NCBI GenBank assembly: GCA_025060455.1
Contig: JANXBY010000021.1
Location: 62,001-126,000 of the forward strand
Length of the DNA: 64,000 nucleotides
Source: Armatimonadota bacterium
GTDB lineage: Bacteria; Sysuimicrobiota; Sysuimicrobiia; Sysuimicrobiales; Sysuimicrobiaceae
Direction: 5' to 3'
Shown: positions 1-64,000 of the stretch, one piece after another
Layout: each line of letters opens with the position of its first letter
Position numbering within the stretch: the first letter of the stretch is position 1
Notes under the pieces: generated by a model
What the model saw: only the letters and a program-made list of their open reading frames with translations
Told to the model about the DNA's origin: nothing
The model's database searches: none
Position numbers and translations under genes: made by a program

Positions 1-689
1 GCGATGCGATCCACCTGCTCTTCGAACAGGCCCAGGGTGTTGGGGTTGGTGAGCATGAGCGCCGCGGTCCGTTCGTCCAGCTCCCCCTCTAGGGCCCCCA
101 GGTCCAGGTTGCCCCGGGCGTCGGACCGCACGGTGACCACCTCGTAGCCCACCATGGCGGCGGTGGCCGGGTTGGTGCCGTGCGCGGAGTCCGGCACGAT
201 CACCCGGGTCCGCCGCTCGCCCCGGGACTCGAAGTACGCGCGGACCATCAACAGGCCCACCAGCTCCCCGTGGGCGCCTGCGGCGGGCTGGAAGGTGACC
301 GCGTCCATCCCTGACAGCTCCCGCAGCTCCTCGCCCAGTTCCCACAGGAGCTGCAGCGCGCCCTGGACCAGCTCCTCCGGGGTGTAAGGATGTAGGCGGC
401 TGAACCCCGGGAACCGGGCTACCTCCTCGTGCAGCTTCGGGTTGTACTTCATGGTGCACGAGCCGAGCGGGTAGAACCCCTCGTCGATGGAGAAGTTCCG
501 GTGGCTGAGGCGCGTGTAGTGGCGGATCACGTCCAGCTCGCTCACCTCCGGCAGGGCTGGAGGCTGCGTCCGCAGGAGGTGAGCTGGCAGCATCTCCTCC
601 AGGGGGCGCGGCGGCACATCGGGCTCCGGGAGCCCGAACCCGCGGCGCCCCGGAACGCTGCGCTCGAAGATCAACGGGAAGTCCTTCAC
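1..689 (-). CDS. gcvPB: Glycine dehydrogenase subunit 2 (P-protein, C-terminal half), partial
   Basis: This is the second half of the split P-protein of the glycine cleavage system. Together with subunit 1 it decarboxylates glycine and loads the aminomethyl group onto lipoyl-GcvH. Only the first 229 codons are in the window; the frame runs off the left edge. The start is a GTG whose last two bases begin the gcvPA stop (GTGA, 4-base overlap), so the two subunits are translationally coupled, as expected for a fixed-stoichiometry heteromer. Family landmarks seen are GSCTM at residues 76-80 and [11 protein letters not shown] from residue 168. The PLP-binding lysine is expected beyond the window edge and cannot be checked. 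Confidence 0.95.
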
Positions 690-2050
690 ACCCGGCCTCC
701 CACTACCCGCCGGCGCGCCACGCGCGCCAGGGCTTCTACGAACCCGTCCAGCTCGTCTCGCGTTCGAGTCTCCGTGGCGCACACCAGAAGGTGACTGGCC
801 ATGCCGCGGTAGAAGCGGCCGAGGGGAATGCCCGCGAGGAAGCCTTCCCGGGCCAGCGCCCGCACTACCGCGGCGGCTGGCCGCGGGGTCCGGACCACGA
901 ACTCGTGGAACGTGGGCGTCCGGAACGGGAGGTGGAAGCCGTCCAGCTGGGCCAGGCGCGCTTTGAGGTAGTGGGCCTTTCGCACACACAGCTCCGCTAC
1001 CTGGCGCACGCCCTGGGGCCCCAGCAGGCTCAGGTACACCGCCGCCGCCAGCGCGTTGAGGGCTTCGTTGGTGCAGATGTTGCTGGTGGCCTTCTCCCGC
1101 CGGATGTGCTGCTCCCGGGTCTGCAGGGTCAGCACGAACCCCCGCCGACCGTGCCGGTCCACCGTGGCGCCCACCAGCCTGCCCGGCATGCGCCGCACGA
1201 ACTGCTGGCGCGTGGCGATGATGCCCAAGTACGGACCCCCGAAGTTCAGCGGGTTGCCCAGGGCCTGGCCCTCCGCGGCCACGATGTCCGCGCCCAGGAC
1301 CCCCGGGGGCTCCAGCAGGCCGTAGGCGAGGGGGTCGGCGCACGCCACCACCAGGAGGGCACCCACCCGGTGGCAGACCTCGGCCCACCCGCGCACGTCC
1401 TCCAGGCAGCCGAAGAAGTTGGGGTGCTGCACCACCACTGCCGCCGTCCGCCCGTCCACCGCCCGGCCGTCCGGCGGTGTCGCTCCGTCCTCGTGCCGCA
1501 GCTCCGTCACCCGGATGCCCAGCGGCTCCGTGTACGTGCGCAGGACCTGGCGGTACTCCGGGTGCACCGCCTGGCTGGTGACCACCCGGTCGCGGCCCGT
1601 GAGGTCCCTGGCCATGACCACGGCCTCCCCCAGAGCAGAAGCGCCGTCGTACATGGAGGCGTTCGCCACCTCCATCCCGAGCAGGGCGCAGACCATGGTC
1701 TGGTACTCGTAGGTGGCCTGCAGCTCCCCCTGCATGATCTCCGCCTGGTAGGGGGTGTAGGCGGTCAGGAACTCGCCGCGCCCTACCAGCTGCCACACCG
1801 CGGGGGGAATGAAGTGATCATACGCCCCCGCGCCCGCGAAGCAGACGAGGCGATCCGCATGGCCGTTGCGATCCGCCAGCGCCCTGAGGTAACGGAGGAC
1901 CTCCATGTCGCTGAGGGCTGGGCGCAGCCGCAGGGGCCGGCGCAGCCGCACCCGCTCAGGCACGTCCGCGAACAGCTCTTCCACGGAGCGCACACCGATG
2001 GCCTCCAGCATCCGCGCGCGCTCTTCCGGGGTGGTGGGTATGTAGCGCAC
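686..2050 (-). CDS. gcvPA: Glycine dehydrogenase subunit 1 (P-protein, N-terminal half)
   Basis: First half of the split, PLP-dependent P-protein (454 aa, normal length for GcvPA). The N-terminus [11 protein letters not shown], the block [11 protein letters not shown] (residues 73-83) and [11 protein letters not shown] (94-104) are typical of the family. The start is GTG directly after the gcvH TAA, and the gene ends in a 4-base overlap with gcvPB. It is the third gene of the run gcvT-gcvH-gcvPA-gcvPB, so all glycine-cleavage components except the shared L-protein (lipoamide dehydrogenase) are encoded here. The split P-protein is the arrangement of archaea, Firmicutes and Thermus-like bacteria rather than of proteobacteria. 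Confidence 0.97.
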
Positions 2051-2431
2051 TTACGCCTCCCCGATGTGCTGGCGATACGCCTGGGCGTCCATCAGCCGGT
2101 CCAGCTCCGAGGGGTCGCTCATCTCCACCACGATCATCCACCCCTCCCCGTGCGGGTCCTGGTTCACGAGCTCCGGGTGATCCCGAAGCCGCTCGTTGAC
2201 CTCTACCACCCGGCCGGAGACAGGCGCGTACAGCTCGCTGGCGGCCTTCACGGACTCCACCACGCCGAACGGGTGCATGTACCGCACCTGGGAGCCCACC
2301 TGGGGCAGTTCCACGTACACCACGTCCGTGAGCCGATCCGCGGCGAACCGGGTGATGCCCACCCGTACCTTCCCGTCCTCCCTCTTGGCCCACTCGTGCT
2401 CGGTGCTATAGCGATAGTCCTCCGGGTACAC
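2051..2431 (-). CDS. gcvH: Glycine cleavage system H protein
   Basis: Lipoyl carrier protein (126 aa) that shuttles the aminomethyl intermediate between the P, T and L proteins. The lipoylation lysine is K62 in ESVKAASELYAP, the canonical context. The start is GTG, preceded by a strong Shine-Dalgarno (GGAAGGAGG). Its TAA stop directly abuts the GTG of gcvPA. It lies 37 bases after gcvT and is transcribed with it. Nothing unusual is seen in length or motif. Confidence 0.97.
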   Translation of the reverse strand: MYPEDYRYSTEHEWAKREDGKVRVGITRFAADRLTDVVYVELPQVGSQVRYMHPFGVVESVKAASELYAPVSGRVVEVNERLRDHPELVNQDPHGEGWMIVVEMSDPSELDRLMDAQAYRQHIGEA

Positions 2432-2468
2432 TTCCGCCTCCTTCCCGCCACCTCGTCCGACAGCCCCA

Positions 2469-3572
2469 CTATACCCGGCCGGCCGGCCCCCTCCGGTAAA
2501 ACGGGAGCTTCGTGACCTGAGCAGGGACCGCCTGCCCTCGCACCTCCACCTCCACCCGGGTCCCCGCCTGTGCTAGCCCCACGGGTAGGTACGCCAGAGC
2601 GATGCTGCGCTGCACCCACGGCCCGAAGGTGCCGCTCGTGACCCGCCCCACCGCCTGCCCGCCGTGGCGCACGCCGCAGCCCGTCCGCGCGATGGCGCGC
2701 CCCTCCAGTACCAGCCCGCACAGCCGCCGCCGCACGCCCTCCTGCCGCTGCTGTCTGAGGGCAGCTGCGCCCACGAACTCCCTGCCCTCCAGCTTCACCG
2801 TCCACACCAATCCGGCTTCCAGGGGCGTGGTGGACTCGTCCATGTCCTGGCCGTACAGCAGGTAGCCCGCCTCCAGGCGGAGGGTGTCGCGGGCGCCGAG
2901 CCCGCAAGGGGCTGCCCCCGCCTGAACCAGGGCGTCCCACACGGGCTGCGCGTCGGCCCAGGCGGTGAAGATCTCGAACCCGTCCTCACCCGTGTAGCCC
3001 GTGCGGGAGACCACCGCCTGCACCCCCGCCACCACCACGGGGGGGGACACGTGAAACCGCGGCAGGACCGCTAGGTCGAACTCCGTCAGCGGCTGGAGCA
3101 GCTCCTGCGCCCGAGGGCCCTGCAGGGCCAGCAGGGAGGTCCTCAAGGACTCGTCCCGGACCTCGCAGTCCACGGCGTGGTCCTGTACCCACCGCACGTC
3201 CACCTCCCGCCGGGAGGCGTTCACCACCAGCAGGAAGTCCTGCTCGCCCAGCCGCAGCACCACCAGGTCGTCCACCACCCCGCCGTCCTCCCGGCACATG
3301 GGCGTGTACAGGGCCTGACCCACGCCAAGTCGCCGGGGGTCGTTGCACAGGACGCGGTCCAGGGTGGCCAGCGCCCCCGGTCCCGTCACCCGGATCTCCC
3401 CCATGTGCGACACGTCGAACAGCCCCGCCGCGGTGCGCACCGCGCGGTGCTCCGCCACGATCCCCTGGTACTGCACCGGCATCTCCCACCCGGCGAACGG
3501 CACCGTGCGCGCGCCCAGCTCCACGTGCTGGCGGTACAGCGCGGTCCGCAGCAGCCCCGCCGGTCCTGCCAC
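2469..3572 (-). CDS. gcvT: Aminomethyltransferase (T-protein)
   Basis: T-protein of glycine cleavage: it moves the one-carbon unit from aminomethyl-GcvH to tetrahydrofolate, releasing ammonia. The N-terminus ALYRQHVELGARTVPFAGWE and the block FDVSHMGEIRVTG are diagnostic. The frame stays open far upstream, but that part overlaps the phosphoribosyltransferase gene and does not resemble the family. I chose the GTG at 3572, which has AGGAG nine bases upstream and gives 367 aa, the usual length. The Shine-Dalgarno overlaps the end of the upstream gene, so the two are probably co-transcribed. Confidence 0.95.
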   Translation of the reverse strand: MAGPAGLLRTALYRQHVELGARTVPFAGWEMPVQYQGIVAEHRAVRTAAGLFDVSHMGEIRVTGPGALATLDRVLCNDPRRLGVGQALYTPMCREDGGVVDDLVVLRLGEQDFLLVVNASRREVDVRWVQDHAVDCEVRDESLRTSLLALQGPRAQELLQPLTEFDLAVLPRFHVSPPVVVAGVQAVVSRTGYTGEDGFEIFTAWADAQPVWDALVQAGAAPCGLGARDTLRLEAGYLLYGQDMDESTTPLEAGLVWTVKLEGREFVGAAALRQQRQEGVRRRLCGLVLEGRAIARTGCGVRHGGQAVGRVTSGTFGPWVQRSIALAYLPVGLAQAGTRVEVEVRGQAVPAQVTKLPFYRRGPAGRV

Positions 3573-3591
3573 CGTCCCGTGCTCCTGGCGG

Positions 3592-4260
3592 TCAGGCCCC
3601 ACCTGTCTGCCCCCGTGCCTCCCAGAACTCCCGCAGCAAGTCCTGCACTTCAGCGTCGGAGACCTGGGTGAAGTCCTCGTAGAACTGACCCACGGCCACG
3701 AACAGCGGGTCTTCCCGCACGCAGACCACCTCGCACCCCTCCGCGCGCAGCCGGCGCACCGCCTCGGGTGGAGCCACGGGTACTGCCACCACCACCCGGG
3801 CCGCACCCTTTCGCCGCACGCTGCGAACCGCCGCGATCATGGTGGACCCCGTGGCGATCCCGTCGTCCACCACCACCACGGTGCGTCCTGCAACCTCGGG
3901 AGGGGGCCGATCCCCCCTGTAAGCGTGCAGCCGCCGGCGGATCTCCTCCAGCTGGTAGCTGGCCTCCTGCTGCAGGTAGTCCGCGGGGACCTGCAGGGAG
4001 CTGGCCACCCGCTCGTCCACGTACACGCTCCCGTCCTCGGCCACCGCGCCCACCGCGAGCTCCGGGTTGTGGGGCGCCCGCAGCTTCCTCGGTACCGCCA
4101 CGTCCAGCTCCGCGCCCACCGCCCTCGCCACCTCCGCGGCCACGACCACGCCTCCCCGGGGGATGCCCAACACCAGCACCGCCTGCCCGTCTGGGGACAC
4201 CGAGCGGCGCACCAAGTCCGCGAGGACCACGCCCGCGTGGCGCCGGTTCCGGAACAGCAA
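3592..4260 (-). CDS. Phosphoribosyltransferase family protein
   Basis: Type I PRTase fold protein of about 222 aa resembling the stand-alone predicted phosphoribosyltransferases of COG1926. The PRPP-binding loop is VVVVDDGIATGSTM near residues 128-141, with a preceding GIPRGG segment. The substrate is unknown. A GTG two codons upstream (4266) overlaps the Shine-Dalgarno AAAGGAGG; the TTG at 4260 has correct spacing and gives the family-like N-terminus MLFRNRRHAG, so I place the start there. It precedes gcvT with only 19 bases between, but a role in glycine metabolism is not implied by the family. Confidence 0.85.
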   Translation of the reverse strand: MLFRNRRHAGVVLADLVRRSVSPDGQAVLVLGIPRGGVVVAAEVARAVGAELDVAVPRKLRAPHNPELAVGAVAEDGSVYVDERVASSLQVPADYLQQEASYQLEEIRRRLHAYRGDRPPPEVAGRTVVVVDDGIATGSTMIAAVRSVRRKGAARVVVAVPVAPPEAVRRLRAEGCEVVCVREDPLFVAVGQFYEDFTQVSDAEVQDLLREFWEARGQTGGA

Positions 4261-4278
4261 ACTCACCTCCTTTGCTGC

Positions 4279-4719
4279 CTAGGCCCGGAGCGCCTCCTCT
4301 ACCGCCTCACGCTCCTCCTCCGATAGCGGGTGGGAGGGCTTGCCGTCCCGGACTGCTTTGGCGTACGCGTACGACCCGTCCCGGCCGTGCAGCACGCTCA
4401 GCACCACGCCGTCCCCGCGTCCGTCCAGCAGCGCCAGGCTGAAGGAAAGCCGCCCGCCCGACTCGCGGAAGGCGTCGTAGCGCACCATGCCCACCCGCTG
4501 CACGCACCGCGCCAGCTGCTGGGCCAGGCGCTCCTGTTCTGCCCGCGCTGCCTCCAGCTGAGCCTGTAGCCCCTCCAGCCGGGCCTGATCCAGGCGGTCC
4601 TGCCCCGCCCCGGGACCACCGCCCAGACGCGCGGTCCGGCGGCTGAGAGCCGCCACGGCGGCGGCCAGCGCGGCCACCGCGGAGACCAGCGCCCAGTCCA
4701 GTACCCGTAGGCCCTCCAC
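4279..4719 (-). CDS. DUF4446 family protein
   Basis: Small protein (146 aa) of uncharacterised family DUF4446. Visible parts are one N-terminal hydrophobic segment (about residues 8-26), a likely coiled coil (about 40-75), and the conserved C-terminal core with VGMVRYDAF and LSFSLALLD. In Firmicutes relatives this gene is often near parB and the origin, and it lies about 6 kb from parB here. The start is GTG with CGGAGGGA upstream. Function is unknown; a membrane-anchored role near the nucleoid would be speculation from location only. Confidence 0.85.
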   Translation of the reverse strand: MEGLRVLDWALVSAVAALAAAVAALSRRTARLGGGPGAGQDRLDQARLEGLQAQLEAARAEQERLAQQLARCVQRVGMVRYDAFRESGGRLSFSLALLDGRGDGVVLSVLHGRDGSYAYAKAVRDGKPSHPLSEEEREAVEEALRA

Positions 4720-4732
4720 CAGTTCCCTCCGC

Positions 4733-6175
4733 CTACGTCGGGTCGGTGCACAACGCCCGCGCGTGCTCCTGCAGCAGGTTCCAGCACCGGCGTACGTGCT
4801 GCAGCTCCGTCCGCAGGTTGCCCACGCTCAGCCGGAGGACGTAGCGTCCGCGCAGGACCGTGTGCGACAGGTACGCCCGGCCGGTGGCGTTTACCGCCTC
4901 CAGCAGCCGCTCGTTGAACCGGTTCGCCTCTTCCAGATCCCTGCCTGGAGCCCGGTGGCGGAAGCACACCGTGGAAAAGGGCACCGGCGCCACCCGCTCG
5001 AACTCCTGCGAGGCGTCCACCCACTCCGCGAACTGCCGGGCCAGCTGCAGGTGGCCCCGCAGCGCCTCCTGCAGCCCACGGACGCCGAACATCCGGATCA
5101 CCATCCACAGCTTCAGGGCCCGGAACCGCCGGCCCAGCTGGATCCCGTAGTCCATGAAGTTCACCGCGTCTGCGACCGGCGTCTGGAGGTACTCGGGGAC
5201 GAGGCTGAAGGCAGCCCGCAGGACCTCCGGGCGACGGGTGTAGAAGGCGGTGCAGTCAATGGGGGTAAACAGCCACTTGTGCGGGTTCACCAGGAAGGAG
5301 TCCGCCCGCTCGCAGCCCCGCAACACCCACCGCATTTCGGGGAGGATGGCCGCGGCACCCCCGTAGGCCGCGTCCACGTGCAGCCAGATGCCGTACCGCT
5401 CGCACACGGACGCGATCTCGTCCACGGGGTCCACGCTGGTGGTGGAGGTGGTGCCCACCGTGGCCACCACGCACACGGGCCGCCACCCGGCCCGCAGGTC
5501 CTCCACCACGGCCTGCTCCAGGGCGTCGGGGCGCATACGGTAGTCGCCGTCCGTGGGGATCTTCCGAACGCCTTCCTGCCCCAGCCCCAGCACTACGGCG
5601 GCCTTCTCCACGCTGGAGTGGGCCTGCTCGCTGGTGTACAGCCGCAACCGGGGAAGGTCCGGCCGGCCGGCCATACCTCGGGTCCGGACCTCCAGTCCCA
5701 GCGCCTCCCGGGCGGCGGCCACCGCGCACAGGGTGGCCACCGAGGCGGTGTCCATGATCACCCCGAACTGCTCGGGCAGGCCCAACATCTGCCGCAGCCA
5801 GTCCAACACCACCTGCTCCAGCTCCGTGGCCGCGGGGCAGGTCCGCCACAGCATCCCGTTCACATTCAGAGCCGCGGACAACAGCTCTCCCAGCACCCCG
5901 GGGGCTGACCCCGTGATGGCGAAGTACGCAAAAAACGCGGGGTGGTTCCAGTGGGTGACCGCGGGTAGGACCCGGTCCTGGAAGTCTTGCCACACCGCCT
6001 CGAAGGGCTCAGGCTCCTCCGGGGGAGTCGGCGGGAGTGCGGACCGCAGGCTCCCGGGGTGCACCTGCGCCAGGACCGGGTACCGGTCCGCCTCCTGGAA
6101 GTAGCGGCTGACCCAGTCCACCACAGTGCCCGCAGCTATGGCAAACTCACGTTCGACATCTTTCGGCGTCCGCAT
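4733..6175 (-). CDS. Group II PLP-dependent amino acid decarboxylase
   Basis: A 480-aa enzyme of the aromatic-L-amino-acid / glutamate decarboxylase (group II) family. The PLP Schiff-base lysine is K300 in NPHKWLF, the ring-stacking histidine is H186 in SEQAHSSVEK, and the aspartate that pairs with the pyridine nitrogen is D268 in HVDAAYGG. The conserved N-terminal WNHPAFFAYF segment is present. Sequence resembles the DOPA/tryptophan decarboxylase branch most, but the amine product cannot be fixed by eye; an aldehyde-synthase variant is also possible. The start ATG has GAGGAG six bases upstream. It diverges from the first GGDEF gene across a 67-base spacer. Confidence 0.9.
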   Translation of the reverse strand: MRTPKDVEREFAIAAGTVVDWVSRYFQEADRYPVLAQVHPGSLRSALPPTPPEEPEPFEAVWQDFQDRVLPAVTHWNHPAFFAYFAITGSAPGVLGELLSAALNVNGMLWRTCPAATELEQVVLDWLRQMLGLPEQFGVIMDTASVATLCAVAAAREALGLEVRTRGMAGRPDLPRLRLYTSEQAHSSVEKAAVVLGLGQEGVRKIPTDGDYRMRPDALEQAVVEDLRAGWRPVCVVATVGTTSTTSVDPVDEIASVCERYGIWLHVDAAYGGAAAILPEMRWVLRGCERADSFLVNPHKWLFTPIDCTAFYTRRPEVLRAAFSLVPEYLQTPVADAVNFMDYGIQLGRRFRALKLWMVIRMFGVRGLQEALRGHLQLARQFAEWVDASQEFERVAPVPFSTVCFRHRAPGRDLEEANRFNERLLEAVNATGRAYLSHTVLRGRYVLRLSVGNLRTELQHVRRCWNLLQEHARALCTDPT

Positions 6176-6242
6176 GGTGGCTCCTCACTTGCTCCATGCC
6201 GCTGTGGAGGCCGAAGACGGCCTTTGCTCAGGAGGTTTCGCG

Positions 6243-7472
6243 TTGGCCACGACCGCGGTCCCTCGATCCGCCGCTGCGCGGATGGGCGCGTATCGAGTGT
6301 ACACCCTCGCGTGGGCTTGCGCTGGAGCGGCGTGTCTGGTGGCGTCCGTGCCCTCCCTGCCAAAGCTGCCTCCGGACTACCTGCTGTTCGTGGCCCTGTC
6401 CGTAGCAGGTCACCTGCTGTTCGTCCTGGACCTGCCCGGAGGGCTGCGGCTGAGCCTGCAGGTCGCCCTGGCCCCCGTGTGGCTGTACGGGTGGCAGGCA
6501 GGCCCGCCCCTGTTCTTCCTAACCCTCCCTTTGGTGCTTCGCAACAGCGCCTCCGAACCGCTACGCGCCCTGCTGTACTTCGGAAACGGCAGCGTGTGGG
6601 CCACGCTGGGCGGGTTGCTGTTCACGGTGTTGCGCCCGGCCACCTCCCCGCAGCCCAGCTGGTCGGAGGTCGCCGCGGTGTTGCTGTCGGGGACGGCGTT
6701 CGTGGTCGGCAACTTCCTCACCGCCGCCGTCGGGCGCTACCTGGCTACGGGGGACCGCGCCGTGTTCGCGCGCGCCAACGCCGCGGAGGCGTTCGTCCTG
6801 GTGTTCGCAGGCTACGTGCCCCTCGCGTACCTGCTCACCCTGGCCGTGCAGACCGGCCCCGCGGCCGCGTTCCTCGCCGTGGGCGTGTGGCTCCTCACCG
6901 CGGTGGCCCTGAGGGGTGTTGCACACACCCGCCGAGCCAACGAGAAGCTCCAGGCGGCCCTGCGGGAACTGGAGCAGCTGAGCGTGACCGACCCCCTCAC
7001 CGGCCTGTGGAACCGCCGCCACTTCATGCAGGTGCTGCCCAAAGAACTGGAACGCCACGCCCGCTCAGGCCGACCCTTGAGCCTGCTGGTGGTGGACCTC
7101 CGCAGCCTCAAGCAGGTCAACGACACCTACGGCCACCAGGCAGGGGACCGGGCCCTGCAGCAGGCCGCCCAGGTGTTTCGCGACCGGCTGCGGTCGTCCG
7201 ACCTGGCGTTCCGGATCGGGGGAGACGAGTTCGCCCTGCTCCTGCCGGACACCGACACCTCCGGCGCGGTCACCGTGGCGGAGGCCGTGGTGGGGCGGCT
7301 GGGCGCGACCCCTGTGGAGTCAGCCCCCGCCGCACGCCTGGACGCCACCGTGGGTGTGGCCACCTTCCCCCGCCACGCCCGGGATCTGGACGGGCTGGTG
7401 GCGGCCGCAGACCGGGCTCTGTACCGTGCCCGGGACCGGGGCTCCCGGGTGGCGGTAGCAGACGCGGACTAG
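6243..7472 (+). CDS. Membrane-anchored diguanylate cyclase (GGDEF), copy 1
   Basis: About 409 aa: an N-terminal integral membrane region of roughly six hydrophobic segments (to about residue 220), a short linker helix, then a C-terminal GGDEF domain that would make cyclic di-GMP from two GTP. The active-site motif GGDEF is at residues 326-330, with an RxxD inhibitory site (RSSD, 317-320) exactly five residues upstream, so product feedback is likely. The usual DxDxFK stretch is altered to DLRSLK; the first Asp is kept. I place the start at TTG 6243 because AGGAGG lies seven bases upstream; earlier ATGs overlap the divergent decarboxylase gene. Paralogous to the gene at 8175. Confidence 0.9.
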   Translation: MATTAVPRSAAARMGAYRVYTLAWACAGAACLVASVPSLPKLPPDYLLFVALSVAGHLLFVLDLPGGLRLSLQVALAPVWLYGWQAGPPLFFLTLPLVLRNSASEPLRALLYFGNGSVWATLGGLLFTVLRPATSPQPSWSEVAAVLLSGTAFVVGNFLTAAVGRYLATGDRAVFARANAAEAFVLVFAGYVPLAYLLTLAVQTGPAAAFLAVGVWLLTAVALRGVAHTRRANEKLQAALRELEQLSVTDPLTGLWNRRHFMQVLPKELERHARSGRPLSLLVVDLRSLKQVNDTYGHQAGDRALQQAAQVFRDRLRSSDLAFRIGGDEFALLLPDTDTSGAVTVAEAVVGRLGATPVESAPAARLDATVGVATFPRHARDLDGLVAAADRALYRARDRGSRVAVADAD

Positions 7473-7495
7473 GACAGGATCTCCCCGCAGGCGGG

Positions 7496-8053
7496 CTACG
7501 CCAGCTCCAATACCTCCCCGATCCCCCTCATAGCCTCCAGGACTGCGGCCACATGCTCCTCGAAGCTCACGCCCAGCTCCTCCGCGCCCCGCAGCAAGTC
7601 CTCCCGCCGCACGGCCCGGGCGAACGCTTTGTCCCTCATCTTGCGCTTGACGGAGTCCACGTCCACGTTCCTCAGGGAGCGCCCCTTCACCAGAGCCACC
7701 GCCACCACGAACCCGGTGATCTCGTCGCAGGCGAACAGCGCCCTCTCCATGAGGGTTTCCCTGGGCACGCCGCTGTAGTCCGCGTGGGACAGGATGGCCC
7801 GGCACCAGTGCTCGGGAACCCCGCGCCGCCGTAGCTCCTCCACGCCCACGAACGGGTGGCCACCCGGCCCCAGATGGGGGTGGCGCTCGTAGTCCAGGTC
7901 GTGCAGGAGGCCTACAGTCCCCCACTCCTCCTCGTCGGCACCGAACCGGCGGGCGTAGGCCCGCATGCACGCCTCCACCGCCAGCAGGTGCTTGCGCAGG
8001 TTGGGGTTGTGGACCCACTCCCTCACCAGAGCGTACGCCTCGTCCCTCGTCAT
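7496..8053 (-). CDS. HD-domain hydrolase
   Basis: A 185-aa HD superfamily metal-dependent phosphohydrolase resembling COG2316. Candidate metal ligands are H22, the HD pair H51-D52 in LLHDLDYE, H66 in GGHPF, the His of LSHADYSG and a distal Asp in ACDEITG. The substrate is unknown. It lies between two GGDEF genes on the opposite strand, but it is not of the HD-GYP class, so a role in cyclic di-GMP turnover is not supported by sequence. ATG start with GAGGAGGG upstream. Confidence 0.85.
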   Translation of the reverse strand: MTRDEAYALVREWVHNPNLRKHLLAVEACMRAYARRFGADEEEWGTVGLLHDLDYERHPHLGPGGHPFVGVEELRRRGVPEHWCRAILSHADYSGVPRETLMERALFACDEITGFVVAVALVKGRSLRNVDVDSVKRKMRDKAFARAVRREDLLRGAEELGVSFEEHVAAVLEAMRGIGEVLELA

Positions 8054-8174
8054 CCGCCCTCCTCGATGCCGGGATCTCCGTGAACTCCGTGCGCTCCCCG
8101 GGCCTGGACACGCTCCGGCGCCCGGCCTTTATCCTGGCACCGAAGTTGCCTTGCGCCCACCGGAGGACGTTGGC

Positions 8175-9419
8175 ATGGAAGGCACACTGCCTCCCGGCCG
8201 GTCCGGGCCGTCCCGGGCGTACGGGGCCTACGCCCTTAGTTGGCTCACCATCGGCCTGGTCCTCCTGGTCGCCTCTGCACGCCACGTCCTCCAGACGGGG
8301 GAACCTACCACCCTGGCGGTCTTCGGAGCGCTGGCGCTCTTTGGCAACCTGGTGGCCGTCCGATTCCCCTCCGGGGTCATCCTGGGGATGCAGGCTCCGT
8401 TCGTGTTCGGAGCGGTGTGGCTGCTCGGCTGGGCCGCAGCACCGCCGCTGTACGGGGCCTGTGCAATGCTGCTCCCGCCCTTGCAGCGCGTGAGCTGGAA
8501 GCGGGCGCTGGTGTTTTTCGGGAACACCTCCCTGGCTATGGCTCTGGCCGGCACCCTGCTGTGGGAGCTGTGGGGCGGGCCCCTCCCAGTCCACGTCGGG
8601 GCCCGCGACGTGGCCGCGACCCTCGGCGCGGGCCTGCTGCACGGACTCATCAACACCCCCGCCGCCGCCCTCGCGCGGTTCTACGAGTCCGGCGACCCGG
8701 CCGCGCTGCGGCCGAAGCTCCTCGCACCGATGGCCGCCATCAGCGTGGCAGTCTACGCCCCCATCTCCGTCCTGCTGGTGGTAGCCTACCGGTCCGGGGT
8801 GCCCGTGTTCATCCTGGCGGTTTCTGTCTGGCTGCTGGTGGGGCTCACCCTGCAGGCTTACCGCTCCAGCCGCGACCTGAACGCGCGCCTGGAGCAGGCG
8901 ACCCGGGAGCTCGAGCGGCTGTCCACCACCGACCCCCTGACAGACCTGCTGAACCGCCGGGTGTTCGCCGACGTGGCCCACCGGGAGCTGGCCCGGCACC
9001 GCCGCTACGGCGACCCCGTGAGCGTGGTCCTCCTGGACCTCAGGCACTTCAAGAGGGTCAACGACACCCTCGGTCACCAGGCGGGGGACGCGGTGCTGCA
9101 GTGGGTGGCCCACGTGCTGCGCCGCCGGTTGCGGAAGACCGACTTTGCCTTCCGGTTCGGAGGGGACGAGTTCGCCGTGCTGCTGCCCGGCACGGGGCTT
9201 TCGGGGGCCGTGGCGCTCGCGCACTCCCTGTGCGAAGCCCTGAGGTCGGGCCACGGGCTGAAGGGCGCCGACGTCACCCTGGCGGTGGCCAGCTGCCCGG
9301 ACCACGGCGCCACCGTGGACGAGCTGGTGCGGGCGGCGGACCGCGCGCTGTACCGGGCCAGGGAGGAGGGCAACTGGCTGGGGGTACCGGACGCCTACAG
9401 CACTAGGTCCATCGGGTAG
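8175..9419 (+). CDS. Membrane-anchored diguanylate cyclase (GGDEF), copy 2
   Basis: A 414-aa paralogue of the protein at 6243 with the same layout: about six membrane segments, a helix, and a C-terminal GGDEF domain. GGDEF is at residues 329-333 with an RxxD inhibitory site (RKTD, 320-323), and the metal region reads DLRHFKRVND. ATG start with GGAGG eight bases upstream; the open frame further upstream is antisense to the HD gene and is not family-like. Its 3' end overlaps the convergent M24 peptidase by 25 bases. Both copies are transcribed against the leftward arm of the origin region, unlike their neighbours. Confidence 0.9.
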   Translation: MEGTLPPGRSGPSRAYGAYALSWLTIGLVLLVASARHVLQTGEPTTLAVFGALALFGNLVAVRFPSGVILGMQAPFVFGAVWLLGWAAAPPLYGACAMLLPPLQRVSWKRALVFFGNTSLAMALAGTLLWELWGGPLPVHVGARDVAATLGAGLLHGLINTPAAALARFYESGDPAALRPKLLAPMAAISVAVYAPISVLLVVAYRSGVPVFILAVSVWLLVGLTLQAYRSSRDLNARLEQATRELERLSTTDPLTDLLNRRVFADVAHRELARHRRYGDPVSVVLLDLRHFKRVNDTLGHQAGDAVLQWVAHVLRRRLRKTDFAFRFGGDEFAVLLPGTGLSGAVALAHSLCEALRSGHGLKGADVTLAVASCPDHGATVDELVRAADRALYRAREEGNWLGVPDAYSTRSIG

Positions 9420-10615
9420 CCGCCCAGGTTGACGGCACCGTCCGCGGTGACGGCCCAGACTTCCTCCAGGCGGACCCCGATCCCCTGTTCTGGGTAGTAG
9501 AGCCCGGGCTCCACGGTAACCACGCACCCGGGTTTCAGGGCCGAGTCGTTACCCGGGTGGTCGGACAGCCGGGGCTCCTCGTGCACGTCCAGGCCGACTC
9601 CGTGCCCCAGGCTGTGGACGTAGCCCACCTGGGTGGTCGGGTCCGAGCACACCGTAGGGTGGCCCCTGGAGCTGAAGAACTCGCACGCGAGCCTCTGGAG
9701 GTCCGCGCAACGCACGCCGGGCCTCAGGTGGTCAGTCACCCGCATGTAGCAGTCGTACACGTCCCGGTAAACCCTGAGCACCTCTGGTTCCGGCTCGCCC
9801 ACACACCACGTGCGGGTCATGTCGTAGTAGTAGCCACCGCCCGCAGGCCTGGGAAACAGGTCGAACACGATGGGCGCTCCCGCCTTTACCGGCTGCGCGT
9901 CCTCCCCGCGGGAGTGGGGTAAGCCAGCTTCCCGGCCCTGCGAAAAGATCGTCCCGGGCCCTTCCAGCCCTTCTTCCGCCAGCCAGCGCCGGACTCTGGC
10001 CTTGACCTCCCCTACGGTCACGACCCTGCCTTCCGGCCCCACCAGGGCGCCGCCTCTTATGCTGCAGGACCTCAAAAACTCAGCGGTCCTGCCCACCACC
10101 CGCTGGGCTGCCCTGCCCACCTCCTGGATCCTCTGCAGCTCGTCCGCGTCCTTGGTCTCCCTCGCCACGGCCAACACCGACCGGCCGTACTCGCCCACCA
10201 CCTCCAAGCCGTCCACGCTAGCGGCCAGCCGTGAGAGGAACCGGTAGGCGGCTCCCTGGTCCATTTCACCGTAAAAGGCCACCCGTCCCCGGACTCCCTC
10301 GTCGTCAAACAGGCGCCGGAACATTAGCACCCTGGCTTCCAGAGGGTCCCCTCCGGCCCTCTCCATGAGGTCTCTCCAGTTGTAAAGGCCTAGGTTCCTG
10401 GTCCGTAGCCCTGTCTTTGCAGCCTCGCCCCGCTCCATGGTCCCGTGGCACAGGACCCCGGCTTGCCCGCGCTTTTTCACGTATATGGCGCCCGGGATGG
10501 GTATGCCTCCCGTCACGTACAGGACGTTCGGATCGTCGGCCCTTCCCGCCACCACGATGGCGTCCAGGCCGCGCTCCTCCATGAGCCTGTCCAGGTCAGA
10601 CCTCACAGCCTGCAA
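9395..10615 (-). CDS. M24 family metallopeptidase (Xaa-Pro aminopeptidase-like)
   Basis: About 406 aa with a creatinase/prolidase N-domain and a C-terminal pita-bread metallopeptidase domain. The five dinuclear metal ligands are all visible in order: D in IVFDLFPR, D in YYYDMTRTW, H in HSLGHGVGLD, E in VTVEPGLYY and E in VRLEEVW. It probably removes N-terminal residues preceding proline from peptides, but non-peptidase members exist. The start is uncertain: TTG 10615 (used here) or GTG 10606; neither has a well-spaced Shine-Dalgarno. The parS-like palindrome at 10617 sits immediately upstream, in the gap after parB. Confidence 0.88.
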   Translation of the reverse strand: MQAVRSDLDRLMEERGLDAIVVAGRADDPNVLYVTGGIPIPGAIYVKKRGQAGVLCHGTMERGEAAKTGLRTRNLGLYNWRDLMERAGGDPLEARVLMFRRLFDDEGVRGRVAFYGEMDQGAAYRFLSRLAASVDGLEVVGEYGRSVLAVARETKDADELQRIQEVGRAAQRVVGRTAEFLRSCSIRGGALVGPEGRVVTVGEVKARVRRWLAEEGLEGPGTIFSQGREAGLPHSRGEDAQPVKAGAPIVFDLFPRPAGGGYYYDMTRTWCVGEPEPEVLRVYRDVYDCYMRVTDHLRPGVRCADLQRLACEFFSSRGHPTVCSDPTTQVGYVHSLGHGVGLDVHEEPRLSDHPGNDSALKPGCVVTVEPGLYYPEQGIGVRLEEVWAVTADGAVNLGGYPMDLVL

Positions 10616-10616
10616 T

Positions 10617-10632
10617 TATTTCTCGAGAAATA
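10617..10632. promoter_or_regulatory. parS: Candidate parS centromere site, copy 1 (perfect palindrome)
   Basis: TATTTCTCGAGAAATA is a perfect 16-bp palindrome between the parB stop and the downstream peptidase start. It shares the TTTCnCGnGAAA skeleton of ParB sites but differs from the canonical parS (TGTTTCACGTGAAACA) at the outer and inner variable positions. A second copy lies at 12333, on the other side of parAB. Placement of matching palindromes on both flanks of parAB near the origin supports a centromere role; binding is inferred. Confidence 0.8.
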
Positions 10633-10637
10633 CTCCC

Positions 10638-11492
10638 TCAGGGCAAGGGGCCTCCGAGGATCAGCTCGCAGATCCTAGACAGGTCCTCGTCCGAGTAAAA
10701 TTCGATCTCCAGCACCCCGCGCTTCCTACCCGGCCGGACCTTCACCCGGGTCCCCAGCCGCTGGCTCATGGCCTCCTCCAACGCCACCCGGTGTGGGTCG
10801 CGTGCCGGCTTGGGGCGGCCTTGCCGCCTGCGCGCGTGGCGCTGGGCCAGCCGCCTGAGCTCCCCCACAGACAGCCGCCGGGAAGCTGCAGCTTCCGCGA
10901 GCTGCACCTGCAGGACCGCGTCCTCCACCTCGAGGAGTGCGCGCGCGTGAGCCTCTGACAACTCGCCCCGCTCCACGCGCCGGAGGACCTCTTCCGGAAG
11001 CGACAGGAGCCTCAACGTGTTGGCCACCGAAGGCTGGCTTCGGCCTACGAGGTCCGCGATCTCCTGCTGCGTCAGCCCGAACTCCTGCGCAAGCCTTCGG
11101 TACGCCCGCGCCCGCTCCACGGGGTTCAGGTCCTGCCGTTGCAGGTTTTCCACCAGGGCCAGCGCCACACTCTCCAGCTCCCCCACCTGCCGGACCAAGG
11201 CAGGCACCGTGGCAAGCCCCGCCAGCACCGCCGCCCGCCACCTCCGCTCCCCTGCCACGATTTCGTACCCGTCGGCTGCGGGCCTGACCACGATGGGCTG
11301 CAGGATGCCGTGGGCCTTCACCGAGGCGGCCAGATCTTCCAGCTCCTCTTGCGAAACCGAAAGCCTCGGCTGGTTCTTGCCTGGCCTGAGCTGGTCTGTG
11401 GGCAGGTACTCGACACGCTCCTCCCTGTCGTGGGCACCGGGGATCAGGGCCGCGAGCCCCCTGCCCAGGCCACGGGGCCGGGTCCCACTCAC
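10638..11492 (-). CDS. parB: Chromosome partitioning protein ParB
   Basis: CTP-dependent DNA clamp that loads at parS and spreads, working with ParA in origin segregation (284 aa). Visible are the family N-terminus RGLGRGLAALIP, the CTP/arginine motif GERRWRAA (residues 81-88), the helix-turn-helix around residues 140-165 and a C-terminal dimerisation region. Residues at the positions known to set parS versus NBS specificity (Caulobacter numbering 173, 179, 184, 201) are Q153, T159, S164 and A181 here; canonical ParB has R, T, A, G, and Noc has Q, K, K, R. The start overlaps the parA stop by 4 bases (ATGA). Confidence 0.96.
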   Translation of the reverse strand: MSGTRPRGLGRGLAALIPGAHDREERVEYLPTDQLRPGKNQPRLSVSQEELEDLAASVKAHGILQPIVVRPAADGYEIVAGERRWRAAVLAGLATVPALVRQVGELESVALALVENLQRQDLNPVERARAYRRLAQEFGLTQQEIADLVGRSQPSVANTLRLLSLPEEVLRRVERGELSEAHARALLEVEDAVLQVQLAEAAASRRLSVGELRRLAQRHARRRQGRPKPARDPHRVALEEAMSQRLGTRVKVRPGRKRGVLEIEFYSDEDLSRICELILGGPLP

Positions 11493-12274
11493 CGGGTCCC
11501 CCCTACGGCGGCCGCGGGGCGCAGGGAGGCGGCCAGCTCCTGGGCAAGCGCCTCGTACGCCTGAGCCCCCTTTGAGTAGGGGTCGTACAGCATCACCGGC
11601 TTGCCGTGGCTTGGAGCTTCAGCCAGCCGCACACTGCGGGGAACCACGGTCTTGGCCACTCGGGCGCCGAAGTGCGCACGCACCTCACGCGCCACCTGTT
11701 CGCTCAGGTTGGTCCTGGGGTCGTACATGGTGAGGATCACCGCGGCCACCTGCAGCCCAGGGTTGAGCGCCCTGCGCACGGCTTCCACTGTCCGGACCAG
11801 CTGGGCTACCCCCTCCAGGGCGTAAAACTCGCACTGGATGGGCACCAGGACCCCGTCGGCGGCGGCCAGCGCGTTCACCGTGAGCAGCCCGAGGGAAGGG
11901 GGGCAGTCCACCAGGATCCAGTCGTACCGCTGCCGGGCAGGTTCGAGGGCCTGCCTGAGCCGCTGCTCCCTGCCTGGGCTGTTCACCAGCTCCACCTCAG
12001 CCCCTGCCAGGTCCAGGCTGCTCGGGAGCAGGTCCAGCCCGTCCAGCTCGGTGGGAAGGGCGGCCTGCCTCACCGACGCGCCCTGAATCAGGCAGTCGTA
12101 CGTAGACGTCCGGACGTACGCCCGGTGGACTCCCAGCCCGCTGGTGGCGTGTCCCTGCGGGTCGAGGTCCACGAGCAGGACCTTCCACCTCGCCCGGGCC
12201 CAGTACGCGCCCAGGTTCACCACCGTGGTGGTCTTACCGACCCCTCCCTTTTGGTTGGCGACCGCTAAGATCAC
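11489..12274 (-). CDS. parA: Chromosome partitioning ATPase ParA
   Basis: Deviant-Walker ATPase (261 aa) that forms the nucleoid-bound gradient along which ParB-parS complexes move. The N-terminal P-loop is ANQKGGVGKTTT, followed by the DLDPQGHATSG and DCPPSLG motifs. GTG start; the frame remains open upstream but contains no further start codon. No clear Shine-Dalgarno is seen, and the start codon overlaps a 12-bp palindrome. Its stop overlaps parB. It is separated from rsmG by a gap that holds the second parS-like site. Confidence 0.96.
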   Translation of the reverse strand: MILAVANQKGGVGKTTTVVNLGAYWARARWKVLLVDLDPQGHATSGLGVHRAYVRTSTYDCLIQGASVRQAALPTELDGLDLLPSSLDLAGAEVELVNSPGREQRLRQALEPARQRYDWILVDCPPSLGLLTVNALAAADGVLVPIQCEFYALEGVAQLVRTVEAVRRALNPGLQVAAVILTMYDPRTNLSEQVAREVRAHFGARVAKTVVPRSVRLAEAPSHGKPVMLYDPYSKGAQAYEALAQELAASLRPAAAVGGTR

Positions 12275-12284
12275 AACGCGTTGT
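12273..12284. repeat. 12-bp perfect palindrome at the parA start
   Basis: ACAACGCGTTGT is self-complementary and overlaps the first two bases of the parA GTG. Its position over the initiation site would suit an operator or an mRNA hairpin controlling parAB expression, but no such factor is known to me and the element could be fortuitous. Confidence 0.35.
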
Positions 12285-12332
12285 TCGGGTTCGCGGCCCT
12301 CAGCTCCTGCGCGATGGCGAGCAGCCGCTCGT

Positions 12333-12348
12333 TATTTCTCGAGAAATG
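12333..12348. promoter_or_regulatory. parS: Candidate parS centromere site, copy 2
   Basis: TATTTCTCGAGAAATG matches the site at 10617 in 15 of 16 positions, the only change being the outermost base. It lies in the 87-base gap between the rsmG stop and the parA start. Together the two copies bracket parAB at 1.7 kb spacing. Identity as parS is inferred from palindromy, duplication and context. Confidence 0.78.
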
Positions 12349-12361
12349 CCCGGTCAGGCCA

Positions 12362-12970
12362 TCAGGCCAAAAACACCGCAACCCTCCTGGTCCTTTGGGG
12401 GTCCCATGGCACGCGGCAGGCCACCTCATGGAACGGTGGGCTCACCGCGGCCCCGGGTCCCACAGGCACGGCCAGCCTTCCACCCCCTCTGAGCAGGCGC
12501 CTGGCCATCCGGAGGACGACGGCCGGTGCAGCCACCGCCCTGGCCACCACCACGTCAAACTTAGCCTGGTACTGGGGGCGCGTGCAGGCCTCCTCGGCAC
12601 GCAGCGCTTCCACCTGTACGTTTGGGATCTGCAGCTGCACCGCCGCCCGTTCCGCGAACGCGGCCCGCTTTTTCCGGGGCTCCAGCAACACCACCTGTAG
12701 GTCGGGCCTGGCCACCGCCCACACGAGCCCAGGGAGCCCCGCGCCGCTCCCCACGTCCGCCACGGACCCTCCCTGCGGCGGCCGGACCATCACCAAGAGC
12801 AACAGGCTGTCCAGCACGTGCGCCCGGAGGATCTCCTCTACGGAGGCAGGCGCCACGAGGTCAACCCTGACGTTCCACCGCGCCAGCAGGTCCCTGTAAC
12901 CGAGCAGCTGCGCCCGCTGACGGTCCGACAGAACGAGGCCCAGCGCCCGACAGGCCTCTTCAAGCTCCAC
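12362..12970 (-). CDS. rsmG: 16S rRNA (guanine-527-N7)-methyltransferase RsmG
   Basis: SAM-dependent methyltransferase (202 aa) that modifies G527 of 16S rRNA. The SAM-binding motif is DVGSGAGLPGL, preceded by HVLDSLLLL, both typical of RsmG/GidB. The start is taken as GTG 12970, overlapping the end of jag by 11 bases; the longer upstream frame lies within jag and lacks homology. In most relatives mnmE and mnmG separate jag from rsmG; here they do not. Confidence 0.93.
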   Translation of the reverse strand: MELEEACRALGLVLSDRQRAQLLGYRDLLARWNVRVDLVAPASVEEILRAHVLDSLLLLVMVRPPQGGSVADVGSGAGLPGLVWAVARPDLQVVLLEPRKKRAAFAERAAVQLQIPNVQVEALRAEEACTRPQYQAKFDVVVARAVAAPAVVLRMARRLLRGGGRLAVPVGPGAAVSPPFHEVACRVPWDPQRTRRVAVFLA

Positions 12971-13670
12971 GGCCCTGCGGCTGTGGCCGTCTGGGAGGCC
13001 TGCGGGCTGGCCTGGCGGGCACCGCCCGCCCCGTGGGTTCCACCACCACGTGCCGGGCCTCACCGGTGCCCTCACTGCGGGTGGTCACCTTGGGGTCGCC
13101 TGCCAGGGTCGTGTGCGCCACCCGCCGCTCCCTGGCGTCCATGGGCGGAAGGTGCACCGCCTTGCCCTGCGCCACCGCCCTGCGCGCAGCCCTGCGGGCC
13201 AGCTCGGCCACGTGCTGCCGCCGCCTGGCCCGGTAGCCCCCGATGTCCACCTCCACCTCTGCCCTGGAGCCGGTGGCTTGGTGCACCATGGCGGACAGCA
13301 CCGTCTCCACCGCCTCGATCCCCTGGCCGCGCCGGCCGATCAGAAGCCCCAGGTCCTCGCCCTGCACGTCCAGGAAAAGGCCCCGCTCTGTGGCGTGGGC
13401 CAGCACCGAAGCGGAAAACCCCATTTTGCTCACCAGGGTGCGGGCGATCTCCGTAGCGGTGGCCAGAGTGCGGGCGTCCGGGGGTTCCTCGGGCAGCTGG
13501 GCCCGCGGCACCACGCGCACTCGGGCCTCCCGCGCCCCCAGCCCGAACACCCCCCGGGACCCCTCGTCCAGCACGTGGATTTCCGCCTCCTCCCGGGTGA
13601 GGCCTGCGCGTTCCAGCGCCGCCGCGATGGCCTCCTCCACCGTCCGACCCGACGCCACCACCTCTCTCAC
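12960..13670 (-). CDS. khpB: Jag/KhpB RNA-binding protein
   Basis: RNA-binding protein of 236 aa with an N-terminal Jag domain (REVVASGRTVEEAI), a KH domain with the GxxG-type loop LIGRRGQG, and a C-terminal R3H domain (R..RRRQHVAELA). In Gram-positive bacteria it pairs with KhpA and affects cell elongation and division. GTG start overlapping the yidC stop by 4 bases (GTGA); the extra upstream frame is out-of-frame yidC sequence. The C-terminus is rich in Pro and Arg. Confidence 0.93.
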   Translation of the reverse strand: MREVVASGRTVEEAIAAALERAGLTREEAEIHVLDEGSRGVFGLGAREARVRVVPRAQLPEEPPDARTLATATEIARTLVSKMGFSASVLAHATERGLFLDVQGEDLGLLIGRRGQGIEAVETVLSAMVHQATGSRAEVEVDIGGYRARRRQHVAELARRAARRAVAQGKAVHLPPMDARERRVAHTTLAGDPKVTTRSEGTGEARHVVVEPTGRAVPARPARRPPRRPQPQGRGA

Positions 13671-14407
13671 GCGCGTTCCACCTCCGCCGCCTTCGCCCCG
13701 CTCCGCCGCCTGGCCCGGGCTTCCGCGGGCTGGCGCTTGGGCAGGCCCACCACGCTCAGGTACTCGCCCACGTAGGCCAGCGTGGAGGCGAACCAGTACA
13801 GGGACAGCCCCACCGCGAAGTTCAGGCTGAACCACCCCACCAGAAACGGCATGAACACAAACATCCGGGCCTGCTGCGGGTCGGTCACGGACACTTTTTG
13901 CTGCAGGTACGTGGACGCCCCCACCAACACCGGTACCGCGGCGTAGGCCACCACCGCGGCCCACCCGTACTTCCCCGGGTCACTCAGCACCGTCATGGGA
14001 TGCACCAGCAGGTCCCACGGCCCAAAAGGGACGCTCTTCAGGACCTGTCCGCTCCGGGACACGAAGTGCGAGGGGTCGCTCAGGACGCGGTACAGGGCGA
14101 ACAGCACGGGCATCTGGAGCAACATCGGCAGACAGCCCCCGAAGGGGTTCACCCCGTGCGCCCGGTACAGGTCCATGATCTCCTTGTTCAGACGCTGCGG
14201 GTCGTCCTTGAACTTGCGCTGCAGGGCCTGCAGGTGGGGCTGGAGCTTCTGCATCTCCTTCATGGACCGAAGCTGGCGGCGGGTAAGGGGGTGCAGGACC
14301 AGTTTCACCACCAGCGTGAGCGCGATGATGGCCCACCCGTACGACCCCGTGAGCTCGTACAGGAACCGCAGCAGGGCTGCGATCTGCGCGACGAGCCATC
14401 CGAACAC
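13667..14407 (-). CDS. yidC: YidC/Oxa1-type membrane protein insertase
   Basis: Short Gram-positive-type YidC (246 aa) lacking the large periplasmic domain; about five membrane helices. It inserts and folds membrane proteins with or without Sec. Landmarks are the LTRRQLRSMKEMQKLQP segment and the HGVNPFGGCLPMLLQMP loop. The conserved arginine of the hydrophilic groove appears as lysine here (LTLVVKLVLHPL). GTG start with GGAGGAGA upstream. No signal peptide or lipobox is seen. Confidence 0.94.
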   Translation of the reverse strand: MFGWLVAQIAALLRFLYELTGSYGWAIIALTLVVKLVLHPLTRRQLRSMKEMQKLQPHLQALQRKFKDDPQRLNKEIMDLYRAHGVNPFGGCLPMLLQMPVLFALYRVLSDPSHFVSRSGQVLKSVPFGPWDLLVHPMTVLSDPGKYGWAAVVAYAAVPVLVGASTYLQQKVSVTDPQQARMFVFMPFLVGWFSLNFAVGLSLYWFASTLAYVGEYLSVVGLPKRQPAEARARRRSGAKAAEVERA

Positions 14408-14445
14408 TGTCTCTCCTCCGCCTGCGACGCCGGCCCTCGGGGGCC

Positions 14446-14640
14446 CTACGGGACGGGGTCGTAGCCCCCCGGGGCGAACGGATGACAGCGGGCGATCCTG
14501 CGCAGCGCCATCCACCCTCCCCGCAGCACCCCGTGGAGGGCCACCGCCTGCGCCGCGTACTCCGAGCACGTGGGCCAGTAGCGGCACACCCGCGGGGTCC
14601 ACCGCGACACCCGCTGGTACGCGCGGATCAGCCCGACCAC
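14446..14640 (-). CDS. yidD: Membrane protein insertion efficiency factor YidD
   Basis: Small amphipathic protein (64 aa) of the YidD family, which assists YidC-dependent insertion. It contains the family signature around [11 protein letters not shown] and the C-terminal [13 protein letters not shown], with its three conserved cysteines. The start is taken as GTG 14640, overlapping the rnpA 3' end by 13 bases, with GGGGAGGG about 11 bases upstream. It sits in its standard place between rnpA and yidC. Confidence 0.92.
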
Positions 14641-14990
14641 GAAGTGGGCGACCCTCCCCGGCCGTCCTCCGCCAGCGCCCCGAGCTCCTGCAGCAGCGCC
14701 GAAAGCTCCTCCTTCAGCTCCCAGAACGACGCCTCCGCCGCTTGAGCTCTTGCCGCCACCACCACCGCCTGGCCCGGGGCGAGAGGTATCTGCCGCAACA
14801 GTTCCCGGAGCCTCCTGCGCACCCGGTTCCGCACCACCGCCTTGCCGACCCGCCGCCCCACCACCACGCCCACCTTGAGAGCCTGCTGCTCGGGGCAGCG
14901 GTGTACCACCACCAGCCTGCCCGCCCGCCGGGTGCCCTGCGCGTACACCTTCTGGAACTCCCGGGCCGAACGCAGCCGCTGGGGCTTCAA
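14628..14990 (-). CDS. rnpA: Ribonuclease P protein component
   Basis: Protein cofactor of RNase P (120 aa), needed for tRNA 5' maturation. The basic signature [11 protein letters not shown] and the N-terminal [15 protein letters not shown] are typical. TTG start (LKPQRL); no strong Shine-Dalgarno is visible. It lies 21 bases after rpmH. The C-terminal 25 residues are a lineage-specific extension overlapping yidD. Confidence 0.94.
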
Positions 14991-15011
14991 GGGTTGGGAA
15001 GACAGGGCCTC

Positions 15012-15146
15012 TCAAACCGTCAGCCGTTTCCGTCCCGCCTGGCGCCGCCTGCGCAGCACGCTGCGCCCTCCCGGCGTGCGCATCCGGGCCCGGAACCCGT
15101 GCGTCCGCTTCCTGCGCCGCTTCTTTGGCTGGTAGGTGCGCTTCAC
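15012..15146 (-). CDS. rpmH: 50S ribosomal protein L34
   Basis: A 44-aa, very basic ribosomal protein. Its sequence starts [18 protein letters not shown] and contains [11 protein letters not shown], both essentially invariant in L34. GTG start with GGAGGAGGG six bases upstream. It is the first gene of the leftward rpmH-rnpA-yidD-yidC-jag-rsmG-parA-parB run. Confidence 0.98.
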
Positions 15147-15169
15147 GGTCCCTCCTCCGGTCGGCCGCT

Positions 15170-15178
15170 AGTATACCA
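15170..15178 (-). promoter_or_regulatory. Extended -10 promoter of rpmH
   Basis: On the minus strand the sequence reads TGGTATACT: a TATACT -10 hexamer (5 of 6 matches) with an extended TGn element. It lies 24 bases upstream of the rpmH GTG. No good -35 hexamer is visible, which fits an extended -10 promoter. Confidence 0.55.
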
Positions 15179-15540
15179 GCCGGCCCCACAGGCCGCCACC
15201 GGCAGCCTGTGGACAACCTGTCTGTAACCCCTCACCTTGTCCACAATCTCGCCCGTGTCCCGCGACCACCCCTCAGCCGCTTCCGAACCTTCGCCGACAC
15301 CACTCACCCACATCCACAGCTTTTTCACCGTCTGTGGATAACCCGGCCCACCCGCACCGCTTCCGCTGCTGCGTGGCGTCCTCCCGCCGCTCCCCAGCCC
15401 GAGCGAAGCCTCCGGGGTTTTTCGCGTCTTGCCGGAACACCGCAATCCTTCCCGCGAAACCGGTGAAAAATCTCCCTCGCCTCCTCCGCGTGCAGGAGTA
15501 TGCTTGTGTGTGGCCAACAGCTCGCCAGCGGGGGCGGGGA
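15179..15540. other. oriC: Gene-free origin region upstream of the HATPase gene, with DnaA boxes
   Basis: No gene is seen here. It holds a DnaA-box cluster: TGTGGACAA at 15208-15216, TTGTCCACA at 15237-15245 (inverted relative to the first), the weaker ACATCCACA at 15310-15318, and a perfect TGTGGATAA (reverse of TTATCCACA) at 15333-15341. This is the usual place for the incAB-like half of a bipartite Firmicutes-type origin. A second, weaker group lies in the dnaA-dnaN spacer. The rest (15346-15540) shows no clear element. Assignment as oriC is inferred. Confidence 0.7.
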
Positions 15541-16326
15541 ATGTCGCTGCGCGACCTCCTGACCCAGATCCTGGAGGAGCGGGAGGGCCGGCGTGAGCCC
15601 GAAGGCCCGCCCGAGGTACGGCTGGCCGTGTACGACTCACCGCTGGCGGAACCGCGAGTCATCTCGCTGTCCAGCGATGACTTCCATGACCTGGTGGGCA
15701 AGCTGGCTGCAGCCACCTTCGACCACGCGCAGCGCCGCGGAGGCCGCATCCCCTACGTGGTCATCCGGGAGATCGTGGAGAATCTCATCCACGCGTACTT
15801 CCGCAGCGCCGTGATCAGCATCAGCGAGGACGGCAACACCATCCGGATCTCCGACCAGGGGCCGGGGATCCCGGACAAGGAGCGCGCCCTGCAGCCGGGC
15901 TTCACTACCGCCACACCCACCATGCGCCGTTACATCCGCGGGGTGGGATCCGGGCTTCCCGTGGCGCGGGAGCAGCTGAGCTTCCTCGGTGGGGCCATCA
16001 CCATCGAGGACAACCTCAACGGCGGCACCGTGGTGACCCTCCGCCTGCAGTCGGAGCGTGCTCCCGCGGCGCCGGGCGCTTCCGCCCAGCCCGGCGCCGG
16101 GCTGACGGAGCGCCAGCGCCGGGTGCTCCTCCTCGTGGCGGAGATGGGATCTGCGGGGCCCACCGCGGTGGCGCGGGAGCTCGGCATCAGCCTGTCCACC
16201 GCGTACCGCGAGCTAGCGGCTCTCGAAGCCCAAGGCCTGTTGCGCGCGCAACCGCGCGGCCGCCGCACGCTCACCGAGCAGGGGGTGCGGTTCGTGGACG
16301 AGCTGTTCCGCGCACCGAAACCGTGA
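15541..16326 (+). CDS. HATPase-domain protein fused to a winged helix, upstream of dnaA
   Basis: A 261-aa protein I do not recognise as a characterised gene. Residues about 55-180 form a GHKL/HATPase_c ATP-binding domain of the anti-sigma/histidine-kinase type: N-box EIVENLIHAYF, G1 box SDQGPGIPD and G2 box RGVGSGLPVA are intact. No phosphoacceptor (DHp) domain is visible. Residues about 195-258 form a winged helix (TAVARELGISLSTAYRELAAL). The parts suggest an ATP-gated DNA-binding regulator or a serine kinase. It lies between the DnaA boxes and dnaA, reading toward dnaA. The frame is open further upstream, but ATG 15541 has a GGGGCGGGG leader and gives the natural N-terminus. Confidence 0.85.
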   Translation: MSLRDLLTQILEEREGRREPEGPPEVRLAVYDSPLAEPRVISLSSDDFHDLVGKLAAATFDHAQRRGGRIPYVVIREIVENLIHAYFRSAVISISEDGNTIRISDQGPGIPDKERALQPGFTTATPTMRRYIRGVGSGLPVAREQLSFLGGAITIEDNLNGGTVVTLRLQSERAPAAPGASAQPGAGLTERQRRVLLLVAEMGSAGPTAVARELGISLSTAYRELAALEAQGLLRAQPRGRRTLTEQGVRFVDELFRAPKP

Positions 16327-16393
16327 TCGCTTCCGTTCCGGTACTCGGTGGTGTAGTGTAGGGGCCGCGCGTAACCCCAGGGAGGACCAACCC

Positions 16394-17755
16394 ATGGAAC
16401 ACGCCTCCTCCGCGATCCCGTCGCCCGCGCAGGACCTGTGGCAGCAGGCCCTGCTCCGCCTCCAGGAGCGCCTAGGCAGGCCCGGGCTCGGCGTGGAGAT
16501 GTTCCTGAAAAGCGCCCGTGCCCTTTCCCTGGACCGCGACGCGTTGCTGGTGGCCGTGCCCAACCTGATGGCCAAGCAGTGGGTGGAGGAACGCTACCTG
16601 GCGGCCCTCCGGGAGGAGCTGTACCGCGTGGTCGGCCGTCCGGTGGACGTCCGCGTGGTGGTCTCCGACGAACCCGCGCCCGCCGAGCGCCCTCCGGCTG
16701 TCCGAGCGCCTTCCGGGGTGGACGGCATGCACCTGTCTCCCCGCTACACCTTCGAGACCTTCGTGGTGGGCTCCGGCAACCGATTCGCCCACGCGGCCGC
16801 GGTGGCGGTGGCGGAGGCCCCAGCCCGCGCCTACAACCCGCTGTTCATCTACGGCGGCGTGGGACTGGGCAAAACGCACCTCCTGCAGGCCATCGCCCAC
16901 CGCCTGCTGGCCCACCCCGTGCCCGTCCGCATCTTCTACTGCACCGGCGAACGCTTCACCAACGAGGTTATCAGCGCCATCCAGGCGGGCCGCACGGAGG
17001 ACCTGCGGCGCAAGTACCGGGGCGTGGATGTCCTCCTGATCGACGACATCCAGTTCATCGCGGGCAAACCCAGCACCCAGGAGGAGTTCTTCCACACCTT
17101 CAACGCGCTGCACGAGGCCGGCAAGCAGATCATCCTCGCCTCCGACCGTCCTCCCAAGGAGATCCCCACCCTGGAGGACCGCCTCCGCTCCCGGTTCGAG
17201 TGGGGGCTGATCGCGGACGTCCAACCACCGGACTATGAGACCCGGGTGGCCATCCTCCGCAAGAAGGCGGAGCTGGAGCGGATGACGGTTCCCCCGGAGG
17301 TGGCGGAGTTCATCGCCCAGCACTTCCAGTCCAACATCCGGGAGCTGGAGGGCGCCCTCGTGCGGGTGGTCGCCTACGCCACCCTCACCCGCGTCCCCAT
17401 CTCCGTGGACCTGGCCCGCGAGGTCCTGCGGGACATCCTCCCCCAGCACCGCCCGCAGCCCATCACCATCCAGGCCATCCAGAAGGCGGTGGCCCAGCAC
17501 TTCGGGCTGCGGGAGGAGGACATGACCGCCAAACGCCGCACCAAAGGCGTGGCTTTCCCTCGCCAGGTGGCCATGTACCTGGCCCGCGAGCTCACCGACT
17601 CCTCCCTACCGCGCATCGGGGAAGAGTTCGGAGGCCGCGACCACACCACCGTGATCCACGCCTGCGAACGGGTCCGGGCGGAGATGCAGCGCGACCCGCA
17701 CCTGGCCGCCACCGTCCACGCCCTCATCCAGCAGCTCCGCCGCGGCGGTTCGTAA
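16394..17755 (+). CDS. dnaA: Chromosomal replication initiator protein DnaA
   Basis: AAA+ initiator (453 aa) that binds DnaA boxes and melts the origin. Domain I is at residues 1-80, a short domain II linker follows, then the AAA+ core with Walker A GGVGLGKT (154-161) and Walker B VLLIDDIQF (213-221), and domain IV with the DnaA-box signature GRDHTTVIHACERV near the C-terminus. ATG start with GGGAGGA upstream. It follows the HATPase gene by 67 bases. Local base use (C above G on this strand) differs from dnaN. Confidence 0.98.
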   Translation: MEHASSAIPSPAQDLWQQALLRLQERLGRPGLGVEMFLKSARALSLDRDALLVAVPNLMAKQWVEERYLAALREELYRVVGRPVDVRVVVSDEPAPAERPPAVRAPSGVDGMHLSPRYTFETFVVGSGNRFAHAAAVAVAEAPARAYNPLFIYGGVGLGKTHLLQAIAHRLLAHPVPVRIFYCTGERFTNEVISAIQAGRTEDLRRKYRGVDVLLIDDIQFIAGKPSTQEEFFHTFNALHEAGKQIILASDRPPKEIPTLEDRLRSRFEWGLIADVQPPDYETRVAILRKKAELERMTVPPEVAEFIAQHFQSNIRELEGALVRVVAYATLTRVPISVDLAREVLRDILPQHRPQPITIQAIQKAVAQHFGLREEDMTAKRRTKGVAFPRQVAMYLARELTDSSLPRIGEEFGGRDHTTVIHACERVRAEMQRDPHLAATVHALIQQLRRGGS

Positions 17756-17850
17756 CCTGTGGACAGGAGCACGCGGGAGTGGCTCCAAACGCCCCACCAA
17801 CCCTTCCACTTCCCCACGGGGCTGCCCCTGGCCACGCACTTTCCACCGCG

Positions 17851-17881
17851 TTGTCCCCAGCCGCCGGCCCCGTCGTACAAT
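17851..17881 (+). promoter_or_regulatory. Candidate dnaN promoter
   Basis: TTGTCC (17851-17856) and TACAAT (17876-17881) form a -35/-10 pair separated by 19 bases, somewhat long. The predicted start point falls at the palindrome 17887-17902, about 100 bases before dnaN. The -35 overlaps a degenerate DnaA box (TTGTCCCCA). Confidence 0.4.
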
Positions 17882-17886
17882 GGCGG

Positions 17887-17902
17887 CGGGGAATTTTCCC
17901 CG
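17887..17902. repeat. Palindrome in the dnaA-dnaN spacer
   Basis: CGGGGAATTTTCCCCG has perfect 7-bp arms around a TT centre. It lies just downstream of the candidate dnaN -10, where an operator would act. The 233-base spacer also holds DnaA-box-like sites: TGTGGACAG at 17758-17766, TTGTGCACA at 17903-17911 and TGTGGATGA at 17984-17992 over the dnaN start. No gene is seen in the spacer. Confidence 0.5.
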
Positions 17903-17988
17903 TTGTGCACATCCCTGACGGAGGCTACGACGGAACGTCTAACACTACGCTGCCATAGCCACCTCGGGCTGACGGCGGGAGGCTGTGG

Positions 17989-19092
17989 ATGAAGGTTCGC
18001 TGCGCACAGGAGGACCTGAGTCGGGCCATGACCACGGTGGGCCGCGCGACCTCCGCCCGCGCCACCATGCCCATCCTCGCCAACGTTTTGCTAGAGACGA
18101 CAGCGGGCGGGCTGCGGGTGGTGGCCACGGACCTGGAGGTGGGCGTGCGGGTCCAGATCCCCGCGCAGGTGGAACGAGGTGGGCAGGTGACGCTGCCTGC
18201 CCGGCTGCTGGCGGAGATCGTCTCCCACCTGCACGCCGCACCCGTGTCCATCCGGGTAGAGGAAGGGTCCTCGGTGGCGGAGATCACGTGTCAGCGCGCC
18301 AGCTTCGAGCTGGTGGGGTTGCCCGCGGGTGACTTCCCACGGCTACCGGACTCGGACGTGGAGCGGGTCTGCGCCCTGCCGGGTCCCCTGCTCCGGACCA
18401 TGATCCGGCAGACCCTGTTTGCCGCGAGCACGGACGACACGCGTCCGTTCCTGGCGGGGGTGTATGTGACGGGCGAGGGGGAGGTGGTGCGGTTCGTGGC
18501 CACGGACGGTGGGCGCCTGGCGCTGCGCACAGCACGGGTCCGGATGGACAGGGCCATCAGTGCCATCGTGCCCAGCAAGACCATGCACGAGCTGGTGAGG
18601 CTGTGTGGGGCGGTGGAAGGCGAGGTGGAGGTGGGGATGGTGGATAACCAGCTGGCGTTCTCCGCGGGGGACGTCCGGCTGTTCAGCCGCCTGGTGGGCG
18701 GCCAGTTCCCCAACTACCAGCAGGTGATTCCCAAGGAGTTCAAGCAGAGGGTGCGGGTGGGCACGGAGGCGCTGTATGGGGCTCTCAGGCGGGTGGCCAT
18801 CACCGCCCGGGACTCGGCCACGGTGGTGCGCCTCGCGGCGCAGGAGGGGGTGTTGCGGCTGAGTTCCAGCACCCCGGAGGTGGGGCGGGCGTGGGAGGAG
18901 TTGGAAGCGGAAGCCTTTGGTGAGCCTATGGAGGTGGCGTTCAACGCCCGGTACCTGCTGGACGCCCTGGGGGTGGTGGAGACGGAGCAGGTGGACCTGG
19001 AGCTGACCGGCCCGCTGTCCCCCGGGGCCCTGCGGCCAGTGGGCAGCGAGGAGTACGTTTACGTGGTGGCGCCGGTGCGGGTGTACGGGTGA
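17989..19092 (+). CDS. dnaN: DNA polymerase III beta sliding clamp
   Basis: Ring-shaped processivity clamp (367 aa, three repeated clamp domains). The N-terminus MKVRCAQEDLSRAMTTVGRA and the C-terminus ending YVYVVAPVRVYG fit the family, as does the TDGGRLALR segment. ATG start; a DnaA-box-like TGTGGATGA overlaps it, and no strong Shine-Dalgarno is visible beyond GGGAGG ten bases upstream. Its stop overlaps the GTG of the next gene by 4 bases. Confidence 0.97.
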   Translation: MKVRCAQEDLSRAMTTVGRATSARATMPILANVLLETTAGGLRVVATDLEVGVRVQIPAQVERGGQVTLPARLLAEIVSHLHAAPVSIRVEEGSSVAEITCQRASFELVGLPAGDFPRLPDSDVERVCALPGPLLRTMIRQTLFAASTDDTRPFLAGVYVTGEGEVVRFVATDGGRLALRTARVRMDRAISAIVPSKTMHELVRLCGAVEGEVEVGMVDNQLAFSAGDVRLFSRLVGGQFPNYQQVIPKEFKQRVRVGTEALYGALRRVAITARDSATVVRLAAQEGVLRLSSSTPEVGRAWEELEAEAFGEPMEVAFNARYLLDALGVVETEQVDLELTGPLSPGALRPVGSEEYVYVVAPVRVYG

Positions 19093-19319
19093 GCACGGTC
19101 CGCGTCCCCGTCCGCGGCGAGTGGATCGAGCTGGGCAAGTTCCTGAAGCTGGTTCGGGTGGTGCAGACGGGCGGGGCGGCGAAGAGGCTGGTCCAGGCGG
19201 GCCAGGTGAGGGTGAACGGGCGAGTGGAGACGCGGAGGGGGGCGAAGCTGCGGGCAGGCGACGTGGTGGAGGTGGAGGGCAGGAAGTGGGTGGTGGGGGT
19301 GGAGGGTGCGGGTTCGTAG
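19089..19319 (+). CDS. yaaA: S4-domain RNA-binding protein (YaaA/RlbA-like)
   Basis: A 76-aa protein consisting almost only of an S4 RNA-binding domain (ELGKFLKLVRVVQTGGAAKR, then LVQAGQVRVNG and RAGDVVEVEG). In Firmicutes this gene sits between dnaN and recF and has a proposed role with ribosome assembly. GTG start in a GTGA overlap with dnaN; its 3' end overlaps recF by 14 bases, indicating tight coupling. Confidence 0.93.
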   Translation: MSTVRVPVRGEWIELGKFLKLVRVVQTGGAAKRLVQAGQVRVNGRVETRRGAKLRAGDVVEVEGRKWVVGVEGAGS

Positions 19320-20355
19320 CGTGTTCCTGATGCATTTCCGCAACCACGGCCGGCTCGAGGTGGAGTTCCGCGCAGGGGTGAACGCGGTGGTGGGCCCCAA
19401 CGGGGCTGGCAAGACGACCCTCCTGGAGGCGATCGACCTGGCGGCCACCGGCCGCAGCCACCGGGTCCGCAGGGACGTGGAGGTGGTGCAGTTCGGAGCG
19501 GACTGGGCCCTGGTGCGGGCCGGTTTCGAGGGGGCGGGCCGGGAGCACCGGCTGGAGGTGCGGGTAGAGCGCAGCGGGCTCAAGCACCTGCGGGCGGACG
19601 GCGTGCCCACCTCGCGGACAGGCCTGCTCGGGCGGGTGGTGGTGCTGTGGAGCGGGCCACAGGACACCCACGTGGTAGGGGGCCCCGCGGCGGAGCGCAG
19701 GCGCCTGCTGGACGGCGTGCTGTGCCAGCTGAGCCCCGCGTACTACGACACGCTGCTTCGGTACCACCGGGTGGTGCGGCACCGGAACAGGCTGTTGCGG
19801 GCGCGGGCGCCGGCTTCGGTGCTGGACGTGTGGGACGAGCAGCTGGTGCAGCTTGGCTGCCGACTGGTGGAGCGCCGGGCGGAGCTGGTGGCACGCCTGG
19901 CAGAACACGTGGGCAGTTGGGCCGACCGGCTGGGCTGTGGGGAGGTGGCGGTGGCTTACGTGCCCGGGTGTGCTGGGGAGGCGGCCGCGGCCAGGGAACA
20001 GGTCGCGCGGTGTCGGCGGGAGGAGTACCGCCGCGGGAAAACCCTGGTGGGGCCCCACCGCGACGAGCTGCGGATCCTCCTGAACGGCTGCGAGGCGAAG
20101 GTGTTCGCGTCCAGGGGTCAGCAGCGGGCGGTGGTCCTGGCGCTGCGGCTCGGGCAACGCGAGGTGGTGCGCGAAGAGCTGGGAGAAGACCCTGTACTTC
20201 TGTTCGACGACGTGGTGGCGGACCTGGATCGGGAGCGCACCCGCCGGCTGCTGCGCTCGCTGGAAGGAGGGCCCCAGGTGCTGGCCACTGCTACGGATAG
20301 GGGGGAGCTCCCGTGCGAGCAGGTGGTGGCCCTGGCGGGGAGGGCGGAGGGGTGA
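19306..20355 (+). CDS. recF: DNA replication and repair protein RecF
   Basis: SMC-like ABC ATPase (349 aa) that helps load RecA at single-strand gaps. Walker A is GPNGAGKT (residues 30-37), the signature is in FASRGQQRAVVLALRLGQ, and Walker B is LLFDDVVADLD. GTG start inside the upstream S4 gene. The length is slightly below the usual 360-370. It ends in a 4-base overlap with the DciA-like gene. Confidence 0.96.
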   Translation: MRVRSVFLMHFRNHGRLEVEFRAGVNAVVGPNGAGKTTLLEAIDLAATGRSHRVRRDVEVVQFGADWALVRAGFEGAGREHRLEVRVERSGLKHLRADGVPTSRTGLLGRVVVLWSGPQDTHVVGGPAAERRRLLDGVLCQLSPAYYDTLLRYHRVVRHRNRLLRARAPASVLDVWDEQLVQLGCRLVERRAELVARLAEHVGSWADRLGCGEVAVAYVPGCAGEAAAAREQVARCRREEYRRGKTLVGPHRDELRILLNGCEAKVFASRGQQRAVVLALRLGQREVVREELGEDPVLLFDDVVADLDRERTRRLLRSLEGGPQVLATATDRGELPCEQVVALAGRAEG

Positions 20356-20627
20356 AGTCCGTGCGGGAGCTGTTGGAGCGGGTGGTACCCGGGTCGGTGG
20401 CGGAGGCCGCCCGGGTGCTGCGGGCCTGGGCTCGGGTGGCCGATCAAGAAGGCCTCAGGGCTGAAGCGGACTACCGGGCCGGGCAACTCACTTTGTACGC
20501 CCGATCGCACGCGCAGGCGCAGGAGCTCGTGCTCCACACGACGCGTATCAAGTCCCTCGTCAACCAGCAGGCGGGCGCCCCCCTCGTGCGCGAGGTGCGG
20601 GTCCTGTGCCGCCCCGCAGGCGGCTGA
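20352..20627 (+). CDS. dciA: DUF721/DciA-like protein
   Basis: A 91-aa protein of the DUF721 family. In other phyla DciA assists loading of the DnaB helicase. Matches to the family include the LRAWARVADQ start and the HAQAQELVLHT region. GTG start in a GTGA overlap with recF. The position between recF and gyrB is the standard one for this gene in Actinobacteria and related lineages. Function here is inferred from family and context. Confidence 0.85.
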   Translation: MKSVRELLERVVPGSVAEAARVLRAWARVADQEGLRAEADYRAGQLTLYARSHAQAQELVLHTTRIKSLVNQQAGAPLVREVRVLCRPAGG

Positions 20628-20632
20628 GCGGG

Positions 20633-20887
20633 TTGTACCTGCACATCGGTGAGGACAGGGTGGTGCGGGCGGCGGACGTGGTGGCCATCCTGGACGTGCG
20701 GTTGGTGCGGGGCTCGGAGACCAACCAGCTGTTCTTCGAGAGGGCGGCGGCCGCAGGCCGCGTGCTGGGGCACAACCTCGCAGGGGCGCGGTCTCTGGTG
20801 GTGACCGTCCGGGGAGTGTATCCCTCAGCCATCTCCCCAACCACCCTTGCCCGAAGGGCGCGCCTGGGGCTGAAGTCGGTGCTCTGA
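20633..20887 (+). CDS. remB: RemB/DUF370-like regulatory protein
   Basis: An 84-aa protein beginning YLHIGEDRVVRAADVVAILD, the signature of the DUF370/RemA-RemB family. In Bacillus these are DNA-binding activators of biofilm matrix genes, and remB (yaaB) is also found between recF and gyrB. I prefer TTG 20633 because the family N-terminus is MYLHIG; GTG 20606 in the same frame would add nine residues. It ends 111 bases before gyrB. Confidence 0.85.
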   Translation: MYLHIGEDRVVRAADVVAILDVRLVRGSETNQLFFERAAAAGRVLGHNLAGARSLVVTVRGVYPSAISPTTLARRARLGLKSVL

Positions 20888-20925
20888 AGTGGCTCAAAGC
20901 CGCGCACAGCAAGGGGCCCCCGGCG

Positions 20926-22894
<1,969 letters not shown>

Positions 22895-22912
22895 GGTCCC
22901 CAAGGAGGCGCG

Positions 22913-25333
22913 GTGGAGGAGCGCATCGTCCCCAAGCCCGTGGAGCGGGAGATGCAGGAGGCGTACCTGGACTACGCCATGTCGGTGATCGTGTCCAGGG
23001 CGCTGCCCGACGTGCGGGACGGGCTGAAGCCGGTTCAGCGGCGGGTCCTGGTGGCCATGAACGACCTGGGCCTGGCGCCGAACCGGCCCTACCGGAAGTG
23101 CGCCAAGATCTGCGGGGACACCTCGGGCAACTACCATCCCCACGGGGAGGCGGTCATCTACCCGACCCTCGTGCGGCTGGCGCAGCCGTGGGTGATGCGC
23201 TACCCCCTGGTGGACGGCCAGGGCAACTTCGGCAGCGTGGACGACGACCCGCCGGCGGCCATGCGGTACACGGAGGCGCGTCTAACGCCCGTGGCCATGG
23301 AGATGCTGGCGGACCTGGACAAGGACACCGTGGACTTCGTCCCCAACTTCGACCAGACGCGCCGGGAGCCGGTGGTGCTGCCTGCCCGGTTCCCCAACCT
23401 CTTGGTGAACGGGGCTTCCGGGATCGCGGTGGGGATGGCCACCAACATCCCGCCCCACAACCTCGGCGAGGTGGTGGACGCCCTGGTGGCGTTGCTGGAC
23501 GACCCCGACCTGCCCACCGAGGAGCTGCTGCGCATCGTCAAGGGGCCGGACTTCCCCACGGGCGGGCTCATCCTCGGCCGCGAGGGGATCCGGGAAGCCT
23601 ACACCACGGGCCGGGGCTCCATCCTCGTGCGCGCCAAGGCCGCAGTGGAGGAGCTGCGCGGGGGGCGGGCGGCCATCGTGGTGACAGAGCTGCCGTACAT
23701 GGTGAACAAGGCGGCGCTGATCTCGAGGATCGCGGAGCTGGTGCGGGAGAAGCGCATCCAGGGGATCGCCGACCTGCGGGATGAAAGCGACCGGGAGGGC
23801 ATTCGGGTGGTGATCGAGCTGCGCCGGGAAGCCAACCCGCAGGTGGTGCTGAACCAGCTGTACAAGCACACGCAGATGCAGACGAGCTTCGGGGCCATCC
23901 TCCTGGCCCTGGTGGGCGGGGTCCCGCGCCAGCTGACCCTCCGCGACCTGCTGACCCACTACCTCGACCACCGGCGGGAGATCGTCACCCGGCGCACGCG
24001 GTTCGAGCTCACCCGGGCGGAGGAGCGCGCCCACGTGCTGGAGGGGCTGAAGGTGGCCCTGGACCACCTGGACGAGGTGGTGCAGCTGATCCGGTCCTCT
24101 GCGGACGTGGCCGCGGCGCGGGCGGGGCTGGTCCAACGGTTCGGGCTGTCCGAACGGCAGGCCGACGCCATCCTGGAGATGCGGCTGGCGCGCCTGACGG
24201 CCCTGGAGCGCAGCAAAGTGGAGGAGGAGTACCGGGAGCTGCTGAAGGCCATCGCCTACTACCAGGACGTGCTCCGGGACCCCCGGAAGGTGGCGGGGAT
24301 CGTGCGGGAGGAGTTGCTAGAGGTTAAGGCCAAGTACGCGGACCCCCGGCGCACCCGGATCACGTCCGGCAAGGAGGCGGTGCTGGAGGAGGAGGACCTA
24401 GTCGCCGACACCGAGGTGGTCATCACCCTCACCCACCACGGTTACGTGAAGCGGGTGCCGCTGGAGACCTACCGGGCCCAGCGCCGCGGGGGCAAGGGGG
24501 TGGTGGGGGCCACCGCGCGGGAGGAGGACTTCGTGGAGCACGTGGTGGTCACCCACAACCACGCGTACCTGCTGTTCTTCACCAACCGGGGCAAGGTGTA
24601 CCGGCTGAGGGCATTCGAGGTGCCGGAGTCCGGCCGCACCGCCCGGGGCACAGGGCTGGTGAACCTGGTCGGGGTCTCCGTGAACGAGCGGGTGAACGCC
24701 GTCATCCCGATCCGGTCCTTCGAAGACCCGGGCTACCTCTTCATGGCCACCCGCCGGGGCATGGTCAAGCGCACGGGCCTGATGGAGTTCGTGAACGCCA
24801 AGCGGGCCGGGATCGTGGCCATCCACCTGCAGCAGGGCGACGACCTGGTGGGGGTGCGGCTGACGGACGGACGGCAGGAGGTGATCCTAGCTACCCGACA
24901 GGGGCAAAGCATCCGGTTCCGCGAGGCCGGGGTGCGGGATATGGGCCGGGCCGCCGCGGGGGTGCTGGGGATCCGCCTGCGGCCCGGGGACGAGGTGGTG
25001 GGCCTGGCGGTGGCCAGCGAGAAGCCAGAGCTGCTCACCGTCACCGATCTGGGTTACGGCAAGCGGACGCCTGTGTCCCAGTACCGGCTGCAGGCCCGGG
25101 GCGGCTACGGGGTCCGGAACATCCGGCTCTCCGCCAAGAACGGGAAGGTGGTGGCGGTCCGCGCGGTGGCGGAGGATGACGAGGTGCTGCTGGCCACGGA
25201 GTCCGGCCAGATCCTGCGCACCCTGGTCCGAGAGATCAGCACCGTGGGCCGGTCCGCCCAGGGGGTGCGGGTGATGCGCCTGCAGCCCGGCGACCGGATC
25301 TCCGCGGTGGCCGTGGTGGAGGCGGACCGGTAG
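22913..25333 (+). CDS. gyrA: DNA gyrase subunit A
   Basis: Breakage-reunion subunit (806 aa). The catalytic tyrosine is in [12 protein letters not shown], and the C-terminal wrapping domain carries the gyrase-specific GyrA box QRRGGKG, which distinguishes it from ParC. GTG start with AAGGAGGCGCG upstream. Followed by 108 bases of leader before the HU gene. Confidence 0.98.
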
Positions 25334-25441
25334 GTGGAAAGCTGTCGTGGCGCGGGTTTGGGGGCGTTGCGAAGAGGAGTCCGCGGCCCGTCCGTAGAAA
25401 GGCAACGGCCGGACTACACACCGCACGGAGGGGAGGAGCCC

Positions 25442-25714
25442 ATGAACAAGGAGCAGCTGATCGAGCGGGTGGCCAGCAAGACGGGCCTCAGCAAGAAGGA
25501 CGCCAACGCGGCCCTGGACGCGATCCTGGACGGCATCACCAGCGCCCTCAAGAAGGGCGAGAAGGTAACCCTGGTGGGGTTCGGGACCTTCACGGTCCGG
25601 CGGCGGAAGGCCAGGGAGGGCCGCAACCCCCAGACCGGGGAGAGGATCCGGATCCCCGCCCGGAAGGTGCCGGCGTTCACCGCGGGCAAGGAGCTGAAGG
25701 CCCAGGTCAAGTAA
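25442..25714 (+). CDS. hup: HU-family histone-like DNA-binding protein
   Basis: Nucleoid protein of 90 aa. It starts MNKEQLIERVASKTGLSKKD and carries the DNA-binding arm region GFGTFTVRRRKAREGRNPQTG. It bends DNA non-specifically and assists DnaA at many origins. ATG start with GGAGGGGAGGAG upstream; the open frame above is leader. A strong terminator follows 26 bases after the stop. Confidence 0.96.
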   Translation: MNKEQLIERVASKTGLSKKDANAALDAILDGITSALKKGEKVTLVGFGTFTVRRRKAREGRNPQTGERIRIPARKVPAFTAGKELKAQVK

Positions 25715-25740
25715 GCGCGCTTCCGGAGGGAGGTCGGCGG

Positions 25741-25776
25741 GCGCCCGGGCAGCCCCGCCCGGGCGCTGTTTTTGTT
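25741..25776 (+). terminator. Rho-independent terminator after hup
   Basis: GCGCCCGGGC pairs perfectly with GCCCGGGCGC (10-bp stem, 6-base loop AGCCCC), followed by TGTTTTTGTT. It closes the gyrBA-hup transcription unit(s). This is the clearest intrinsic terminator in the window. Confidence 0.9.
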
Positions 25777-25779
25777 GCC

Positions 25780-26574
25780 GTGGAGATCCGAAAGCTCGGG
25801 GACGACGACCTCGCCCAGCTGGGCGAGCTGCCCGGCGGCAGCCTACCGCCCGAGTGGCTGGCGTGGGCGGACGAGCCACACCGCGTGGTGGTGGCGGTAG
25901 AGGGCACGCGGGTGGTGGGCGCCGCGCACCTGGCGGTGGTAGGACCCGGGGAGGGCTGGGTGGAGGGGGTGCGGGCGAGGCCGGAGGGCGATTCGGTAGG
26001 GGACCGGCTTGTGAAGGCCGCGCTCGAGGTGTTGCATGGATACGGGGTGTCCGCGGTGCGCACCGCCTGGCCTGCGGACAGCCCTCCGGCCTGGCTGAAG
26101 CGGGCCGGGTTTGCGGCCAGGGCGCGGTTCACGGTACGGCTGGCAGAAGGGCATCCCCAAGGGCCTGGGGTTGCCCGGCCGGTGGGGGGTCGGGAGCTGC
26201 GGGATGCTGTCGGCCGGGTGGGCCGCGCGCTCGCAGACCGGGGCGCGGGGCTTGTGCCTCTGGGATGGCGGTGGCGGAGGTTTCTGCCGGAGATGGCGTG
26301 GGCAGCGGCAAGGGAGGGTAGGCTCCTCGCGGACGGGGAGGGCGGTGTGGCGCTGGTCTTGCGGCGTGGGCCAGACCGGCTGATCGCCGCCCTGGCCTCC
26401 GACCACCCAGAGGTACTCGCCTCCGCGGTGGCAGGCCAGGTGGGCGAGGGCGGCCGGGTTGCCTGTTTTCTGCCGGAGGGCTCGCCGGAGGACGTGGCGC
26501 TGGCCGCATGGCCTCCGCACCCCTGGTGTCCTCGTGGCGTGGTGGTGTACGAGTTGGCTGGGAGTTCCACGTAG
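25780..26574 (+). CDS. GNAT family N-acetyltransferase-like protein
   Basis: A 264-aa protein whose first 115 residues resemble a GNAT domain: beta strands around VVVAVEGTRVVGAAHLAVV, EGVRARPEG, and the terminal LKRAGFAARARFTV. The second half may be a further, degenerate GNAT-like lobe. The substrate is unknown. The GTG start lies only a few bases after the terminator T-run and has no Shine-Dalgarno, so it may be translated from read-through or leaderless mRNA, or the start may be further in. Confidence 0.7.
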   Translation: MEIRKLGDDDLAQLGELPGGSLPPEWLAWADEPHRVVVAVEGTRVVGAAHLAVVGPGEGWVEGVRARPEGDSVGDRLVKAALEVLHGYGVSAVRTAWPADSPPAWLKRAGFAARARFTVRLAEGHPQGPGVARPVGGRELRDAVGRVGRALADRGAGLVPLGWRWRRFLPEMAWAAAREGRLLADGEGGVALVLRRGPDRLIAALASDHPEVLASAVAGQVGEGGRVACFLPEGSPEDVALAAWPPHPWCPRGVVVYELAGSST

Positions 26575-26585
26575 GAGGGGAAGGT

Positions 26586-27044
26586 ATGGGAGAGACCGCG
26601 AGGCTGGCCAAGCACCTGGACGACCTCCGGAGGGCGGTGGTGGAGGTGGTCCAGGCGATGGACGACGCGCAGCTCAACACCCGGCCCACGGGGCTCGCCA
26701 ACAGTCCCGGCATCTTGCTGCGCCACCTGCTGGGGTCGGAGCGTTACTGGGTTCACCAGGTGGTGGGAGGGGAAGACGTGCGGCGGGACCGGGAGGCGGA
26801 GTTCGACCCGTCGGTACCAGTCCGGAAGGAGGAGCTGCTGCGGTCGGTGGAGGAGGTCGCCCGCCGGACCCACGAGATCCTAGACGGCCTTGAGGACGAG
26901 CGGCTGCAGGACGCCGCGGAGGCGCGGGTCGGCGGGAGGACGCTGCAGCTCCAAAAGGGGGACGCCATCCTGCGCGCGGTGGAGCACTGGGCCTACCACA
27001 GCGGCCAGCTGCGGCTCATGCGGAGGCTCTTGGGCGTGGGATGA
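26586..27044 (+). CDS. DinB-family putative metal-dependent protein
   Basis: A 152-aa four-helix-bundle protein of the DinB/YfiT superfamily. Candidate metal-binding histidines occur in LLRHLLGSERYWVHQ and in the C-terminal HWAYHSGQLRLMRR, the typical triad pattern. Members include thiol-dependent transferases and many unknowns; no substrate can be assigned. ATG start with AGGAGGGG upstream. Its stop overlaps the start of the next gene (ATGA). Confidence 0.82.
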   Translation: MGETARLAKHLDDLRRAVVEVVQAMDDAQLNTRPTGLANSPGILLRHLLGSERYWVHQVVGGEDVRRDREAEFDPSVPVRKEELLRSVEEVARRTHEILDGLEDERLQDAAEARVGGRTLQLQKGDAILRAVEHWAYHSGQLRLMRRLLGVG

Positions 27045-27298
27045 GGGCGGCGCTGGGTTTCTTCTGGCTGGTGGCCGCGGGCGTGGAGGTGTACCGCCGT
27101 CTCGGTGGCGAGGTGCCAGCCCCTGCGGCGTTCGCCGGCCCGTACTTCACCCTGACAGCTACCCTGCTGCCGGCCGTGGACGCGGCGCGGGAGTTCCGCG
27201 CAGGCCAGCTGGTGGAGGGCGTGAAGTCGGTTCTGTGGGCGATCCCGGGCGCTATCACGTTGCTGGCCGGTCCCCCGTGGTTGAGGTTCGGCGTGTGA
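27041..27298 (+). CDS. Small hypothetical membrane protein
   Basis: An 85-aa protein I do not recognise. It has an N-terminal hydrophobic stretch (ALGFFWLVAAGVEVY) and two weaker ones (about residues 34-45 and 62-77). The ATGA overlap with the DinB-like gene suggests joint translation. No motif points to a function. Confidence 0.6.
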   Translation: MRAALGFFWLVAAGVEVYRRLGGEVPAPAAFAGPYFTLTATLLPAVDAAREFRAGQLVEGVKSVLWAIPGAITLLAGPPWLRFGV

Positions 27299-27374
27299 GG
27301 GCGGCGGCCCAGGAAGCTGTCCTCATGGAACCCCGCGACCTGGGGACGTGCGGAGGGGGACAGGGGTGGGCTAG

Positions 27375-27773
27375 ATGCGGTGGGAGTCAGCCCCGGACCT
27401 CCATGCACGGTTGACCCGCATCGCCCGGGCCCTGGAGTTCTCCCACGTGGATCCCGACCGGGTGCACTGCTTGCGGGTGTACGGAGCCCGCGCCAACGCG
27501 TGGGCGAGGATCTGGGGCCTCCCAAGGGTTTTCCAGGAAGCCCTGGGCCTGCCCCCCAGCTACGCGGTGGAGTTCCTGTGCCCGGCGTTCGACCGGCTCC
27601 CCCGGGACGAGCAGGACAGGGTCATTATCCACGAGCTGTTGCACATCCCCACCACCTTCAGCGGGGGCGTCCGGCCGGAGAGGAGCGGTGGCCTGCGCAT
27701 TGACCGCCGCACCGTGGAGCGGTACTACCGCCGGTACCGCCAAGTGGCCGCCGCGGATCGGGACGGCCCTTGA
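27375..27773 (+). CDS. Putative metallopeptidase (HELLH-type)
   Basis: A 132-aa protein with a zinc-binding HELLH motif (residues 86-90) in RVIIHELLHIPTTFSGG, resembling the small putative metallopeptidases first annotated in phages and archaea. The N-terminal half carries a conserved-looking RVYGARANAWARIWGLP segment. Activity and substrate are unknown. ATG start with GGGGTGGGC upstream. It stands alone between the membrane protein and rsgA; the 76 bases before it hold nothing recognisable. Confidence 0.75.
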   Translation: MRWESAPDLHARLTRIARALEFSHVDPDRVHCLRVYGARANAWARIWGLPRVFQEALGLPPSYAVEFLCPAFDRLPRDEQDRVIIHELLHIPTTFSGGVRPERSGGLRIDRRTVERYYRRYRQVAAADRDGP

Positions 27774-27789
27774 GCCGGCGCGTGGCCAG

Positions 27790-28734
27790 ATGAGCCCGTC
27801 GGCCGCTCCCCCGGGTGGGCTAGAAGGTGTCGTGACCCGTGCCGCGGGCGCGTTCGCCGTGGTGTACGCGGGCGGCAAGACCTACCGGTGCACCACCCGA
27901 GGGCGGCTGCGGAAGGCGCTTGGGGTGCGGGTGGTCCCGGGGGACCGGGTGGTGGTCGTCCCCACGGGGCCGGAGGAGGGCGTGGTGCAATCCGTCCTGC
28001 CGCGCACCTCGGAGCTCGTCAAGCCTACCGCGCGAGACGCCGGACGGCTGCAGGTCCTGGCGGCCAACGTGGACCAAGCCTGCGTGGTGTTCTCCACCGC
28101 AAGCCCCGACCCCGACCCCATGGCGGTGGACCGGTTTTTGGCCTTGGCGGAGGCGGCGGGCCTTGTGCCGTTCCTGTGCTTCAACAAGCTTGACCTGGCG
28201 GAGCCGGGCCCCCTGCGGGAGCTGTACGAGTCCCTGGGCTACCGTGTGGTGGCCACGAGCGCGCGGACCGGCCAGGGGTTGGACCGGTTGCGGGCGCAGC
28301 TGGCCGGGCACCTAACGGTGCTGGTGGGCCCGTCGGGGGTGGGCAAGAGCAGCCTGGTCAACGCCCTGAACCCCCAGGCCCGCCGCAAAGTCGGGGAAGT
28401 CGGTCGGCGGGGCCGGGGACGCCACACCACCACCGACGCGCAGCTGATCCCGGTGGACGGGCAGGGGTTCGTGGTGGACACCCCGGGCTTCCAGGTGCTG
28501 GACTTCGTGCACCTGGAACCCGATGCGGTGCGACAGGCGTTTCCGGAGATCGCACGGCTGGCCGCGGGGTGCCGGTTCCCGGACTGCTCCCACCGCCAGG
28601 AGCCGGGCTGTGCCGTACGGGAGGAGGCGGCCCGAGGGAAGGTGGCCGCCTCCCGCATGCGCAGCTACCTGGCGCTGCTGGAGGAGGCGGAGGAGGCTTG
28701 GCGCGCACGCTACCGATCACGGAGGGAAGGATGA
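27790..28734 (+). CDS. rsgA: Ribosome small-subunit-dependent GTPase RsgA
   Basis: Circularly permuted GTPase (314 aa) that matures the 30S subunit. An N-terminal OB fold is followed by G4 (NKLD), G1 GPSGVGKSS (residues 180-188) and G3 DTPG in the permuted order, then a C-terminal zinc site (CRFPDCSHRQEPGC). ATG 27790 is used as start; the upstream frame belongs to the preceding gene. The stop overlaps the next gene (ATGA). Confidence 0.95.
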   Translation: MSPSAAPPGGLEGVVTRAAGAFAVVYAGGKTYRCTTRGRLRKALGVRVVPGDRVVVVPTGPEEGVVQSVLPRTSELVKPTARDAGRLQVLAANVDQACVVFSTASPDPDPMAVDRFLALAEAAGLVPFLCFNKLDLAEPGPLRELYESLGYRVVATSARTGQGLDRLRAQLAGHLTVLVGPSGVGKSSLVNALNPQARRKVGEVGRRGRGRHTTTDAQLIPVDGQGFVVDTPGFQVLDFVHLEPDAVRQAFPEIARLAAGCRFPDCSHRQEPGCAVREEAARGKVAASRMRSYLALLEEAEEAWRARYRSRREG

Positions 28735-29375
28735 CGCGGGTGTACCTGGTGCGACACGGCCAGACCACGTGGAACGCGGAGCGACGCTACCAGGGGCGCA
28801 AGGACGCGCCCCTCACGGAGCTGGGGCGCAGCCAGATGCGGCGGCTGGCCGCGGCGCTGGCCAGCGAGCCGGTCCGGGCGGTGTACACCAGCCCCCTGGG
28901 GCGCTGCCGGTGGGGTGCGGAGCGCATCGCGGCGCAGCACGGCCTGGAGCCCATCGTGGAGCCAGACCTGGTGGAGCTGGATCACGGCATCCTGGATGGG
29001 CTGCGGGTGGACGAGATGGAAGACCACGTGGGCCAGCTGGTCCGCCGGTGGTGGGAGGATCCCGCCGCGGTGCACCTGCCCGGAGGGGAGACCCTGGAGC
29101 AGGCCCGCTCGCGGGCGTACGGGGCATTCCGCCGTATCGTGGACCGCCACCCCGACCAGACGGTGGTGGTGGTGGCGCACGGAGGGGTGAACAAGCTGAT
29201 CCTCCTGACCCTCCTGCAGGCGCCGCTGGCCAGCTACTTCCGCATCCAGCAGCACAACGGCGCCGTGAACCTGGTGGAAGTGCCCCCACACGGCAGCCCG
29301 CGCATCGTGGCCATCAACGACACCTGCTACCTCCGGCTGCCTTCCCAGGACCCAGCGGTGGTGGGTCAGGAGTGA
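28731..29375 (+). CDS. Histidine phosphatase family protein (phosphoglycerate mutase-like)
   Basis: A 214-aa branch-1 histidine phosphatase. The catalytic RHG motif is in YLVRHGQTTWN, with the second histidine in VVVVAHGGVNK. Close relatives are annotated as alpha-ribazole phosphatase, phosphoglycerate mutase or broad phosphatases; the exact substrate cannot be read by eye. It is translationally coupled to rsgA and overlaps the convergent transporter by 10 bases at the 3' end. Confidence 0.88.
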   Translation: MTRVYLVRHGQTTWNAERRYQGRKDAPLTELGRSQMRRLAAALASEPVRAVYTSPLGRCRWGAERIAAQHGLEPIVEPDLVELDHGILDGLRVDEMEDHVGQLVRRWWEDPAAVHLPGGETLEQARSRAYGAFRRIVDRHPDQTVVVVAHGGVNKLILLTLLQAPLASYFRIQQHNGAVNLVEVPPHGSPRIVAINDTCYLRLPSQDPAVVGQE

Positions 29376-30571
29376 CGCAGCCGCCGAAAGGCCCACAGCC
29401 CGGCCACCACCAGGGCCGCGGCGCAGGCAGGCACCAGCCGCAGGCCCAGGTCGTGGCCTGGCGCGTAGCCCAGCCGAAGCAGGAAGCCCACGGCCGTGGC
29501 CGCAGCGGCGTTGCTCAGGTTGAGCACCAGGCCTTGCACCCCGAAGTGCGTGGCGGGTAGCCCATAGCGGGCGGCCAGCTGGGCGAGGATGGCGTTCGGC
29601 AGCACGTACAGGGCGGCAAGGGGCAGGCCTGCCAGAACCACCAGCCCGTAGCCCAGCACGTGCGGCGCCCCGGGCAGCCGGCCCACCAGGGACACCGCGG
29701 GCAGGAACACCGCGGCCAGCCACAGGCAGGCTTCCAGGGCCGCCTGGGCGCCTGACCTCCGGCCCCAGGCGGCCACCAGCGGGAGGCAGGCGGCAGTTGA
29801 CCCCAGCGCAACCAAAAGCACCGACGGGACGCGGGCGGTGGGCAGCCCCATGAGGACGGTGACCGCGAACACCAGGACGAGGCTCACCATGCCCAGCCCC
29901 ACCCACGACAGCCCCAGCCCGGCCAGGTACGCCTGCAGAGGTCGGCTGCAGGCCAAGAGCCGCAGGGCGGCCGAAAGCGGGACGCGAGGTGCGTCCCCGA
30001 GGGGCTCGCGCACGGAGGCCGCGCAGGCCCACAGGCACACGGTGGCCACCACCGCAAAGGCCGCAGCCATGGCGGGGTAGCCGAACCGCAGGTGAAGGGG
30101 GCCTGAGAGGCCATACGCCACCGCGGTGCCGGCCAGGTTACCCGCGGCCTGCCACGCCGCTGCCGCCACGCGTGCGGACGAGGTGGAGGGCAGGTCGCCC
30201 AAAAGCGCCAGGTAGGGGTTCACCACCGCAGCAAACAGGCCGAAGAACGCCGCCAGCACCGTGGCCAGGTACAGGTCTGCTCCGTGTGGCGGGGGGACCC
30301 ACACGAGGAGGAAGGACGCGGCGAGGATCGGGCTACCTCCCAGGAGGAACGGGCGACGGCGGCCCCAGGGTGTGGAGACCGCGTCGCTCCAGCGGGCCAC
30401 CAGCAGGTCGCTCAGGGAGTTGGAAAGGCGGCCTACGGCCAGGGCCAGGCCTACCTGCTCGGGCGGTAGCCGCGGTGGGGGGCCGGCGTAGAAGGGGAAC
30501 AGCCACAGGTTGAGCGTTTGGACCAGCAGGGAGGCGCCAAAGGCGCCCAGGGCGTACAGGGGCCCCGTCAC
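29366..30571 (-). CDS. MFS transporter, GPH-like
   Basis: A 401-aa polytopic protein with about 12 hydrophobic segments. The loop SDLLVARWSDAVSTPWGRRR resembles the GPH (glycoside-pentoside-hexuronide:cation symporter) signature with GRRRP. The substrate is unknown. GTG start in a GTGA overlap with the upstream phosphoribosyltransferase gene, so the two are co-translated; this might point to a nucleobase or sugar, but that is inference only. Confidence 0.85.
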   Translation of the reverse strand: MTGPLYALGAFGASLLVQTLNLWLFPFYAGPPPRLPPEQVGLALAVGRLSNSLSDLLVARWSDAVSTPWGRRRPFLLGGSPILAASFLLVWVPPPHGADLYLATVLAAFFGLFAAVVNPYLALLGDLPSTSSARVAAAAWQAAGNLAGTAVAYGLSGPLHLRFGYPAMAAAFAVVATVCLWACAASVREPLGDAPRVPLSAALRLLACSRPLQAYLAGLGLSWVGLGMVSLVLVFAVTVLMGLPTARVPSVLLVALGSTAACLPLVAAWGRRSGAQAALEACLWLAAVFLPAVSLVGRLPGAPHVLGYGLVVLAGLPLAALYVLPNAILAQLAARYGLPATHFGVQGLVLNLSNAAAATAVGFLLRLGYAPGHDLGLRLVPACAAALVVAGLWAFRRLRHS

Positions 30572-31152
30572 CCGGTGCGGGTGAACACCGGGAGGGTAGC
30601 GAGGTGGATGAGCTCCGGGTCGCGGTACGCGTCGCCTTGCAAGATCACCGCGGCCTTGGCGGTGATGCGGGCCTCCACCCGCTCCATGAGCACGGTGGCC
30701 GCCCGGAGAGTACCCCCTGTGCTCACCACGTCGTCCACCACCGCCACCCGGCGGCCGCGGATGCGCTCCGCGTCCTCGCCGTTCAGCACCAGGGGGTGCA
30801 GGGAGGCGTCCGTGATGGACTGCACCTGGACCACCACGGGGTCGCGCATGTACTTCTTGACCGCCCGCCGGCACGCCACGTATGGGAAGAACTGCCCGTG
30901 GCGGGGCTCCGACAGGTACGTGGCGATCATGTGCACGAGGGGCACAGACTTGGCGGTCAGGGAGACTAGGGCGTCGAACTCCCGCAGCCGCAGTTCGCTC
31001 GCCAGGGCCCGGGCGCACGCGTTGGTGAGCTCCACGTCACCCCACAGGCGGAAGAAGGGGATCCAAACGCCCTCCTGTACCTGCTCCACGGGGAGCACCC
31101 GCCGGACCCCTGCCACCTTTAGCTCGTACCGGGTCTGCCCCTCGTACTCCAT
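30568..31152 (-). CDS. Phosphoribosyltransferase (adenine PRTase-like)
   Basis: A 194-aa type I PRTase with the PRPP loop VAVVDDVVSTGGTL, and further up SLTAKSVPLVHMIA as the pyrophosphate loop. It resembles Apt-like purine salvage enzymes but is divergent from classical Apt. ATG 31152 has GGAAGGGG upstream; the longer frame reaches across the divergent promoter region into the aroE start and is unlikely. It is followed by the coupled transporter gene. Confidence 0.82.
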   Translation of the reverse strand: MEYEGQTRYELKVAGVRRVLPVEQVQEGVWIPFFRLWGDVELTNACARALASELRLREFDALVSLTAKSVPLVHMIATYLSEPRHGQFFPYVACRRAVKKYMRDPVVVQVQSITDASLHPLVLNGEDAERIRGRRVAVVDDVVSTGGTLRAATVLMERVEARITAKAAVILQGDAYRDPELIHLATLPVFTRTG

Positions 31153-31239
31153 TCCGGCCCCTTCCAAGAGGCGTACGTTTACCGGGTACTCTAGCACAGC
31201 GTCGGTTCCCTGCGTAGCCTGCGGCGGCGCGGTTCGGGC

Positions 31240-31245
31240 TACAAT
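31240..31245 (+). promoter_or_regulatory. Possible -10 element of the shikimate operon
   Basis: TACAAT lies 29 bases before the aroE start in the 121-base divergent gap. No convincing -35 is at 16-18 bases, so this is a weak call. The gap is the only space between the divergent units and must hold both promoters. Confidence 0.35.
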
Positions 31246-31273
31246 GGCGTAAAAACCGCGGAGGGCGAGGAGT

Positions 31274-32143
31274 TTGGAGATTCCCCCGGACACACGGCTG
31301 GTGGCGCTCGTGGGCGACCCGGTGGCCCACAGCCTATCGCCCCGGATGCAGGCGGCCGCGTTCCAGGCGCGCGGGCTGAGGTGGGCTTACCTGGCCCTGC
31401 GGGTGCGCAGCCAGGACCTCCGGGAAGCGGTGGCCGGCCTGCGCGCCCTCGGCTTTGCCGGCGCCAACGTCACCATCCCCCACAAGGTGGCGGTCTGCGA
31501 GCTCGTGGACGAGCTGGACCCCTCGGCCCGGCGGTGCGGGGCGGCCAACACGCTGGTGTTCGACCGGGGCAGGAGGGTGGTGGCGTTCAACACCGACGTG
31601 GCGGGGTTCGCCCGGGCGCTGGCCGAACACGGGGTGGCCGCAGGAGGGGTGAACGCTGTGGTGCTGGGCGCAGGGGGCGCAGCGCGGGCCGCCTGTGCGG
31701 CGTTGGGCCAACTAGGTTCCCGGCGCGTGACGGTGATGGCCCGGCGCCCTCAGGCCGCGGAAGCCCTGTGTGCCCAGATGCGGGGCGAGTTCCCCGGGAC
31801 AGCGTTTCAGGCGTTGCCGTTCGACCCGGGGGCGCTTGAGGCGGCCCTGCGGCAGGCGGAGCTGGTCGTCAACGCCACACCGGTGGGCATGCACCCACAC
31901 GAGCAGGAAAGCCCCGTGCCCGACGCCGCGTGGCTGCGGGCCGGACAGGTGGTGTTCGACATGGTGTACAACCCGCCGAGGACCCGGCTAGTGCGGATGG
32001 CGGAACAGGCCGGGGCCAGGGTGGTGGGCGGGCTTTCCATGCTGGTGCACCAGGGCGCCGCTGCCTTCGAGCTGTGGACAGGCGTTGAGGCGCCCGTGGA
32101 GGCGATGAAGCAAGCGGTGGGCCTGCTCCCCGCGGAGGTGTGA
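31274..32143 (+). CDS. aroE: Shikimate dehydrogenase
   Basis: NADPH-dependent reduction of 3-dehydroshikimate to shikimate (289 aa). The substrate site shows [15 protein letters not shown] (catalytic lysine) and NTDVAGF (aspartate); the Rossmann motif is [12 protein letters not shown] start with GGAGGGCGAGGAG upstream. It opens an operon aroE-aroC-aroKB-aroQ-aroH-aroA and has a one-base gap to aroC. Confidence 0.95.
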
Positions 32144-32144
32144 G

Positions 32145-33296
32145 GTGGCGCTGCGGCTGGTGACCGCCGGGGAGTCGCACGGCCGCGGGCTGGTGGCGGT
32201 GGTGGAGGGGCTGCCCGCGGGCCTGCGGGTGGACGAAGAGTACATCGACCGCCAGCTGCACCGCCGCCAGCTCGGGTACGGCCGCGGCGGCCGCATGCAG
32301 ATCGAGCGGGACCGAGCGGAGATCCTGTCCGGCGTCATGGACGGAGCAACCATTGGCTCCCCCGTGGCGGTGCTGGTGTGGAACCGCGACTGGCGCACGG
32401 AGGAGGCTCCCATCACCCGGCCACGGCCTGGCCACGCGGACCTGGTGGGCGTGCAAAAGTACGGGTTTTCGGATGTGCGTTACGCCCTGGAGCGCGCGAG
32501 TGCCCGCGAGACCGCCGCCCGGGTGGCGGGGTGCAGCCTGGCGCGGCGGCTGCTGGAGGAGTTCGGGATCGAGGTGTTCAGCCACGTGGTGGAGCTGGGA
32601 GGTGTACGGGTGGGTAACCTGCCTGAGCGGTGGGAGGAGGTCCGGGATCGTGCGGAGGCGTCGGACCTGCGGTGCGCGGACCCGGAGGCCGCCGAGCGCA
32701 TGCGGCAGGAGGTGGATGCGGCCAGGGAGCGGGGCGACACTCTGGGCGGGGTGGTGGAGGTGGTGGCGCTGGGCGTGCCGCCGGGGCTGGGCTCGTACGT
32801 GCACTGGGACCGGAAGCTGGACGGCCGGCTGGCGCAGGCGGTGATGAGCGTGCACGCCATCAAGGGGGTAGCCATCGGGGACGCGTTTGCCATCGCCGCA
32901 GCCCCCGGCCACCGCGCCCACGACGAGATCTTCTACGACCCCGATCAGGGTTACTACCGGCGGACGAACCGGGCCGGAGGGCTTGAGGGTGGGGTGACCA
33001 ACGGCATGCCGGTGGTGGTGCGGGCCGCCATGAAGCCGCTTTCCACCCTCCGGCAGCCCCTGATGTCCGCGGACATCCGGACCGGCGAGCCTGCCCCCGG
33101 TGCGGTGGTGCGCTCCGACGTGACCGCGGTCCCCGCGGCCGGCGTGGTGTGCGAGGCCATGGTGGCCCTGGTGCTGGCCGACGCCCTGTGCGAGAAGTTC
33201 GGGGCTGACTCCCTGGCGGACATGCGGGAGGCCTACCGGCGGTACGTGGAGCGGGCCCGGTGGACGCCGCAGGTCGGGGTGCGTAGCGCGCCGTGA
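32145..33296 (+). CDS. aroC: Chorismate synthase
   Basis: Flavin-dependent last step from EPSP to chorismate (383 aa). Signatures seen are [30 protein letters not shown] and the [13 protein letters not shown]-type block (here [14 protein letters not shown]). GTG start. It overlaps the aroKB start by 4 bases. Confidence 0.97.
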
Positions 33297-34906
33297 GGAA
33301 CGTGGTGCTGTACGGGTTCATGGGCGCCGGGAAGACCGCGGTGGGCCAGCAACTCGCGGGCCTTCTGGGCTGGCCCTTCGTGGACACCGACCGGCTGGTG
33401 GAGCGTCGGGCCGGCAAGCCGATCCCCCGCATCTTCGACGAGGACGGGGAAGCGGCTTTCCGATGCCTGGAGCGGGAAGCCGTGCGGGAAGCTGCGGGGG
33501 TGCGGCCTGCGGTGGTCGCCTGCGGCGGAGGCGCGGTGGTGGACCCGGCCAACGCGGAAGTGCTGCGGTCGTGTGGCCACATGGTGTGGTTGCGTGCGCA
33601 GCTGGACTCGGTGCTGAGCCGGGCGGTGTCGGAGGACCGGCCGCTGCTGCGGGGCGACCTCCGCGGCCGGGCTGCAGCGCTGTTGGAGGAGCGCACCCCG
33701 CGGTACCGGGAGCTCGCGGAGGTGGTGGTGGACACCGACGGGCTTTCGGTGGAGCAGGTGGCCCGCCGCGTCCTGGAGGAGTTGGTGGAGCGCGAGACGC
33801 GGACGGTACAGGTGAGCGTGCCGGGCGGTCGGTACCCGGTGCGCGTGGGGGAGGGGATCCTACCCCTGGTGGGCCTGGACCTGTACCGCCTGGGCGTGCG
33901 CAGGGCGGGCCTGCTGACGCACCCGCGGCTTTGGCGGCTTTACGGCAGCACCCTTGCGGAGGTGTTGCGGGGCTGGGGAGTGGACGTCGTACCGGTGCTG
34001 GTCCCGCCGGGCGAGGGAACCAAGTCGCTGAAGACCGCCTGCCGGGTGTACGCGGAGCTGGCCGGCGCACACCTGGACCGGGCCGGAGCGGTGGTGGCCC
34101 TGGGGGGCGGTGTGGTCGGGGATCTCGGAGGGTTCGTGGCAGGCACGTACATGCGGGGTGTGCGGTTCGTCCAGCTGCCCACCACCCTGCTGGCGCAGGT
34201 GGACGCCAGCGTGGGCGGGAAAGCCGCGGTGAACGTGCGGACACGGGGCGGAGGGGGCGCGGTCCGCAACCTGGTGGGCGTGTTCTGGCAGCCCGAGGCG
34301 GTGGTGGCGGACGTTGCCACCCTGCGAAGCCTTCCCCTGCGGGAGCTGCGGGCCGGGCTGGCGGAGTGCGTGAAGCACGGCGCCATCCGTGACGCCGCCC
34401 TCCTGGAGTGGACCGACCGACACCTGAGGTCCCTGCTGGGCCGCCAGGCGGACCTGCTGGTCGAGTTGGTGGCGCGCAACGTGGCCATAAAGGCCGGGGT
34501 GGTGGCGCAGGACGAACGGGAGAGCTCCGGTGTGCGGGAGGTTTTGAACTTCGGGCACACGGTGGCGCACGCCCTGGAGGCCGCCACAGGTTACCGGACC
34601 TACCTGCACGGGGAGGCGGTGGCGGTGGGCATGGTGGTGGAGGCAGAGCTGGGCGGCCGGGTAGGGGTTTCGGATGGGTCGGTGGCGGAGGTGCTGCGGT
34701 CGGTGCTGGGCCGCGCGGGGTTGCCCACACAGCTGCCGCGGGTGCCCGCCGAGACCCTGGTGTCCTTCATGCGCCTGGATAAGAAGGCCCGCGGCGGCAA
34801 GCTGCGGTTCAGCCTGGTGGACCGACTGGGCCACGCCCGTGCGGGCGTGGAGGTCCCGGAGGAGGTGGTGACGGCGGTGCTGCGGGAAATGGGGGCGGCG
34901 GCGTGA
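33293..34906 (+). CDS. aroKB: Bifunctional shikimate kinase / 3-dehydroquinate synthase
   Basis: A 537-aa fusion of AroK and AroB. Residues 1-165 are shikimate kinase with Walker [12 protein letters not shown] (8-18), the DxD-like DTDRLVE and CGGGAVV. Residues about 175-537 are 3-dehydroquinate synthase with the NAD-binding [11 protein letters not shown], and zinc-site residues in [19 protein letters not shown] and [11 protein letters not shown]. The two catalyse steps 5 and 2 of the pathway. Such fusions are known in a few lineages (for example Thermotoga). No frameshift or stop separates the halves. Confidence 0.95.
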
Positions 34907-35346
34907 GGGTTCTGGTGCTCTCCGGCCCCAACCTGAACCTGCTGGGCGAGCGGGAACCCGAGGTGTACGGCCACCACACCCTGGAGGACGTCCAGCGGAT
35001 GGTGGAGGAGCGGGCCCAGCAGCTGGGCGTGGAGGTGCGGTTCGTACAGTCCAACCACGAGGGCGTGTTGCTGGACGAGCTGCATCGGGCCCGGCTGGAC
35101 TGCGAGGCGGTGGTGATAAACCCAGGGGCGTTCACCCACACCTCCATCGCCCTGCGGGACGCCATCGCCGCCATCCGGATCCCGGTCGTGGAGGTGCACC
35201 TGTCCAACCCATACGCCCGCGAAGCCTTCCGCAGGCGGATGGTGCTCGCGCCGGTGGTGCGGGGGCAGGTTCTGGGGTTCGGGCCGCAAAGCTACGTCCT
35301 GGGGCTGGAGGCGGCAGTCCACCTGGCACGGGGAGAGACCCAGTGA
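34903..35346 (+). CDS. aroQ: Type II 3-dehydroquinate dehydratase
   Basis: Dodecameric class II dehydratase (147 aa). Motifs are LSGPNLNLLGERE with the catalytic tyrosine in EVYGHHT, the QSNHEG block, INPGAFTHTS and VEVHLSNP. GTG start overlapping aroKB by 4 bases; the stop overlaps the chorismate mutase start. Confidence 0.96.
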   Translation: MRVLVLSGPNLNLLGEREPEVYGHHTLEDVQRMVEERAQQLGVEVRFVQSNHEGVLLDELHRARLDCEAVVINPGAFTHTSIALRDAIAAIRIPVVEVHLSNPYAREAFRRRMVLAPVVRGQVLGFGPQSYVLGLEAAVHLARGETQ

Positions 35347-35711
35347 AGGTACGCGGCATCCGGGGCGCCGTACAGGTGGAGGCCAACACTCCCGAGGCCA
35401 TCCTGGAAGCGGCCCGGCGGCTGGTGACGGAAATGGTGCGCGCCAACGGCGTGGAGCCAGACGACGTGGCGGCGGTGATCTTCACGTGCACCTCCGACCT
35501 GGACGCCACGTTCCCAGCAGAGGCCGCGCGGGCTCTGGGCTGGGACCGCGTGCCGCTGCTGTGCGCCCAGGAGATGGACGTCCCCGGCTCCATGCCCCGG
35601 GTGGTGCGGGTGCTGATGCTGGTGAACACGACCCTCACGCAGGACGAGGTGGTGCACGTGTACCTGGGGGAGGCCGAACGGCTGCGGCCGGACCTCCGCA
35701 GCGCCCAGTAG
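35343..35711 (+). CDS. aroH: Chorismate mutase, AroH type
   Basis: Trimeric AroH-class chorismate mutase (122 aa), committing chorismate to prephenate and hence Phe/Tyr. Active-site elements include R at the start of RGIRGAVQVE, the DDVAAVIFTCTSDL block, RVVRVLMLVNT with its arginine, and VHVYLGEAERLRPDL. GTG start, 4-base overlap with aroQ. No regulatory (ACT) domain is present. Confidence 0.95.
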   Translation: MKVRGIRGAVQVEANTPEAILEAARRLVTEMVRANGVEPDDVAAVIFTCTSDLDATFPAEAARALGWDRVPLLCAQEMDVPGSMPRVVRVLMLVNTTLTQDEVVHVYLGEAERLRPDLRSAQ

Positions 35712-35712
35712 G

Positions 35713-37002
35713 ATGGCGCACCTGGAAGTCCGACCTGGCAGAATCCGGGGGCGTTTCCGGCCTCCCGGGGACAAGTCCGTGAGCCACCGGGCGGTGTTGG
35801 TGGGTGCGCTGGCACGCGGGACCACGGTGGCGCGCAACTTCCTCGTGGCGGAGGACACCCTGCGGAGCGTGGCGTGCGTCCGTCAGTTAGGTGTGCCGGT
35901 AGAGCTGGAGGACGGCGTGCTACGGGTCCACGGGCGCGAGCGGTGGTGCCAGCCGGGAGAGGTCTTGGACGCGGGGAACTCAGGGACCACCCTGCGCCTG
36001 CTGTGCGGCCTGCTGGCGGGACAGCCCTTGGAGGCGGTGCTGGACGGGGACGCCTCGCTGAGACGGCGCCCCATGGACCGGGTGGTGGAGCCGCTGCGCC
36101 GCATGGGCGCGGACCTGGAGGCGCGGGAGGGCCGGTTCGCGCCGGTGCGGGTACGCGGAGGTAGGCTGCGGCCCGCGCGGCATCCGCTGGCGGTGGCCAG
36201 CGCCCAGGTGAAAAGCGCCCTGCTGTTGGCGGGGCTGTACGCGCAGGGGACCACGGTGGTGGTGGAGCCCGCCCAAAGCCGCGATCACACCGAGCGGATG
36301 CTGTCCGCCATGGGGGTTTCGGTGCACCGGCACACGCTGTCTGGCGGGGCCGTGGAGGTGTCGGTGGAAGGCCCCGCGCGGCCCGAGGCGTTGGAGGTGG
36401 AAGTTCCCGGGGACTTCTCCTCCGCGGCCTTCTTTTTGGTGGCGGCGGCAGCCCAGCCCGGCGCGGAGCTGGTGGCAGAGCACGTGGGGCTGAACCCGAC
36501 CCGGACGGGGCTGCTGGGCGTGCTGCGGGAGATGGGCGCGGACATACGGGTGGAAGAGGTGCGGGAGGTGGCAGGCGAGCCGGTTGGCAACTTGGTGGTC
36601 CGCGGCAGCCAGCTGCGGGGGACCCGGGTGGGCGGCGGACTGATCCCTCGGCTGATCGACGAGATTCCCGCGCTGGCGGTGGCCGCGGCGGTGGCGGAGG
36701 GCGAGACGGTGGTACAGGACGCGGCGGAGCTGAGGGTGAAGGAGTCGGACCGGGTGCGCACGGTGGTGGACGGGCTACGGGCGGTGGGGGTGGAGGCAGA
36801 GGAGCTAGCAGACGGCTTCGTCGTGCGCGGCGGGCACATCCGGGGCGGGGTCGTGGACCCCCAGGGGGACCACCGCATCGCCATGGCTTTCGCGGTGGCA
36901 GGGCTACTCTCCCGGGGAGGCGTCCGTGTGCTGGACGTCGCCTGCGCTGCGGTGTCCTTTCCGGAATTCCCCCGCTGGCTGGAGGCGCTGACGGCCGCTT
37001 GA
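35713..37002 (+). CDS. aroA: 3-phosphoshikimate 1-carboxyvinyltransferase (EPSP synthase)
   Basis: Joins shikimate-3-phosphate and PEP (429 aa). Landmarks are PPGDKSVSHRAVLVGALA, LDAGNSGTTLRLLCG and VKESDRVRTV, and the C-terminal DHRIAMAFAVAG. ATG start one base after the aroH stop. A DAHP synthase and prephenate-processing genes are not in the window. Confidence 0.97.
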   Translation: MAHLEVRPGRIRGRFRPPGDKSVSHRAVLVGALARGTTVARNFLVAEDTLRSVACVRQLGVPVELEDGVLRVHGRERWCQPGEVLDAGNSGTTLRLLCGLLAGQPLEAVLDGDASLRRRPMDRVVEPLRRMGADLEAREGRFAPVRVRGGRLRPARHPLAVASAQVKSALLLAGLYAQGTTVVVEPAQSRDHTERMLSAMGVSVHRHTLSGGAVEVSVEGPARPEALEVEVPGDFSSAAFFLVAAAAQPGAELVAEHVGLNPTRTGLLGVLREMGADIRVEEVREVAGEPVGNLVVRGSQLRGTRVGGGLIPRLIDEIPALAVAAAVAEGETVVQDAAELRVKESDRVRTVVDGLRAVGVEAEELADGFVVRGGHIRGGVVDPQGDHRIAMAFAVAGLLSRGGVRVLDVACAAVSFPEFPRWLEALTAA

Positions 37003-37808
37003 CTTCCGAGCTTCAGTACCCGCTGGTGCTGCTGCACGGGGCGGGGGCGGACTGCAGCCGTCTCAGCTGGAAGCACGTGGCACCAGGGCTGGCGCAGCAG
37101 CTCCAAGTGCTGGCTCCGGACCTCCCGGGCCATGGCGGAACTCCGGCCTTGCCCGAGCCCACCACCGACGCCTACCTGGACTGGCTGTGCGGCTGGATGA
37201 GCTCCCAGGCGGTGGGGAGGGCGGCTTTTGCGGGCCTTTCCCTGGGCGGGGCTTTGGCCTTGGGGTACGCGTTGCGCTACCCGGACCGCGTGGACCGGCT
37301 TGCGCTCGTGGCCAGCTACGGGTTTTCGCCCCGCGTGCCGTACCACAGGCTCCTGCGGCTGCTCCTGCGAACTCCGCTGCGGCGCCTGGTCGCAAGCCCG
37401 GCCCTCCGGCGGGGCCGCGGGCTGCGGTGGGGACTGCGCTTCTTAGTGGGAGACCCGAGGGCGGTGGACGACGAGCTGCTGGAAGACGCGCGGGCGGCGC
37501 TGCGGGGGACTGCGCCGGGGCTCTTCTGGCGGTGGCTTTCCACCGAGCTGCTCCCGGGCCGCACCCGCACCTGCTACCTGGACCGGCTGGGGCAGGTCCG
37601 CTGCCCGGTGCTGCTGGTGCACGGGGACCGGGATCGCCTTGTGCCCGTGGCCCACGCGGAGGAGGCGGCCCGCCGGATCCCGCACGCGGAGTTGGTGGTG
37701 TTGCGGGGCTGCGGCCACTGGCCTCCCCGGGAGCGGCCGGCCGAGGTGCTCGCTGCCCTACAGGCCTTCCTGGCGAAAAAAATTTTTTCTCGCTTCCCGC
37801 TCCGCTGA
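36999..37808 (+). CDS. Alpha/beta-hydrolase
   Basis: A 269-aa alpha/beta-hydrolase with oxyanion segment LLHGAGADC, nucleophile elbow GLSLGG, acid in VHGDRDRLVP and histidine in CGHWPP. Likely an esterase or lipase-like enzyme; substrate unknown. TTG start in a TTGA overlap with aroA. The last residues KKIFSRFPLR are encoded by an unusual A7T6 tract (37786-37798) and go beyond the normal family end. Confidence 0.85.
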   Translation: MTSELQYPLVLLHGAGADCSRLSWKHVAPGLAQQLQVLAPDLPGHGGTPALPEPTTDAYLDWLCGWMSSQAVGRAAFAGLSLGGALALGYALRYPDRVDRLALVASYGFSPRVPYHRLLRLLLRTPLRRLVASPALRRGRGLRWGLRFLVGDPRAVDDELLEDARAALRGTAPGLFWRWLSTELLPGRTRTCYLDRLGQVRCPVLLVHGDRDRLVPVAHAEEAARRIPHAELVVLRGCGHWPPRERPAEVLAALQAFLAKKIFSRFPLR

Positions 37809-37841
37809 AGGGATTTTTTAACCGCCGGCGAAGGCTCCCGT

Positions 37842-38702
37842 GTGGGCGCGACGGTGGTGGCCACGAGCTGCTGGCTGCGGCTGCGGGAGCTGGCTCCCTC
37901 CCTGGCGGAGGCGGAGCGGCGGGTGGCGGACTACGTGGTCCGCGAGGGGAAGGCGGTGCCGGCACTGTCCATCACGGAGCTGGCGGAGCGATGCGGGGTC
38001 AGCGAGGCCACCGTGGTGCGGGTGTGCAAGCGGCTGGGGCTGCGTGGCTACCAGGAGCTGCGGATCCGGCTCAGCGCGGAGCTGGCCACCGAGCAGCCGC
38101 AGCTCGCGGGCGAGGTCCGGCGGGGAGACGGGCTGGAGGAGGCCTGCCGCAAGCTGTTCGCGGGGATGGTGGCGGCGCTGGAGGAGACGCTGCGGGTGTT
38201 AGACCGCTCGCAGCTTGAGCGGGTGGTGGAGCGCGTAGACTCCGCCCGGCGGGTGGACCTGTACGGGGTCGGGGCCTCGGGAGTGGTGGCCACCGACGCT
38301 GCGCTGAAGCTGCTGCGGATCGGAATCCAGGCCCAGGCGTTCACCGACCCGCACCTACAGGCCACCTCCGCCGCCCTGCTGGGCCGCCGGGACGTGGCCA
38401 TCGGGGTCTCCCACTCGGGCAGCACCAAGGACACGGTTGAGGCCCTCCGGGTGGCCCGGCAGGCGGGCGCGTTCACCGTGGCCGTCACCCAGCTCGGGCC
38501 TTCGCCCATCACCCGGGTGGCGGATGCGGTGCTGAACACCGTGGCCCGGGAGCCGCTGCTGCGGGAGGCGGCCACCAGCTCCCGGGTGGCGGCCATGGCG
38601 GTGCTGGACAGCGTGTTCGCCGGGGTGCTGCTCCGGCGCTACGGGCTCGCGGTGCGCGCACTGGAGCGGACCCGCGAGGCCCTGGTGGGGAGGAAGTACT
38701 GA
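37842..38702 (+). CDS. MurR/RpiR family transcriptional regulator
   Basis: A 286-aa regulator with an N-terminal RpiR helix-turn-helix (ITELAERCGVSEATVVRVCK) and a C-terminal SIS sugar-phosphate-binding domain (GVGASGVVATDAALK and SHSGSTKDTVEAL). By family and by the murQ gene downstream, the ligand is probably MurNAc-6-phosphate. GTG start. It opens the amino-sugar operon, with the next GTG one base after its stop. The start of the protein (ATVVATSCWLRL) may be slightly long. Confidence 0.88.
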   Translation: MGATVVATSCWLRLRELAPSLAEAERRVADYVVREGKAVPALSITELAERCGVSEATVVRVCKRLGLRGYQELRIRLSAELATEQPQLAGEVRRGDGLEEACRKLFAGMVAALEETLRVLDRSQLERVVERVDSARRVDLYGVGASGVVATDAALKLLRIGIQAQAFTDPHLQATSAALLGRRDVAIGVSHSGSTKDTVEALRVARQAGAFTVAVTQLGPSPITRVADAVLNTVAREPLLREAATSSRVAAMAVLDSVFAGVLLRRYGLAVRALERTREALVGRKY

Positions 38703-38703
38703 G

Positions 38704-39237
38704 GTGACGTCTTCGCGCGGCCTCCAGATCCGGGCGGCGCGTCGCGGGGACGTGTCCGCCTGTGCCCGGCTCGTGGCCCAGGAGCCCCTCTGGCACCGCT
38801 ACGGCCTTTCGGCACGGCGGGCGTCCGCCTTGATCCGGTGGGCCCTCCGACGGCGAGAGCCGATCCTGGTCGCGGTCCGGGGGGGAGAGGTGTTGGGCTT
38901 CGTGTGGTTCCAGCACCGGGGGACCTTTGTCCACTCCGGGTACGTGCGCTGGATCGTCACGGCGGCCGGCGCGCGGGGTCAGGGCATTGGGAGTGCCCTC
39001 CTGCGTGCGGCAGAGGAACGAATCTTGCGGCATGGACCGAACGTCTTCCTCCTGGTCTCCCATTTCAACCGGAGGGCCCAGCGCTTCTACAGGAAGATGG
39101 GCTACCAGCGGGTCGGGGTTCTGAGGCACTACGTGCACCGTGGGATCCACGAGTGGATCTTCCGGAAGACCCGCGGCCCGCTGGCGCAGTTCGAGCACCG
39201 GCGGCAGCGCAGAACGCGGAGGGAGGTGAGACCGTGA
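38704..39237 (+). CDS. GNAT family N-acetyltransferase
   Basis: A 177-aa GNAT enzyme. The acetyl-CoA loop is in GARGQGIGSALLRAAEE, and the C-terminal FYRKMGYQRVG is typical. The acceptor is unknown; location in a cell-wall recycling operon suggests an amino sugar or amino acid, an inference only. GTG start; the stop overlaps the binding-protein start. Base use from here to about 43.7 kb is less G-biased than in flanking genes. Confidence 0.88.
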   Translation: MTSSRGLQIRAARRGDVSACARLVAQEPLWHRYGLSARRASALIRWALRRREPILVAVRGGEVLGFVWFQHRGTFVHSGYVRWIVTAAGARGQGIGSALLRAAEERILRHGPNVFLLVSHFNRRAQRFYRKMGYQRVGVLRHYVHRGIHEWIFRKTRGPLAQFEHRRQRRTRREVRP

Positions 39238-40781
39238 AGCGCGTCCACGCCTGCAGCTGGGTAACGGTGGCGCTCCTCGTGGGCACCGTGGCCGCCGTCC
39301 TGATGGCGCCCGGCGGGCGCTCCGAGGTGCGCGCCCAGCCCGCCGGCACCCTGACCATCGGGGTGCCAGGAGAGCCAGTGGGTCTAGACCCACACATCGT
39401 CACGGTGTTCTCGTCCTTACGACGGGCCGACCTGCTGTACAACCGCCTGGTCCGGTACAACGAACGGATGGAGATCGTCGGTGACCTGGCCGCGTCGTGG
39501 GAGATCCCCGACAGCCGGACGTACATCTTCCGCCTCCACCGCGGGGTTCGGTTCCACAACGGCCGGGAGCTGGTCGCGGACGACGTGAAGTACAGCTTCG
39601 AGCGTATCGCGGACCCGGCCACCGGTTCCCCGGCCCGGGCCTGGCTTCCGCCCTTCGAATCCGTCCGGATCGTCGACCGGTACACCGTGGAGTTCAAGTT
39701 GAAGCACCAACTGGCCTCCTTCCTCAGCAACCTCACCCTCTCCAACATGGCCATCGTTCCCCGGGAGGAGGTGGAGCGGCACGGCAACCTCCACCGCGTG
39801 GCCGTGGGGACCGGCCCGTTCATGTTGGACCGGTGGGTCCCGGACGACCACATGCGGCTCGTGCGCAACCCGAACTACTTCCGGCGCGGCCTGCCTCGGG
39901 TGTCGGAGGTGGTGATCCGGGTCATCCCGGACGAAGCCTCGCTGTTGGCAGGGCTGCGGGCGGGCAGCCTTGACATGGCGCACCTGTCGGACCCCGCGGT
40001 CATTGACCTGGCACGGCGGAGCCCCGGGATCCGGGTCCAGCAGGTGCCCACGGTGCTCTTGCGCACCTTCGGGTTCAACACCACCCGGCCACCGTTCACC
40101 GACGCCCGGGTGCGCCAGGCCATCGGCTGGGCTCTGGACCGGCACCAGATCGTGGAGTTGGCCGAGCGGGGCTACGCGGCCGTCTCGGGCCCGATCCCGG
40201 TCTCCATTCGGGAGTGGGCGTTGCCGGTGTCGGCGCTGCCGTACGCGCGCCCGGACCGTGAGCGGGCTCGGCGCTTGCTCGCGGACGCGGGCTACCCACG
40301 CGGCCTGACCATCAAGATCCAGACTTCGCCAGGTTTCCGGCTCCTGCCCGTGGCAGAGGTGATCAAGGATCAGCTGCGGGAGGTCGGCATCACCGCGGAG
40401 CTGGAGGTGAGCGAGTGGGGTGTCTGGGTGGGGCGGTGGGTGCGTCGGGACTTCGACTCCATGGTGGAGATCCGCAGCGGAGGGATCGACCCGGACGGCT
40501 TCCTGTACCGGATGCTGCACAGCACGGGGCCCGTGAACAACTTCCTGTACAAGGACGCAGAACTGGATCGCCTGTTGGACCGTGGGCGGGTCATCGTGGA
40601 CCCACAGAGGCGCAAGGCCATCTACGACGAGGCACAGCGGCTGATCATGGAGCGGGCTCCGGTCATTCCCCTCTACAGCCCGTACGACACGTGGGCCATG
40701 AGGGACCGGGTGCGGGGCTTCCGCCAGGTGGCGACCGCCCAGTACTACTACCTCGAGGAGGTGTCGCTGGGCGGCCCGTAG
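39234..40781 (+). CDS. ABC transporter substrate-binding protein (family 5, dipeptide/oligopeptide type)
   Basis: A 515-aa extracytoplasmic solute-binding protein of the DppA/OppA class. A cleavable signal peptide occupies about residues 1-37 (KR followed by a hydrophobic core, AQPAG near the cleavage site); there is no lipobox cysteine at that point. The family 5 signature region FHNGRELVADDVKYSFER is clear. Family members bind peptides, nickel or muropeptides; in this operon a murein peptide or MurNAc-peptide is the likely cargo. GTG start with GGAGGGAGG upstream and a 4-base overlap with the GNAT gene. Confidence 0.92.
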   Translation: MKRVHACSWVTVALLVGTVAAVLMAPGGRSEVRAQPAGTLTIGVPGEPVGLDPHIVTVFSSLRRADLLYNRLVRYNERMEIVGDLAASWEIPDSRTYIFRLHRGVRFHNGRELVADDVKYSFERIADPATGSPARAWLPPFESVRIVDRYTVEFKLKHQLASFLSNLTLSNMAIVPREEVERHGNLHRVAVGTGPFMLDRWVPDDHMRLVRNPNYFRRGLPRVSEVVIRVIPDEASLLAGLRAGSLDMAHLSDPAVIDLARRSPGIRVQQVPTVLLRTFGFNTTRPPFTDARVRQAIGWALDRHQIVELAERGYAAVSGPIPVSIREWALPVSALPYARPDRERARRLLADAGYPRGLTIKIQTSPGFRLLPVAEVIKDQLREVGITAELEVSEWGVWVGRWVRRDFDSMVEIRSGGIDPDGFLYRMLHSTGPVNNFLYKDAELDRLLDRGRVIVDPQRRKAIYDEAQRLIMERAPVIPLYSPYDTWAMRDRVRGFRQVATAQYYYLEEVSLGGP

Positions 40782-40802
40782 CCCGGAGGTTTACAGCACG
40801 CC

Positions 40803-41753
40803 TTGGCGCGTTTTGTGGCCCGGCGCCTCGTGTCCCTGGGCCCCGTCCTGTTCGGGGTGACCGTTCTCGTGTTCCTGGTCCTGCGCCTGATCCCCGGGGA
40901 CGTGATCGAGGTATACGCGGGGACCCAGGTGGGCCTGACGCCGGAGCAGCGTCGCGAGCTGGAGCGCATCTTCGGGATGGACCGTCCCCTGTACCGGCAG
41001 TACGTGGACTGGATCGCGGGCGTGCTGCAAGGGGACCTCGGCACCTCCCTGCGAACCGGACGCAAGGTGGGGCACGAGATCGCCACCCGCCTGCCCGTCA
41101 GTGCAGAGCTGGCAACGCTGGCGACAGGGCTGGCCATGGTGGTCGGTCTGCCGCTGGGCATGCTGGCCGCCACCCAGCGGGGCCGGGCGTGGGACGCGGT
41201 GGCCCGGGTGGCGGGGCTGATGGGGCTGTCGCTACCGGGATTCTGGTTGGCGACCCTGCTCGTCCTTGTGTTCTCCAAGTACTTGCCCGTGGGGCTCCTC
41301 GGGCCCTACGTTCGACCGACGGTGGACCCGCTGGCGAACCTGCGGGTCCTAGCCCTCCCCACGGTGGCCCTGGCGACCCCTCTGGCGGCGGTTCTCATGC
41401 GCTACGTCCGTGCGAGTCTGGTGGAGGTCCTCGGGCAGGAGTACATCCGGACGGCCCGCAGCAAGGGGCTGCCCGAGCGGGTGGTGTTGCGGCGACACGC
41501 CCTCAGGAACGCCCTAATTCCGGTGGTGACGGTCGTGGGCATCCAGTTCGGCTACCTCTTGGGTGGGACCGTGGTGGTGGAGGAGGTGTTCGGGATCCCC
41601 GGGATGGGGCGTCTCGTCCTCTACGCCATCTACCAGCGAGACTACCCAGTGGTCCAGGCGGTGGTCCTCGTTTCAGCCCTGCTGTTCGTCGGGGTGAACT
41701 TGGCAGTGGACGTACTGTACGCCTTCCTGGACCCCCGGATCCGGTATGGATGA
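40803..41753 (+). CDS. ABC transporter permease (DppB-type)
   Basis: A 316-aa inner-membrane permease with six expected helices. The N-terminus FVARRLVSLGPVLFGVTVLV and the EAA-loop region IRTARSKGLPERVVLRRHAL are typical of the DppB/OppB branch. TTG start after a GGAGG that lies slightly far (13 bases). Its end overlaps the DppC-type gene by 8 bases. Confidence 0.9.
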   Translation: MARFVARRLVSLGPVLFGVTVLVFLVLRLIPGDVIEVYAGTQVGLTPEQRRELERIFGMDRPLYRQYVDWIAGVLQGDLGTSLRTGRKVGHEIATRLPVSAELATLATGLAMVVGLPLGMLAATQRGRAWDAVARVAGLMGLSLPGFWLATLLVLVFSKYLPVGLLGPYVRPTVDPLANLRVLALPTVALATPLAAVLMRYVRASLVEVLGQEYIRTARSKGLPERVVLRRHALRNALIPVVTVVGIQFGYLLGGTVVVEEVFGIPGMGRLVLYAIYQRDYPVVQAVVLVSALLFVGVNLAVDVLYAFLDPRIRYG

Positions 41754-42597
41754 GGAACGTCGCAGGCGGGCTGTGCGGTGGAGCCAGCGACCCCTGACCG
41801 TCGTCGGCACCGTCCTGGTCTGCGCGTACGCGCTGGCCGCGGTACTGTCGCCTTGGGTGGCGCCCCACGATCCACTGCACATGTACCCGGGCCTAGCCCT
41901 GGCGGGCCCCTCGCTGCGATTCCCCTTCGGCACGGACGAGTTCGGCCGGTGCGTGTTCAGCCGGATCCTGCACGGTGCGCGGGTGTCCCTGTTCGTGGCG
42001 GGGGCGTCGGTGGCGACGGCCCTCATCCTGGGGACCACCGTAGGGCTTGTGGCGGGACTGCGGGGCGGGCGTCTGGACAACGTGCTCATGCGGGTTATGG
42101 ACGTGGTCTTCGCGTTCCCAAGCGTGTTGTTGGCGCTGTTCGTGGTGGGGGTCCTAGGCCCCGCACCCGCGCACATCGTCGTCGCCATCGGATTGGTCTA
42201 CGCCCCGCAATTCGCTCGGGTCTCGCGGGCCGCCGTTCTGACGGTGCGGCACCTGGAGTACGTGGAGGCCGCGCGGGCCCTGGGGGCCTCGGAGCTGCGA
42301 ATCCTGCGGCGCCACATCCTGCCGAACGTCGCCGCCCCCCTGATCGTCCAGGTCAGCCTGACCCTGTCCCTGGCCATCCTGACCGAGTCGGCCCTGTCCT
42401 TCCTCGGGCTGGGTACCCAGCCCCCATGGCCCTCCTGGGGGAACATGCTCAGCGCGGGGCGGCGGTTTATGGAGCTGGCTCCCTGGGTGGCGGTCTTCCC
42501 GGGAGCCTCCATCATGGGAATCGTCCTCGGTTTTAACCTCCTGGGCGACGGGCTGCAGGAGCTTCTAGATCCCCGGATGCGGTCGGAGCACACGTGA
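41746..42597 (+). CDS. ABC transporter permease (DppC-type)
   Basis: A 283-aa permease of the DppC/OppC class: N-terminal helix, FPFGTDEFGRCVFSRILHGAR signature, and the EAA loop ARALGASELRILRRHILPN. It pairs with the upstream DppB-type subunit. No DppD/DppF-type ATPase gene follows; the ATPases must be encoded elsewhere, as is known for some sugar and peptide importers. ATG start. Confidence 0.9.
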   Translation: MDEERRRRAVRWSQRPLTVVGTVLVCAYALAAVLSPWVAPHDPLHMYPGLALAGPSLRFPFGTDEFGRCVFSRILHGARVSLFVAGASVATALILGTTVGLVAGLRGGRLDNVLMRVMDVVFAFPSVLLALFVVGVLGPAPAHIVVAIGLVYAPQFARVSRAAVLTVRHLEYVEAARALGASELRILRRHILPNVAAPLIVQVSLTLSLAILTESALSFLGLGTQPPWPSWGNMLSAGRRFMELAPWVAVFPGASIMGIVLGFNLLGDGLQELLDPRMRSEHT

Positions 42598-43676
42598 CAG
42601 GGAGGAGAGTGGCTGCACTCCTCCGGGCCGGGGTCGCCTCCGGAGTCTTTCCGGGTGCCGTGGCGGTCGTCTGGGCAGGTGGCCGGACCGTGTTCACCGA
42701 CGCGGTCGGTCAGGCAGAGGTCGTTCCCACACAGCGAGCCATGCAGCCCGACGCGCTCTTCGACCTGGCGTCCCTCACCAAGGTCCTGTGCACCGTGCCC
42801 GTGGTGCTGCGTCTGGTCGAGGCAGGGCTGTTGCACCTGGACACCGCCGTGAGTCGTTGGCTGCCGGAGTTGCGCGGAGCGCCGTGCGGGGCAGCGACCC
42901 TGCGGCAGGCGCTGAGCCACACCACGGGGCTTCCCGCGTGGCGGCCCCTGTACCTGAAAGCGCGCGGCCGCGAGGCGGTGGTGCGGGCACTCGGGGAGGT
43001 CAGCCTGGAGGCGCCACCCGGGCAGCAGGTGGTGTACTCGGACCTCGGCGTCTTGCTAGCCGGCCTTGCAGCCGAGCGCGCGGGAGGAGGGCGCATGGAC
43101 TTGCTCTTCCGCACGCACGTGGCGGAGCCCCTGGGCCTGCAGGAGACAGGCTTCTGCCCGCCGCCCGCCGTGCGGGCTCGGTGCGTGGCCACCGAGCAGG
43201 GCAACGCGTACGAACGGCAGATGGCCGGACAGGCGGGTATGGAGTTTCCCTGGCGCACGCACGTCCTGGTGGGGGAAGTCCATGACGGAAACGCGCACCA
43301 CGCCCTGGGTGGGGTGGCGCCGCACGCAGGCCTGTTCTCCACCGCCCGGGAGGTCGGCCGTGTGGTGGAGGCGTGGATGCACCCCAGAGGCTGGCTGCCA
43401 GAAGGGTGTGTGTCGGAGGCGCTCCGGGACCAGCGGCGCGGGGCCGAGGGGGAGCCTCGGGGCTTGGGTTGGGCGCTGCACCACCCTGGCTGCTTTTTCG
43501 CCGCGTTCGGCCCGCGGTCGTTCGGCCACACGGGGTTCACCGGGACCTCCGTGGCCGCGGACCCCGACCGCGAGCTGTGGGCGGTGTTGCTGACCAACCG
43601 CGTGCATCCACGCGTACGGGACGGTATCGACGACTTCCGGCGGGCGTTCCACCAAGAGGTGGCGCATCTGTCCTGA
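42594..43676 (+). CDS. Serine hydrolase, beta-lactamase/YbbE-like
   Basis: A 360-aa serine hydrolase of the AmpC/penicillin-binding-protein fold. The SxxK motif is S60LTK63, with Tyr in VVYSDLG and the third motif in FGHTGFTG. No signal peptide, so it is probably cytoplasmic. B. subtilis YbbE/AmiE, a relative in the murQ-murR-murP operon, splits MurNAc from peptide; the same operon context suggests a similar amidase role. GTG start in a GTGA overlap with the permease. A simple esterase is the alternative. Confidence 0.82.
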   Translation: MTGRRVAALLRAGVASGVFPGAVAVVWAGGRTVFTDAVGQAEVVPTQRAMQPDALFDLASLTKVLCTVPVVLRLVEAGLLHLDTAVSRWLPELRGAPCGAATLRQALSHTTGLPAWRPLYLKARGREAVVRALGEVSLEAPPGQQVVYSDLGVLLAGLAAERAGGGRMDLLFRTHVAEPLGLQETGFCPPPAVRARCVATEQGNAYERQMAGQAGMEFPWRTHVLVGEVHDGNAHHALGGVAPHAGLFSTAREVGRVVEAWMHPRGWLPEGCVSEALRDQRRGAEGEPRGLGWALHHPGCFFAAFGPRSFGHTGFTGTSVAADPDRELWAVLLTNRVHPRVRDGIDDFRRAFHQEVAHLS

Positions 43677-43686
43677 GGAGGTGCGT

Positions 43687-44589
43687 GTGAGGAGAGCTTT
43701 GGAGGAGCTGGAGACGGAGCAATCCAACCCCCGGAGCACCGACCTAGATCGGCTCCCCACGGACGAGGTGGTCCGGCTCATCAACGAAGAGGACGCCTCG
43801 GTAGCCGCGGCTGTACGGGAAGCGTTGCCTGCGGTGGCGCGGGCCGCGGAGCTAGTGGCTGAGCGGCTTTCCCGTGGCGGGCGGGTGTTCTACGTGGGAG
43901 CGGGGACGAGCGGGCGGATGGGGTGGCTGGACGCGGTGGAGTGGGGCCCCACCTTCGGCGTGGATCCCGGGTGCGTGCAGGTGGTGGTGCCGGGCGGGGT
44001 CGGGTCCACCGTGGAAGCCACCTCGGAGCTGGAGGACGACGCGGAGCTGGGCGCCCGCGACCTTCGGGCTCAGAGGCCCACGCCCCGTGACGTGGTGGTG
44101 GGGATCGCCGCCAGCGGTCGGACGCCCTACGTCCTGGGCGCCCTCCAGGCCGCACGGGAGGCAGGCTGCGCGGTGGTGGTGGTCTGCAACAACCCGGGTT
44201 CACCCATGGAGGCCATGGCAGACGTGGCGGTGGTCGTACGCACGGGTCCCGAGGTCCTGGCCGGCTCCACCCGGATGAAGGCAGGAACAGCCCAGAAGAT
44301 GGTGCTGAATATGCTCAGCACCGCTGCGATGGTGCGGCTGGGGAAGGTGTATCGGAACCTGATGGTAGACGTCCAGCCCCTGAACCGGAAGCTGGCGGCG
44401 AGGGCGGTGCGAATCGTGGCGGAGGCGGTGGGGGTGCCGTTGGAGCGGGCGGCGGAGCTGCTGGAACGGGCAGGGCACAACGCGAAGGTCGCCATCGTCA
44501 TGGGCCGGGCGGGTTGCAGCCGGGAGGAAGCGGTGGACCGGCTGAGACGCGCAGGAGGCCGGGTGCGAGCGGCCCTGGGGGAAGCGTGA
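43687..44589 (+). CDS. murQ: N-acetylmuramic acid 6-phosphate etherase
   Basis: Lyase (300 aa) that removes D-lactate from MurNAc-6-P, giving GlcNAc-6-P. The SIS core shows FYVGAGTSGRMGWLDAVE with the catalytic Glu85, GIAASGRTPYVLGAL, and SKIKAGTAQK-type AGSTRMKAGTAQKMVLNM. AGGAGG at 43676-43681 overlaps an upstream GTG (43681), so GTG 43687 with 5-base spacing is the better start. It overlaps anmK by 4 bases. Confidence 0.96.
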   Translation: MRRALEELETEQSNPRSTDLDRLPTDEVVRLINEEDASVAAAVREALPAVARAAELVAERLSRGGRVFYVGAGTSGRMGWLDAVEWGPTFGVDPGCVQVVVPGGVGSTVEATSELEDDAELGARDLRAQRPTPRDVVVGIAASGRTPYVLGALQAAREAGCAVVVVCNNPGSPMEAMADVAVVVRTGPEVLAGSTRMKAGTAQKMVLNMLSTAAMVRLGKVYRNLMVDVQPLNRKLAARAVRIVAEAVGVPLERAAELLERAGHNAKVAIVMGRAGCSREEAVDRLRRAGGRVRAALGEA

Positions 44590-45728
44590 CCGCCTTCCGG
44601 TGGCCCCATCCGGCGCCCGTCCTGCGGGTGGTGGGGGTGATGTCCGGGACCTCCTGCGACGGGGTGGACGTCGCGGTGGTGGAGGTGGAGCGGGCCGAGC
44701 GGGTTCGGGTTCGGACCCTCTGTACCTCCACGCAGCCGTACCCGGACCCGGTGCGCGAGGCGCTGCTACGCCTCGCGAGCCGGCACGCCACTCCGGAGGA
44801 GGTGTGCCGGTGGAACTTCGAGCTGGGGGAGCTGTTCGCGCAGGCCGTCCTGCGCGCCCTGGCACAGGCGGCCCTCGACCCCGCCAGCTGCCACTTGGTG
44901 GGCTCGCACGGACACACGGTTTGGCACGCACCGGGCCACAGCACCTTACAGGTGGGCGAGGCGGCGGTGATCGCGGAGCGGACGGGCCTTCCGGTGGTGA
45001 GCAACTTCCGGGCCCGGGACGTGGCCGCGGGCGGTCAGGGCGCGCCCCTCGTCCCGTACCTGGACTGGCTGCTGTTCGCCCACCCGCAGCGCTACCGGGC
45101 GGTGCAGAACCTGGGCGGGATCGGAAACGTGACATACGTCCCGGCAGGTGGGGGGCCGGAGGACGTGGTGGCGTTCGACACCGGCCCCGGCAACATGGTG
45201 GTGGACGGCGTGGTACAGCTGCTCACAGGGGCGCGGTACGACGAGGGCGGCCGCATGGCGGCCCGCGGCCACCCGCACCAGGCTCTCGTAGAGGAGCTGT
45301 TGCGCCACCCGTACTTCTCACAGCCGCCGCCCAAGACCACCGGCCGGGAGGTGTTCGGCGTGGACTACGCGCGGGCGCTGGTGGGGCGCGGCCGGCAACT
45401 GGGGCTCCGGGATGAGGACCTGGTGGCCACCGCCACGTACCTCACTGCCCGGACGGTGGCGGAGGCGTACCGGTTCGTGGGCAAGGTCGACGAGGTTCTG
45501 TTGAGCGGCGGAGGGGTCCACAACCAGACCCTGATGCGGTGGATCCGCGAGCTTGTGGCGCCTGTCCCCGTGCGAACCACTGCGGGGGAGGGTGTGGACC
45601 CGGACTTCAAAGAGGCAGTGGCGTTCGCGGTGCTGGCGGCCCTGACTGCGTGGGGAATGCCGGGCAACCTGCCGAAGGCCACGGGAGCGCGCCGGGCCGT
45701 ATTGCTGGGCGACCTGACGCCGCCGTGA
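44586..45728 (+). CDS. anmK: Anhydro-N-acetylmuramic acid kinase
   Basis: Phosphorylates and opens 1,6-anhydro-MurNAc to MurNAc-6-P, feeding MurQ (380 aa). The family start GVMSGTSCDGVDVAVVE, GSHGHTVWHAPG, and the C-terminal LSGGGVHNQTLM block are clear. GTG start overlapping murQ; the open frame above belongs to murQ in another frame. Its presence implies anhydromuropeptides are available, from lytic transglycosylases or import. Confidence 0.95.
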   Translation: MTAFRWPHPAPVLRVVGVMSGTSCDGVDVAVVEVERAERVRVRTLCTSTQPYPDPVREALLRLASRHATPEEVCRWNFELGELFAQAVLRALAQAALDPASCHLVGSHGHTVWHAPGHSTLQVGEAAVIAERTGLPVVSNFRARDVAAGGQGAPLVPYLDWLLFAHPQRYRAVQNLGGIGNVTYVPAGGGPEDVVAFDTGPGNMVVDGVVQLLTGARYDEGGRMAARGHPHQALVEELLRHPYFSQPPPKTTGREVFGVDYARALVGRGRQLGLRDEDLVATATYLTARTVAEAYRFVGKVDEVLLSGGGVHNQTLMRWIRELVAPVPVRTTAGEGVDPDFKEAVAFAVLAALTAWGMPGNLPKATGARRAVLLGDLTPP

Positions 45729-46774
45729 AGGCTCCCGGTGGCTGGATGTACGCGGAGGTCCGGGAGCAGCCCGCGGTGGCCGCGCGGCTGTGGGACCTCG
45801 CGCGGCCCCGCGTTCGGGAGGTGGCTGTACGGTGGCGCCGCCACCCACCCTCGCTGGTGGTGTTCGTGGCCCGCGGGTCTTCAGACAACGCAGCTACGTA
45901 TGGCCGGTACCTTTGGGAGACCCGGTTGCGCGCACCCGTCTGCCTGGCGGCGCCCTCGGTGGTCACCGTGTACCGCGCCCCGGTGAAATTGCAGGGCGCA
46001 TGGGTGGTGGCGCTGTCCCAGTCGGGCCGTTCGCCGGACGTGGTCGCGTACGTCCGCCACGCACGGCGCCGCGGGGCGTTCACCCTGGCGGTGACCAACG
46101 CTCCGGACTCCGAGCTGGCGCAGGTGGCCCACGAAGTCCTGCCCCTGCACTCGGGCCCGGAGCGCAGCGTGGTGGCCACCAAGACGTACCTGGCGGAGCT
46201 GTTCGTGCTGAGCCTGCTGGCCGCGGAGGCGGCACGGGACCGGGCGCTGCTGAGCGCGCACGGGCAGCTGCCCGAACGGCTTTCCGCCGCCCTGGCGGTG
46301 GAGGCGGAGGCGTTGGAGCTCGCACGGCGGTGGGAGTCTGTGCCCGCGTGCGTGGTGACCGGGCGCGGGTACGACCTCGCCACCGCACAGGAGGCCGCCC
46401 TCAAGCTGAAGGAGGCTGCCTACCTGTCCGCGGAGGCGTTGTCCTCCGCGGACTTCCTGCACGGGCCGGTGGCGATGGTCGGGCCCGGGTTCCCGGTGCT
46501 GGCGGTGGCCTCCCCGGGCAGGACACGGACCCACATACAGGACGTGCTGCGTCGGCTGCGCGGTCGGGGCGCGGACGTGGCCGTGGTGTCCTCCGACGAG
46601 GGGCTGCTGCGCGCTGCGCGGCGTCCCCTGAGAGTCCCCGTAGAGCCCCGGGAAGAGTTGGCGCCGCACGTGTACGCGGTCGCGGTGCAGCTTCTGAGCT
46701 ACCACCTGGGCCTGCGCCGGGGCGTGGACCCTGACCGGCCCCGTGGTCTTCGGAAGGTCACCCTGGTGCTGTAA
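45725..46774 (+). CDS. SIS-domain aminosugar isomerase/deaminase (NagB-II/GlmS C-domain-like)
   Basis: A 349-aa protein with two SIS domains like the isomerase half of GlmS but no glutaminase domain. Motifs are the N-terminal MYAEVREQPAVAARL, ARGSSDNAATYGRYL, ALSQSGRSPDVVA and the KLKEAAYLSAEALSSADFLHG block of the active site. This layout fits the NagB-II type glucosamine-6-phosphate deaminase, which would take GlcN-6-P from MurQ products into glycolysis after NagA. AgaS-like activity is the alternative. GTG start overlapping anmK. It is the last gene of the operon. Confidence 0.87.
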   Translation: MKAPGGWMYAEVREQPAVAARLWDLARPRVREVAVRWRRHPPSLVVFVARGSSDNAATYGRYLWETRLRAPVCLAAPSVVTVYRAPVKLQGAWVVALSQSGRSPDVVAYVRHARRRGAFTLAVTNAPDSELAQVAHEVLPLHSGPERSVVATKTYLAELFVLSLLAAEAARDRALLSAHGQLPERLSAALAVEAEALELARRWESVPACVVTGRGYDLATAQEAALKLKEAAYLSAEALSSADFLHGPVAMVGPGFPVLAVASPGRTRTHIQDVLRRLRGRGADVAVVSSDEGLLRAARRPLRVPVEPREELAPHVYAVAVQLLSYHLGLRRGVDPDRPRGLRKVTLVL

Positions 46775-46823
46775 CACCGAGGCGAGGGTAGGCGCCGGCT
46801 CCGTGGGTGCGAGCTGGCGCTGG

Positions 46824-47528
46824 TCAGGGCAGGAGTTCCAGGAGGCCCGAAAGCCCGTCCACCGTGTGGTGAGGCCGGGGCCCTTGCGGCGGGCTGTCGG
46901 GCGGCCGGCGCCGGACCCACACCGCGGTCATGCCCGCCGCCACCGCCCCTGCCACGTCCGCGTGTGGCAAGTCGCCCACCATCCAGCACCGGTGGGGATC
47001 GGCACCGGCGCGGCGGGCGGCCTCGAAGAACACCTCTGGGTCCGGCTTGCTGCGGCCCACCTCCTGGCTCGTCACCACCGGGTCTAACAGCTCCGAAAGT
47101 CCGGTGCGGTCCAGCTTCCAGCGCTGCAGGGCGGTCTCGCCGTTGGAGATGACCCCGGTGCGGTAGCCGCGGCGGCGTAGCTCCTCCAGCACAGGCCGCG
47201 CGTCGGGGAACGGGCGCACCTGACCGTCCCGGAGGGCCGTGTAGCGCTCCAGGAAGGGCTCCACGGGGCCGTCCACCCGCAGCCGCCGCAGGGTGTCCTC
47301 CCACGTCCACCGCCGCATGAGGGGAATGGTCACCCCGGCCTGAGCGGGTGTGACGCGCCTCCACAGATCCAGGGACGCGCGCAGGTACGTCTCCACCACG
47401 AGCTCAGGTGGCAGGAACGGGTAGACGTCCTGCATCTGCTGGGCCACCCGGCGCACGCAGTCGGCCATCAGCCCGGTCTCGTCCACCAGGGTGTCGTCCA
47501 GGTCGAAGAAGACGACGTCCGGTCGCAC
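46824..47528 (-). CDS. HAD-family hydrolase
   Basis: A 234-aa HAD phosphatase. Motif I is FFDLDDTLVDE, motif II is in VISNGE, the lysine motif is GRSKPDPE and motif IV is VGDLPHADV. A helical cap lies at about residues 20-95. Substrate unknown. The start is GTG 47528; the open frame above is the translated tRNA-Ser gene and is discarded. It may be transcribed from the tRNA promoter, lying 14 bases after it. The 49 bases to the upstream operon's end show no terminator. Confidence 0.88.
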   Translation of the reverse strand: MRPDVVFFDLDDTLVDETGLMADCVRRVAQQMQDVYPFLPPELVVETYLRASLDLWRRVTPAQAGVTIPLMRRWTWEDTLRRLRVDGPVEPFLERYTALRDGQVRPFPDARPVLEELRRRGYRTGVISNGETALQRWKLDRTGLSELLDPVVTSQEVGRSKPDPEVFFEAARRAGADPHRCWMVGDLPHADVAGAVAAGMTAVWVRRRPPDSPPQGPRPHHTVDGLSGLLELLP

Positions 47529-47542
47529 GTGGCCTCGCAGGG

Positions 47543-47638
47543 TGGCGGAGGGGGTGGGATTTGAACCCACGAGGCGGGTTTTAGCCCGCCTACGCGCTCT
47601 CCAGGCGCGCCGGATCAGCCGGACTCCCGCACCCCTCC
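47543..47638 (-). tRNA. tRNA-Ser (anticodon GGA)
   Basis: A 96-base type II tRNA including an encoded CCA. Acceptor arms GGAGGGG and CCCCTCC pair perfectly; the anticodon loop is CTGGAGA (GGA, reading UCC/UCU) on a GCGCG stem. The long variable arm is GGCGGGC-TAAAA-type with a 7-bp stem, and the T arm is GTGGG-TTCAAAT-CCCAC. Discriminator base is G, as in serine tRNAs. Confidence 0.95.
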
Positions 47639-47650
47639 GGCTCGTGAGTC

Positions 47651-47672
47651 CATGATAACAGAGGTTGGACAA
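47651..47672. promoter_or_regulatory. Possible CarH/LitR-like operator and tRNA promoter element
   Basis: On the minus strand this reads TTGTCCAACCT followed by CTGTTATCATG, two adjoining 11-base units resembling the first two units of the carH operator (TTGTCCAAACC, CTGTACAATGA). It sits in the divergent gap before the island's first gene. The same bases also include TATCAT (47652-47657, minus strand), a good -10 for the tRNA-Ser gene, so the resemblance could be partly fortuitous. Confidence 0.4.
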
Positions 47673-47676
47673 TCCC

Positions 47677-47705
47677 TTGAGGCAGGCCCGAGGTGCCCGT
47701 AGCTT
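47677..47705 (+). promoter_or_regulatory. Weak candidate promoter for the 47.7 kb operon
   Basis: TTGAGG (47677-47682), 17 bases, then TAGCTT (47700-47705). The -10 is poor (3 of 6), as expected for an activated or weak promoter. The predicted transcript would start almost at the ATG at 47713. Confidence 0.3.
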
Positions 47706-47712
47706 AGGGGCG

Positions 47713-48606
47713 ATGCGGGTGGCGGTCGTGGGCGCCACGGGCCTGCTGGGCAAGGCCCTGAAGGACCACCTGGAGGCCGCCGGGCACACGGTGGTGCCGG
47801 TGAGCCGGCGTCCGCTCCCGGGCGGGCTGCGGTGGGACCCCGCGCGTGGTCACCTGGAAGCAGGCGCGCTGGAGGGGTGCCACGCGGTGGTGAACCTGGC
47901 GGGAGCCCGCATCGCGCCGGCCCGGTGGACGGAGGCGTACAAACAGGAGCTGCGGGCAAGCCGCGTAGAGGCCACACGGCTTCTGGCAGCAACCCTGGCG
48001 CGGCTGGCCCGCCCGCCGGAGGTTTTCCTGTCAGCCTCGGCCACCGGTTACTACGGCCACCGGCCGTTCCACGAGGTGCTGGATGAAGGGAGCGGGCCGG
48101 GGCGCGGGTTTTTGGCTTCCCTCTGCGTGGAGTGGGAGGCCGCCACCGAGCCCGCGCGGAGGGCGGGGATCCGGACGGTGCTGTTGCGGACAGGGCCCGT
48201 GCTCAGCCGCCAGGGCGGGTTCCTCGCGCCGCTGGTGCCTCTTTTTCGGCTGGGGCTGGGCGGGCCGGTGGGAGATGGCCAGCAGGGGGTTAGCTGGATC
48301 GCCCTCGAGGACTGGGTGCGCGCGGCGGAATACCTGACGGGCTCGGTCTCAGTGGAGGGTCCGGTGAACCTGACCGCTCCCAACCCCGTCACCTTCCGCG
48401 AGTTCGCCCGGGTTCTGGCGCGGGTGCTCCGCAGGCCGGCGGTCGTGCGGGCCCCCGCGTTCGTGGTCCGCGCGATGTTCGGCCACGAAATGGCGCAGGA
48501 GGTCCTGCTTTCCGGCCAGCGCGCGGTGCCCAAGCGGCTGCGGGAGGCGGGGTTCCGGTTCGACTACCCGGAGCTGGAGGGGGCGCTCCGAAGGGTGCTG
48601 GGCTGA
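47713..48606 (+). CDS. TIGR01777 family NAD-dependent epimerase/dehydratase (YfcH-like)
   Basis: A 297-aa extended short-chain dehydrogenase-like protein (SDR39U1 type). The Rossmann motif is VVGATGLLGKAL, with NLAGARIAPARWT and SATGYYGH as family markers and a C-terminal DUF1731-like region. The biochemical role of this family is unresolved. ATG start. It lies just before the SRPBCC gene and may be the first gene of the light island operon, although its strong G bias resembles the housekeeping genes more than the crt genes. Confidence 0.87.
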   Translation: MRVAVVGATGLLGKALKDHLEAAGHTVVPVSRRPLPGGLRWDPARGHLEAGALEGCHAVVNLAGARIAPARWTEAYKQELRASRVEATRLLAATLARLARPPEVFLSASATGYYGHRPFHEVLDEGSGPGRGFLASLCVEWEAATEPARRAGIRTVLLRTGPVLSRQGGFLAPLVPLFRLGLGGPVGDGQQGVSWIALEDWVRAAEYLTGSVSVEGPVNLTAPNPVTFREFARVLARVLRRPAVVRAPAFVVRAMFGHEMAQEVLLSGQRAVPKRLREAGFRFDYPELEGALRRVLG

Positions 48607-48651
48607 GCCCGGCGGGGCGCAGCCTGGGCGCCGGGAGGGCGGTGGGAAGTC

Positions 48652-49125
48652 ATGCACCCGCGTGTGGAGCGGCTGGAGCGGCGGGTCGTGATCCGGGCCA
48701 CCCTGGCGGACGTATGGCGATTTTTCTCCGACCCCCGGAACCTGCCCCGGATCACGCCCACCTGGCTGGACCTGCGGATTGTTTCTCCCGTGCCGGAGGC
48801 CATCTACCCCGGATTGATCCTGGAGTACCGGGTTCGGCCCCTGGGGTGGTTGGAGTGGCAGTGGGTCACGGAGATCACCCACCTGCGGGAGGGGCGGTTG
48901 TTCGTGGACGAACAACGCTTCGGACCGTACCGGTTCTGGCACCATCAGCACCACTTCCACGAGGTGCGCGAGGGCGTGGAGGTGAGGGATGTGGTGCATT
49001 ACGTCTTGCCGGGCGGCGCGCTGGGCCGGTGGGTGCTGGGGTCAGCCGTGGCCTCCCGGTTGAGGGAAATTTTCGACTACCGGGAAGCCGCCGTGCGGAG
49101 GATCCTCGGTGATCCCGGGCCGTGA
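48652..49125 (+). CDS. SRPBCC-family ligand-binding protein
   Basis: A 157-aa protein of the START/SRPBCC fold (polyketide cyclase-like). The N-terminal helix-strand pattern VWRFFSDPRNLPRITP and the histidine-rich RFWHHQHHFHEV are notable. Relatives are often paired with the TIGR01777 oxidoreductase, as here. A hydrophobic-ligand role (for example carotenoid or lipid) is possible but not shown. ATG start with GGGAGGG upstream. The 3' end overlaps crtB by 17 bases. Confidence 0.8.
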   Translation: MHPRVERLERRVVIRATLADVWRFFSDPRNLPRITPTWLDLRIVSPVPEAIYPGLILEYRVRPLGWLEWQWVTEITHLREGRLFVDEQRFGPYRFWHHQHHFHEVREGVEVRDVVHYVLPGGALGRWVLGSAVASRLREIFDYREAAVRRILGDPGP

Positions 49126-50020
49126 CCGCCGCCGGCGAGCACACCGGCGCGCCCCGGACTGGGCCGCGGTGGCGGCGGTGGTGCGCGCGCACTCCGCAAC
49201 TTTCTACTTCGCCAGCTGGCTGTTCCCGCCCACTCCCCGGCGTGGGATCTGGTCGGTATACGCCGCATGCCGGCTCGGGGACGATGCGGTGGACGAAGAG
49301 GGGGCGGGGCCCTGGGCGCTGCAGGCATGGTGGGATGGCATCCTGCGGGCATACCGCGGGCAGCCGCGGATGACCTGGGAGGAGGCTCTTTGTTGGACTG
49401 TGGACCGTTGGCAGGTGCCCCTGCGCGCGTTCGAGGAAATGCGCGAGGGCTTCCGCATGGACCTGAGGCCGGTGCGGATCCGTACCGAGGCGGAGCTGTT
49501 GACCTACTGCTACCGGGTGGCCGGGACCGTGGGGGAGATGGTGGCCCCTATTGCCGGTGCCGACGAGAGTTGGGTCGGCGCCGCCGCGTCCCTCGGTCAG
49601 GCCATGCAGCTGACCAACATCCTCCGGGACGTGGGCGAAGATCTGCGGCGGGACCGGGTCTACTTGCCCCAGGACCTGTTGGCCCGGTTCGGGGTACGGG
49701 AGGCCGACCTGTGGGCGGGGAGGGTCACGCCTGAGTACCAAGCCCTCATGTGCTACTTGGATCTCCGGGCTCGGCGCTTATACGCGGACGGCCTGCGAGG
49801 GCTGCCCGGGCTTCGACGGGGTCGGGCGGCGGTGGCCTTTGCCGCGCTTCAGTATCGGGCCATCCTGGACAAGCTGCGGGACCGCGGCTACGACAACCTG
49901 CGGGAGCGCGTGAGCCTGACCTCCGCGGAGCGAGTGCGGCTTGTGCCGAGGTCTCTCACCGTGGCCATCCGGGCAGGCCGGTGGCCACAGGCCCGTCCAT
50001 GGTATTCGGGAGTGAGCTGA
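49109..50020 (+). CDS. crtB: Phytoene synthase
   Basis: Head-to-head condensation of two GGPP to phytoene (303 aa). The two aspartate-rich motifs are CRLGDDAVDEE and NILRDVGEDLRRDR, with the conserved RVYLPQDLLARFG following. GTG start, within the end of the SRPBCC gene. It begins the tightly packed crtB-P450-crtYcd-acyltransferase-glycosyltransferase-crtI run. A GGPP synthase is not in the window. Confidence 0.95.
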   Translation: MIPGRDRRRRAHRRAPDWAAVAAVVRAHSATFYFASWLFPPTPRRGIWSVYAACRLGDDAVDEEGAGPWALQAWWDGILRAYRGQPRMTWEEALCWTVDRWQVPLRAFEEMREGFRMDLRPVRIRTEAELLTYCYRVAGTVGEMVAPIAGADESWVGAAASLGQAMQLTNILRDVGEDLRRDRVYLPQDLLARFGVREADLWAGRVTPEYQALMCYLDLRARRLYADGLRGLPGLRRGRAAVAFAALQYRAILDKLRDRGYDNLRERVSLTSAERVRLVPRSLTVAIRAGRWPQARPWYSGVS

Positions 50021-51219
50021 TGGTCGAGCGCCAGGCAGAACGTCCGGAGCGCGGGGCGACGGTGCACGTCGTGGGGGTTCGGGAACTGCTGCGGCACCTG
50101 CCCGTGCTGCGCGACCGCCCGGAGGAGGTGCTGCTGTCGTGGGGTCGGCGGGCCAGCCGCTGGCAGATTGCCCTGCCCGGTAGCCGAGCGTGCCTACTGT
50201 TCGACCCGCCCGCGGTGGAGGCGGTGCTCCGCCGTGGGAGCCTTTCAAAGCGCACCTTCCAGTATCGCGAGCTGGAGCGGCTGACCGGTCGGGGCTTGCT
50301 TAATGACGAGGGGGAGTCGTGGCGTGCCGCGCGCAGGCTCCTGTCGCTTCCCTTCGGTCGTCGCGCCGTGGAGGCCGCGCGGCCCGAGCTGGAGGACGAG
50401 GTCCGGCGGTTTTTCGACGGCTGGCGCGTTGGGCAGGAGCGGGAGCTGGGCGGCGAGTTGTGTCTGCTCAGCGCGCGCATGCTCCGACGTTTCCTCAGGG
50501 TCACCTTCTCCGCGCGGACGGTGGTGGAATCCGTGGAGCAGGCCGTGGACCACATCTTCGAGCGCTCGCGAAACCCGTGGCGTCGGTGGAGTCCCTGGGC
50601 AGCTGTCCGGTTCGCCGAGGCCCGGGCGGCGCTGTGGCGAGAGGCAGCCCGCCTGCGATCCTGGCCGCCCATGGATGGGCTCCCGCCCGCCCGGGCCCTC
50701 GCGGAGGCCACCACCCTCCTGGTGGCGGGGCACGAAACCGTCGCCAGCTCTCTGGTTTGGGCGGCGCTGCTCTGCGCGGAAACTCCCGTAGCCCGAGAGC
50801 GACTCGTGGGGGACCCACGGTTCGCCCGGTGGGTGTATCAGGAGGCAGTCCGCCTGTTCCCGCCGGCCTGGCTCATCACGCGCCGGGTCGAGGAGGGCTT
50901 CGGCCTCGAGGGCTTAGGCCCCGGTACCCTGGTGGTGCTGTCGCCGTACGTGACTCAGCGCCTGTGGTTTCCCGAGGGAGAGCGGTTTATCCCCGAACGG
51001 TTCCAGAGCGAACCGGAGGCTCCTTCCGGCCGCTACTTCCCCTTCGGGCTCGGGCCCCGCGTCTGCGTGGGCCGCGAGCTGGCGCTGGTGGAGGGCCCGA
51101 TCGTGCTTCAGGAGTTGTTCTCTCGGTTCCGCCTTCAGGTCCTGCGGCGGCCAAAGGTGCGGGCGGGGATCACCTTGCGGCCCGACGGGGGGCTTCCCGT
51201 CCGCCTCGAGCCTGCATGA
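50020..51219 (+). CDS. Cytochrome P450, CYP175A-like beta-carotene hydroxylase
   Basis: A 399-aa soluble P450. The heme-binding loop is FPFGLGPRVCVG with C349, the I-helix motif is LLVAGHETVAS, and the K-helix ExxR is in YQEAVRLFPP. From memory, blocks such as FQYRELERLTGRGLL, PAWLITRR, VLSPYVTQRLWFPEGE and SGRYFPFGLG are very close to Thermus CYP175A1, which hydroxylates beta-carotene at C3/C3' to zeaxanthin. ATG start in a TGATG junction with crtB. The redox partners are not in the window. Confidence 0.9.
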   Translation: MVERQAERPERGATVHVVGVRELLRHLPVLRDRPEEVLLSWGRRASRWQIALPGSRACLLFDPPAVEAVLRRGSLSKRTFQYRELERLTGRGLLNDEGESWRAARRLLSLPFGRRAVEAARPELEDEVRRFFDGWRVGQERELGGELCLLSARMLRRFLRVTFSARTVVESVEQAVDHIFERSRNPWRRWSPWAAVRFAEARAALWREAARLRSWPPMDGLPPARALAEATTLLVAGHETVASSLVWAALLCAETPVARERLVGDPRFARWVYQEAVRLFPPAWLITRRVEEGFGLEGLGPGTLVVLSPYVTQRLWFPEGERFIPERFQSEPEAPSGRYFPFGLGPRVCVGRELALVEGPIVLQELFSRFRLQVLRRPKVRAGITLRPDGGLPVRLEPA

Positions 51220-51914
51220 CGTACCTGCAGTTCCACCTGACGTTCACCGTGCCCGCGTGGCTCGCCGCTCTCCTGTGGGCGCGTCCCCGCGGGGGGGAGG
51301 TCGGTCCGTACCTCGCCCTGCCCCTCGTGGCGCTGGTCTACACCACCCCGTGGGACAACTGGATGGTCCGCCTGGGGGTGTGGGGCTACGCGGCGGACCG
51401 CGTGGTGGGGACCCTGGGATGGGTGCCCGTGGAGGAGTATTTGTTCTTCCTGCTGCAGCCTCTGTTGACAGGTGCGCTGGCGGTCCGTTGGGCGCGGTCG
51501 CCGGCGGTCCCGGGGCCGGTGTGGGCGCGGGTGGTCGGGGGCGCCATGGGGATGTGCTTGAGCGCCTCCGGTGTGCTGATGGTTGCGGCCGGCGGGCGGA
51601 CGCTGTACCTCGGTCTCCTGCTTGGCTACTTCGGACCGGTGCTGGCGTTCCAGTGGGCGGTGGGCGGGGAGGTGCTGTGGGCGCGCCGGCGGACCTTGGG
51701 TGCATCGGTGGCCGTCCCCACCGTGTACCTGTCCGCCGCGGATCTGTGGGCGGTGACCCGGGAGGGGATCTGGTGGATCTCGCAGGAGACCACGGTGGGC
51801 GCGCGGGTGGCGGGATTGCCGGTGGAGGAGGTGCTGTTCTTTGCCGTCACCAACCTCGCGGTGGTGCAGGGCTTACTCCTGGCACTGGATCCTGCATGGC
51901 GACGTAGGCGGTAG
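51216..51914 (+). CDS. crtYcd: Lycopene cyclase, CrtYcd type
   Basis: A 232-aa polytopic protein made of two repeats of the lycopene cyclase domain otherwise found as CrtYc and CrtYd subunits. Each repeat has its motif: VPVEEYLFFLLQ and LPVEEVLFFAVT, and PWDNWMV lies in the first. It would turn lycopene to beta-carotene, providing the substrate of the P450 upstream. ATG start overlapping the P450 stop by 4 bases. Confidence 0.92.
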   Translation: MTYLQFHLTFTVPAWLAALLWARPRGGEVGPYLALPLVALVYTTPWDNWMVRLGVWGYAADRVVGTLGWVPVEEYLFFLLQPLLTGALAVRWARSPAVPGPVWARVVGGAMGMCLSASGVLMVAAGGRTLYLGLLLGYFGPVLAFQWAVGGEVLWARRRTLGASVAVPTVYLSAADLWAVTREGIWWISQETTVGARVAGLPVEEVLFFAVTNLAVVQGLLLALDPAWRRRR

Positions 51915-51942
51915 GGGAACCCGCGGCGCGCGGGAGTCGGCG

Positions 51943-52569
51943 GTGCGGGCCGTGTTGGTCTGGCTCCTGAGGCGCAGCCTGTCGGCGGGTCTTCGCGGCG
52001 TATACCTGCGAGGGCGGCTACCCGCAGGGGCCGCGGTGCTGGCCGCGAACCACCACAGCTACTTTGACGGTCACCTACTCTGGTGGCTCGGGCGGGTGGC
52101 GGGACGCCGCCTCTGGTTGTTGGTGGCGAAGGAGAACCTCGACGCCTTCCCAGTGTTGGCCCTGGAGGGCGCCCTGCAGGCCAACCGGCTCCGGAAGGCG
52201 ATCCGGCAGCTCCGGCTTGGAGGGTGGGTGGCGGTGTTCGTGGAGGGCGTGCTGCGCTACCCGGGAGAGTTGGGCCCCACAAAGCCGGGTGCCGGTTTTC
52301 TCGGGCGCCACGCAGGCGTGCCCGTGGTGCCGGTGGCCCTTCGCGTGGCCCTGAGGGGGTGGGAGCACCCGGAAGCTTTCGTGTGGGTGGGCGAGCCGGT
52401 CGGACCGGAGGGCGACTGGGCAGGAGCCCTCCGCCATCTCCTGCGTACGCTGGACGGCCTCCTGGCGCACACGCACCCACGGGAGCTTCCGCCGGGGTTT
52501 GTGCCCATCCTGGCGGGCCGCCGCAGCCTCGACGAGCGGATCCGCAGTTGGGCGGGTCGGTTCCGATGA
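51943..52569 (+). CDS. PlsC-like 1-acyl transferase
   Basis: A 208-aa acyltransferase with the HX4D catalytic motif in ANHHSYFDG and the FVEGVLRYPGE and KPGAGFLGRHAGVPVVPVAL blocks of the PlsC family. Between carotenoid genes it most likely esterifies a fatty acid to a carotenoid glycoside, as needed for thermozeaxanthins. The start is GTG 51943 with GGGAG six bases upstream; the open frame above overlaps crtYcd. Confidence 0.85.
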   Translation: MRAVLVWLLRRSLSAGLRGVYLRGRLPAGAAVLAANHHSYFDGHLLWWLGRVAGRRLWLLVAKENLDAFPVLALEGALQANRLRKAIRQLRLGGWVAVFVEGVLRYPGELGPTKPGAGFLGRHAGVPVVPVALRVALRGWEHPEAFVWVGEPVGPEGDWAGALRHLLRTLDGLLAHTHPRELPPGFVPILAGRRSLDERIRSWAGRFR

Positions 52570-53576
52570 GGGTGGTGCGGACACTCCTTGCGTTGCGATT
52601 TTTTGTGGTGGCGTGCAACGCGCTGTGGTTCCCCACCCTGCGGCCGGCGGCAAAGCGGGGTTGTGTGCGCGCGTCCATCCTGGTGCCCGCCCGCAACGAG
52701 GCTCGCAACCTCCCGCGCACCCTGCCGACCCTGCTGGTGCAGGACGCAGACGAGGTCCTGGTGCTGGACGACGGCTCCGAGGACGGCACCGCGGAGGTGG
52801 CGCGAGTTGTGGCAAACGGGCACCCACGGCTTCGGGTCCTGCCCGGGCGACCGGTACCCCCCGGTTGGAGAGGGAAGACCTGGGCCTGTTGGCAACTGGC
52901 GGTCGCCTCCAGGGGTGACGTCCTCGTGTTCACCGACGCGGATGTCGCGTGGAGACCGGGCGCCCTAGGCGCCCTCTTGCGGGCGCTGGAACGGTTCCCG
53001 GTGGTGTCCGCTTGGCCTGGCCAGGAGTCCGTCGAGCTCTGGTCGGGTCTGATGGTCAACTTCCTGCTCCACGGCGCGTACGGGTTCCTTCCCCATGCCA
53101 TACTGCGGCGCCTGGGGTGGGCCAACGGGCAGGTGCTGGCGGTCCGTCGGAACGCGTACTTCGCCGCCGGCGGGCACCGCGCGGTCCGGCAGGAGGTTTT
53201 GGAGGACGTGGCGTTGGCCCGCCGGATCGGGGAGCTGGGACTGTTCCGGGCTCCTGGCCTGTTCCGGACGGCGATGTACCGATCCTGGGGGGAGGCGGTG
53301 GAAGGGTTCGGCAAAAACCTTCTCGATGTCCACGGGAGGAGCCGGCTGGTGCTGCTGGCTTCCGCAGCGTATCACCTGGTTCTCTACACGGTGCCTTGGG
53401 CCGTGGACCGTCGGGCAGCGCTGGCAGGGGTTGTGGAGAGGCTAATCCTCCAGCGGATGGGCCGGGGGCCCTGGTGGCTGGCCCTCCTTACTCCCCTTGC
53501 GCCCCTTCTGTTCTTGCCCGCTTACGGGAGGGCGCTACGGGGCCTTCAGCGTTGGAAAGGCAGGCTCGTCGGGTGA
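52566..53576 (+). CDS. Glycosyltransferase family 2 (carotenoid-cluster type)
   Basis: A 336-aa GT2 enzyme: N-terminal hydrophobic segment, ILVPARNEARNL, VLDDGSEDGT, the DxD-type FTDADV, GQVLAVRR, and EDVALARRIGELG with the catalytic acid; two C-terminal membrane segments. It resembles the CruC-type carotenoid glucosyltransferases. Predicted to glucosylate hydroxylated carotenoid, here zeaxanthin. ATG start in an ATGA overlap with the acyltransferase gene. Confidence 0.85.
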   Translation: MRVVRTLLALRFFVVACNALWFPTLRPAAKRGCVRASILVPARNEARNLPRTLPTLLVQDADEVLVLDDGSEDGTAEVARVVANGHPRLRVLPGRPVPPGWRGKTWACWQLAVASRGDVLVFTDADVAWRPGALGALLRALERFPVVSAWPGQESVELWSGLMVNFLLHGAYGFLPHAILRRLGWANGQVLAVRRNAYFAAGGHRAVRQEVLEDVALARRIGELGLFRAPGLFRTAMYRSWGEAVEGFGKNLLDVHGRSRLVLLASAAYHLVLYTVPWAVDRRAALAGVVERLILQRMGRGPWWLALLTPLAPLLFLPAYGRALRGLQRWKGRLVG

Positions 53577-55135
53577 GTCGAGTGGGGCACTCACCGGTGA
53601 GGGCTGTGGTGATCGGCGCAGGGTTCGGCGGCCTGGCGGCGGCCATCCGGCTGGCGGCGCTAGGGCTTCACGTGACCGTGGTCGAGAAGCAGGCCGGGCC
53701 GGGAGGCCGCGCGGCGGTGCATCGGGCGGCCGGTTTCGTGTTCGACCTCGGCCCCACGGTGATCACCGCGCACCCGCTCCTGGAGGACTTGTTTCGGGTG
53801 GAGCCCGGCCGCCCGAGGCTGGAACCGCGCCTTCCGACCGGACTCGAGGCCACCCACCGCCACGTGCGCCTCGCCGCGCTGGACCCCTTTTACCGGGTCC
53901 ACTTTCCCGACGGCACGTGGTTTGACTACCGGCAGGACCGCCAGGCCCTCATGGAGGAAGTGCGGCGGGTCTCCCCCGCGGAGGTGCCCGGGTTCCTGCG
54001 GTTTGAGGAGGCGGCGCGCGCCATCTTCGAGCAGGGTTTCCTCCGCCTGGGCCTCACGCACTTCCGCAGCCATTGGGACCTGCTGCGGGTCACCCCGCAG
54101 CTGGTGCGGCTGGGCGCGCTCAGGCCCCTATGGCAGTTGGTCCGCCGTTGCTTCCGGGATCCGAAGCTCCGTCAGGTGTTCTCCTTCGAGACCCTCCTCA
54201 TTGGAGGTGACCCACGGCGGGTGCCCGCCATCTACGCTCTCATCCATTTCGTGGAGCGCACGTGGGGTGTCCACTACGTCCGGGGTGGCACCGGAGCGTT
54301 GGTACAGGCGCTGGTCCGGAAGCTGGAGCAACTGGGCGGCGAGGTGCGCTACAACGCGGAGGTGTGTAGAGTGTCCGTCGAGGACGGGCGGGTGACCGGC
54401 GTCCGTCTGGCCGGGGGGAGCAGGCTAGACGCCGAGGTGGTGGTGTCCAACGCCGACCCCGCCCACACCTACCTGGACTTGGTGGGCGCAGAGCATCTGC
54501 CGGCCCCGGTTCGGTGGCGCATCCGTAAACTCCGGCCCTCCCCCGGCGTGTTCGTGGTGTATTTCGGGTTCCGGGGTCCCGCTGGAGGGCCTGTGCTCCA
54601 CCACAACGTCCTGCTCCCCGAAGATTACGAGGGCGTGCTGCGGCAGATTTTCCAGGAGCGCCGGCTGCCCGACCGGATGGCGCTTTACCTGCACGTGCCC
54701 ACCCTGACCGACCCCTCCCTCGCGCCTCCGGGCTGCCACGCGGCTTACGCCCTGGCTCTGGTGCCGCCCTGGGACGGGCGCGTCCGGTGGTCTTTGGTGG
54801 GTCCGGAATACGCCCAACGCGTTCTGGCGAGGGTGGAGGAAGCCGGGCTGCTCCCAGGGGTGCGGGAGCGGCTGGAATACGTGTACTGGCGGACGCCGGA
54901 ACACTTTGCGGAGGAGCTCAACAGCCACCTCGGCAACGCCTTCGGCCCAGAACCGGTCCTGTGGCAGACCGCCAGCTTCCGGCCCCGGAACCGAGGCGAG
55001 GGCGTGAAGGGCCTGTACCTGGTGGGTGCCGGCTGCCAGCCGGGAGCCGGGGTACCGGGGGTGCTGATGTCCGCGAAGATCACCGCTCGCCTGGTGGCCG
55101 AAGACCTGGGGCTCCAGCGCACCGGTGGGGTTTGA
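53573..55135 (+). CDS. crtI: Phytoene desaturase (CrtI family)
   Basis: FAD-dependent desaturase (520 aa) that takes phytoene to lycopene. The dinucleotide motif is VVIGAGFGGLAAAIRLA, followed by DLGPTVITAHPLLEDLF, and the C-terminal family motif is LYLVGAGCQPGAGVPGVL. GTG start in a GTGA overlap with the glycosyltransferase gene. Diapo- or 3,4-desaturase activity cannot be excluded, but crtB, crtYcd and a CYP175A-like gene alongside argue for the standard C40 route. Confidence 0.93.
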   Translation: MSRVGHSPVRAVVIGAGFGGLAAAIRLAALGLHVTVVEKQAGPGGRAAVHRAAGFVFDLGPTVITAHPLLEDLFRVEPGRPRLEPRLPTGLEATHRHVRLAALDPFYRVHFPDGTWFDYRQDRQALMEEVRRVSPAEVPGFLRFEEAARAIFEQGFLRLGLTHFRSHWDLLRVTPQLVRLGALRPLWQLVRRCFRDPKLRQVFSFETLLIGGDPRRVPAIYALIHFVERTWGVHYVRGGTGALVQALVRKLEQLGGEVRYNAEVCRVSVEDGRVTGVRLAGGSRLDAEVVVSNADPAHTYLDLVGAEHLPAPVRWRIRKLRPSPGVFVVYFGFRGPAGGPVLHHNVLLPEDYEGVLRQIFQERRLPDRMALYLHVPTLTDPSLAPPGCHAAYALALVPPWDGRVRWSLVGPEYAQRVLARVEEAGLLPGVRERLEYVYWRTPEHFAEELNSHLGNAFGPEPVLWQTASFRPRNRGEGVKGLYLVGAGCQPGAGVPGVLMSAKITARLVAEDLGLQRTGGV

Positions 55136-55151
55136 GACCAGCGGGCAGGAT

Positions 55152-55970
55152 TCAGGGACCGTGGCCGGCAACGCGCACCGGGCTCTGGCAGCTCGGACAC
55201 CAGTAGGTGGCGCGCCCGGTGTCGAGGCGGGCGATCCGGGCACCGCATCGCAGGCACGGCTGGCCGGTTCGTCGGTACACGGCAAACGGGCCCAACGTCC
55301 TCCATACGCGGCGCGGCAGGGTCCCGAATCGCTGGCGGTAGGCCACGCGCAGGACGCGTTCCGTGCAGTCCAGGAGCCGTTCGACCTCGGACGGGGTGAG
55401 ATCCCCTGGGGGCTGAAGCGGAGAGAGCCGGGCGTGCCAGAGGATCTCACTTTTGTAGATATTGCCCACGCCACACACCCACTCCTGGTCCAGCAGCACG
55501 TGGGCCAACGGCGTCCGGGCCCTCCGGGGGTCGGTCAGCCGCGCCCGGGCTTCCTCGCGGCGGTAGTCCGCGCGGAGGGGGTCGGGCCCGAGCTTGGTCA
55601 GAACGGGGTGTTGGGGAAGGTGCTCGCGAGTCAGCACCTCCAGCACCGGCCCGTTGAAGAGGGCGGCTACGTGGCGACCCGTTTCGAGGCTCAACCAGAG
55701 CCGCCCCGTCGCCTTTCGGAACGGCGCGCCCTGCGGGACCACCTCCCAGCGGCCCCACATCATGAGGTGCGAGTGGATCGACAGGCCGCCATCGAGGTGG
55801 ATCAGGAGGTGCTTGCCGATCGCTTCCACCTCCACCACCCGCGACAGGGACAGCGCCGTGGACCACGCGCGCAGGCGCGGAGGACACACCTGCACGCGGG
55901 TGAGCCGGCAGCCTCCCAAGACCCTTCCCAGGCGTTCGGCGATTCGGTGAACCTGAGGACCCTCTGCCAT
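55152..55970 (-). CDS. nei: Fpg/Nei family DNA glycosylase with Ala2
   Basis: Base-excision glycosylase/AP lyase of 272 aa. The N-terminus reads [10 protein letters not shown], so the first residue after Met is Ala rather than the usual catalytic Pro; Glu3 is kept. The beta-hairpin lysine is K53 ([10 protein letters not shown]), the helix-two-turn-helix shows [13 protein letters not shown], and a C-terminal zinc finger (CLRCG...CPSC) is intact. NEIL3 shows that a non-proline N-terminal amine can still serve as nucleophile. The ATG start overlaps that of uvsE in a shared CCATGG; the longer frame above lacks family similarity. Confidence 0.87.
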
Positions 55971-56868
55971 GGCGGCCAGAACAGCACCTGAAGGGCTCCG
56001 TCTGGGGTACCCCTGCCAGAACCGGACGCTCCGCGCCACCACGAATCATACCGTCCGCGAGCGCAACGTGGTCCTGGGTGAACGACTGGACCAGGCGGTG
56101 CGGGCCAACCTCCGCGATCTAGAGCGGATCCTCTGGTGGAACGCCCGGCAGGGGATCCGCCTGTTCCGGGTGGGGCAGCACCTCATCCCCTTCGCGTCCC
56201 ACCCCCGGTTTCCGTGGGACTGGGAGGAGCGGTACGGCGCGGAGATCCAGCGCCTGGGCGCCTTGGCCCGGAGCCTGGGCATTCGGCTGTCCTTTCACCC
56301 GGGGCAGTACGTAAACCCCGGAAGCTCTGAGCCCTCCGTGCGCGACCGTAGCCTTCGGGAGCTACGCTACACCGCACGGCTCCTCGCGCGGTTCGGTGAT
56401 CCGGAGGGGGTGGTGGTGTTGCACGGGGGTGGGGTTTATGGCGACCGGCAGCGAGCCCTGGGGCGCCTGTGCCGCGCCCTACAGAAGGAGGAGGAGGTGC
56501 TGCGCTTCCTCGCGTTGGAGAACGACGAGCGATGCTGGTCGGTGGCGGACCTGATGCCCGCTGCACGGGTGCTGGGCGTGCCGGTGGTGTTCGACCTGCT
56601 CCATCACCGTTGGCGCCCCGGTGGCCTGTCGGAGGGGGAGGCGCTGGCTGCGGCCCTGGAGACGTGGGGCGGGCGACGGCCCAAGGTGCACGTGGCCAGC
56701 CAGGCGCGCGGAGGTCGGCCCGGGGCACACGCCCCGTACCTGCACCGGGAGGACTGGCGACGGCTCCGGGCAGTGCTCCGCGGCTCTGGGGTGGACGTGA
56801 TGGTGGAGGCGAAAGCCAAGGAGCGCGCGGTGTTGCGGATTCTGCGTTGGGAAGGGTTGCAACGGTGA
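55969..56868 (+). CDS. uvsE: UV damage endonuclease
   Basis: A 299-aa UvsE/UVDE TIM-barrel nuclease that nicks 5' of UV photoproducts, independent of UvrABC. Markers are LGYPCQN at the start, [20 protein letters not shown], and metal-site residues in [10 protein letters not shown] and [11 protein letters not shown] start shares bases with the nei start on the other strand, so neither gene has a separate 5' leader. The stop overlaps the HDAC-like gene start by 4 bases. Confidence 0.93.
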
Positions 56869-57794
56869 TCGCCTTCGACACTTCCACCTTCTCGCTGCCC
56901 CTACCACCAGGCCACCCGTTTCCGGTCGGGAAGTATTCCGCCCTGCGGCAGGCCCTCCACGAGGCTGGCTGCGGGTCCCTCCTTGCGGAGGCCCCCCGAG
57001 CTCCTCGGGTGGCGGTCGAGAAGGTGCACGACCCCGGTTACGTGGACCGGGTCCTCAGCGGCCGGCTGACCCCGGAGGAACAGCGGTGCCTAGGCTTGCC
57101 CCCTTGCAGGGAGCTCACGGAGCGGGCGCTGCGGACCTGCGGGGCCACCCTGGCCGCAGCCCGCACGGCGCTGCGCCATGGGGTCGCCGTGGCACTCGGT
57201 GGCGGCGGACACCACGCGGACCGCCACGGAGGGCGGGGGTTTTGCGTGTTCAACGACGTCGCGGTGGCGGCGGCCGATGCCCGGGCCCACGGAGTCCGCC
57301 GGGTCCTGGTGGTGGACTGCGACGTGCACCAAGGCGACGGGACGGCCCTCCTGTTCGCCGGAGACGACGGCGTGTACACCCTGGACATGTACGCTCGCGG
57401 GAACCGGATGCGTAGCTTCGCGCGCTCCCGTTGGGAGGTGGTCCTGGAGGACGGGGTGGGGGACGGGGAGTACCTGGCGGCCCTGCAGGCGGTCCTGCCC
57501 GCGATTCTGAACGCGGTCCGGCCGCAGCTGGTGCTGTACGTGGCCGGTGCCGACCCTCTCGCGGGAGACCGGTTTGGGAGACTGCGGCTAACCGAATGGG
57601 GGCTGCGGGCCCGAGACGAGTTCGTCCTGGGGGAGGTCTGCGGACGTGGCGTTCCCGTGGCGGTCACCCTCGGAGGCGGCTACGGTCGGCCCGTGGAGCA
57701 CACCGTGCGCGTCCACCGGAACACCGTGTTAGCGGCTGTGCGGCAGGCGGGAAAGCTTGGACAAGTTCTTGGAGCGGAGGTGGGAGGCGGCTGA
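56865..57794 (+). CDS. HDAC-superfamily deacylase
   Basis: A 309-aa bacterial histone deacetylase-like protein (class IV-like, with acetoin utilisation and acetylpolyamine hydrolase relatives). The HH pair is in [12 protein letters not shown], the zinc ligands are D and H in [10 protein letters not shown] and D in AGADPLAGD. It should remove acetyl groups from lysine or small amines; the target is unknown. GTG start coupled to uvsE and followed by the aldolase-like gene. Its place in a repair operon is the only functional hint. Confidence 0.87.
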
Positions 57795-57795
57795 A

Positions 57796-58461
57796 ATGGA
57801 GGGCGTGAGGATCTGGCCTCGGATGAGGCGGTTCTTACCGCGGCAGGGTCTGGCGCAGGTCGTGTGGGCGCGTCGACCGCAACCCGGCGACGTGGCGCGC
57901 TGGCGCCAGGCAGGCGTGACGGCCGTGTGCGTGGGCCTGAGCGGACTGCGACCGCTGCTGGACGGGGATGGCGTGGAGCTCAGCCTCCTGCTCCGACTGC
58001 AGGCGCCCGGGGAGCCCACCGCGTCCGAACTGGTGGGGGGATGGATCTGCACCTCCGTCCGGGAAGCGGTGGTCGCCGACGCGGTGGGAGCCGTCGTCAC
58101 CGTGCCGTTCCTGCACACGGCCCCGCAGGTTACGCGTCTTGCCTTGGGGCATCTCGTCCGGGTCTCGGAGGAGGGACACCGCTTCGGGATGCCGGTGGTG
58201 GCCAGGGTCGCGGTCTTGCGCCCGGCCGGCCCCGGGGGCTACGTTGCCGAATCGGACGCGCACCTATGGGCTCAGGCAGTGGAGTCCGCGCTGGATCTGG
58301 GGGCCGATGCGGTGTTGGTGGTGGGGGCGGAGCAGGACGTCTGGCCAACCGTGGTTCGGGCCGCGGCCGGGTCTCCGGTCCTGGTGGAGGCCGGGCTCCA
58401 AGGACTTGGAGCAGCCGCCGCCGCGGGAGCTGCGGGCGTGGTGCTCCGGGAGACCTTCTGA
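57796..58461 (+). CDS. DeoC/LacD/FbaB-like TIM-barrel protein without the Schiff-base lysine
   Basis: A 221-aa protein with the outline of class I aldolases of the FbaB/LsrF/LacD group, such as GADAVLVVGAEQD and PVLVEAGLQGLGAAAAAG. At the position where these enzymes carry the catalytic lysine (ADIVKV) this one has ADAVLV, and the earlier VKVP-like strand reads VTVP. It is probably not an aldolase; a binding or altered catalytic role is possible. ATG 57796 has GGGAGG upstream and is one base after the HDAC-like stop; TTG 57757 is the alternative start. Homology assignment is by pattern only. Confidence 0.65.
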   Translation: MEGVRIWPRMRRFLPRQGLAQVVWARRPQPGDVARWRQAGVTAVCVGLSGLRPLLDGDGVELSLLLRLQAPGEPTASELVGGWICTSVREAVVADAVGAVVTVPFLHTAPQVTRLALGHLVRVSEEGHRFGMPVVARVAVLRPAGPGGYVAESDAHLWAQAVESALDLGADAVLVVGAEQDVWPTVVRAAAGSPVLVEAGLQGLGAAAAAGAAGVVLRETF

Positions 58462-58522
58462 CGCCTTCTCGCTCCGCAGGAGGCGGGCGCGACCCGCAGG
58501 CGCGCGGGGCGCTCAGCTCGGC

Positions 58523-59470
58523 TCAAACAGCGTTCCGCAGCCCCAGGGCGTCCGGGTAGGGCGCGAGGTACGTCTGGTCCCGTAGCCACGAGGGGCCGGC
58601 GCGCCGAACCCAGGCTCGAACGAGCCGAACGGGGACCACCAGGGGCACCCAACCGCTGCGGTAGGCGTCGATGGACTCGTGGAGTTCGTGGCGTTCGGTG
58701 GGGGTTAGAACGTCCCTCAGCATGCCCGCGGCGTGCAGCAACACGTTGACATGCCGAGCCCGGGTGGCCCGGGTCGCGAGGGCCTCCGCGAAGACGGTTC
58801 CGTAGGCCTCGAGGGCGTCCTCCGCCCGGTCAAGCCCCGCGACCAGGCGGCCCAACTGTGCGGCGCGCGCGGGGCTGTGCGCGAGGAGCATCAGCTTCTC
58901 CCGTGTGTGGAACCACACGAGGTCGCTTGGCCGCGGACCGCTCCGGACAAACCGCTGCCAGCGGTGGAGGGCGAATACCTGCGCGAGGAAGTGCTCCCTC
59001 AACACCGGATCGCGCAGCCGCCCCTCCGACTCCACGGGAAGGTGCGGCCAGGCGGCGCGGAGGAAGGCTGCAAAGGCTCCGGGTGCGTGGCTGGTCACGC
59101 GGCCCGAGGGGTCGTAGACACGAGCCCGGAACGGGGCGCAGGTGGGTGAGTCCCCCTGAAGGATCGCGCCCACCACGCCCATGGCCCGCAGTGCGTCCAC
59201 GCGGGTCTGTGCGTGCGCGCGGATCCGTTCGGTCAGGTCCTCTCCGCTGCGGGGGCTGACCAGGCGGTTGCCCAGGGGTGTGCGGACGAGACGGACAGGG
59301 GATCTCGGGACGCCCAGACCTGCCTCCACCTCGGGACAGAGGGGCACGAACTCGACCCAGTTCTGCAGCTCGTACAACAGGCGGTTTTTCCTGTGGCCGC
59401 CGTCGAAACGGACCGGCTGCCCGAGCAGGCACGCACTGACGGCGATGCGGGGACGCTCCGGTTCCATCAT
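58523..59470 (-). CDS. DUF523-DUF1722 fusion protein (YbgA/TudS-like)
   Basis: A 315-aa two-domain protein. The N-terminal DUF523 has its three expected cysteines in SACLLGQPVRFDG, LCPEVEAGLG and DSPTCAPF; stand-alone DUF523 (TudS) binds a [4Fe-4S] cluster and desulfurises thiouracil. The C-terminal DUF1722 is the YbgA domain, found next to photolyase in E. coli. Tandem ATGs: the first (59470) overlaps the carH stop (ATGA) and is used. Near-UV damages tRNA 4-thiouridine, so a thio-base role would suit the island. The C-terminus after residue 280 is a poorly conserved tail. Confidence 0.85.
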   Translation of the reverse strand: MMEPERPRIAVSACLLGQPVRFDGGHRKNRLLYELQNWVEFVPLCPEVEAGLGVPRSPVRLVRTPLGNRLVSPRSGEDLTERIRAHAQTRVDALRAMGVVGAILQGDSPTCAPFRARVYDPSGRVTSHAPGAFAAFLRAAWPHLPVESEGRLRDPVLREHFLAQVFALHRWQRFVRSGPRPSDLVWFHTREKLMLLAHSPARAAQLGRLVAGLDRAEDALEAYGTVFAEALATRATRARHVNVLLHAAGMLRDVLTPTERHELHESIDAYRSGWVPLVVPVRLVRAWVRRAGPSWLRDQTYLAPYPDALGLRNAV

Positions 59471-60369
59471 CCCGCGCGCACCCGGGCCCGGGTGGCGTCC
59501 TCGAGGATCCTCAACGCCTCCTCCAGCGTCGGGGCCAGGCGGCCCGGGAGTCGGCTGGCCTCCGGTGCGGCGGCGGCCGGGCCTCCCCACACCCAGAGCA
59601 CGCCCCGGCGGACCGCGGCGAGGCACCGGGGCCGGTACGGCTCCCACAACGCCGCCAGGTCTACCACGAGTCCGGCCACCACCACGGCCCGCGGGCGGAC
59701 CCGCTGCACGGTGTCGAGCAGGGATTCGGCGGGCGTGTCCGCGCCCAGGTACAGAACGGTCCAGCCTCGCTGCCGCAGGGCGACCGCCAGGTACATCAGC
59801 CCGAGTTCGTGGCGCTCGCCGGGGGCGCATGCAAGGACCGCCCGGGGGCCGGCTGGCGGCGTGCCGAGCAGCAATGTGGCCAGGTGCCGGGCGGCGAACT
59901 GCGAGGCGAAGTGCTCCTGGGAGACGGTGGCTCGGCCCGCCTCCCACTGCTCGCCCAGGGTCGCCACCGCCGGCAGCAGGACGTGCCGGACCGCCCCCTC
60001 GGAGCCGAGCGCCACGGTGGCGCGCCACAGGGTGGCTGCCGCGCGGGGCTCGTCAAACGCCAGCAGATTCGTCAGCAGCTCCTCCCGCAACACCTCCGGC
60101 GCCGGGGTGGCCCCGGACAACGCGGGGACGCCGGTTGCCCGGCGTCGCGCTGCCAGCCAGACCGCTTGCCGCGCAGGAATCCCCTCCGCGATCCGGTCCC
60201 GGACCCACCGGATCCACTCCAGGTCTGCGTCGGAAAACAGCCTGTAGCGGGATGCCGTGCGGGCGGGACGCGGAAACCCGTACCGCCGTTCCCAGGCCCG
60301 GAGCGTCGCGGGCTGCAGCCCGACCAGGCGCGCGGCCTGGCGGATGGTGTACTTCGGTATTGTCCTCAC
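59467..60369 (-). CDS. carH: CarH/LitR-type B12-dependent photoreceptor repressor
   Basis: A 300-aa MerR-family regulator with an N-terminal winged helix (YTIRQAARLVGLQPATLRAW), a four-helix B12 capping domain and a C-terminal cobalamin-binding Rossmann domain. CarH marks are the W-x9-EH motif (W142...E152-H153) and the lower-ligand ERHELG with H187. Adenosylcobalamin would hold it as a DNA-bound tetramer in the dark, and light would release it. The residue after W142 is Glu, where Thermus CarH has His132. The GTG at 60369 is used; the TTG at 60387 would lie inside the -10 box. Confidence 0.92.
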   Translation of the reverse strand: MRTIPKYTIRQAARLVGLQPATLRAWERRYGFPRPARTASRYRLFSDADLEWIRWVRDRIAEGIPARQAVWLAARRRATGVPALSGATPAPEVLREELLTNLLAFDEPRAAATLWRATVALGSEGAVRHVLLPAVATLGEQWEAGRATVSQEHFASQFAARHLATLLLGTPPAGPRAVLACAPGERHELGLMYLAVALRQRGWTVLYLGADTPAESLLDTVQRVRPRAVVVAGLVVDLAALWEPYRPRCLAAVRRGVLWVWGGPAAAAPEASRLPGRLAPTLEEALRILEDATRARVRAG

Positions 60370-60376
60370 GGAGGCA

Positions 60377-60415
60377 ACCTTCAACAATCATTGTACAGGG
60401 TTTGGACAACGTCAA
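60377..60415 (-). promoter_or_regulatory. carH promoter with triple 11-bp operator
   Basis: On the minus strand TTGACG (-35, 60410-60415), 17 bases, and AATGAT (-10, 60387-60392) form a promoter. Between and across them lie three adjoining 11-base units: TTGTCCAAACC (60399-60409), CTGTACAATGA (60388-60398), TTGTTGAAGGT (60377-60387), sharing a T-TG-T-core. CarH tetramers are known to bind tandem 11-bp repeats with a TnTACA-type core, so this looks like an autoregulatory operator. The predicted transcript leader is only about 11 bases. Upstream (60416-60466) nothing else is seen. Confidence 0.7.
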
Positions 60416-60466
60416 GCGCCGGGGCTGCCGGGGCGCACTTTCGGCAAACCGCAGAGCGGGCGGAGG

Positions 60467-60910
60467 TTAACGCGTGCCGGTCTCCCTCAGGTGACGCAGG
60501 ACCGCCTCCGCGTCGCGGAGGGGGTTCACCCGCCGCCAGACCCGCTCCACCCGTCCGTGGCGGTCGACCAGGACCGTGTCCCGGCTGAAAAAGCGCAGGA
60601 ACCGACCGACCCCGTAGGCGCGGGCCAGGACTCCGTCGGGGTCGGGCACCATGGTCACCCCCGTGCGCTCAGAGAACCGGCACTGGGAGGTGGGCGGGTC
60701 CGAGCTCACCCCCACCACGCTCACCCCCAATGCCGCGAACTGGTCCGCGAGGGCCGCGTACCGTCGGGCCTGGAGGGAGCAGCCCGGAGAGCCGGCCTTC
60801 GGGTAGAAGAACAGGACCAGCCCTCCGCGCCTGGCCAGGTCCGCCAGGTCGAGGTCGCGGCCAGACGCGTCGCGCACCCGAGGCAGGTAGGCAGGCTGCC
60901 CCTCCGTCAC
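60467..60910 (-). CDS. Peroxiredoxin, BCP/AhpC-TSA type
   Basis: A 147-aa thioredoxin-fold peroxidase. The peroxidatic cysteine is in FFYPKAGSPGCSLQARRY; a second cysteine occurs in TSQCRFSE, which could act as resolving. It reduces peroxides, which light-driven photosensitisation by carotenoid precursors would create. GTG start in a GTGA overlap with phr, so it is expressed together with photolyase. Confidence 0.9.
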   Translation of the reverse strand: MTEGQPAYLPRVRDASGRDLDLADLARRGGLVLFFYPKAGSPGCSLQARRYAALADQFAALGVSVVGVSSDPPTSQCRFSERTGVTMVPDPDGVLARAYGVGRFLRFFSRDTVLVDRHGRVERVWRRVNPLRDAEAVLRHLRETGTR

Positions 60911-62322
60911 AGTTCGAGTTTACCGCCCCGTTTGGGGCGCGCGGCGGCCCTGTAGCGTTCCAGGGCCCTGCGCCGGGACTCGGCCAGGTCCACCACGGGC
61001 GCGGGGTAGTCCCGTCCCACGCGGCAGCGGTGCGCGATCTGGTCGTCGCGGGGTAGCGTCCACGGCGCGTGGACGTACGGCGCCGGGACCCAGGCGAGCT
61101 CCGGGAGCCAGCGCCGCACGTAGGTGCCGTCTGGGTCGAAGCGCCGTCCCTGCAGGACCGGGTTGAACACCCGGAAGTAGGGCGCGGCGTCCGTTCCCAC
61201 GCCGGCCACCCACTGCCAGTTGCCCCCGTTGGAGGCCGGGTCTCCGTCCACCAGGTGGTCCATGAAGAAGCGTTCGCCCAGCCGCCAGTCCAGGAGGAGG
61301 TTCTTGACGAGGAATGAGGCGGCGACCATGCGGGCCCGGTTGCAGATCCACCCGGTGGCGACGAGTTCCCGCATCGCCGCGTCCACCACGGGGTAGCCTG
61401 TCAGGCCCTCACACCAGGCGCGGTACAGCCGGTCGTCCTCCTCCCACACAGGCTCGCGGAGCTGCGGCCGGAGGGGCTCCCGTCGGGAGTGTGGATGGTG
61501 GAACAGGATGTGTGCAAAGAACTCCCTCCACAGGAGCTCGTCGAGCCACCGGGAGGGGCCCTCGCGGTACTGGGCAGTCGGCGCGGCCTCCAAAGCCCTG
61601 CAGCCCAGCTCCATGGCCGCTCGCGGAGACAACACTCCAAAGCGCAGGTCGGCAGACAACCGGGAGGTGCCCACCCGGTCCAGGCGGTCGCGGAGCGTGT
61701 GGTAGTCGTAGATCGGGCCCTGCGCGAACTGCCTGGCCCGTTCCAGCGCCGCCTGTTCGCCCGCGGGCAGGCCTCCTGCGTCCGGGAGGGGTTCGCTTGG
61801 CACCTCGTGAGGGCGAAGGCGCTCGGGCGGCGGCAGAGTGGGGTGGGGGCACGGCTGGGATCGGGCCCACCGGCGGAACGCCCCGAACACGGTGAACGGA
61901 CGTCCCTCCGAGGTGCGGGCCTCCAGGGGCGAGTACGCGGTGGGCCACCCGACCAGCTGCAGGGGGACACGTTGCGCCACTTCGGACTCCCGCCGTCGCG
62001 CGAAGGGCGACACGTCCGCGTGGGCAAACACGCACCGGGCACCTGTTTCCGCCAAGAGTCGCGCGAGCACCTCTGGGGGTGGGCCCCGCCGGACCACCAG
62101 GGAGCTGCCCCGGGCACGCAGTTCCCCGTCCAGCGCCCGCAGGCTCGCGAAGAGGAACGCGGTCCTGCGCGGTGCCCTGCCCTGCAGGGCGGGGTCCAGG
62201 ACGAACACCGGGATTACGGTCCCAAGTTTCTGGGCCGCCGCGAGGGCAGGGTTGTCGTGCAGCCGAAGGTCCCGGCGGACCCACCACAGGCACGCGGGCC
62301 CGTCTGCACGTCCGTGCCTCAC
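60907..62322 (-). CDS. phr: Deoxyribodipyrimidine photolyase
   Basis: A 471-aa class I CPD photolyase. The N-terminal antenna domain starts with WWVRRDLRLHDNPAL, and the C-terminal FAD domain shows LTGYPVVDAAMREL, GWICNRARMVAASFL, LLLDWRLGERFFM and GGNWQWVAGVGTDAAPYFR. It uses blue light to split cyclobutane dimers. GTG start 12 bases after proA. It forms a run phr-bcp followed by carH. Proline genes upstream may drive part of its expression. Confidence 0.95.
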   Translation of the reverse strand: MRHGRADGPACLWWVRRDLRLHDNPALAAAQKLGTVIPVFVLDPALQGRAPRRTAFLFASLRALDGELRARGSSLVVRRGPPPEVLARLLAETGARCVFAHADVSPFARRRESEVAQRVPLQLVGWPTAYSPLEARTSEGRPFTVFGAFRRWARSQPCPHPTLPPPERLRPHEVPSEPLPDAGGLPAGEQAALERARQFAQGPIYDYHTLRDRLDRVGTSRLSADLRFGVLSPRAAMELGCRALEAAPTAQYREGPSRWLDELLWREFFAHILFHHPHSRREPLRPQLREPVWEEDDRLYRAWCEGLTGYPVVDAAMRELVATGWICNRARMVAASFLVKNLLLDWRLGERFFMDHLVDGDPASNGGNWQWVAGVGTDAAPYFRVFNPVLQGRRFDPDGTYVRRWLPELAWVPAPYVHAPWTLPRDDQIAHRCRVGRDYPAPVVDLAESRRRALERYRAAARPKRGGKLEL

Positions 62323-62334
62323 GGCCCCCCGCGG

Positions 62335-63594
62335 CTACGTGCGGACGTGCCCGTCGCCCAGGGCCACGAACTTGGTAGTGGTGAGCTCGCGAACCCCCAT
62401 GGGCCCGTAGGCGTGGAGCTTTCCGGTGCTGATGCCGATCTCCGCGCCCAGCCCCAGCTGGAAGCCGTCGTTGAACCGCGTGCTGGCGTTCACGAGGACC
62501 AGGGAGGCGTCCACCTCCCGCAGGAACCGCCACGCTCGCGCGTGGTCCCGGGTGACGATGGCCTCCGTGTGGTTGGACCCGTACCGGGCGATGTGCGCCA
62601 GGGCCTCGTCCATGGAGTCCACCACCTTGACCGCCAGGACCAGGTCCAGGTACTCCGCCTCCCAGTCCTGTTCGGTGGCCGGCTTGACCGCGGGCAGGTG
62701 CTCCCGGGTGCGGGGACAGCCGCGCAGCTCCACCCCTACCTCCGCCATGGCGCGGGCCAAAAGCGGCAGGAACTCCGCGGCCGCCGCCTGGTGCACGAGG
62801 ACCTTTTCCAGGGCGTTGCAGGTGGCAGGCCGCTGGGCTTTCGCGTTCACCGCCACCCGCACCGCCATCCCGAGGTCCGCGCCCTCGTCCACATACAGGT
62901 GGTTTACGCCCTTCGCGTGGGCCAGCACGGGCACCCGGGCGTTTTCCTGCACGAACCGGATGAGCTCCCCCCCTCCCCTGGGGATGAGGACGTCCAGGTA
63001 GCCGGCCAGGCGGCACATCTCCAGCACCGCCTGCCGGTCGGTGTGGGGCACCAGTTGTACCGCGTCCTGCGGAAGGCCGGAAGCGTCCAGGCAAGCGCGG
63101 AACAGGTCCACCAGGGCGCGGTTGCTGCGCAGGGCTTCCTTGCCCCCTCGCAGGAGGATGGCGTTGCCGGCCTTCACGGCCAGGCTGCTGGCCTCCACGG
63201 TGGCACCTGGCCGGGCCTCGTACACCATGCCGATCACCCCGAGGGGGACCCGCATGCGACCCACCCGCAGGCCGTTGGGACGCACCACCAGGGACTCCAC
63301 CTCTCCCACGGGGTCGGGGGCTTCCGCCACCTGGCGCAGCCCGGCCACCAGGTCGTCCCGGGTGCGCTCGTCCAGCCGGAGCCGGTCGAGCTTGGCCTTG
63401 GGAAGGCCCGAGGCCGCCGCCTCCTCCAGGTCCTGTCGGTTGGCCGCGGCCACCTGCGGCCAGGAGTCCACCAGAGCGCCCGCCAGCCGCAGCAGCGCCT
63501 CGCGCTTGGCGCCCGGCGGCGCGCAGGCCATCTGGCGCGCCGCCTGCCGGGCCCGTTGGGCCATTCGTCGTACCTCGCTGGCTACGTCGACCAT
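62335..63594 (-). CDS. proA: Gamma-glutamyl phosphate reductase
   Basis: NADPH-dependent second step of proline synthesis (419 aa). The catalytic cysteine is in QRPATCNALEKV, and other landmarks are PLGVIGMVYEARPG, LIPRGGGELIRFV and STRFNDGFQLGLGAEIGIST. ATG start, overlapping the proB 3' end by 13 bases. Confidence 0.97.
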   Translation of the reverse strand: MVDVASEVRRMAQRARQAARQMACAPPGAKREALLRLAGALVDSWPQVAAANRQDLEEAAASGLPKAKLDRLRLDERTRDDLVAGLRQVAEAPDPVGEVESLVVRPNGLRVGRMRVPLGVIGMVYEARPGATVEASSLAVKAGNAILLRGGKEALRSNRALVDLFRACLDASGLPQDAVQLVPHTDRQAVLEMCRLAGYLDVLIPRGGGELIRFVQENARVPVLAHAKGVNHLYVDEGADLGMAVRVAVNAKAQRPATCNALEKVLVHQAAAAEFLPLLARAMAEVGVELRGCPRTREHLPAVKPATEQDWEAEYLDLVLAVKVVDSMDEALAHIARYGSNHTEAIVTRDHARAWRFLREVDASLVLVNASTRFNDGFQLGLGAEIGISTGKLHAYGPMGVRELTTTKFVALGDGHVRT

Positions 63595-64000
63595 GACGCC
63601 CCCCTTGTGGCGTACTGCTCCGCCTCCAGCTCGCTGGCAAGGGCGAAGTGGTCGCGGTGGATCACCTCGTCCGAGTGCTTGTACCCGAGGCGCGCCTCGA
63701 TCTCTCGGGTGTGCAGCCCCTTAATCAGCTCGATCTCCGCGGCGCTGTAGTTCACCAGGCCCACGCCCACCAGCCGGCCGTCCGGGTCCAAACAGCGGAC
63801 CGGGTCGCCCACGCCGAATTGGCCCCGCACGCCCCTCACCCCCGCGGGCAGCAACGACGCCCCGGTCTCCCGCAGCGCCCGTGCCGCGCCGCGGTCCAGC
63901 AGCAGCTCGCCGGAGGGAGTCGGGAGCTGGTACAGCCACAACTTGCGCCCCGCGTACCGCCGTCCCCCACCCCAGAACAGGGTGCCCACGGGCTCCCCCG
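63582..64000 (-). CDS. proB: Glutamate 5-kinase, C-terminal part
   Basis: First step of proline synthesis; only about the last 139 codons are present and the frame continues off the right edge without a start. The visible part covers the end of the kinase domain (GTLFWGGG) and the C-terminal PUA domain, with GVRGQFGVGDPV and the KGLHTREIEARLGYK-type tail. Confidence 0.94.
   Translation of the reverse strand, partial: GEPVGTLFWGGGRRYAGRKLWLYQLPTPSGELLLDRGAARALRETGASLLPAGVRGVRGQFGVGDPVRCLDPDGRLVGVGLVNYSAAEIELIKGLHTREIEARLGYKHSDEVIHRDHFALASELEAEQYATRGASWST

Follow-up and report, generated by a model that had tools for sequence, protein, structure and literature searches.

The window analysed here, the whole 64,000-nt stretch of DNA, contains the origin end of the chromosome, in which yidC, jag, rsmG, parA and parB lie on the minus strand and dnaA and dnaN on the plus strand. 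The parB gene (10638..11492, minus strand) begins with a GTG start codon, encodes 284 amino acids and overlaps by 4 bases with parA (soj; 11489..12274, minus strand), upstream of which rsmG (gidB; 12362..13075, minus strand) is the neighbouring gene. The slot adjacent to rsmG is the one that we take to be the place of the Noc gene in Bacillus; no noc gene occurs at this slot here, and a single ParB homologue was detected in the 2.26 Mb genome. The dnaA gene (16394..17755, plus strand) marks the origin region. Upstream of dnaA we also observed an ORF (15334-16326) carrying an ATPase signature of the histidine-kinase type (SDQGPGIPD, GVGSGLPVARE) and an HTH-like C-terminal stretch, an uncommon neighbour for dnaA. 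Elsewhere in the window (6126-9419), two membrane-type ORFs with GGDEF motifs (RxGGDEFALLL or FGGDEFAVLL) occur in tandem, at 6126-7472 and 7965-9419, separated by a minus-strand ORF (7496-8053).

Two parS-like palindromes flank parAB, about 4-6 kb from dnaA. The first, TATTTCTCGAGAAATA (10617..10632), is situated within the 22 bp that separate the parB stop codon from the next gene and carries A at base 1 and T at base 6 (A1 and T6) in both half-sites; the second, TATTTCTCGAGAAATG (12333..12348), is located between the start of parA and the end of rsmG and is one base off, in agreement with the description in the first-pass annotation. No palindromes of the TATTTCTCGAGAAATA type were expected by chance (100 dinucleotide shuffles), and with up to 3 mismatches allowed we found no third site anywhere in the 2.26 Mb draft genome (80 contigs, 95% complete). 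A search of the genome with the degenerate parS/NBS pattern TRTTTCNCGNGAAAYA, allowing up to 1 mismatch, retrieved nothing further and hence neither a canonical parS nor an NBS; at 3 mismatches the number of matches was near that of the reversed-pattern control (31 versus 25). The idea of a divergent ParB-site pair thus survived a genome scan that could have uncovered canonical parS sites or scattered copies of the palindrome, and uncovered neither.

Both sites are kept in relatives, which rules out a chance origin. The TATTTCTCGAGAAATA palindrome occurs just 3' of the parB stop codon also in G001, G003, G004, G006 and a fragment of G002, all of the same family, and the second copy upstream of parA also in G003, G004, G006 and G008. 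The letters of the site between parA and rsmG are TATTTCCCGGGAAATA in G003 and G006, TATTTCCCGAGAAATC in G004, TATTCCTCGAGAAATA in G008 and AATTTCTCGCGAAATA in G001. The last of these genomes, a MAG of the same genus, appeared to have a second ParB (contig 21, RAAG, 43% identity), which we rejected as part of a chimeric contig because both G001 contigs turn foreign at the start of parA: from this conserved point on, L152:2200-3060 (C21) and L114:1-1044 (C38) are foreign sequence, and the two probably make up a reciprocal assembly chimera involving a proteobacterium-like parAB. From contig 21 only the rsmG-side site was retained; AATTTCTCGCGAAATA beside rsmG (L152:3027) is probably the genome's own upstream parS.

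The protein encoded by parB is a member of the ParB family. It scores 185.8 bits against the ParB/RepB/Spo0J domain model TIGR00180 (cut-off, 58.45), contains the family motifs GERRWRA and ENLQRQDLNP as well as an HTH, and adjoins parA near the origin, to which its two 16-bp palindromes are confined. Its N-terminus, VSGTRPRGLGRGLAALIPG, has the ParB-type GLGRGL start (GLGRGLAALIP), which is absent from the Noc paralogues compared, and lacks the membrane-targeting helix of the Noc type; the score against the Noc model TIGR04285 (217.2 bits) is below the cut-off of 315. Alignment to PDB 6T1F, with a constant offset of 20, places Q153 (codon 11034..11036), T159 (11016..11018), S164 (11001..11003) and A181 (10950..10952; all on the minus strand) at Caulobacter positions 173, which reads base 1, 179, 184 and 201, which lies near base 6, bearing out the earlier assignment of Q, T, S and A to these positions. 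The combination QTSA is not the QKKR type of Noc. Because any residue is tolerated at position 184 (PMC7383237), S184 is nearly uninformative, and it is the changes to Q173 and A201 that carry information. The canonical class combines R173 and G201 with TGTTTCACGTGAAACA; with Q173, A201 and no canonical site, the ParB studied here stays within the family, and its specificity class differs from the canonical one.

This deviation concerns positions that had been considered fixed. R173 and G201 were called absolutely conserved in extant ParBs (Jalal 2020, PMC7383237), and structures and mutants showed that R173 bonds G1, Q173 bonds A1 and R201 bonds the partner of C6, while G201 presents no side chain to base 6 (PMC7383237). 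The locus is akin to known chromosomal ParABS systems (ParB/Spo0J with TGTTTCACGTGAAACA), sharing the order rsmG-parA-parB near dnaA, the ParB motifs, a 16-bp palindrome at the origin in few copies and a single ParB; it differs in having A1, T6, Q173 and A201 where the known system has G1, A6, R173 and G201 (PMC7383237). In a non-exhaustive search of the literature on the letters of the site and on co-variation of ParB, we found no report of natural ParB/parS pairs with a residue other than R173.

Examining ParB and parS across the phylum-level group to which the genome belongs (43 genomes of one order, in seven families; ParB read in 38) revealed that the two track each other. Residues 173 and 201 are R and G in 14 of the 38 ParBs, Q and G in 16, Q and A in 7, and P and G in one. 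R173/G201 occurs with TGTTTCACGTGAAACA in family f7, G009 and G011 (one base off in the latter), and Q173/G201 with TATTTCACGTGAAATA or its T4C variants in families f2 and f5. In f1, the family of the window, and in f3, Q173/A201 is paired with TATTTCTCGAGAAATA beside parB, and the copies on the parA side are of the TATTTC(T/C/G)CG..GAAATA type; in G003 and G006 they match the NBS exactly. In G026, P173/G201 is paired with GTTTTCACGTGAAAAC, present in a single copy that was equalled in 1 of 200 shuffles. Base 1 was concordant with residue 173 in all genomes having a site (37/37), the per-genome majority base being G for R173 (14/14), A for Q173 (22/22) and T for P173 (1/1), counts in which related genomes, through common descent, are not independent of one another. 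The majority base 6 was A in every genome with G201 (31/31) and T in every genome with A201 (6/6), and none of the 24 half-sites in A201 genomes has A6; G005 (QATA) has degenerate copies only. The number of such sites per genome in the group is one or two, and almost all lie at parAB. No group member carries K or R at 179 or 184, and two f5 genomes have exactly QTAG. Together with the agreement of unrelated lineages described below, these comparisons strongly support that ParB and parS co-varied in this group. They support as strongly the third specificity class that the first-pass annotation had proposed, and in fact indicate several further states.

In families f2, f4, f6, f7 and most of f5, a site is found inside parB at a homologous place. 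Canonical and A1 genomes have it at one and the same position of the alignment, and it thus represents a single orthologous site, which in the f7 genomes and G009 is a textbook parS. The site encodes VSRET in its canonical form and ISREI in its A1 form, with a non-synonymous G-to-A change in both half-sites; because these two symmetric changes each alter the protein, they point to selection acting on the palindrome as DNA. Families f1 and f3 lack this in-gene site, and their sites flank parAB instead. Q173 may have arisen once or several times within the group, by parallel gain or by gain followed by reversal: a single Q173 clade could not be rejected on the ParB tree (p-AU 0.32), and the tree of rsmG, jag, yidC, dnaA and dnaN unites f1 with f3 (100/100) and separates them from the remaining families (99/97), among which are R173 as well as Q173 ParBs; on this neighbour-gene tree parsimony requires three changes.

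Outside the group we surveyed 179 ParBs (79 + 100), 171 of which have R173/G201. In L184 (G139), a ParB with QTKG is accompanied by two perfect TATTCCACGTGGAATA palindromes, the sole such sites in that genome; an A1 A6 site had been predicted from QTKG before the relaxed search and was then found, and three relatives of G139 likewise combine QTKG with A1 sites. The KTKT ParB of L046 (Candidatus Omnitrophota) has five copies of GTTTYCACGTGRAAAC within 400 bases (8721-9121) beside parA. RAGR in L238 (G172) is paired with CGTTTCCCGGGAAACG, the other members of the G172 class examined having G201, and RTQA in L251 (G158) with a single TGTTTCTCAAGAAACA. Shuffles gave a near-zero expectation for the sites of these outside lineages. 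A6 is retained in two ParBs with S201, and likewise with T201. No site was found for L193 (RTSA) or L249 (G105; V173), and in L249 no recognisable parS occurs within 10.7 kb around the V173 parB, the site of which may constitute a further class; a lone parS-like match far from parB in G105 was treated as chance. As a separate observation, the L046 array resembles a dense centromere cluster of the T1 type.

The rule for base 6 is softer than the rule for base 1, because some G201 ParBs have C6 or G6 sites, e.g., the RAAG ParB of L309 with TGTTCCCCGGGGAACA. In the G172 class (L309, L299, L305 and L314), G201 ParBs occur with C6 or mixed base 6 (TGTTCCCCGGGGAACA, TGTTTCACGGGAAACA), and base 6 looks loosely held. 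We also noted that in Selenomonadaceae (L010:5463, L031:1252) parS is TGTTTCGCGCGAAACA, with G1 and G6, and that the ParB carries H202Q and R204K (LTGGQAKP in place of LSAGHARA), possibly another variant at base 6, here due to a different residue.

Several of the natural pairs have counterparts among the engineered intermediates between Caulobacter ParB and Noc (PMC7383237). In that work, the QTKG and RTAR variants switched to hybrid sites, Q173 variants favouring A1 and R201 variants C6 (PMC7383237), and these hybrids resemble two natural combinations, QTKG with A1 A6 in G139 and its relatives, and RAGR with G1 C6 in G172. In contrast, Caulobacter ParB with QTAG or QTAR bound 0 of 16 sites, K or R at 179 or 184 being required (PMC7383237), whereas the Q173 ParBs of the group, including the two that are exactly QTAG, do without K or R at these positions. 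Because natural QTAG exists without them, other residues in the group must replace the lysine at 179 or 184. Q173 was the last step in the inferred laboratory route to the new specificity (PMC7383237); its widespread occurrence with G201 indicates that Q173 does not need the change at 201. The combinations A201/T6 and P or K173/T1 are not among the engineered intermediates.

The likeness to Noc invites a reading of the protein as a Noc, or as a transitional form between ParB and Noc, and of the palindromes as Noc sites serving nucleoid occlusion; an "evolutionary intermediate" of this kind had been suggested for this locus. Q173 and A1 are indeed shared with the Noc/NBS system (TATTTCCCGGGAAATA), the second site of G003 and G006, upstream of parA, matches the NBS consensus letter for letter, and the top HMM score was that of the Noc model, yet under its cut-off. 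In a 67-row tree, however, the ParBs of the group form one clade (99/99) within ParB, with the Noc paralogues in a separate clade (100/100). The protein has A201 rather than the R201 of Noc and has neither K179 nor K184, parA adjoins its gene, its N-terminus is one not seen in Noc paralogues, and no other ParB is present in the genome for segregation. In addition, the group has one or two sites per genome, almost always at parAB, as compared with the tens of NBS scattered over the chromosome. The tree, the gene neighbours, the N-terminus and the distribution of sites reject a Noc origin; the claim of an intermediate is not supported, and we consider this reading very improbable. The likeness to Noc (Q173 with A1) is instead convergence by a ParB on the same contact.

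Could the palindromes be true parS sites that merely drifted under weak constraint, with a ParB of relaxed specificity? The variation at base 6 in the A201 clade (T, C or G), the poor ability of alanine to contact this base and the degenerate sites of G005 would fit such a scenario, which we regard as unlikely, though less so than a Noc origin. It does not account for the unmixed majority base 1 (A in 22/22 Q173 and G in 14/14 R173 genomes), for the consistent lack of A6 in the A201 clade, for the joint and non-synonymous shift of both half-sites within parB, or for the same pairing reached by independent lineages. Hardly credible, in our judgement, is a role unrelated to ParB, i.e., as terminators, as operators of another regulator or as chance occurrences. 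One palindrome does directly follow a stop codon, and a hairpin of 6 bp, rich in A/T, is conceivable, but folding was no better than in shuffles and no terminator signal was detected over either site, leading us to reject a terminator or RNA structure; moreover, the chance expectation is 0, the homologous in-parB site is a textbook parS in f7 and G009, and the letters of the site follow the residues of ParB across lineages.

We consider it very probable, judging from the compared sequences, that this is a chromosomal ParABS locus in which the parS sequence and the recognition surface of ParB diverged together, with no gene duplication. The two palindromes of the TATTTCTCGAGAAATA type would be the parS sites of the cell: a ParB dimer would load at them, convert to a CTP-dependent sliding clamp and segregate the origin together with ParA and, probably, SMC. 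Binding of TATTTCTCGAGAAATA and TATTTCTCGAGAAATG by this ParB, and its function in segregation, are thus predicted. In each half-site, residue 173 would read base 1 (R with G, Q with A, P or K with T) and residue 201 would determine which letter is preferred at base 6 (G, S or T with A; A with T or C and not A; R with C), with P173 or K173 to T1 and A201 to T6 as putative physical contacts. The compared pairs agree with the published contacts of R173, Q173 and R201, to which A201 with T6 or C6 and P173 or K173 with T1 would be additions. At least four matched states would have been passed through or branched into, namely R/G with G1 A6, Q/G with A1 A6, Q/A with A1 and T6 or C6, and P/G with T1 A6. 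It seems probable, with somewhat less assurance, that ParB and parS constitute a co-evolving two-letter code (173 with base 1, 201 with base 6) that was repeatedly changed in single-copy, presumably essential systems, such that centromere specificity is not frozen.

The complete ParB-parS pairs described here, from one phylum-level group and several unrelated lineages, form a naturally occurring series in which both partners changed jointly in single copy, and thus a natural record of an essential protein-DNA lock and key that was re-cut without the usual gene duplication. The reference route to a new specificity was derived from mutants of one protein, and extant pairs now supplement it: within the group, Q173 occurs with and without the change at 201, and always without the permissive K179 or K184 demanded by laboratory mutagenesis. 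Extant ParBs with QTAG, QTKG, QTSA, RAGR, PTHG and KTKT, together with their own sites, provide substrates for studying epistasis and the order of change. Searches for canonical parS would wrongly score such genomes as lacking parS. For DNA labelling, in which NBS-type engineered pairs are currently used (PMC11798528), naturally orthogonal ParB/parS pairs are now on offer. If the reading as a code is true, one ParB and its one or two sites crossing a valley without duplication would make a testable case.

Follow-up and report, generated by a model that had tools for sequence, protein, structure and literature searches.

An open reading frame that immediately precedes dnaA in the window (the whole 64-kb stretch of DNA analyzed) encodes a predicted GHKL ATPase that ends in a predicted winged helix, and the linkage of this gene (here called HAT) to dnaA and oriC is stable over three phyla. 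From its position, domains, and co-inheritance we infer a role in initiation or in dnaA transcription. The reading we favor, to which we assign a probability of roughly 0.55, is that HAT is an ATP-dependent DNA-binding regulator that is co-expressed with DnaA and controls either dnaA transcription or origin firing. Most of what is understood of DnaA control comes from E. coli, B. subtilis, and Caulobacter, and according to PMC5720831 many bacteria are without identified homologues of the known DnaA regulators. Because HAT occupies the site before dnaA in three groups of bacteria, it is a good candidate for a missing control of the start of chromosome copying. The candidate is concrete and testable: HAT is present in single copy, keeps its place beside dnaA throughout entire lineages, Atopobium, Olegusella, and Olsenella species among them, and could plausibly connect cellular ATP with initiation.

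HAT is a constrained gene located between rpmH and dnaA

The HAT frame runs on the forward strand from the ATG at 15541 to the TGA at 16326 (261 residues). The original prediction placed the gene 67 bases before dnaA on the same strand and this is correct, the dnaA ATG being at 16394. Upstream of and divergent from HAT are rpmH (15012-15146), rnpA, and a yidC-type gene, and dnaA, dnaN, recF, a DciA gene, and gyrB follow downstream. The features of the region are listed below (+, forward strand).

15208..15341: left DnaA-box cluster, boxes at 15208 (-), 15237 (+), and 15333 (-, perfect), weaker boxes at 15304 and 15310
15321..15341: half-inverted DnaA-box pair, TTTTTCAC-N4-TGTGGATAA, which recurs upstream of HAT in most related loci
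15463..15497, +: second conserved element, GTGAAA-N23-GCAGGA, a candidate operator or promoter part
15541..16326, +: HAT gene, GHKL ATPase plus winged-helix open reading frame of 261 amino acids, which opens a likely dnaA operon
15541..15585, +: short helix at the N terminus (model residues 3-15), where many homologues share a brief hydrophobic motif
15604..16053, +: GHKL domain plus the beta hairpin that precedes it (residues 22-171)
15769-15783, +: N-box codons (E77-N81)
15853-15867, +: G1 box codons
15940-15954, +: G2 box codons
16096..16314, +: MarR/IclR-like winged-helix domain, predicted to bind DNA (residues 186-258)
16327..16393, +: HAT-dnaA spacer, 67 nt
16394..17755, +: dnaA (TIGR00362, 551 bits)
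17758..17992: right, weaker DnaA-box cluster in the dnaA-dnaN interval, where the third-position GC skew changes sign

Comparison with one congener gave 10, 7, and 82 differences at the first, second, and third codon positions over 259 codons (82/99 at the third position), and a second congener gave 13, 8, and 89 over 260 codons (89/110 at the third position). This excess of third-position differences indicates that HAT is a real gene under purifying selection. Note that farther downstream the DciA-type helicase-loader gene (20313-20627; Pfam DciA, 28.3 bits, cut-off 24) overlaps the end of recF, and a small RemA-like gene (20606-20887; PF04025, 27.9 bits, cut-off 26) is found between it and gyrB.

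Linkage to dnaA and distribution of HAT

The gene-neighborhood survey called for by the original prediction gave no homologues scattered away from dnaA. On the same strand as HAT, dnaA was the next gene in 29/29 loci of the order to which the window belongs and in 77/80 named loci. The three named exceptions (L054, L078, and L108) are on contigs that end within about 0.7 kb past HAT. The named loci are 80 of the 87 relatives obtained by a contig scan with search patterns from the window's phylum, and other phyla are under-sampled in this set. The position of dnaA was also examined in 80 of the 157 positive Actinomycetota, all of the weak listed matches being included. The next gene was dnaA in 71/80 and, when six cases that span the start of a circular contig were added, in 77/80. 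In those six, 18-732 nt separate the HAT match from the end of the contig and dnaA opens the contig, and in the remaining three HAT or dnaA is at a contig break.

Pairwise HAT distances over 67 loci gave r 0.853 against the DnaA distances and r 0.787 against the DnaN distances, and HAT had the smallest mean distance (0.96, versus 1.14 for DnaA and 1.23 for DnaN). In the 28 loci having all five proteins, HAT gave r values of 0.74 with DnaA, 0.76 with DnaN, 0.75 with RecF, and 0.73 with GyrB. Such similar values are expected from plain vertical descent, and the distances as a whole show that HAT is inherited vertically and strongly constrained, not that it has a special tie to DnaA. Moreover, the order of rpmH, rnpA, recF, and gyrB beside dnaA is also conserved and thus linkage alone is not proof of an initiation role.

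Conserved gene order is also the basis of a reading in which HAT is an ordinary housekeeping transcription regulator having targets unrelated to replication, held in place by general conservation of the origin region. The rpmH-dnaA-dnaN-recF-gyrB block is conserved in any case, and winged helices of the HAT type are common transcription factors. However, regulators unrelated to replication usually relocate over such evolutionary distances, whereas 0/160 placements across three phyla contradict the site before dnaA (the two sets counted may share species). We therefore consider this reading improbable.

HAT was found at E 1e-10 in 29/31 genomes of the window's order and its relatives (26/26 of those of good quality). 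The counts were 38/43 for the phylum of the window (28/28 of good quality) and 3/3 for UBP13, a second small phylum. In an evenly drawn set of Actinomycetota, HAT was present in 157/396 genomes and absent from 239/396, and it was found in 125/149 genomes of the class of Atopobium and 60/149 of that of Miltoncostaeaceae. Titles of loci L088 and L110 lead us to take these classes as Coriobacteriia and Thermoleophilia, and titles of relatives lead us to take the window's phylum as GTDB Sysuimicrobiota (CSP1-3). Only three outside matches, all from one family and one of them the UBP13 genome, were obtained from a draw of 386 genomes, 343 of which are outside the window's phylum. The titles of the 87 contig-scan relatives name Armatimonadota, ANGP1, CSP1-3, UBP13, Actinomycetota including Coriobacteriia, and other bins (some unnamed or differently labeled).

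The absence of HAT from 239/396 Actinomycetota indicates that dnaA can do without it. We inspected 16 dnaA regions from these 239 genomes, and rpmH was present in 14. The rpmH-dnaA gap was 214-726 nt in 13, indicating that HAT is simply absent, and a search of the 16 regions for a HAT-family open reading frame gave none (the best match, E 0.0058, was to the winged-helix part only). In L190 (G075:C138:9500-13200), an actinobacterium that lacks HAT, rpmH and dnaA are 2056 nt apart.

There is one strong match per genome, and the next matches were at E 1e-11 or weaker in 8/8 genomes. Those weaker matches were considered as paralogues and rejected. They fall mostly in the GHKL region, with a few in the winged helix, and we take them to be histidine kinases and other regulators. 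Viral contigs scanned with the window protein gave no relative, plasmids gave no HAT match, and phages gave one weak partial match (31%) that is annotated as a histidine kinase. These searches give no sign of a mobile gene.

Domains, ATP site, and predicted structure

The HAT protein matches HATPase_c (PF02518) over residues 72-171 (E 1.8e-14, 54.6 bits, cut-off 26.4) and HTH_IclR (PF09339) over residues 194-237 (1.7e-7, 31.3 bits, cut-off 22), and the IclR/MarR-type helix-turn-helix Pfam matches span about residues 186-255. The N, G1, and G2 boxes of the nucleotide site had been described as intact, and they are: the N box is E77...N81, G1 is DQGPGI (D105-G109), and G2 is GVGSG (G134-G138), with their key residues identical in 80/80 aligned homologues. 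The alignment (A3) consists of the window protein plus 79 others taken from 155 extracted homologues, near-duplicates and several homologues with very long linkers having been dropped. Residues invariant in the 80 rows are P38, P71, E77, N81, H84, G98, D105, G107, P108, and G109, and further G120, A124, G134, G136, G138, G151, N158, G162, and L228. The PF02518 match and the three motifs assign HAT, at the level of sequence, to the GHKL ATPase superfamily, and a nucleotide site this invariant suggests that ATP binding is important to the protein. The earlier claim that a histidine-kinase phosphoacceptor is missing also held up, as no HisKA-type or DHp domain was seen among the best 25 of 27 Pfam matches of the HAT protein or among the first 25 of 29 Pfam families matched by a 32-member homologue set.

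An AlphaFold2 model made with the 80-row alignment (mean pLDDT 88.5, pTM 0.66) opens with a short helix, which is followed by a beta hairpin and a second helix and then by a Bergerat-type sandwich, from which a linker leads to the winged helix. The C-terminal 75-80 residues of the model fit MarR structures with Z 12-13 which, together with PF09339, supports the predicted MarR/IclR-like winged-helix fold and bears out the winged helix originally proposed for this end of the protein. HAT differs from the MarR/IclR regulators in missing their ligand and dimerization parts and in having its winged helix fused to a GHKL ATPase.

The linker that joins the GHKL and winged-helix domains varies from 11 to 78 residues in the 80 aligned sequences and is ~120 residues in the Atopobiaceae protein L099. 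Linkers this variable and flexible are more in keeping with tethered modules than with rigid allostery. In Atopobiaceae and their relatives (L091-L112) the linker becomes long, and Q, P, and A are abundant in it.

A short hydrophobic motif at the N terminus is tied to the GHKL core by a second linker, also of very variable length. A strict pattern for this motif is found in 44/80 sequences versus a mean of 1.1 in shuffles, although the pattern was set after inspection of the sequences and the shuffles ignore kinship. The motif may dock a partner, DnaA or DnaN for example. In the main rival to our reading, HAT would contact DnaA or the replisome through the motif or the GHKL domain, the winged helix would only tether it to the origin, and ATP would be the switch. 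SirA, YabA, and Soj of Bacillus provide the model for such a DnaA-directed factor. The strict co-location of HAT with dnaA, the motif itself, and the linkers of varying length that flank the GHKL core are consistent with this rival. However, the motif differs among lineages (MQDFFLRL, MKNFLEKIL, and AFYPFVE types) and 36/80 sequences fail the strict pattern. We regard a DnaA-contacting factor as rather unlikely, and an anti-sigma kinase (below) or an ordinary regulator kept by gene order as less likely still.

Comparison of HAT with known proteins

When ranked by Foldseek E-value the best matches of HAT are mostly histidine-kinase catalytic cores. Sensor histidine kinases (E about 1e-7 to 1e-6) and NifL (E 4e-6) share the GHKL catalytic domain with HAT, but HAT lacks their DHp/phosphoacceptor and their sensor or membrane part and has a winged helix in place of these. 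The top structural match of the GHKL part is DIP2311 of Corynebacterium diphtheriae (PDB 3lmm; Z 15.6 over 147 residues, 2.6 A). The Foldseek alignment with chain 3lmm_C extends over 262 columns and the order of GHKL domain followed by winged helix is apparently common to both proteins, although the rmsd is large and the domains are placed differently. The solved DIP2311 chains are 477-556 residues long owing to a long N-terminal part, presumably an AlbA_2/Schlafen-type domain, that is missing from HAT. HAT has only ~24 residues before its GHKL domain and no AlbA_2 domain among the best 25 of 27 Pfam matches. Identity to DIP2311 in the aligned part is 16%, and to our knowledge DIP2311 has no linkage to dnaA. 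The parts of HAT are known kinds of domain and the order of GHKL domain and winged helix already occurs in DIP2311.

The original prediction likened the ATP-binding part to anti-sigma kinases and proposed structural comparison with SpoIIAB/RsbW. The GHKL fold, the N, G1, and G2 boxes, and the acidic general-base position are common to HAT and these proteins, and the likeness is limited to the fold and motifs. SpoIIAB fits HAT with Z 11.8 over 127 residues, which equals the fit of the CpxA histidine-kinase catalytic domain (Z 11.8) and is below that of DIP2311. The corresponding reading makes HAT a SpoIIAB/RsbW-type anti-sigma factor or serine/threonine kinase that carries an additional winged helix and would act, through partner switching, on a sigma factor or STAS protein. 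The SpoIIAB-like order within the GHKL fold (beta hairpin, helix, N-box helix), the structural fit, and the invariance of E77 and N81 are in its favor. Nevertheless, the curated SpoIIAB model (TIGR01925) scores only 26.1 bits on the HAT protein against a cut-off of 135, PF13581 (HATPase_c_2) is reached by only 2/32 family members, and the neighbors are rpmH, rnpA, and yidC plus dnaA and dnaN with no adjoining sigma or STAS gene. Together with the added winged helix, these differences make an anti-sigma kinase an improbable identity for HAT.

We found no description of the HAT gene in the open-access full-text literature, although subscription papers could hold one. PMC4255298, in what it says of dnaA and oriC, names an actinobacterial gene near oriC of another kind (DUF3566). 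DciA (Rv0004) is likewise a small conserved gene of the dnaA cluster, but it has an unrelated fold and acts on DnaB. According to PMC5720831, it was a conserved unknown of that cluster which later proved to be a replication factor.

Layout of the origin region

Six DnaA boxes having no more than one mismatch to TTATCCACA are present in the 64-kb window (base shuffles, which ignore kinship, give an expectation of 3.05 over the whole window). Three of the six, including the only perfect box, are at 15208-15341. The original prediction put HAT directly 3' of the strongest cluster. The rank of the cluster stands but the adjacency does not, since the last box ends 199 bases ahead of HAT and a second cluster is found past dnaA. 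HAT therefore sits between two box clusters, 15208-15341 and 17758-17992.

Across 30 dereplicated loci of the phylum there recurs the pair TTTTTCAC-N3/4-TGTGGATAA, or else two boxes that face each other, in most cases 170-315 nt ahead of HAT. A palindromic model of this element has a log-likelihood of 519 versus 37-44 in shuffles, which ignore kinship. At least two DnaA boxes precede HAT in 19/19 loci of the window's phylum (L033-L051) versus 29/57 other named loci, and at least one box is found between dnaA and dnaN in 14/18 loci of the phylum versus 27/52 others. Box density in 148 partly redundant loci is 4.6 per kb before HAT versus 0.41 per kb inside it.

Third-position GC skew of the coding strand is negative in HAT and dnaA of the window and positive in dnaN and recF. 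Within the phylum, positive skew was found for HAT in 3/19 loci, dnaA in 0/19, dnaN in 13/17, and recF in 15/16, but for gyrB in only 3/16. The skew is less clear in other phyla (dnaN positive in 16/51). The sign change between dnaA and dnaN indicates that replication likely starts downstream of dnaA and not at the left cluster. The Bacillus origin is bipartite with its switch at dnaA-dnaN. These data suggest a bipartite origin in the lineage of the window, also with the switch at dnaA-dnaN and with HAT and dnaA lying between the box clusters.

Proposed mechanism

GHKL proteins commonly act by ATP-driven lid closing and domain pairing. If HAT behaves as do other GHKL proteins, ATP binding would close the lid and pair two GHKL domains, so that two winged helices would meet on the DNA of the origin or dnaA-promoter region. 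Hydrolysis would release them with Glu77 as general base, a residue which we take to occupy the general-base position of SpoIIAB and the GHL ATPases. The cell's ATP state, or a partner protein, would in this way be coupled either to the expression of dnaA or to how readily DnaA reaches the origin. A more specific version, which we offer tentatively and think less likely than not, is that HAT represents an undescribed class of bacterial replication regulator, in which an ATP-gated clamp or bridge on DNA is built from a GHKL protein whose gene lies within the origin and is ancestral to several phyla. Such a protein would read the ATP state (or a partner) and set both the level of dnaA expression and the firing of the origin, perhaps by forming a bridge between the flanking DnaA-box clusters.

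Upstream element, promoter, and operon

The second conserved element of the window has the form GTGAAA-N24/25-GTAGGA in many relatives and is found upstream of HAT in many loci of the phylum. A 42-nt model of the element scores 422 versus 170-183 in shuffles (kinship ignored). This element is a candidate HAT operator, to which the winged helices might bind. It is often trailed by a GGCCAAC-like stretch. Its spacing is too wide for a sigma-70 promoter (16-18 is usual) and this assignment was rejected. Two other products of the same search were set aside: a palindromic motif that falls mostly on coding starts and a 14-nt model that also falls on coding starts in several loci. A terminator-like match at 15488-15503, within the element, was likewise discounted (one found versus a mean of 1.4 in shuffles).

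A consensus search of 14950-18050 gave no sigma-70 promoter, and the case for an operon is therefore made from spacing. The HAT-dnaA gap has a median of 41 nt and is 100 nt or less in 112/141 measurable loci (partly redundant). Such short gaps suggest that HAT and dnaA form an operon. Many Atopobiaceae-type loci have a gap of 100-650 nt, and dnaA could have its own promoter there; over L091-L112 (Atopobiaceae and relatives) the gap widens to about 100-300 nt and more.
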